A stretch of DNA of 21,413 bases from a virus, in IMG/VR virus record IMGVR_UViG_3300042314_000096, positions 1-21,413 of that record. One strand, given 5' to 3'. Position 1 is the first letter of the stretch. Each line of letters starts with the position of its first letter. Under the pieces are notes generated by a model. That model saw only the letters and a program-made list of their open reading frames with translations. It was not told the DNA's origin and did not search any database. Positions 1 to 21,413 of the stretch are shown here, one piece after another. The translations under genes and the position numbers were made by a program.

Positions 1-731
1 GCATAGTTAGCATTTAGATTACCGGATTCAGGACCAAATACTCCATTGCCAAATAAGATATTACTTGCATTGCCATCTAAATTGATAACTGCAATATTGC
101 CAATGCCACTGACGTTTGCTACTGCTACACTGTTTGCTGTATTTGCAATGTTAGCATAACTTGCATAGTTTGCATTAGCTACTATACCACTTACATTATC
201 ACCAGCAACTGCATTCGCTGTTGTAGCAAATGTTGATAAGTTACTTGTATTTGCTTGACCTGCATATGCTGAATAATTTGCATTAGCTACTACTCCACTT
301 ACATTAGCACCTGCTACTGCATTGGCAGTTGTAGCAAATGTTGCGAGATTGGCTGTATTGGCCGCATTTGCATATGTTGCATTTGCTACTGCGCCAGTTA
401 CATTACTTCCACTTACATTAAAAGCTTCACCAGCAAAGTTAGCAAAGTTAGCAGTATTAGCAATTAGATTACCAACTTGTAGATTACCAATAACAACAAC
501 ATTACCAAATGTTGCTGTGCCGGTTGCGCTTAATGTTGTAAGTGTGCCTAAACTTGTAATATTAGGTTGATTTGCAATAGTTACATTACCTGCAAAGTTT
601 GCAAAGTTAGCAGTTGGTACATTACTTATTGTTCCAACTACCGCACGACTAATCTGTACTTGTACATTTGGTGGTGGTGTTAATGCAACTTGTACGTTGC
701 CTGTGTTTGTTACGATTACTTGATTAGCCAT
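1..731 (-). CDS. Tail fibre-like protein, C-terminus beyond window (partial)
   Basis: The minus-strand frame is open from an ATG at 731 to the left edge, giving 243 residues without a stop. The protein is extremely rich in Asn, Ala, Thr, Gly and Val. Residues about 45-63 hold an 'NFAGNVTIANQPNITSLGTL' module, which is repeated in the fibre gene at 1573-2826. Residues about 110-210 are built from units of roughly 33-36 aa of the form NVSGxVANANYxxYA...TFATTANAVAG. Such low-complexity beta-rich repeats are typical of phage fibre shafts. The start lies one base after the stop of the upstream gene (TAA T ATG) with only a distant GGGG, so translational coupling is likely. It is probably a receptor-binding or fibre protein at the tail tip. 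The missing C-terminus would decide its type, for example an S74 chaperone domain. Confidence 0.72.
   Translation of the reverse strand, partial: MANQVIVTNTGNVQVALTPPPNVQVQISRAVVGTISNVPTANFANFAGNVTIANQPNITSLGTLTTLSATGTATFGNVVVIGNLQVGNLIANTANFANFAGEAFNVSGSNVTGAVANATYANAANTANLATFATTANAVAGANVSGVVANANYSAYAGQANTSNLSTFATTANAVAGDNVSGIVANANYASYANIANTANSVAVANVSGIGNIAVINLDGNASNILFGNGVFGPESGNLNANY
205..342. repeat. 108-bp-period direct repeat in fibre gene
   Basis: Two near-identical 30-base stretches start at 205 and 313, exactly 108 bases (36 codons) apart. They encode TTANAVAG followed by NVSGxVANANY. A third, more diverged unit lies upstream in the gene (lower residue numbers, around residues 110-140). 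The period is a codon multiple, so the repeat is a protein shaft repeat and not a non-coding array. Confidence 0.7.
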
Positions 732-732
732 A

Positions 733-1494
733 TTAGTAGTTGATTACCCCATCTGAATTTACCAAGAACAATAAGAATACTGCTTGGTCATATGCTGGTT
801 GTGTTCCAACTGCGGGAAAACTAATCTTAATTCTACCTGTGAAACAAGCTGGCTCTGCGGCACTTATATCTAAATCAGGATCTCCTGCGATCAAGTCCCA
901 CGTATCATCATCAATAGTCATTGTGAACGTGCCTGCCGCATTAACTACATTAGTAATTGGCAATACGATTGGAGTAGGAGCAACACGATTCATACGCATT
1001 GTACCACTAGCAGTAGTTAAGTTTAATACGCCGCCGCCCTGTGTAGCACTGATTGTAAATGTAGTTTCAGTGATAATTGTTTTTACAAAGTATGTTGTAT
1101 TGATAGCGACACCGCCAAATACTGCGCCAACAAACTGTACTGGTTGATCGACAAATAGATCGGCAGTGCTAGTACAAGTAAATGTATCAGTTGTAGTTTC
1201 TGCACTTGTTATTGTAGTAATGAGAGGAACTAATGGATAATCATAGATTTGAAAATCATATCCAGTCCTGCTATCATTAAAGTTTGTAATTGCTCTGCGA
1301 ACAATTTGTGCATTGATAGTAGCACCTGTTAAATCTACTGGAGTTGTTGCAGTTTGCCAACCACTAGTATAACTTGTAACTGTACTCCATTCAAAGTTCC
1401 AGAAATCTTTTTGATTGTATATTAAGTTCTGCGCTAATACTTGTGCGTCAAAACCTGCCACTTGATTTAATGTGGCTTGTGTAAATTTTGCCAT
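733..1494 (-). CDS. Tail-tip or baseplate-associated structural protein, hypothetical
   Basis: A 253-residue protein beginning MAKFTQATLNQV. An in-frame ATG exists eight codons upstream (1518), but the ribosome site AGAGGA sits correctly before 1494, so I choose 1494. The first ~55 residues look helical and polar ('QNLIYNQKDFWNFEW'). The rest is Thr/Ser/Val-rich beta sequence: 'PVDLTGATINAQIVRR' near residues 60-75, a 'DTFTCTSTADLF...YFVKTI...TFTIS' stretch near 105-160, and 'FTGRIKISFPA' near the end. This layout recalls BppU-like N-terminal domains and beta-sandwich tail-fibre carriers, but I cannot assign a family. It lies between two fibre genes and is preceded by a promoter-like motif and a hairpin leader. 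Its stop is one base before the next start. Confidence 0.8.
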   Translation of the reverse strand: MAKFTQATLNQVAGFDAQVLAQNLIYNQKDFWNFEWSTVTSYTSGWQTATTPVDLTGATINAQIVRRAITNFNDSRTGYDFQIYDYPLVPLITTITSAETTTDTFTCTSTADLFVDQPVQFVGAVFGGVAINTTYFVKTIITETTFTISATQGGGVLNLTTASGTMRMNRVAPTPIVLPITNVVNAAGTFTMTIDDDTWDLIAGDPDLDISAAEPACFTGRIKISFPAVGTQPAYDQAVFLLFLVNSDGVINY

Positions 1495-1521
1495 TTGTTT
1501 TCCTCTGCTGTCTCGCATCTA

Positions 1522-1551
1522 ACGAAACATAGCTACCTCGCTATGTTTCGT
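1522..1551 (-). other. Stem-loop in leader of the 733-1494 gene
   Basis: A perfect 12-bp inverted repeat (CGAAACATAGC at 1523-1533 and its complement at 1540-1550, plus the A-T pair 1522/1551) with a 6-base loop. It lies just downstream of a late-promoter-like motif and 28 bases before the ATG at 1494. No U-tract follows on the minus strand, so a 5'-leader hairpin fits better than an intrinsic terminator. Confidence 0.6.
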
Positions 1552-1556
1552 GTGTG

Positions 1557-1573
1557 ATAATGTATTTATGCTT
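1557..1573 (-). promoter_or_regulatory. T4-late-like promoter motif
   Basis: The coding strand reads AAGCATAAATACATTAT directly after the stop of the upstream fibre gene. The same 17 bases recur at 16463-16479 before the portal gene. The core ATAAATA matches the T4-type late promoter element. If spacing is as in T4, transcription would start about 6 bases before the stem-loop at 1551. The function is inferred from recurrence and position only. Confidence 0.5.
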
Positions 1574-2826
1574 TATTTGTAGCCAATTTCACCAGATGAT
1601 GGATTATAATATAATTGAACAGTGAATGCGGCGTTACCAGTTACATCACGTATAGGTTTAATGAATAAACTATTTGCTTGCGTAGCAAAAAGATTTGCTC
1701 CTGTAGCATTTATTACAGTTGCAAAATTAAATGAGGTACCGGCTTGCTTACCAAGTGCAATAGATCCAATACCTAAATTAGATGTACCGGCTTGTGTACC
1801 AATGGCAATACTATTTGAATTTTGATTATTTAATCCTGCGCCTGAACCTATAGCTATTGCATATAAAGTTTGATTATTAGCACCTGCATTGGCACCAATA
1901 GCAATTGAATTGGTGCCCTGTATGGCACCTGCATTGGCACCAATAGCAACCGACCTAGACGATTGAAGTACACCGGCGTTTGCACCTATTGCAACACTTT
2001 CATCACCTATACTAGTATAGCCTGCATTTGCACCTATAGCTATCGTTCTCACAGCACCGTTGCCGGTATTTAAGCCCAAATGAATATTTTGATTAGAAAC
2101 AAATAAATCAGTTAATGTTCCTACACTTGTAATATTAGGTTGAGCATTATTAGTTACTGTGTTTGCAGTGTTTGCAGAACCGCTAATGTTACCAATAAAA
2201 TTAACGGCAGTTATATTACCAGTTGATATAATATTACCAACATTAGCATTGCCAGTAATGCTTAAACCGGTTAATATGCCCAAACTTGTAATATTACCTT
2301 GACTAGCAACCGTTATATTACCTGCGTATGCCGCAAAGTTTGCATTTGCAATATTAGAATTCAACGTTCCTAGAACTGTTAAATTACCTGGAATGTTTAC
2401 ATTGCCTGTAATTTCATTAAAAGTAAAACCACTGTTACCACCAAAAGTACCATTATCATTGTATTGTATTTGAGTATTACTACCGCCTGGAGTGCCATTA
2501 CCGCCTCCACCAGTCATTGCAGTCCAATCTAAATTACCTGTACCATCAGTTTGTAATACATAACCATTAACACCACCAGTAATCTTAATGTTTGCAACAT
2601 TGCCTAGTGATAAATTAGATCCATCATATGTTACAGTTGGGATACCATCAACTGTATTCATATTGTTATATAATAGTTCAGTTGGAGAACTATTTCCAGG
2701 AAATAGTGTTATTGCTGGATTAAACGTTAACTGTATATCAGTTGGAGTTATTGTAATATCGTTAGGTTCAACAGTAAAATTAATACTGTTATTACTAACG
2801 GTAAAATCTAAATTTATATCAGACAT
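1573..2826 (-). CDS. Tail fibre protein with YadA-head-like repeats
   Basis: A 417-residue protein with three visible regions. Residues 1-80 are Asn/Thr-rich beta sequence. Residues 100-250 contain a Gly-rich linker ('TGGGGNGTPGGSNTQIQYND') and three 'NITSxGxLT' modules. Residues 262-363 contain seven repeats of (I/V)A(I/L)GxxAG with 15-16 residue spacing, the pattern of the left-handed beta-roll in YadA-type trimeric adhesin heads. The C-terminus 'QLYYNPSSGEIGYK' resembles the end of other phage fibres. A trimeric fibre exposed at the tail tip is the likely role. AAGG precedes the ATG at suitable spacing. The start overlaps the upstream stop by one base, so the two are probably translated together. 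No catalytic motif or S74 peptidase domain is visible. Confidence 0.82.
   Translation of the reverse strand: MSDINLDFTVSNNSINFTVEPNDITITPTDIQLTFNPAITLFPGNSSPTELLYNNMNTVDGIPTVTYDGSNLSLGNVANIKITGGVNGYVLQTDGTGNLDWTAMTGGGGNGTPGGSNTQIQYNDNGTFGGNSGFTFNEITGNVNIPGNLTVLGTLNSNIANANFAAYAGNITVASQGNITSLGILTGLSITGNANVGNIISTGNITAVNFIGNISGSANTANTVTNNAQPNITSVGTLTDLFVSNQNIHLGLNTGNGAVRTIAIGANAGYTSIGDESVAIGANAGVLQSSRSVAIGANAGAIQGTNSIAIGANAGANNQTLYAIAIGSGAGLNNQNSNSIAIGTQAGTSNLGIGSIALGKQAGTSFNFATVINATGANLFATQANSLFIKPIRDVTGNAAFTVQLYYNPSSGEIGYK
1738..2043. repeat. Seven 45-48-bp coding repeats (AIGANAG units)
   Basis: The repeats encode the beta-roll of the fibre. Two copies share an exact 25-base stretch (1880-1904 and 1925-1949, 45 bases apart); the others are diverged. 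Such repeats could expand or contract by recombination. Confidence 0.75.
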
Positions 2827-3347
2827 TATTGATACCTTACGATCATTCCAATTGGTTCACGGCTTATATTTTGTAAACTACTTAATGCATCAGTCCTTGT
2901 TACGCTCATTGTAACAACTACAATGTTTGTATTTGCGGCACTGTTTGCTAAACTAACTATTGGTGTTGGGTTTGGACTTCCTGTGCCACCAGTTAATGTA
3001 GCAGGAATATACAGATAACCAACACCGGTTGCTGGAGTAGTAAACACTGCTGTTAAATTGGCACTATATGTTCCAGCACCAGTGCTCGGCTGTGGAGTAT
3101 CCAATGTAAGATTACCAATACTTATTTCTGATGGATTTGCTGTTGAATATGTGATATTATCTGCAACATAAAACTTAGCACTTGTGCCTAATGTCCAAGG
3201 TGATGGTAAAGTGCAATTGATTGGATTACCAACACTATCTGTAAAAGCAAAAGGAAAAGTATAAGCCTCTCCTGTGTATATCTCTATACAACTCATCTCT
3301 GTGCCAGCGATTGTAATCGTCTTTGCGCCGTTTAATAGTAAACTCAT
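2826..3347 (-). CDS. Tail-tip or baseplate structural protein, hypothetical
   Basis: A 173-residue, beta-rich protein with no transmembrane segment. It begins MSLLLNGAKTITIAGTEMSCIEIYTGEAYTF and contains 'GNPINCTLP...AKFYVADNITY' and a C-terminal 'TVTMSVTRTDALSSLQN'-type stretch. The layout of a beta domain that parses 'polarised material/attribute' inputs recalls BppU-like upper baseplate domains next to fibres, but that is a resemblance of layout only. AAGGAAAACAAA precedes the ATG, a ribosome site used repeatedly in this genome. The gene follows the J-like gene after 35 bases that contain an ATAAATA element, and it overlaps the next fibre gene by one base. It may attach the fibre to the tail tip. 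Confidence 0.75.
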   Translation of the reverse strand: MSLLLNGAKTITIAGTEMSCIEIYTGEAYTFPFAFTDSVGNPINCTLPSPWTLGTSAKFYVADNITYSTANPSEISIGNLTLDTPQPSTGAGTYSANLTAVFTTPATGVGYLYIPATLTGGTGSPNPTPIVSLANSAANTNIVVVTMSVTRTDALSSLQNISREPIGMIVRYQ

Positions 3348-3360
3348 TTTGTTTTCCTTA

Positions 3361-3374
3361 TATTCTATTTATTG
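3361..3374 (-). promoter_or_regulatory. Weaker late-promoter-like element
   Basis: The coding strand reads CAATAAATAGAATA, followed by the ribosome site of the gene at 3347. It keeps the ATAAATA core but lacks the CATTA extension of the stronger copies. It sits in one of the few gaps in the tail-fibre block. Confidence 0.3.
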
Positions 3375-3382
3375 TTTTTATT

Positions 3383-5881
3383 TTAACTATTTCGCAGTAG
3401 GTTTAATGCGCCTGCGATACCAGTTACTCTAGTTCCACTAACCATATTTCTAATAATGTATCCCATACCTAGCATACCGCTTGTAGCGGGATATGTAGTT
3501 TGTTTTACTACTTTAATAGGTAAATCAGCTTCCATATTAAAAGTATCCATTAAGTAAGTATATGCTATTAACGTACTAGGGGCTGACGATAACACATAAA
3601 AAGGAACTAATTGAATTTTAGTATTACTATCAGCTACTAATGTAGATTCAATAGGAATAGAGACCGTCCATCCGTTTTGAAATCCACCTGTAGGTTGAAC
3701 AAACATATAAATCCACCAATTATCTGTTCCATTAGCAATTGATAATACTGAGGCTTGCGCAGGATTAAATGAACTGGTGCTGTTTTGTAAATAACCATTC
3801 GCAGTAGAGCTTGTCCCTTGATACCAAGGAAATTCATAACCAGCACTTACATTGGTTCCATCAATATACACAGGAACGTTAAAGTCTGTGGTAATATCTA
3901 CTGGCATTAAAACAGTATTAGTAGATACGCTAGGAATAACAAACTGTACTGTCTGTAAAATCTGTGATCGAAGTAATGAAGTATTTAAATTAGTAAACGT
4001 AACACTGTTAGATTGTAAGTTAGCACCCCAGTTAAACAACGAACTACTAAAACTTGCACGACCTGCTAATTCATTACGTGCTGTTGTACTAAAATAATAA
4101 TTACCAATTGGTAAATCATTAATTTCAATACTTACTGTTTGTCCATTTGTGTATAGAGTGCCATCAGCTAATTGAGTGCTAGTATAAGATTTATGTAATG
4201 CAACGTTACTGCTATTACCATAATTGAAATCCATATACAATGTTGAACCAGTAGCAGGGACATTGCTACTAACTGTAAAACTTGTAACAGCACCGCTATT
4301 TGCTAATGTATTAGTTGTGATAACAGGTGTTGATGGTCTATCAAAGATATTAGGATCAGTCAATCCTGTATTTGCTTCTGGTATAAAATCATCTAATGCG
4401 TTATCATTGTATATTGTACCATTGTATTCAAACGCAGTTATTCTTGCGCCTAAAAAGCCATCGCTTGTTTTAGTTTCTTGTACTTGACTTACACGGAATA
4501 GTTTATCTGCCCATCCATATTCTGCTAATGTAACACGAACTACATCACCAGCAACAACTTGTATACCACTGTAATCTAAATTACAAACAATAGTTAAATC
4601 TTCACGTGACTGCAATAATCTACGCACACCCAAATAAACTGCACGAATGTAGTTGTTAATTTGTGGATATTGAACAACTAATCTATTGTCTGGTTCATTA
4701 GGCGATAGTAAACTTGGGTCATACCAAGCAGTGCCAACTGTTGTTAAATCAACTACTTTGTAATCTGTTTGGTCATTGATGTTTGCATTTGGGTACTGAA
4801 CTTCTAAACTATTGTATGTTTGATTCAAGTCAATTGGATTGATATCAATACCACCAATCAATACACTACTATCTACACTGTACAAATCACCTAATACACC
4901 AGTATATGGTTTGTTGATAACAATAGTCCATTGTCCAGTTAGTTCGCTGTATTGTAGCCAACTATCACACGCATCAACCAATTGTTGTAGATTACTTAAA
5001 CAGTTATCACCTGTATTGACTGGCCCATCAATACGATATCTTGGTTGTGTAGTTGTACCGCCACCTACTGGTATATATGTAATTGTTTGATCGCTGTATG
5101 CGTTCAGTGCAGTCAAACTTGCTGTATCAATATTTGCTACATCAATAGCACAACCATATTGTACATCAGTCATATAATCAAGTAACACATCACCGGGTTT
5201 AGTCAATGTGTTTGTAAGTAACATACTCAATCTTGGCATTTGTTGAGCATCTTGTACATCTTTGTTATAGATAACTTTTACAACAACAAAGCAAGTATCA
5301 GTCATTACATCTGTGCTTGTCCACCTATCACTTACTGGAATGCCTGCATCAGATAATATAGTAATAGCACTTGTGCCACCTGTATTCACACCACTACTTG
5401 AACCATTACTAAATTGATATATCCAAGCATAGCCATCAATAGTTGTATCTACTTGTGGAGTTGTTGCGTTAGTTGTTAAACTTACAACTTTGTTAACACC
5501 ACTATAATCGCCAGCACCTAATGTAACTTCTTTGCCATTCCAAAAGATTTTGCCAAAGCTCATTGTTCCACTACTTGCTTCACAAATACTGAAAACATAA
5601 TACATTGTCTTTTGGTCAGTGGTAATTTTAGCGTCTGTAACTGTAGGTGCTAGAAAAGCACTACCATAACTTACTGATAGTTTATTGTTTGTTGCTGGGC
5701 CTAATTGAACACGTGCTCCAACGTCTTGTGCGCCAGCGCCAGTTTTATTTGCACGATTAGCGACTAACTTACTAATGCCAATGGTAACTAATGTGCGAAC
5801 TGCAAATGCGGCTACACTGCTTATTGTAATTCCTGCAAAGAAGCTTCCAACTGCGGCTGCGGCTGCTGTAAATACTGGCAT
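3383..5881 (-). CDS. Central tail-tip protein (lambda gpJ-like)
   Basis: At 832 residues this is the longest protein of the window. Residues ~5-40 form an Ala-rich hydrophobic segment common at the N-terminus of phage tail-tip proteins. The middle (~residues 270-500) has the 'QQLVDACDSWLQYS', 'NSLEVQYPN' and 'VRRLLQSRED...GDVVRVTLAEYGW' patterns of the J-type hub, where the tail tube ends and fibres attach. The C-terminal ~300 residues are Ser/Thr/Asn-rich and beta-like, suggesting fibronectin-like or fibre-anchoring domains. The length is somewhat below lambda gpJ. A GGAG site precedes the ATG, one base after the stop of the GNAT gene. It very likely forms the tail-tip hub and contributes to host contact. 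The exact domain borders are not visible to me. Confidence 0.85.
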   Translation of the reverse strand: MPVFTAAAAAVGSFFAGITISSVAAFAVRTLVTIGISKLVANRANKTGAGAQDVGARVQLGPATNNKLSVSYGSAFLAPTVTDAKITTDQKTMYYVFSICEASSGTMSFGKIFWNGKEVTLGAGDYSGVNKVVSLTTNATTPQVDTTIDGYAWIYQFSNGSSSGVNTGGTSAITILSDAGIPVSDRWTSTDVMTDTCFVVVKVIYNKDVQDAQQMPRLSMLLTNTLTKPGDVLLDYMTDVQYGCAIDVANIDTASLTALNAYSDQTITYIPVGGGTTTQPRYRIDGPVNTGDNCLSNLQQLVDACDSWLQYSELTGQWTIVINKPYTGVLGDLYSVDSSVLIGGIDINPIDLNQTYNSLEVQYPNANINDQTDYKVVDLTTVGTAWYDPSLLSPNEPDNRLVVQYPQINNYIRAVYLGVRRLLQSREDLTIVCNLDYSGIQVVAGDVVRVTLAEYGWADKLFRVSQVQETKTSDGFLGARITAFEYNGTIYNDNALDDFIPEANTGLTDPNIFDRPSTPVITTNTLANSGAVTSFTVSSNVPATGSTLYMDFNYGNSSNVALHKSYTSTQLADGTLYTNGQTVSIEINDLPIGNYYFSTTARNELAGRASFSSSLFNWGANLQSNSVTFTNLNTSLLRSQILQTVQFVIPSVSTNTVLMPVDITTDFNVPVYIDGTNVSAGYEFPWYQGTSSTANGYLQNSTSSFNPAQASVLSIANGTDNWWIYMFVQPTGGFQNGWTVSIPIESTLVADSNTKIQLVPFYVLSSAPSTLIAYTYLMDTFNMEADLPIKVVKQTTYPATSGMLGMGYIIRNMVSGTRVTGIAGALNLLRNS

Positions 5882-5882
5882 C

Positions 5883-6326
5883 TCAAATACTCCAAGTTGT
5901 TTCTATAGGCTTCAAACCAAATCTACTGTAATCTAGTTTTTGACCTTCCATTTGGCTCATTGTATAATTTACAATAATACCATTGTCTTTTAATTCATCA
6001 CAATGTTCAACATACTTTGCAAGCAATCTATAACCTGCTGTTGACCCACGATATTCTTTTTCTACCCAATATGCTATCTCACTCATTATAAGTTTGTTTG
6101 CATCCCACATAAATGGGCTTTTTATTGCTAACAACATACCTGTTAATTTCTTATCTTTTTCACTGACGAATGCAACACCTAACCCAACAACAATTGCTGT
6201 TAGTATCTTTAATGCTGTTTCTTCACTCTCAACAGTTAATCCTTTTATTGTACCACTGTCTCTGTAATGACGCAACATTTCCATTAATTGAGGTATATCA
6301 AATTTATTTGCTAATCTTATTTTCAT
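5883..6326 (-). CDS. GNAT-family acetyltransferase
   Basis: A 147-residue protein of typical GNAT length. It opens with a 'MKIRLANKFDIPQLMEML' strand-helix start. 'LTGMLLAIKS' near residues 61-70 fits the central strand. Motif A is at residues 83-102 (EIAYWVEKEYRGSTAGYRLL), where RGSTAG matches the acetyl-CoA pyrophosphate-binding R/QxxGxG/A pattern. The C-terminal 'SRFGLKPIETTW' fits the last strand pair. It would transfer an acetyl group from acetyl-CoA to an amine; the substrate is unknown. The gene lies inside the tail-tip block with 1- and 3-base spacers. It lacks a clear ribosome site, so it is probably translated by coupling. The same slot in lambda-like phages often holds an NlpC/P60-type tail protein (gpK), which is absent here. 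Confidence 0.85.
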   Translation of the reverse strand: MKIRLANKFDIPQLMEMLRHYRDSGTIKGLTVESEETALKILTAIVVGLGVAFVSEKDKKLTGMLLAIKSPFMWDANKLIMSEIAYWVEKEYRGSTAGYRLLAKYVEHCDELKDNGIIVNYTMSQMEGQKLDYSRFGLKPIETTWSI

Positions 6327-6329
6327 TTG

Positions 6330-7007
6330 TTAAGGACTCGCATCTGTAACGTTTGTATTTGTATCTTGCGATATCTGACTTGCATCTGTTTGTGCCTGAC
6401 TTTGTGTAGTAGCGACTTGAACTGGTGGCTTACCAAAGTCAAACGCTCTATCACTTAAACTTGGGACACGATCCATACTTGTATCAGTCGGGTTATACTC
6501 TTTCCAACTTTCGCTATTTGTTTTTCTACCCGCAATGCGATTTTCTAATACAGTCTTAAAGCTACTTGCATTTAATGTGATTGTGAAGTTATCATCATTA
6601 TCTTGGCGTTCTTCACTAATGTTGTAGTTGGTAACAATACCAGTAAACCTGTGAGCATTGCTTGTAAGATTATAGTTGTTATCATAAAAGCCACGTGTGA
6701 TTTCTAATTGACTACCACGTATCAAACTACCTAATACGATGGCCATATTGTTGCCATCGATACCACTTAAACTAATACTTGTATCTGCACTTGTTACACG
6801 AATATCACGCTGTTGTACACCAACTGCAAGTAAGCCACCTAATGGTGTGTATACTTGTCCATCAATAGTTTCAGATTGATAGCTACTACTGAATGTATAA
6901 ACATTGTTGTTTGCTGTGTTGCCATACTCATTGTATATGGTCAGCTTAACAAACTCTGCATTATTAACTAATGGTTTATTATTTGCTACTGCTGGAATAT
7001 TATCCAT
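6330..7007 (-). CDS. Minor tail / tail-tip protein (gpL-like position)
   Basis: A 225-residue protein. Residues ~20-140 are beta-rich ('VKLTIYNEYG...YTFSSSYQSETIDGQVYTPLGGLLAVG', 'SISLSGIDGNNMAIVLGSLIRGSQLEITRGFYDNNY', 'RFTGIVTNYNISEERQ'). This layout resembles the phage family that reports beam-like beta domains in tail tips (DUF2163/gpL-type). Residues ~145-185 include 'RIAGRKTNSESWKEYNPTDTSMDRVPSL', which resembles the conserved end of such proteins. The last ~30 residues are Gln/Asp/Thr-rich and probably disordered. The start overlaps the previous stop (TAATG) with GGGGACAGC before it. Position between a distal-tail candidate and the J-like hub supports a tail-tip role. Confidence 0.75.
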   Translation of the reverse strand: MDNIPAVANNKPLVNNAEFVKLTIYNEYGNTANNNVYTFSSSYQSETIDGQVYTPLGGLLAVGVQQRDIRVTSADTSISLSGIDGNNMAIVLGSLIRGSQLEITRGFYDNNYNLTSNAHRFTGIVTNYNISEERQDNDDNFTITLNASSFKTVLENRIAGRKTNSESWKEYNPTDTSMDRVPSLSDRAFDFGKPPVQVATTQSQAQTDASQISQDTNTNVTDASP

Positions 7008-7720
7008 TATGCTGTCCCCACAAATTCATAAAGTTCAAATGCGTCACTAAACTCTAACAATGCGTTATTAATAACAGTTGATCCACTCATTGCTTGACCA
7101 CCAGGTATCAATTTATAAGTTGGCATATTAGGACAGAACATTTTAAACTGGCAATTATTACCAACAATAATACCTTCGCCAGTTAACGAGGTGGCTGGTG
7201 GAATAGGAGTAAGTATATTTGGTCTGCTTGTAGTAACAACTACCTCTGATCCAGATCCGCGCAATACTTGTGTTGTACTTGTGAATGGGTAAGGATATTC
7301 ATTTGATGATCCAATCTGTATTAAATCGTTTGGTGCAAATATAACTGCTGTTGTTGCGGCAGTTATACCACTTACGTTTAATGTAAGTGTTGTGCCAACC
7401 CAACTTACAACAGTAATTGTTGCTAATTGACCACTAGTCATTGCACCTTGATAACGAAAGATCCAACTTAATTGAGGTAGATTACTAAATGTAATTATTT
7501 CTGGTGTTATTCGATCTAATGTATCTAGTGCTTCCATTAAATCCCTTGCTTGATAGTATTTAAATCTGTTTGGCATATCAAGTGTGAATTTCCAAGGGTT
7601 TTTAGTTGGTGTTTGACTAACACGAGGTATTTCATTGCGTGTGTATTGTATGCCAACTACTTTACGTCTATCTATGTTTAGTCCGTTAGAGTAGTTTAAT
7701 ATTGTTTGTAAGCCGGCCAT
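7007..7720 (-). CDS. Distal-tail or minor tail protein
   Basis: A 237-residue protein directly after the tape measure, the slot of the lambda gpM or distal tail protein. Residues 1-75 include 'GIQYTRNEIPRVSQTPTKNPWKFTLDMPNRFKYYQARDLMEALDTLDRI', which looks like the inner ring domain. Residues ~95-185 form a Thr/Ser/Val-rich beta insert ('TITVVSWVGTTLTLNVSGITAATTAVIFAPNDLIQIG'). The C-terminus returns to the first domain ('NNALLEFSDAFELYEFVGTA'). An insert within a ring domain is common in distal tail proteins. AAGGAAATATAA gives a good ribosome site. I infer a ring at the end of the tail tube. Sequence alone cannot separate this from a general minor tail protein. Confidence 0.75.
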   Translation of the reverse strand: MAGLQTILNYSNGLNIDRRKVVGIQYTRNEIPRVSQTPTKNPWKFTLDMPNRFKYYQARDLMEALDTLDRITPEIITFSNLPQLSWIFRYQGAMTSGQLATITVVSWVGTTLTLNVSGITAATTAVIFAPNDLIQIGSSNEYPYPFTSTTQVLRGSGSEVVVTTSRPNILTPIPPATSLTGEGIIVGNNCQFKMFCPNMPTYKLIPGGQAMSGSTVINNALLEFSDAFELYEFVGTA

Positions 7721-7730
7721 TTATATTTCC

Positions 7731-10175
7731 TTATCTACCATAACTTAATTCTTTTTGTGCCATTTGTACTGACCCAAATAACACTTTACGATTTTCAGCG
7801 AATAGTTGCGCTACTGATTTAGCGTCAACTGCACTAATGTTATTTGTAATGTATGTATTGCCTTGTGCGGCGTTAGCTACATTACCACCGTTAGGTACAA
7901 TAGTGCCTGCTGTTTTTGGTACAAACAATTCAGGGCCATTCTCGCCAACAATGCTTGCTTTGCCTACTGGTGGTTGACCACCTTCAGCAAAAGAACCACC
8001 AAATAATGATCCTAAGAAACTAGATATTCCACTACTTGCACTTGCAAATAGTTTGCTTGCTTGCGCTTTTAATTCTATTTTTAGTAAATCCTGTATAACA
8101 CTGCGAGCAAAATCACTAAACTTAAACTTGCCTGTAGTAACAAAATTATCAATAGCACTATTCATATTTTGCATAATGCTACTCATACCTTCACCTATAG
8201 TTTGTTGTAATCGAAAATTTGCCTGTTGTTGTTCTCCTATAGCTTCGTATGCTCTTGTAATCTGTTCTAAACCTTTTGCAAGTTCGTTAGCTTGACTTAC
8301 ACTCATATCCATACTATCAAAACCTGCCGCAAATGCCTGACCTGCTTGACGACCTGCTTCTGTGGCATCACGTTTGATTTTAGCAAACTGTTGCTCCATT
8401 GGACTCTTGCGTATTTGACTACTCTCAAACAATGCTTCGTTCATCTTTTCATTAGCACCACGTATTTGATCGCCTAATGTTGCTTGACGTTCCATTTGTT
8501 TTGTGATTTGCTCCATTGCAATTTCACGTTGCTTTTCATTATTGCTAGCAATTTGCTGGCGTGATATCACGCTATCTAAACCTTGACGTTGAGTTTCATA
8601 TAGTTGACTTGCACTTGCAAGTTGTTCATTAATAATAGGAATTAAATATTCTTCTTCTTTTGTTAATGATTGTTTTTTCTTTACTAATTGGTCAATAAGA
8701 TTGGCATAATCTTTGGTTAAATCAGCTTGCGCTAATATTCTTGTTTTTTCTTCTTCGCCATAGCCAGCAATATCTGCTTCTAATCCCATACGAAATTGAA
8801 GCTGTTGATTTTGTTTTACAAATTCACCAGAAATTTCTCTTATAGATTGTAGTGCTTTTTCACGTGCCTTTTGATCCACATCACGTTCAGGTTGTTTTAC
8901 TGGAAAACGTTTTAATAAATTATTAGTTTCTGCTAAGTTTGCATCTTTAACAGCTTGCGCCATTTTTTCAGTTTCAATACGGCTTTCTTTTGCCTTATCA
9001 ATTAGATTGTTCCAACCAAGCATATCAGCTAATTTATCGCCTACAAAATATCCGGCGATGGCACCAAAAAATGTTCCTACGGGCCCTAGTACCGTACCTA
9101 ATTTCGCACCTGCAATGGCAGCGCCGGCTAACCCTGGCGCCAGTGAACCAATGCCTTCAACCATTCGTGCAAGTGCGTTAACTGCTATTGAACCAAAATC
9201 ATCAAACAATTGTGATGCTGTATATATTGCAGTACCAAATACAGCCAAAACTGCTACGGCACCACGTATAGCTACCATCATTCCACTGGTAGCGGCAAAT
9301 ATGCCACTCATCGCACCTTTTCCGTTTTTCGCTATAAATCCAAATTCTTTTCCAATAACAGTTAAGCCACGACCTATTTGACCTAGTACTTTAACAACAG
9401 ACAATCCAAAACTTAATGCAAAAGCTGCCGCCATTACAGCGCCTAAAACTTTTAATGCATTAACAAGGCCTTCTGCTTTAATGCCGCTTTCTTCCATTGC
9501 AAGATTAAATGAATTAACTTTCATAATAATAGGTTCAAAAGCCATTAATAATGCAAGTTGTAAATTACCACTTGCACGTTCTAAGTTGTCGTTCAAGTCT
9601 GCGGCACGCCTAATTGATTGAGCGTATCTGTCGCCTTCACCAGCTGTTGCTCTTAATTTTTCTGCTAATTGAGCAGGATCAACAGTTTTAAAACTCTTAC
9701 CAAACTTGTCCATCATTAGAGTTGCACGGCGACCGGAATCATCAATCTTGCCAATGCCTTCTAACGTTTTAATCATTAGGTCACGTTCACCTAATTGTTG
9801 TAAATCTTTTAATGATACGCCTGCATCTTGGAATGAGTTTTGCGCTTTTATTGATCCTTGAGCGGCTTCGTCTATACTGCGAACAAACTGATTGATAGCC
9901 GCAGGCATTTGGTCGATTTGACCACCACTTTCAGCTAATGCCTTTTTTAGTTCTACTAAATTACCAACAGCAATGCCAGTTGCATTGCTTAAATCTTGCA
10001 GACCATCTGCCATTTTGACTGCACTTGCGCCAATAGAAGCTAGCCCAATACCAAGCAATGCTGTTCTCAATCCACCAAAACTTTTCGAAACTTTATCTAT
10101 TCTACTGTTTAAGGTATCTAACGAACGAATAGCAGGTGATGTGTTTACGTCAACTGTATAACTTAAATCTGCCAT
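7731..10175 (-). CDS. Tail tape measure protein
   Basis: The protein has 814 residues. The N-terminal half is helical and coiled-coil rich ('SLDTLNSRIDKVSKSFGGLRTALLGIG'). Strongly hydrophobic segments lie near residues 240-265, 290-325 and 345-380, as expected for the membrane part of tape measures. A Gln/Lys/Glu-rich coiled coil follows (about 430-700). Near residues 735-765 the sequence 'FAEGGQPPVGKASIVGENGPELFVPKTAGTIVPN' is the classic tape-measure C-terminal motif. Tape measures set tail length and are ejected with DNA. By the usual ~1.5 angstrom per residue rule, this length suggests a tail near 120 nm (inference). It follows the chaperone and gp10-like genes, the standard order. Confidence 0.95.
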   Translation of the reverse strand: MADLSYTVDVNTSPAIRSLDTLNSRIDKVSKSFGGLRTALLGIGLASIGASAVKMADGLQDLSNATGIAVGNLVELKKALAESGGQIDQMPAAINQFVRSIDEAAQGSIKAQNSFQDAGVSLKDLQQLGERDLMIKTLEGIGKIDDSGRRATLMMDKFGKSFKTVDPAQLAEKLRATAGEGDRYAQSIRRAADLNDNLERASGNLQLALLMAFEPIIMKVNSFNLAMEESGIKAEGLVNALKVLGAVMAAAFALSFGLSVVKVLGQIGRGLTVIGKEFGFIAKNGKGAMSGIFAATSGMMVAIRGAVAVLAVFGTAIYTASQLFDDFGSIAVNALARMVEGIGSLAPGLAGAAIAGAKLGTVLGPVGTFFGAIAGYFVGDKLADMLGWNNLIDKAKESRIETEKMAQAVKDANLAETNNLLKRFPVKQPERDVDQKAREKALQSIREISGEFVKQNQQLQFRMGLEADIAGYGEEEKTRILAQADLTKDYANLIDQLVKKKQSLTKEEEYLIPIINEQLASASQLYETQRQGLDSVISRQQIASNNEKQREIAMEQITKQMERQATLGDQIRGANEKMNEALFESSQIRKSPMEQQFAKIKRDATEAGRQAGQAFAAGFDSMDMSVSQANELAKGLEQITRAYEAIGEQQQANFRLQQTIGEGMSSIMQNMNSAIDNFVTTGKFKFSDFARSVIQDLLKIELKAQASKLFASASSGISSFLGSLFGGSFAEGGQPPVGKASIVGENGPELFVPKTAGTIVPNGGNVANAAQGNTYITNNISAVDAKSVAQLFAENRKVLFGSVQMAQKELSYGR

Positions 10176-10176
10176 T

Positions 10177-10464
10177 TTACTTTGCCTTTAATATTTGTTT
10201 CATTCTTTTTTCAATGAACTGTTCTGTTGGTTTGGTCATACCATCTGGCGATTGTTTACTATAACCACTATCTAACTTCTGTGCATAGTTATAACCAGCA
10301 ACAATTTTATTACCTACTAATCTAGTTTTACGCCTAGCATTACCACTGCGCTTAGGAGTATCTTTTACAAATTCTGCAAAAGCTTCTTTAGGTAGTTTAG
10401 TGATTGCTTTTTCTATCTTTAATAAGCTTTTACTCATTTTGTTTTTTGTTAATGTTATCGACAT
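10177..10464 (-). CDS. HK97 gp10-like neck/tail completion protein
   Basis: A 95-residue basic protein. Residues 34-75 read 'KDTPKRSGNARRKTRLVGNKIVAGYNYAQKLDSGYSKQSPDGMTKP', closely following the gp10/tail-completion pattern TPxRTGNARR...YAxxLDxGxSxQxPxGM. An ATG at 10464 overlaps the previous stop (TAATG) and has AAGGAACAATA upstream, so I keep it as start. Its family usually sits between the head-tail connector and the tail terminator, but here it lies between the tail chaperone and tape measure. It is probably a neck component needed to join heads and tails. The overlap with the frameshift product suggests coupled translation. Confidence 0.78.
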   Translation of the reverse strand: MSITLTKNKMSKSLLKIEKAITKLPKEAFAEFVKDTPKRSGNARRKTRLVGNKIVAGYNYAQKLDSGYSKQSPDGMTKPTEQFIEKRMKQILKAK

Positions 10465-10721
10465 TATTGTTCCTTACTCTTATCTAACAATTGTTGTAAT
10501 TCGTCAGTTGTAAAATCTGGTATTGGCTCTCTACCATTATTGGCTGCCTTCTTATGATGATAGTTTTCAAACGTCATAGCGGCATCCATTATATACAAAT
10601 CAAACGTATTACTTCTACGTAACACTTCGCTAGGCAACATTCCGTAACGCTTACCTAGTCCGTCAATCGTCAGTATCATAGTCATCTTTTCAGACTTAGG
10701 ATCAATACTGTCTTGCGTTAC
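10464..10721 (-). CDS. Tail assembly chaperone, frameshifted C-terminal part (GT-like)
   Basis: A minus-strand frame that joins the upstream chaperone by a -1 shift at GGGAAAG (10721-10727). After the shift the ribosome would add VTQDSIDPKSEK and then the 73 residues starting MTMILTIDGLGKRYG, without any stop, giving a 183-residue fusion. The segment has 'LGKRYGMLPSEVLRRS' and 'TFENYHHKKAANN', much like the T part of lambda-type GT proteins, which recruit the tape measure and tail tube. An ATG at 10685 could start it alone, but only a weak AAAAG precedes it. Its stop overlaps the start of the gp10-like gene. Confidence 0.85.
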   Translation of the reverse strand, partial: VTQDSIDPKSEKMTMILTIDGLGKRYGMLPSEVLRRSNTFDLYIMDAAMTFENYHHKKAANNGREPIPDFTTDELQQLLDKSKEQ

Positions 10722-11014
10722 TTTCCCAATAGTTCAGTCACCTTTGCAATTGCTTTCATCAACACGTGCGTAGGTAACATCTGGTCATCTTTTAATATCT
10801 CTTTACCCTTTTCATCTAGGATCAATGTGCGTACAATGCCAATGATGCCACTGGTATCTTGTCCACTTGCATTTGCTAGTTTCATAAACACGTCCATAGG
10901 CTGACGATCCCAAGTCCAGAATTCGATTGGCTCACCAAATTCTTTTATTGTATCTTCGTCATCAATGTGAATGTCGATTAGTTGAGGTTTTGCTGTAAGC
11001 TGTGAGAGTTTCAT
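10718..11014 (-). CDS. Tail assembly chaperone (G-like)
   Basis: A 98-residue acidic protein ('QLIDIHIDDEDTIKEFGEPIEFWTWDRQPMDVFMKLANAS', then 'GKEILKDDQMLPTHVLMKAIAKVTELLGK'). Position after the tail tube and before the tape measure, plus the slippery end TTG GGA AAG TAA, marks it as the G component of the frameshifted chaperone pair found in most long-tailed phages. The G form acts in cytoplasm on nascent tape measure and does not stay in the virion. AAGGAATAACAA precedes the ATG. A late-promoter-like motif lies just upstream. Confidence 0.85.
   Translation of the reverse strand: MKLSQLTAKPQLIDIHIDDEDTIKEFGEPIEFWTWDRQPMDVFMKLANASGQDTSGIIGIVRTLILDEKGKEILKDDQMLPTHVLMKAIAKVTELLGK
10721..10727 (-). 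other. Programmed -1 frameshift slippery heptamer GGGAAAG
   Basis: The coding strand reads TTG GGA AAG TAA, so the heptamer is phased G GGA AAG, the same sequence and phase as in lambda G/GT. The -1 frame is open across it and on to 10464. No strong downstream stem is obvious by eye; lambda also works without a pronounced one. Confidence 0.85.
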
Positions 11015-11037
11015 TTGTTATTCCTTTTAAATTATTG

Positions 11038-11050
11038 TAATGTATTTATT
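11038..11050 (-). promoter_or_regulatory. Late-promoter-like motif upstream of chaperone genes
   Basis: The coding strand reads AATAAATACATTA, overlapping the TAA stop of the 61-aa gene and 24 bases before the chaperone ATG. It shares 12 bases (ATAAATACATTA) with the copies at 1557 and 16463. It could re-initiate transcription downstream of the intrinsic terminator at 11245-11275. Confidence 0.45.
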
Positions 11051-11231
11051 CGTTCTCGTTTAGGTCTTCTAATAGTTGATTTAGTAGAGCTAATCTAAAT
11101 GCTTGCTTTGCTTTTAGTTGTTTGATTGTTGCCATCATATTGTCTAACATAGGCATCATCTTTGCTTCGTCAGCTATTAAGCTACGTAGTTTTTCTTCAC
11201 TTGTCTTATACCATACTTGTTCTTGCGTCAT
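11046..11231 (-). CDS. Small helical protein between tail tube and chaperone
   Basis: A 61-residue protein that looks almost entirely helical: 'EEKLRSLIADEAKMMPMLDNMMATIKQLKAKQAFRLALLNQLLEDLNENE', with heptad-like Leu/Met spacing suggesting a short coiled coil. AAAGAAACAA precedes the ATG. It lies just past an intrinsic terminator, so it should be made at a lower level than the tail tube unless another promoter is active. Its stop overlaps a promoter-like motif. I do not recognise a family; its place in the tail block suggests an assembly role, but that is inference. Confidence 0.65.
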   Translation of the reverse strand: MTQEQVWYKTSEEKLRSLIADEAKMMPMLDNMMATIKQLKAKQAFRLALLNQLLEDLNENE

Positions 11232-11244
11232 TTGTTTCTTTCAA

Positions 11245-11275
11245 TAAAAAAGGGAATACCTTTTGAGTATTCCCT
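11245..11275 (-). terminator. Intrinsic terminator after the tail tube gene
   Basis: On the minus strand a 9-bp perfect stem AGGGAATAC / GTATTCCCT (11267-11275 with 11251-11259) encloses a 7-base loop and is followed by six U residues. It lies 22 bases past the stop of the tail tube gene. This is the only clear rho-independent terminator I see in the window. Confidence 0.8.
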
Positions 11276-11297
11276 AATATTCCTATATCAATTAAGA

Positions 11298-11801
11298 TTA
11301 AGGGTTTTTCTCTGTGGTCATTGAACCATTTACAGCCAAAGTCATTGGCGTGATCCAAACAGGTGCATCAGGACTTGCAGTTGGTGCAAGTTGGCTGATA
11401 AAGCCTTGACCAGCATAGTAGTATGCGTTCGCAGTTGCATTGCCACCGTTCATTACAAGTTTAAATTGTAATGGCTGCTTATCAATACTTAACTGTGATA
11501 CACCATAAAATGATGCTGATGTATTTGGCGTAGCATTTGCGTTGCCGAAGAACACTGAATCATCGATAACCATATTTACAGATATCTCATTATCTGCTGG
11601 TGTTGTAAGCTTATTCATATCTGTGTTGCAGAAATCTGTATAAGAATAAACTCCAGTAGAGTTAGTGATAGTGATATCTTGTAAGCAAGTTACTGATAGA
11701 GTGTTTGCTATGTTACCCCAGTTAGCACTATTGCTAATGAGTTCTGTACTTACCAATAGTGTTGGTTGAGTACCTGTTGTGTTTACTGTAATTCTTGCCA
11801 T
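11298..11801 (-). CDS. Major tail tube protein
   Basis: A 167-residue, Asn/Thr/Ser/Ala-rich beta protein. Features include 'TCLQDITITNSTGVYSYTDFCNTDMNK', 'DNEISVNMVIDDSVFFGNAN', 'SFYGVSQLSIDKQPLQFKLVMNGGN' and a 'PDAPVWITPMTLAVNGSMTTEKN' end, the alternating strand pattern of siphovirus tail tube subunits. Length fits. It follows the tail terminator and precedes the chaperones, the standard slot for the tube gene. ACAAGGAGAACTTAA is a strong ribosome site, and the gene ends in an intrinsic terminator, both expected for a highly expressed structural protein. The subunits stack as hexamer rings around the tape measure. Confidence 0.82.
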   Translation of the reverse strand: MARITVNTTGTQPTLLVSTELISNSANWGNIANTLSVTCLQDITITNSTGVYSYTDFCNTDMNKLTTPADNEISVNMVIDDSVFFGNANATPNTSASFYGVSQLSIDKQPLQFKLVMNGGNATANAYYYAGQGFISQLAPTASPDAPVWITPMTLAVNGSMTTEKNP

Positions 11802-11825
11802 TTAAGTTCTCCTTGTATGTTGGCG

Positions 11826-12269
11826 TTATGTATTAAATTCTAATCTTGTTAATTCGAATGTCCAAACGTGCTTCTCTGCTTGCGTCGGCCCGTATGTTCT
11901 GACTTGATTGAAATTTCTTTCAAAATAGCCTTCCATAAGTTGTTGTCCATCATCTTTCAATGCTGTAACTAGATTTGCAACTATTGCATTAACATCTAGG
12001 TTATATGGATCATCTTGGTAACTAATGTATGTTACGTCAAATACATCAAATGCGTGATATATTGCGCCACAATATTGTATGCCAAGTTGATGTGGATTTC
12101 TACTATTTGTATGTACATCGCTAACGTAAATGCCATAACGAACTTTCTCATCATCGCTGGGAAAATCGTCATAAATCGGAACACTCCAAGTTCTTGGAAT
12201 GTCTCGTTTCAACACATCAATAATTTGTGTAGTATTGACTGTTGGTGCATTTAATATTACCGCTGCCAT
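11826..12269 (-). CDS. Tail terminator / tail completion protein
   Basis: A 147-residue protein in the slot between connector and tail tube. Residues ~10-45 ('VNTTQIIDVLKRDIPRTWSVPIYDDFPSDDEKVRYGIYVSD') and ~75-147 ('FDVFDVTYISYQDDP...VANLVTALKDDGQQLMEGYFERNFN...EKHVWTFELTRLEFNT') follow the helix-strand pattern of tail terminators (lambda gpU type), which cap the tube where it meets the head. AGGAGATATTTCTA is a good ribosome site. The start overlaps the connector stop by one base, so the two are probably coupled. A neck protein of another class cannot be excluded. Confidence 0.72.
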   Translation of the reverse strand: MAAVILNAPTVNTTQIIDVLKRDIPRTWSVPIYDDFPSDDEKVRYGIYVSDVHTNSRNPHQLGIQYCGAIYHAFDVFDVTYISYQDDPYNLDVNAIVANLVTALKDDGQQLMEGYFERNFNQVRTYGPTQAEKHVWTFELTRLEFNT

Positions 12270-12796
12270 TAGAAATATCTCCTATCCCCATTGAAATAAT
12301 CGACGTCCGCTGTCCAATTTTCTTCGAGTTTCGTTGTTGGTCCTTGAGGATTATCCATATATAAATCATAGAAGTTCATCAACTGCAACGCCTTTGTCCA
12401 TTCATCTTCACATCGCTTTTTGGCGAATTCGTAATTCTGCATATCTACTTCATTCATATTAGATACGTCTGTTACTAGGCTCTCATAAAATACAAGAATA
12501 GCTCCGAACGTATCTAAACGAATTAATGTTTGATCGCTTTTAATCAATAGACTTGGATTGAAACTTGAAATCAATTGTCCATTAGGCAAATTAGCATAAT
12601 AGTAAGCACCCAAAACGGTGTCGCAGTATTTCTGCCACCATCCGAACTCTAACTTATAAAGCCACTCTTGTGAACCGACCTTAAAGTATGGAGCCCAATC
12701 AACTTGTAGAGCACTAGCTCTACGCTCCGCTGCCGGATCGTAGAACTGTATGTCCTCTACTGTTGCATTTGATATTCGTTGATATGGTACCGACAT
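12269..12796 (-). CDS. Head-tail connector / adaptor protein
   Basis: A 175-residue protein directly after the major capsid gene. It is rich in aromatic residues and looks helical ('WAPYFKVGSQEWLYKLEFGWWQKYCDTVLGAYYYANL', 'YEFAKKRCEDEWTKALQLMNFYDLYMD'). Helical adaptors that dock under the portal usually occupy this slot. AAAGGAAATAATATAAT precedes the ATG. I assign the connector role from position and fold impression, not from a signature motif. Confidence 0.72.
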   Translation of the reverse strand: MSVPYQRISNATVEDIQFYDPAAERRASALQVDWAPYFKVGSQEWLYKLEFGWWQKYCDTVLGAYYYANLPNGQLISSFNPSLLIKSDQTLIRLDTFGAILVFYESLVTDVSNMNEVDMQNYEFAKKRCEDEWTKALQLMNFYDLYMDNPQGPTTKLEENWTADVDYFNGDRRYF

Positions 12797-12819
12797 ATTA
12801 TATTATTTCCTTTAGACAT

Positions 12820-12847
12820 TGAACGAGGATGTTTAGATCCTCATTCA
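12820..12847 (-). other. RNA hairpin between capsid and connector genes
   Basis: On the minus strand an 11-bp stem (TGAATGAGGAT with ATCCTCGTTCA) closes a 6-base loop. One pair is a U-G wobble, so the stem is complete only in minus-strand RNA; the plus strand would have an A-C mismatch. No U-tract follows. It may protect or punctuate the capsid transcript. Confidence 0.5.
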
Positions 12848-12855
12848 TATTCGAA

Positions 12856-13911
12856 TCAATCTTGTAGAATGTTAATCGCTCCGCCTCTACGCAAGTCACC
12901 AACGCCAGATCCAAAATATCCAACTCCGGTTAACCAAATTTGCAAGCCACCTGGGACTTCACCAGTCTTCAATTGCAAGCCTTCTTTCATTACTGTAAAG
13001 ATTGCGCTATCACCCATATAAGCACCAACTAGTACGGAGCTTGCTGATGCTTGACCCAACAATATACGATTTGTAGGTTGCAAGAATGTTGTGAACATAA
13101 TCATACATCCATAAACTGACTCAATCTTACCTGTTGTTAACAATTCGTTACCAAGTGCTGATAGGTTACTACCACCACTTTGTGATACTGCACCACCAGT
13201 CAATTCAGCCAATAGGCGAGTCAAACTAGAACCAGAACCACCGGCTGAGCCAGGAACGTTTTCTGTGCAATAACCATTAGAATCAAGTACGATAACAGGA
13301 GCGCCAGGCATACGAGCAACTTTGAAGTTCTGCTTAACGTTACGAACAAGCTCTAAAACTTGTGCGCTTGAGAAGCCAGTTGTCCAACCTGCTGTATTAG
13401 CTGGAGTGCCAGCGCCAAGAAGTTCCATAGCACCTAATTGTAAGACACGATCAAATCCGTCTGCGCTAGTTGCGTAGTATGTGTTGCTTGGAGTTGCTTT
13501 GAATGATAAGAACGCCGCTGTAACACGTTGGTCAACCTTCTCTGCGAAACTCTCACCAAGTTCAGCACCAAGAGTAGCCGCTAGGGTGAACGATGTAGTC
13601 CAACCGTAGAAGATATCGAATGCTGTTTGTGCAACTGCAGGAGTTGCTGTAATTGTACCTTGACCCAATGCAGGATTCTGTACAACAGCGTTACCAGTAC
13701 CAAAGGTACCATTAGCGCCGTTAGGATTATAATCTTGATATGTAATCGGTGCGAAGTTTGGTACTAAGAATGTTTGACCTTGTGTAGGTGTAACAACGTT
13801 AGTGAAGTTAACTAGACCATTTGATTCGTGCATAGCACGTAATGCGAAATTTGAAATCGCTGTTGTAAAACCATCGCCCTCATTATTGGGGCCGCCTAAG
13901 ACGTATGCCAT
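12856..13911 (-). CDS. Major capsid protein
   Basis: A 351-residue protein with the size and slot of a tailed-phage major capsid protein. 'DIFYGWTTSFTLAATLGAELGESFAEKVDQRVTAAFLSFK' near residues 93-132 is a probable spine helix region, and 'VARMPGAPVIVLDSNGYCTENV' with 'LLGQASASSVLVGAYMGDSAIFTVMKEGLQLKTGEVPGGLQIWLTGVGYFGSGVGDLRRGGAINI' fits the A-domain and the C-terminal strand end. No obvious N-terminal delta domain cleavage site or maturation protease gene is present nearby. AAGGAAAATATT precedes the ATG. An HK97-type fold is expected by position; I did not recognise a named subfamily. Confidence 0.85.
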   Translation of the reverse strand: MAYVLGGPNNEGDGFTTAISNFALRAMHESNGLVNFTNVVTPTQGQTFLVPNFAPITYQDYNPNGANGTFGTGNAVVQNPALGQGTITATPAVAQTAFDIFYGWTTSFTLAATLGAELGESFAEKVDQRVTAAFLSFKATPSNTYYATSADGFDRVLQLGAMELLGAGTPANTAGWTTGFSSAQVLELVRNVKQNFKVARMPGAPVIVLDSNGYCTENVPGSAGGSGSSLTRLLAELTGGAVSQSGGSNLSALGNELLTTGKIESVYGCMIMFTTFLQPTNRILLGQASASSVLVGAYMGDSAIFTVMKEGLQLKTGEVPGGLQIWLTGVGYFGSGVGDLRRGGAINILQD

Positions 13912-13942
13912 AATATTTTCCTTAAATTAAATTTTGTTGGCT

Positions 13943-14719
13943 TCAGAGCACTTTACGACTTGAATTCGATACACTTGCTGATACGCCTAGACCTTTTAGT
14001 CCGACACCTTTACCTAGACCATTCTTGTTAGCCCACGCATTGAATGCGGCAGGGTCACGTGAATAGTCTGGTATAGTTTCTTCTAACGCACCAGTAAAAC
14101 TACCTTGTCCAGGTCTTAAACCTGATCCAGAATTGGAATTGCTCTGTCTCAATAACTTAGGATTACCCTGAGCTACCTCTTGTACCAATCCCTGGATTGT
14201 AAGTGGCATACCATCACTACCATAACGTTCTTGACCCTTTTGATTGACGATAGCATATGTGCCATCATCGTTCCATTGAATATTGCTTTTAACTTTATTC
14301 AGTGCGTAATCAATCAAATCACTGTCGAACTTGTCGCCCATTGCTCGCTGAATATCGCTATCAAGTTCCTTCTCACGCAATGCTTGCTCTTTACGTGCAA
14401 GATTTTGTGATAGTTCGTTAAAGCGTTCGTGCAAGTCATTAGTTGTAACACGTCCTGAACTTGGCTGTACTTTTGGTTGTTCCACTGGCTGTGCGTTGCC
14501 ACCGAGTTGTTGAGCACTTGTTCTAGCAATATAAGCAAGAGCATCTTCTACACTAGTAAATTGAGTACCACTAGCATTGCTAAGGGCAGTTAATAAACCT
14601 TGTGTAGTACTCTTACGAATAGCACCAGCATTCACTTGCTCGTTACCACCTTCTTGTGTTTCCACTGACTGGTTAGTATTAGTCTGGCTGTCGTTGCCAA
14701 CGAAAGATTGTTGATCCAT
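13943..14719 (-). CDS. Scaffolding-type protein
   Basis: A 258-residue hydrophilic protein just before the capsid gene. Residues 1-90 are Gln/Asn/Ser-rich and probably disordered. Residues ~94-128 form a charged coiled coil ('NDLHERFNELSQNLARKEQALREKELDSDIQRAMGD'). Residues ~129-180 form a small domain ('KFDSDLIDYALNKVKSNIQWNDDGTYAIVNQKGQERYG'), and the end is Ser/Gly-rich. Low complexity plus a central coiled coil is the usual form of phage scaffolds that guide procapsid assembly. No serine-protease motif is seen, so it is probably not a fused protease. AAGGAAAAAATTAA precedes the ATG, and a promoter-like motif lies upstream. Confidence 0.8.
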   Translation of the reverse strand: MDQQSFVGNDSQTNTNQSVETQEGGNEQVNAGAIRKSTTQGLLTALSNASGTQFTSVEDALAYIARTSAQQLGGNAQPVEQPKVQPSSGRVTTNDLHERFNELSQNLARKEQALREKELDSDIQRAMGDKFDSDLIDYALNKVKSNIQWNDDGTYAIVNQKGQERYGSDGMPLTIQGLVQEVAQGNPKLLRQSNSNSGSGLRPGQGSFTGALEETIPDYSRDPAAFNAWANKNGLGKGVGLKGLGVSASVSNSSRKVL

Positions 14720-14756
14720 TTAATTTTTTCCTTGATTTTACGTTATCACCGAGTTT

Positions 14757-14773
14757 GTATTGTATTTATTACA
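14757..14773 (-). promoter_or_regulatory. Late-promoter-like motif upstream of scaffold and capsid genes
   Basis: The coding strand reads TGTAATAAATACAATAC in the 72-base gap between portal and scaffold genes. It keeps ATAAATACA but diverges from the CATTA extension of the other copies. A weak 6-bp hairpin at 14784-14801 spans the portal stop. The remaining bases of the gap hold only the ribosome site of the next gene. Confidence 0.42.
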
Positions 14774-14791
14774 ATTAGTTTATAGGTAGTA

Positions 14792-16414
14792 TTATCTACC
14801 TGCTGTACCACCTAGCAATAATGCAGGTGCTACTTGATTTGGATAGTAGGTTAATCCTACGTCTGTTACTGGAGTTCCAGCACCACCTAATATACTTGTG
14901 TTATCTGGTACTCCGTTTTCATCATCGTATTCAGCTTCTTCTTTACCATCTTCATCTTCGCCGTATTCTTCGTGCGTAGGTATCATACTAGGTTCTAAAT
15001 CTCTGCTCAGTACTTGGTCATTGTTTTCTTGCATCAATGCTTTTAACTGACCATCTTGAATAGTATTGATGAACACTTGCTCGTATTCTGGTATGTCTTC
15101 AGCAGGTGATAATAATGCAATAATTTCTTTTGTAATCAATGATTTAACTATCTCATTATCACCAGCTAACTCATTAGCAGATTTAATCAATGCCATACGA
15201 TAGTTAGTGTCGTGCGCTTCATAGTCAGTGTTGTAATGCACTTCGCCAGCCCAACGTTGATCCATAAAACGTGCGGCATAAGTGTAAATCATTTCTTCTG
15301 TAACTTCCATCAGTCTAGCTTTACTCTTTGCTAATCTGTGTAGTTGTTTGCGTTCTTCGATGATAGCAACGCCTGACGCAATTTGGTTCTTACTTGTACG
15401 TAAGCCACCTAGTCCAGTCAATGCTTCTATCTGTTCTAATATATTATCTTGTGTTCTAATGATTGCGTCTACGTCACCAGTATCAATTGCGATAGCTTCA
15501 ATCTGTCCTTCATTAGCACGAACAATAGCGCCAGCGTGAACTGGTACACTAATACCTTTATCTGCACGAATGATGGTATGTGCGAATTGTAGTGCTGTAT
15601 ACTTCTCGCATTCTAGTTTATAATATTCTTTTTGTGCGTCACTTGCACTATCAATATCACTTACGCCACATTCCATTGTTCTAGGATCTCTGCGACCATA
15701 TGCTATGAATACTGGTAAGCTCATACCAGGCGGATACATACCTTCGCCTATGCGCTCTGCAGGTTGATTTTCTTTGCCAGGACCTTTTTCTACTTTATAA
15801 CTATGCCAATAGCTTGGAGTTACTGCATCACCTAAATAATAGCATTTGATATAGTAACAATCTTCTTCTTCCATCTCTTTAATCTTAACGTACTTTAATA
15901 GTGGTCTGCCGCCGTAGTAGTCAAACTCCCAGTCCCATACATCTAACGGACTGATTGCACATACGTAAGGCCTACCTAAGTTACCTTCGCTTTGTTGCGG
16001 CATATCCACGGCAACCCAACAATGTCCGAAGATACTTGTTAAATCGCCTACACCTTCCATAAAGCCATTCATACTGCGATTGGTTAAATCACTGTCTAAC
16101 TGAAACAAATCAATCCATTCATTATTCTCAGGAGCGATGTGTTTACCTTGTGGTGTACAAAATTGTAAATTGCGTTTAATGCCTGGCTCGAACAATACAT
16201 CATTGATGGTATCAACAATATAACGACAGATAGGCTGTGCTACTGTGTTAGCTACCAAATCCAAATAAAGTGTACTATCTTCGCTAGGTCTTTTCTTGCG
16301 TACCGCTTGCTTGAAGGTAATACCGCCAAGATATGCGTATTGGTACGATAACATCTGCAAATAGATATTATCATACACGGGATTGCGTTTTAATAAGTCG
16401 CGGTTATTGTGCAT
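14792..16414 (-). CDS. Portal protein
   Basis: A 540-residue protein with the length and slot of a phage portal. The N-terminus 'NPVYDNIYLQMLSYQYAYLGG...KRPSEDSTLYLDLVANTVAQPICRYIVDTINDVLFEPG' and 'SPLDVWDWEFDYYGGRPLLKYVKI' follow the pattern of DUF4055-like portals. A later stretch ('DAQKEYYKLECEKYTALQFAHTIIRADKGI', 'NEGQIEAIAIDTGDVDAIIRTQDNILEQIEALTGL') fits the stem-crown region. The C-terminus is acidic and Gly-rich. Portals form the dodecameric DNA gate at the capsid vertex. AAAGAGAC before the ATG is a fair ribosome site. The gene follows a 63-base gap with the strongest promoter-like motif. Confidence 0.88.
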   Translation of the reverse strand: MHNNRDLLKRNPVYDNIYLQMLSYQYAYLGGITFKQAVRKKRPSEDSTLYLDLVANTVAQPICRYIVDTINDVLFEPGIKRNLQFCTPQGKHIAPENNEWIDLFQLDSDLTNRSMNGFMEGVGDLTSIFGHCWVAVDMPQQSEGNLGRPYVCAISPLDVWDWEFDYYGGRPLLKYVKIKEMEEEDCYYIKCYYLGDAVTPSYWHSYKVEKGPGKENQPAERIGEGMYPPGMSLPVFIAYGRRDPRTMECGVSDIDSASDAQKEYYKLECEKYTALQFAHTIIRADKGISVPVHAGAIVRANEGQIEAIAIDTGDVDAIIRTQDNILEQIEALTGLGGLRTSKNQIASGVAIIEERKQLHRLAKSKARLMEVTEEMIYTYAARFMDQRWAGEVHYNTDYEAHDTNYRMALIKSANELAGDNEIVKSLITKEIIALLSPAEDIPEYEQVFINTIQDGQLKALMQENNDQVLSRDLEPSMIPTHEEYGEDEDGKEEAEYDDENGVPDNTSILGGAGTPVTDVGLTYYPNQVAPALLLGGTAGR

Positions 16415-16454
16415 TGTTTTTTGTCTCTTTATGTTGCCGGGGCGAAAATCGTTG

Positions 16455-16479
16455 ATTTATGCATAATGTATTTATGCTT
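16455..16479 (-). promoter_or_regulatory. Late-promoter-like motif upstream of the portal gene
   Basis: The coding strand reads AAGCATAAATACATTAT followed at once by GCATAAATC. The first 17 bases are identical to the copy at 1557-1573, and GCATAA-ATACA-TTATGC is a perfect 6-5-6 inverted repeat. The motif begins at the stop codon of the HNH gene. It is the best candidate promoter for the head block. Confidence 0.5.
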
Positions 16480-16918
16480 AAGGTTTTAGTTTGCACTTAT
16501 CACCGTGAAATCTTGCATAGCTATTGTTCGGCATTGAGCGACTGCAATGAACGCAAGTTGTACGTGGTTGTTTTTTACCAGTCATACCATAAGTCACACC
16601 ACCCCAAGGGTTATGACGACCTTTACTAATCATATCATCAGTGTTTTGTTGATGAGTGCCTAAACTTAAATGTTTAGGATTACAACAAATAGGATTATCA
16701 CAACTATGCAATACTAATAAACCATTAGGTATTTTACTATTGTGTTCTTCATAGCTTACACGGTGAGTAGTACGCATCTTTTTACCATCACGTATCATAC
16801 CATAACCAATGTTGTTCTTACCACCTTGAAATTCCCAACAGTCAGTAATTTCATTGACTATAATTTTATCTAATAGTCGTTCTAGTAATGTGCCACTATC
16901 GCCTACATATCTACCCAT
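16478..16918 (-). CDS. HNH endonuclease (homing type)
   Basis: A 146-residue protein with the layout of small phage HNH homing enzymes. 'TDCWEFQGGKNNIGYGMIRDGKKMRTTHRVSYE' at residues 25-57 is the characteristic lead-in. 'VLHSCDNPICCNPKHLSLGTHQQNTDDMISKGR' at 69-101 is the HNH_3 core with His71, Asn80 and His83. A C-terminal CxxC...H...C set (122-142) could bind zinc. These enzymes cut DNA to spread their own gene; HNH proteins beside terminase can also aid packaging in some phages, but the sequence here favours the homing type. It starts one base after the terminase stop, so it is read with the terminase transcript. Confidence 0.88.
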   Translation of the reverse strand: MGRYVGDSGTLLERLLDKIIVNEITDCWEFQGGKNNIGYGMIRDGKKMRTTHRVSYEEHNSKIPNGLLVLHSCDNPICCNPKHLSLGTHQQNTDDMISKGRHNPWGGVTYGMTGKKQPRTTCVHCSRSMPNNSYARFHGDKCKLKP

Positions 16919-16919
16919 A

Positions 16920-18359
16920 TTAATTCCACACCTGATAATCTTCTACTGCATCACCATTCATAATCTCTTCCCAACTTGGACCGCCTGGATACAATGGACT
17001 CTCAGGCATATGCTCTAAACCCGGAGTGTTTTGTCTACTATACTTCACATCAGTGTTAATATACTCTTGTATGCCTAATACATTTTCGTGTTGAATAGGA
17101 AATAAGTTATGAATTCCATAGCGTATGCAATCGCCTAGTCCGTCAATGTGTGCGTATCTACTCTCACTGTACTTGACTAACTTCTTGCGACTACCATCTT
17201 CAAAATGGTATGTCTGCATAGCTTCTAATAAAAACTTATCATCAGGACTTATAATTAATCCACCACGATTGATAAACGCATTGCTTGTATTGTCTGTATC
17301 TGTAATCAATGGATTGCTTTTACGTGTATTCACAATCGTAAAGCCATACTTCTCTAAAATAATCCTATCTGTAACGCCGAATGGACTTGTTGTATCTCTA
17401 TTCACTTGCGTTCCACTCATATCGATAATGCTATTGATTCTACGTTTAGGAAAATCTTGTCGAATAGCGTCTGCAATGCCTTCAGTACTGCAATCTGGTA
17501 TCGCATAACTTTTTAATATCTCTATCGTACCATCTTTGTGACCAGATTTCTTTACTTGTGCAACAGTAGCGCACATAACCCTTTTATTAAAATCGTGGAA
17601 TGTGTATAAATCACCACCAAAATCTTTAACTTCACGTGTATATTTGTGCTTATCCCAAGTGTAGAAGAACGCATCACTAACACTTTCCCATTGGCACATA
17701 TAATCCTGATTGAATTTTAGTGGACTGATGATCCGTTTCTGCTCATCGATAAAATCTTTATTGCCACTACGCATTTGTAGATAGTTGTAATGACGAACAA
17801 CGTACTTGTCTGTGTTCTCTAATGCTAACGTAAACAAATCGTGCAATGGACCAGTACCATTTGGTGTACTAATCACAATCAATCGACCTTGCGTATCAGC
17901 TTGACCAACACGCGGTCTTAATCGATTAGTAATCTCTTGTAATGTATCTTGTGTGTACAATGCCGCTTCATCAGCTACCCACACGCCTACGTTTAAACCA
18001 CGTAAGTTCTCACGTTGCTCTGCGCTCTTACAACGTATGAACACGCCGTTAGGAAACTTAATTGTAAGCTCACTGTTGTTGATATCTTTACCATCAATTA
18101 ATCCAAAGTGATTCATACAGCTATGCTTCAATGGCTCCCATATAAGTGATTTAATCATCTGACCAGTTGGTGCTGAATAGATTATGTCTTTGCCTTTGTG
18201 ATAACGTGGATCACTTGCGAACAACGGCAGTGCAATAGCCGCAAGAAACGTTTTCCCACTGCCGACAGGAACAATGTCTACGCAGTGCTTATCAGTAGTG
18301 AGCCAGTCACGTAATATTGTGTTTTGCTCACCATACAGTGGGATCTCTATGTTGTTCAT
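16920..18359 (-). CDS. Terminase large subunit
   Basis: A 479-residue packaging motor. Walker A is VPVGSGKT at residues 30-37. Walker B with its catalytic Glu is VGVWVADE at 124-131. The coupling motif STPNGTG lies at 164-170. The C-terminal RNase H-like nuclease shows acidic residues Asp256 ('TFHDFNKR'), Asp313 ('IIDMSG') and Asp406/Asp410 ('HIDGLGDC'). The protein powers ATP-driven DNA entry through the portal and cuts concatemers. The ATG overlaps the small subunit stop (ATGA) with little ribosome site, so the two are coupled. The type of DNA end cannot be told from this sequence. Confidence 0.95.
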   Translation of the reverse strand: MNNIEIPLYGEQNTILRDWLTTDKHCVDIVPVGSGKTFLAAIALPLFASDPRYHKGKDIIYSAPTGQMIKSLIWEPLKHSCMNHFGLIDGKDINNSELTIKFPNGVFIRCKSAEQRENLRGLNVGVWVADEAALYTQDTLQEITNRLRPRVGQADTQGRLIVISTPNGTGPLHDLFTLALENTDKYVVRHYNYLQMRSGNKDFIDEQKRIISPLKFNQDYMCQWESVSDAFFYTWDKHKYTREVKDFGGDLYTFHDFNKRVMCATVAQVKKSGHKDGTIEILKSYAIPDCSTEGIADAIRQDFPKRRINSIIDMSGTQVNRDTTSPFGVTDRIILEKYGFTIVNTRKSNPLITDTDNTSNAFINRGGLIISPDDKFLLEAMQTYHFEDGSRKKLVKYSESRYAHIDGLGDCIRYGIHNLFPIQHENVLGIQEYINTDVKYSRQNTPGLEHMPESPLYPGGPSWEEIMNGDAVEDYQVWN

Positions 18360-18712
18360 TTAGTCGATATAATCTTTGGTAAGTTAGTTTGCCAATCACT
18401 TAACTCAATAGCAGGAAAGTTAAAGTTGTTGTGCATACTCTGACCAAGCGTAGTCACATCGATCTCTTGCTTATCTGCTACAACCTTATTCAGTATCATA
18501 CTCTGGTATTTTTGCAGTAAATGTTTATCATCGCCCATTCTAGCATTGTGATAATCTTCTGCAAATCCTTCTGCAAAAGGTTTGTCTTTGTTCTCAATAG
18601 CTTGCAATATGGTCATTGCACTAAGCTTTTGCACTGAACCCTTTTTGCGACCACCACCTGGTCTAGCTCCGCCACGTTTTGCTTTTGGCTTTTCTATGTT
18701 TTCATCAGTCAT
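18356..18712 (-). CDS. Terminase small subunit-like protein
   Basis: A 118-residue protein directly upstream of the large subunit. It opens with a basic 'KPKAKRGGARPGGGRKKGSVQKLS' tract, common in phage small terminases. A helical middle follows ('AMTILQAIENKDKPFAEGFAEDYHNARMGDDKHLLQKYQSMILNKVV'). Small subunits recognise the packaging site on DNA and stimulate the large subunit. Position and N-terminus support the call, but no full family signature is seen. GAAGGATTATTAG precedes the ATG within the end of the previous gene. Confidence 0.75.
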   Translation of the reverse strand: MTDENIEKPKAKRGGARPGGGRKKGSVQKLSAMTILQAIENKDKPFAEGFAEDYHNARMGDDKHLLQKYQSMILNKVVADKQEIDVTTLGQSMHNNFNFPAIELSDWQTNLPKIISTK

Positions 18713-19013
18713 CTAATAATCCTTCACTACGTAATATGTTTCTAGCCCAAGTTAATCCTGGCGGACCACCCCATAACAGATATGCTTGCGTACCTGGTGT
18801 ATTTTGTCCAGGCTTGTAATACGTTTCTGCACGACTTAAAAAACTATAGGTACGTTTTACTGTATCTAAACTAACTTCTCGTCTGTTTGCAAATTGACTT
18901 GCACGATTTAATCCTACGGCAGTGCCACCACGATTGCTTGCGCTAACTTTCTCACGCATCGCTAGCCCACGTCTTGCGTTTGCAGCCATTGCTTCTGTTG
19001 CTCTATAACCCAT
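18705..19013 (-). CDS. Hypothetical protein with WGG motif
   Basis: A 102-residue basic protein. Residues 45-95 read 'REVSLDTVKRTYSFLSRAETYYKPGQNTPGTQAYLLWGGPPGLTWARNIL', which resembles a small conserved module (xSFLSRxExYY...AxLLWGGxxGLxWA) I associate with marine phage proteins of unknown function. GGAGAGATTAA gives a good ribosome site. It overlaps both neighbours (11 and 8 bases), so it is translated with the terminase transcript. A role near DNA packaging or prohead processing is possible but not shown. Confidence 0.72.
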   Translation of the reverse strand: MGYRATEAMAANARRGLAMREKVSASNRGGTAVGLNRASQFANRREVSLDTVKRTYSFLSRAETYYKPGQNTPGTQAYLLWGGPPGLTWARNILRSEGLLDD

Positions 19014-19188
19014 TTAATCTCTCCTTCAATAAGTTAATCACCTGTTGATAGCGATGATTACCTTTTAGTTCTTCATTGATAGACTGTATCGCTAACACTT
19101 GGTCTAGTGGACCATTCGATATCACATCTTCGATATACTTAAATCTGGTATCGCAATAACAGTGACCTAAAAACTCTTTACGTTTCAT
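19003..19188 (-). CDS. Small hypothetical protein
   Basis: A 61-residue protein ('GHCYCDTRFKYIEDVISNGPLDQVLAIQSINEEL...YQQVINLLKERLNGL'). The C-terminal half is likely helical. It has two Cys in CYC but no zinc-binding pair set. The ATG overlaps the previous stop (ATGA), and it overlaps the next gene by 11 bases. No family recognised. Confidence 0.65.
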   Translation of the reverse strand: MKRKEFLGHCYCDTRFKYIEDVISNGPLDQVLAIQSINEELKGNHRYQQVINLLKERLNGL

Positions 19189-19364
19189 TCGCCTAATCTT
19201 TTAACTATTTCTTCTTCTAATAGTATTTGCTTGCTATGACCTTCAGCTTGGTCTTTTAAATTCTTGCGTAGTTCTCTTACAATATCTTCGTGGTCATTAC
19301 GGATCATTTGCAGATATACTCTTACAATGCCTGGATTGTTTAATCGTTCACGTATTGTTAACAT
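19185..19364 (-). CDS. Small helical hypothetical protein
   Basis: A 59-residue protein ('MLTIRERLNNPGIVRVYLQM...DIVRELRKNLKDQA...ILLEEEIVKRLGE') that looks fully helical and charged. AAGGAAGAAAAAAG precedes the ATG with good spacing, and its stop overlaps the next start (ATGA). It also overlaps the previous gene's end by 17 bases in another frame. Ribosome site, coupling and amphipathic pattern support a real gene. Confidence 0.68.
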   Translation of the reverse strand: MLTIRERLNNPGIVRVYLQMIRNDHEDIVRELRKNLKDQAEGHSKQILLEEEIVKRLGE

Positions 19365-19509
19365 CTTTTTTCTTCCTTACGATAATTCGTTTTGGCTTTT
19401 GTGGTGGTGTAACAATAACTTGCACACCACTTGGCACGTCAGGCAATAGTATGTCTGCTTGTGGCTTTCTACCGAACGCTAACTTAATCTTGTCCCATAC
19501 ACTTCTCAT
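19348..19509 (-). CDS. Small basic hypothetical protein
   Basis: A 53-residue protein ('MRSVWDKIKLAFGRKPQADI...VQVIVTPPQKPKRIIVRKKKDVNNT') with a basic N-terminal helix and a Pro/Lys-rich tail. The ATG overlaps the previous stop (ATGA). It contains the ribosome site of the next small gene near its end. Unrecognised family. Confidence 0.6.
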   Translation of the reverse strand: MRSVWDKIKLAFGRKPQADILLPDVPSGVQVIVTPPQKPKRIIVRKKKDVNNT

Positions 19510-19874
19510 ATATAAACCTTTTCATAATCATCAACGTTATCTGTCTCATCAAGGCCATCGTAAAACTTGCCATCACGTTTGTCTTTGTACTTCAATGCGC
19601 CAAACACTGATAGGAACTTTTGATTCTTCTTGCCCCATTGTTGTGTTAGCTCTAAAAATCTATCACGTCCAAACATTATTTGTAGTTGCGTCTTACAATC
19701 TTCTGGACTTGGATTGATATCATTCTTTGTATCAGTCAATGTATGCATAAAGCTTATGCATTGATCGATCTCAGTCTCATTCATAAATGGAGACAACTCC
19801 GTTACCATCTTATCAAAATTCTTTATGTGACCAACATAGAATGGTTTGTCGATAATGCCTTTAAACTCGCTCAA
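19506..19874 (-). CDS. Hypothetical protein
   Basis: A 122-residue mixed helix protein ('PFYVGHIKNFDKMVTELSPFMNETEIDQCISFMHTLTDTKND', 'QLQIMFGRDRFLELTQQWGKKNQKFLSVFGALKYKDKRDGKFYDGL') with an acidic C-terminus. It overlaps both neighbours by four bases (ATGA). No motif or family recognised; the position in the pre-terminase block suggests a late or DNA-handling role, but that is inference. Confidence 0.7.
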   Translation of the reverse strand: MSEFKGIIDKPFYVGHIKNFDKMVTELSPFMNETEIDQCISFMHTLTDTKNDINPSPEDCKTQLQIMFGRDRFLELTQQWGKKNQKFLSVFGALKYKDKRDGKFYDGLDETDNVDDYEKVYI

Positions 19875-20188
19875 TGTAATGCTCCTTTAGTTATGCTATC
19901 GATGACTTGGCCTGTGTCTATGGTTACTTGACCTTTTAGTTCAGTGGTAAGACCCTGTTTATATTCTTTGAGGTATTGTTCTTGTTGCAACGCACCTAGG
20001 AACTGATGTATAGTTCTTAAGCCAAGTATCTTCATCTCAAAGATTTGTTTGTTCTCATCGCTAAGGTCATCAACGTTCATATTCATCATTGCTTCTATTG
20101 ATGTTTCAATGTCTTTAACTAGTGGGTCAACAGTGACTACTAATTGTTCGTCATCGTCTCGGTATAATTTGTATGTATATTCTATCAT
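19871..20188 (-). CDS. Hypothetical protein
   Basis: A 105-residue acidic protein, mainly helical in the middle ('DIETSIEAMMNMNVDDLSDENKQIFEMKILGLRTIHQFLGALQQEQYLKEYKQGL'), with a Thr/Val-rich end. A weak GAAG precedes the ATG. It overlaps the next gene by four bases. No family recognised. Confidence 0.68.
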   Translation of the reverse strand: MIEYTYKLYRDDDEQLVVTVDPLVKDIETSIEAMMNMNVDDLSDENKQIFEMKILGLRTIHQFLGALQQEQYLKEYKQGLTTELKGQVTIDTGQVIDSITKGALH

Positions 20189-20192
20189 TTGT

Positions 20193-20381
20193 TCATTTCT
20201 TCATTTTAGTGCAGATATCTTTACCGTTAACAGTACCGCCATATCGATAGCCTTCCCAACAGGCCGCTCCATCTGCACCTTTTTTCTTTTGATTTGGCTT
20301 ATCTCGGCTACTAGACATTCTTTCACTAGTGCCATCTCGATACATTGTTTTACCATTAACAGTCATTCGTTGTGTTGCCAT
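20193..20381 (-). CDS. Small conserved-type phage protein (GKxMYRxG motif)
   Basis: A 62-residue basic protein with 'VNGKTMYRDGTSERMSSSRDKPNQKKKGADGAACWEGYRYGGTVNGKDICTKMKK'-type features: an N-terminal GKxMYRxG motif, a Lys/Gly-rich linker, then GADGAACWEGYRYGGTxNGKDxC. The latter resembles a short module I recall from aquatic phage genomes without known function. GGAGAAG precedes the ATG, which overlaps the previous stop (TAATG). Confidence 0.72.
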   Translation of the reverse strand: MATQRMTVNGKTMYRDGTSERMSSSRDKPNQKKKGADGAACWEGYRYGGTVNGKDICTKMKK

Positions 20382-20536
20382 TATTTCTTCTCCATAGTTT
20401 TCTTAGGTTCTTTATATCCACTTGCGTGAATAGCTTGCGCTTGCTTCTCTGCATCGGCACGATTTAAATATGGCTTGCCAGTATCACCGTAACGATACAT
20501 TCTTTGGCCTTTAATCATCACTACTTGTATTGGCAT
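20381..20536 (-). CDS. Small hypothetical protein with MYRxG motif
   Basis: A 51-residue basic protein starting MPIQVVMIKGQRMYRYGDTG, then 'PYLNRADAEKQAQAIHASGYKEP'. The N-terminal KGQRMYRYG is a variant of the motif that opens the neighbouring 62-aa protein, so the two may share an N-terminal domain. AAGGATATATCAA is a good ribosome site, and the stop overlaps the next ATG (TAATG). The start lies inside the end of the zinc-finger-like gene. Confidence 0.7.
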   Translation of the reverse strand: MPIQVVMIKGQRMYRYGDTGKPYLNRADAEKQAQAIHASGYKEPKKTMEKK

Positions 20537-20756
20537 TTGATATATCCTTCTTCTTAATACTATTTAGTTCTTTGCACGTGGTCTTATGCTTTATTACACT
20601 GTTAGCAAACTTCAATGTTGTATTACAGTGTTGGCATTTCCACGATGCAAATTCCCATTCACTAAGTCTTACATTATATTTTAATATAAGACTTGTTTTT
20701 ATTGGTGTGTTAACCAATTTGTGTTGTAGATATAGTTGACGTGGATTGTATTTCAT
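20511..20756 (-). CDS. Small protein with zinc-finger-like CxxC...H...C motif
   Basis: An 81-residue protein from ATG 20756 (an in-frame TTG at 20759 is less likely). Residues ~40-60 contain CQHCNTTLKFANSVIKHKTTC, a CxxC-HxxxxC set that could bind one zinc. A basic C-terminus follows. No clear ribosome site is present; the start lies 47 bases inside the upstream gene in another frame, so coupling is possible. A small DNA-binding protein is one option. Confidence 0.55.
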   Translation of the reverse strand: MKYNPRQLYLQHKLVNTPIKTSLILKYNVRLSEWEFASWKCQHCNTTLKFANSVIKHKTTCKELNSIKKKDISNANTSSDD

Positions 20757-21084
20757 CAACTATATATCGTTCTAACAATTCCTTACGTCTGTACCAACTT
20801 TTACGCATATTGTCTTTATGCTCTTGTGACTTAGGCACTCCTAATTTTGCTTCACGCATCTTTTGTTTTTGCTCTGGAGTTTTTGGCACTCCACTACAAG
20901 CTTTGCGAATGCCTTCAGTAACATTGTGTAATGCTTCTGGCGCAAACGGACCAGTGCCACGAATCCAAGGGCCAAATCCTTCAATGACTTTATCACTAGG
21001 TTCTACACCTAACTCAAATCTTTTGATATATTTTTTGCCTTGTGTATCGTATCTGTGATATCTTGTGTACTTTTTTTGTTTCAT
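20710..21084 (-). CDS. NUMOD3-like protein without a visible nuclease domain
   Basis: A 124-residue basic protein. Residues ~64-96 carry two copies of the NUMOD3-type DNA-binding motif (SGVPKTPEQKQKMREAKLG and GVPKSQEHKDNMRKS), found at the C-terminus of GIY-YIG and HNH homing endonucleases. No GIY, YIG or HNH catalytic motif is present. The N-terminus 'YHRYDTQGKKYIKRFELGVEPSDKVIEGFGPWIRGTGPFAPEALHNV' is polar and not recognised. It may be a remnant or a stand-alone DNA-binding protein. Start ATG 21084 lies downstream of promoter-like elements and a repeat-rich gap; no good ribosome site is visible. Confidence 0.7.
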   Translation of the reverse strand: MKQKKYTRYHRYDTQGKKYIKRFELGVEPSDKVIEGFGPWIRGTGPFAPEALHNVTEGIRKACSGVPKTPEQKQKMREAKLGVPKSQEHKDNMRKSWYRRKELLERYIVDEIQSTSTISTTQIG

Positions 21085-21090
21085 AATATT

Positions 21091-21113
21091 ATTTATTTTC
21101 TATAATGTATTTG
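21091..21113 (-). promoter_or_regulatory. Degenerate late-promoter-like elements
   Basis: The coding strand has CAAATACATTATAG and then AAAATAAATAAT shortly before the ATG at 21084. The CATTAT end matches the strong copies but the ATAAATA core is shifted. This is the weakest member of the set. Confidence 0.28.
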
Positions 21114-21156
21114 GTTATTTTTGTTTGTTAACCATTTTATAATCTATCTACTAGCA

Positions 21157-21264
21157 ATAACTGCGTAAAAATAACTGCGTAAAACCGCCAAAATGCTATG
21201 GATGAAAAAAATGCTTTTTATTTTTTTTCTATGCCAGCGACTCCACTCGGATTACGCAGTTATT
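21157..21264. repeat. Tandem 14-bp repeat with a distant inverted copy
   Basis: Two exact tandem copies of ATAACTGCGTAAAA lie at 21157-21170 and 21171-21184. The inverted sequence TTACGCAGTTATT is at 21252-21264, about 67 bases on. Either tandem copy could pair with the inverted copy over 13 bp. The interval between them is A/T-rich with no gene I accept. Three copies of a ~13-base word in a gap without genes suggest an operator, iteron or structured RNA. Confidence 0.7.
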
Positions 21265-21267
21265 TCC

Positions 21268-21413
21268 TTAAAATAGCTCTTGTTTGATGTTATTTGCGTG
21301 TGGTCTAGACCCAAGTTCTTTACCTTTGTCGTCACATATGTTATCGCCAGCTTCATCTGTCTCATTAATGAAGTCATAGATATCAAAAACATATTTTTCT
21401 TTATCTTCGTCTG
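21268..21413 (-). CDS. Unidentified protein, N-terminus beyond window (partial)
   Basis: An open minus-strand frame from the right edge to a TAA at 21268 gives the last 47 residues: acidic 'DEDKEKYVFDIYDFINETDEAGDNI...', then 'ELGSRPHANNIKQELF'. No family is recognised from this tail. The stop is followed by the repeat-rich gap. Confidence 0.6.
   Translation of the reverse strand, partial: DEDKEKYVFDIYDFINETDEAGDNICDDKGKELGSRPHANNIKQELF

Follow-up and report, generated by a model that had tools for sequence, protein, structure and literature searches.

A probable iteron-type replication origin directly 3' of a DUF5906 helicase gene in a tailed phage

The window analysed here is the whole 21,413-base stretch of an IMG/VR virus record, which encodes a large terminase, a portal protein, a tape-measure protein and tail proteins on the minus strand, the strand on which the genes identified in the window are read. 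We report that a small array of direct and inverted repeats lies between two of these genes (Table 1). The gene upstream of the array encodes an SF3-like helicase of the DUF5906 type and is complete in contig L004 (3404-5092; 562 aa, PF19263, E 5.4e-10), the terminase and downstream protein of which are 100% identical to those of the window, while the gap DNA is the same and ~5 kb of extra sequence is present upstream. The gene order in L004 is a 136-aa protein, a 283-aa Prim-Pol (PF09250, E 6.7e-15), the helicase, the array and a 124-aa downstream gene, with Prim-Pol and helicase being separate polypeptides. An open frame ending at 21252 was considered as the upstream gene and rejected, since L004 shows the helicase stopping at 21268-21270. 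Because the helicase gene stops there, all three repeat copies are intergenic, as was originally predicted. The 124-aa downstream protein, for which 19 loci were found, has no Pfam match and aligns with phrog_314 (E 9.1e-5) over residues 65-96. No DNA homologous to 20300-21413 was found in public phages, and tblastn of the window-type helicase gave no match in the phage collection.

Between the array and the downstream gene we noted a promoter-like stretch, the first half of which (AAATACATTAT) recurs at 1557 and 16463 on the minus strand before two other genes; two longer relatives rarely contain the full pattern, with one match in each. Judged by its pattern, the stretch could be a phage-specific promoter.

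Table 1. Features of the array locus in the window, and copies of a conserved element in related contigs
Feature	Location	Strand	Basis or remark
3' end of the DUF5906 SF3-like helicase gene	21268..21413	-	stop TAA 21268-21270; gene runs past the window
Helicase-proximal iteron, AAATAACTGCGTAA on the minus strand	21252..21265	-	2 bp separate it from the helicase stop codon
Spacer separating the iteron sets	21185..21251	.	69 bp between the 12-mers; 38% GC
Distal iteron 1, opposite in orientation to the proximal iteron	21171..21184	+	exact repeat match
Distal iteron 2, tandem copy, 14-bp period	21157..21170	+	exact repeat match and period test
Candidate promoter-like stretch before the downstream gene	21091..21112	-	pattern only
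Conserved downstream gene, 124 aa	20710..21084	-	marks the conserved flank; short homing-endonuclease-like stretch
~88-nt element, L158	4494..4581	+	pattern
~88-nt element, L162	4179..4267	+	pattern
~88-nt element, L028	4824..4911	+	pattern
~88-nt element, L038	4051..4139	+	pattern
~88-nt element, L043	4635..4721	+	pattern
~88-nt element, L047	4666..4755	+	pattern
~88-nt element, L070	1614..1702	+	pattern

The 12-mer ATAACTGCGTAA is present in three exact copies, at 21157-21168 and 21171-21182 on the plus strand and at 21252-21263 on the minus strand. The tandem unit is 14 bp long (ATAACTGCGTAAAA twice, 21157-21184) and the inverted copy agrees with it over 14 bp, so that one proximal and two distal copies face each other in opposite orientation. 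Exact matching thereby confirms the original description of two tandem 14-bp copies and one inverted copy ~67 bases away. The 12-mer also has no further exact copy in the whole record, again as predicted. Allowing two mismatches or fewer gives five sites in total against a shuffle mean of 3.71, which is within chance, and the two additional sites (two mismatches each) fall inside genes. Four 10-mers and two 12-mers occur three times within 110 bp, while none did so in any of 40 dinucleotide shuffles of the window. With a GC content of 0.377 the spacer equals the window mean (0.377) and is no AT-richer than the window; it includes an A/T tract of 24 bp (about 21205-21228).

One interpretation of the array is that it acts as RNA, either as a transcription terminator or as a structured 3' UTR of the helicase mRNA. 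The sense strand folds with -39.9 kcal/mol (z -4.06), and there is a run of five U after the first distal arm. However, a scan of 20600-21413 for terminators (loops of 3-8 only) returned no site and 69 bp separate the arms, no Rfam family reached its gathering score in the window, L043, L028 or L031, and the opposite strand folds as well (z -3.45). Moreover, the tandem repeats extend beyond the stem and their sequence tracks the helicase protein (see below), and we therefore regard an RNA function as very unlikely. The closed RNA suggested in the original prediction is energetically possible (z -2.8 and -4.06), but any inverted pair of iterons gives such complementarity.

Relatives were collected via the terminase and via the downstream gene. 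These retain the downstream gene and, where it is visible, mostly also the Prim-Pol, while helicase and repeat differ. Specifically, the window and L007 have terminases that are 97%, Prim-Pols that are 92% and downstream genes that are 80% identical, and helicases with 29% identity; the corresponding position in L007 carries GTGAACGAT in tandem and inverted copies, repeats which are unrelated to those of the window. The same applies to L017 and L020, with 98% identity between their terminases, 88% between their Prim-Pols and 25% between their helicases; their repeats are likewise unrelated. Conversely, L007 compared with L020, L016 and L031 has a Prim-Pol identity of 57% and a helicase identity of 74-82%, and these loci have the same GTGAACG repeat core. 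In exact Mantel tests on eight records the repeats were associated with the helicase (r 0.85, P 504/40320), and gave r 0.19 (P 11448/40320) with the Prim-Pol, where the L028 entry is a different protein without Pfam match, and r -0.33 (P 34080/40320) with the terminase.

The original prediction named absence of the repeats in close relatives with conserved flanks as evidence against it. The exact word is absent from such relatives, but where the gap is fully visible it mostly holds, at the same position, another array built on the same plan. Direct and inverted 8-mers were jointly in excess in 12 of the 12 regions examined (P of 0.001 or less, 1000 shuffles); direct repeats taken by themselves fell short of significance in L017 (0.094), L116 (0.374) and L010 (1.0). 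The 8-bp repeat words of contigs G001 and G002 are confined to the array place; in G003 a 7-bp word, TTAAGCA, occurs at 13 places and is not limited to the origin.

These comparisons bear on three further interpretations. The array lies ~2.9 kb upstream of the terminase gene and might be a packaging (cos/pac) site, as had been considered. A packaging site is disfavoured because the repeats are unrelated where the terminase is near-identical, as in L007, and the correlation with the terminase is negative; none of seven compared relatives with 86-97% identical terminases has a repeated 7-mer in common with the window. We consider this reading to be almost certainly wrong. Alternatively, the repeats could be template recognition sites of the Prim-Pol, which is encoded in the same operon. 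For the NrS-1 polymerase the cited sections of PMC7102993 describe an 8-nt recognition sequence with one copy per strand in the middle of the genome. Yet the repeats differ between the window and L007 in spite of their closely similar Prim-Pols, and agree between L007 and L020, whose Prim-Pols are far more distant, which together with the low Mantel correlation makes the Prim-Pol a highly improbable reader. Finally, the direct and inverted sites adjoin the promoter-like stretch and could be operators for a phage regulator, with looping of the DNA. The operator pair of the original prediction is compatible with the data, but it does not explain why the repeats follow the helicase and not the downstream gene or its leader, and the chance that it is correct appears slight indeed.

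The natural replacements suggest, on the basis of sequence comparison, that helicase and origin are swapped together between related viruses. In L010 (3028-4509) a DUF3987 protein replaces the DUF5906 helicase, with the Prim-Pol upstream and the inverted repeats downstream retained, which may represent a non-homologous replacement of the initiator.

We then surveyed 43 loci with relatives of the helicase, 38 distinct ones of which had 3' sequence; L173, L180, L182 and L188 were dropped as duplicates and L186 for having no 3' sequence. Left out beforehand were loci of contigs already used, copies of the L017 and L031 regions (L095-L097, L111, L112, L033, L114), type D, in which the helicase is incomplete (L090 and L098), and L010 with its DUF3987 gene; these figure in the comparison of regions above. 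Of the 38 loci, 29 had both direct and inverted repeats in the 300 bp that follow the helicase gene on its 3' side, compared to 3 of 131 controls (Fisher 1.9e-21), the controls being windows 3' of other long ORFs at the same loci. These numbers refer to the middle of three thresholds, and the looser and stricter ones gave 31/38 versus 10/131 and 28/38 versus 2/131, respectively. By this criterion nine helicases are without array (L017, L152, L155, L162, L163, L164, L168, L177 and L181). Among the three control positives are L162 and L163, themselves scored as misses, where the array comes one gene further along the replication operon; the third is L169. At L174 the array starts ~184 bp downstream.

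The repeat period follows the helicase phylogeny. A tree of 36 helicases was computed with a quick method; it leaves out the partial helicases of L116 and L177, and the branch of L028 in it is long and unsure. Periods are long throughout the called members of the 12-locus clade that contains the window (13-15 bp, eight called), and helicases outside it have a period of 8-9 bp (12 rows), with one of 12 bp. Labels were given only where the lag score was at least 11, and a lag of 17 (L163, L176 and L183) received no label. The long/short label changes twice on the tree compared to a mean of 7.1 for shuffled labels, and 0 of 500 shuffles were as low. The period of L017 is not significant (P 0.98).

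Within the window's clade a core G[C/A]GTA[A/G] (GCGTA/GAGTA), on the plus strand in the proximal and on the minus strand in the distal arm, was found at 8 of 12 loci including the window, and L017, L144, L167 and L168 depart partly from this pattern. Tested across clades, the type-A core pattern, which was picked post hoc, reached P 0.0037 only, with four non-A loci having 6-9 matches. Sharing of a repeated 7-mer between pairs of loci (L116 and L177 left out) increased with helicase identity, from 0/207 below 25% through 8/180 at 25-35%, 27/180 at 35-50% and 11/42 at 50-70% to 18/21 above 70%. No repeated 7-mer is common to the window and the loci of its nearest helicases, L017 (66%) and L144 (67%).

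The 300 bp 3' of the L185 helicase contain an unusually large array of long alternating repeats (CAGTTACTTCTTTT and its inverse) with 66 inverted 8-mer pairs. In contig G001 (37,094 bp; L116/L117) the helicase gene is split over both contig ends, and this suggests that G001 is a complete, circularly permuted genome.

For the helicase, a structure model built from 16 relatives had a mean pLDDT of 77.6 and a pTM of 0.66 (an earlier model from eight sequences, pLDDT 49, was discarded). The best match among solved structures was the C-terminal region of the NrS-1 polymerase (6k9c; Foldseek E 2e-13, Z 23.4 over 372 residues), followed by matches that include the SaPI5 primase-helicase (Foldseek E 2.8e-8, Z 17.0 over 371 residues) and, at lower rank, AsfvPrimPol and D5/E5 helicases. 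A profile search agrees (6k9e and 6k9c, E about 3e-8), while phmmer with the helicase alone gave one PDB match (E 0.74). Residues 424-506 have the predicted order H-E-H-H-E-E as in a winged helix (AF2; pLDDT 54-85 in blocks of ten), and residues after about 510 mostly have a pLDDT below 50. The C-terminal domain of the helicase (about residues 424-562) would be the most likely reader of the repeats. The authors of the NrS-1 polymerase study refer to the fold of their Tail domain as novel in the cited sections (PMC7102993).

Position of the array, co-variation with the helicase and the architecture of the relatives strongly support the iteron set of an origin that was among the original suggestions, and we conclude that the array is very probably the replication origin of a tailed phage, with iterons that are read by the helicase encoded just upstream. 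The array, its place and its co-variation with the helicase are observed and the helicase fold is predicted; from these we infer binding by the helicase, melting of the spacer and priming by the Prim-Pol. The SF3-like helicase would bind the iterons, most likely via its C-terminal domain, and the two oppositely oriented iteron sets would seat two helicase assemblies, one on each side of the ~70-bp spacer, as two rings facing each other. The spacer would be melted between the rings, and the Prim-Pol, as a separate polypeptide, would prime synthesis. GC skew, which had been proposed as a check for an origin, does not mark the array: on three long contigs it is positive nearly throughout and tracks the gene strand.

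A different origin mechanism has to be weighed against iterons, namely that origin function resides in a DNA stem-loop (cruciform), as proposed for the plasmid pRN1, and that the tandem copies are incidental; it is compatible with an iteron origin. According to the cited sections of PMC4234260, pRN1 needs a stem-loop of ~100 bp 3' of its prim-pol/helicase gene and requires the integrity of the stem-loop as well as the loop, and a stem-loop is reported in Bordetella phage BIP-1. The 109-bp array region of the window folds with a 16-pair stem (z -2.8 to -4.06), the origin regions of the window and seven others fold into extended stems (z -2.6 to -9.6), and L017 and L028 have inner pairing outside the iterons. 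The full stem is nevertheless not what is conserved, because copy number and spacing on the arms are unequal: there are two copies versus one in the window and three versus two in L020, and the two arms of L020 and of L031 differ in spacing (9 versus 16). In addition, the repeat sequence is common within helicase clades, which structure alone would not require. We thus favour arrays of sites over a stem-loop, given the unequal arms, and consider the latter doubtful.

The pRN1 family and phage BIP-1/BPP-1 nonetheless share with the window a Prim-Pol combined with an SF3 helicase and a ~100-bp inverted-repeat region 3' of the gene. As in pRN1-family plasmids, of which the cited text states that the origin region is poorly conserved between conserved flanks and that plasmid-typical iterons are absent (PMC4234260), the array region here is variable between conserved flanks. 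Unlike in that family, where there is one fused protein, the proteins are separate here and the period in the window is 14 bp. In our analysis the arms have a period of 9 in BPP-1 (0/500 shuffles) and in pRN1 and pHEN7 (P 0.006 each), and no significant period was detected in the origin arms of pRN2 and pDL10. Ten named public loci (five phages and five plasmids; L133-L142), judged by the inverted-repeat and lag tests, include clear arrays in three, which are phage MJing1 (L137) and a Pediococcus plasmid (L138) with period 9 and an Alicyclobacillus plasmid (L139) with period 11, and not in the other seven.

The arrangement is also similar to that of PICIs, whose origins lie immediately 3' of the initiator gene rep and invariably consist of an AT-rich region with an iteron set on either side, an arrangement that the authors describe as not shared by any other known bacterial replicon (cited sections of PMC6092414). 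As in the pri-rep-ori organisation of PICI/SaPI elements, the array is located directly 3' of the initiator gene with two sets of short iterons round a spacer, and the helicase part resembles the fold of the SaPI5 primase-helicase. In contrast to these elements, Prim-Pol (PF09250) and helicase (DUF5906) are separate polypeptides. The spacer has the mean GC content of the window and contains the A/T tract. PICIs are satellites that depend on a helper phage for structural genes, whereas the window encodes its own terminase, portal and tape measure, and because of these genes the element itself is not a PICI, so the array would work like a PICI origin in a different kind of element.

Other initiators offer partial parallels. 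The alpha protein of satellite phage P4 is a primase-helicase initiator with a winged-helix domain that binds origin repeats, as would the helicase proposed here, but its primase is of the TOPRIM type (cited sections of PMC4234260). The NrS-1 polymerase, our best fold and profile match, is a fused protein, unlike Prim-Pol and helicase here (cited sections of PMC7102993). In the PLE satellites of Vibrio cholerae the DNA-binding domain of RepA and the origin iterons co-vary as swappable modules, as helicase and repeats do here, and an origin-directed nuclease may drive the swapping; unlike here, the initiator is of the RepA_N type without predicted helicase activity and there are three semi-palindromic iterons of ~30 bp (cited sections of PMC8263062 and PMC7145576). 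DUF3987 and DUF5906 serve as primase markers for PICMI satellites in a paper in which the word 'iterons' is absent (PMC10803314). Titles and abstract openings of the open-licence literature did not, among the matches listed, mention iterons at pRN1 or at DUF5906 phage helicases.

Taken together with the arrays described here, pRN1-type 'stem-loop', PICI and BPP-1-type phage origins might form one class, a proposal for which we judge the prospects to be evenly balanced. Its members would have two inverted, period-locked iteron sets 3' of the replication operon, with the C-terminal domain of an SF3/D5-like helicase as reader and a period of either 8-10 or 12-15 bp that is determined by the clade of the helicase; helicase and origin would be exchanged as one cassette while the Prim-Pol and both flanks are kept. 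A like organisation is present in 29 of the 38 environmental viral contigs examined, and if the proposal is correct the replication origin of many uncultured phages would be predictable from sequence alone, and the recognition code of SF3-like helicases would be readable by comparison of clades. The swaps of helicase and origin would then parallel the module swapping that PLEs are thought, in the cited sections of PMC8263062, to use against an origin-directed nuclease.

Apart from the arrays, seven distinct copies of a conserved ~88-nt element that ends in a terminator-like hairpin were found in relatives (Table 1), and the same pattern did not find it in the window. L043, L028 and L031 all carry it, and no Rfam family reached its gathering score in them. 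The consensus fold has 27 pairs, 11 of them with a pair-keeping change on both sides, and the element is possibly a new phage small RNA.
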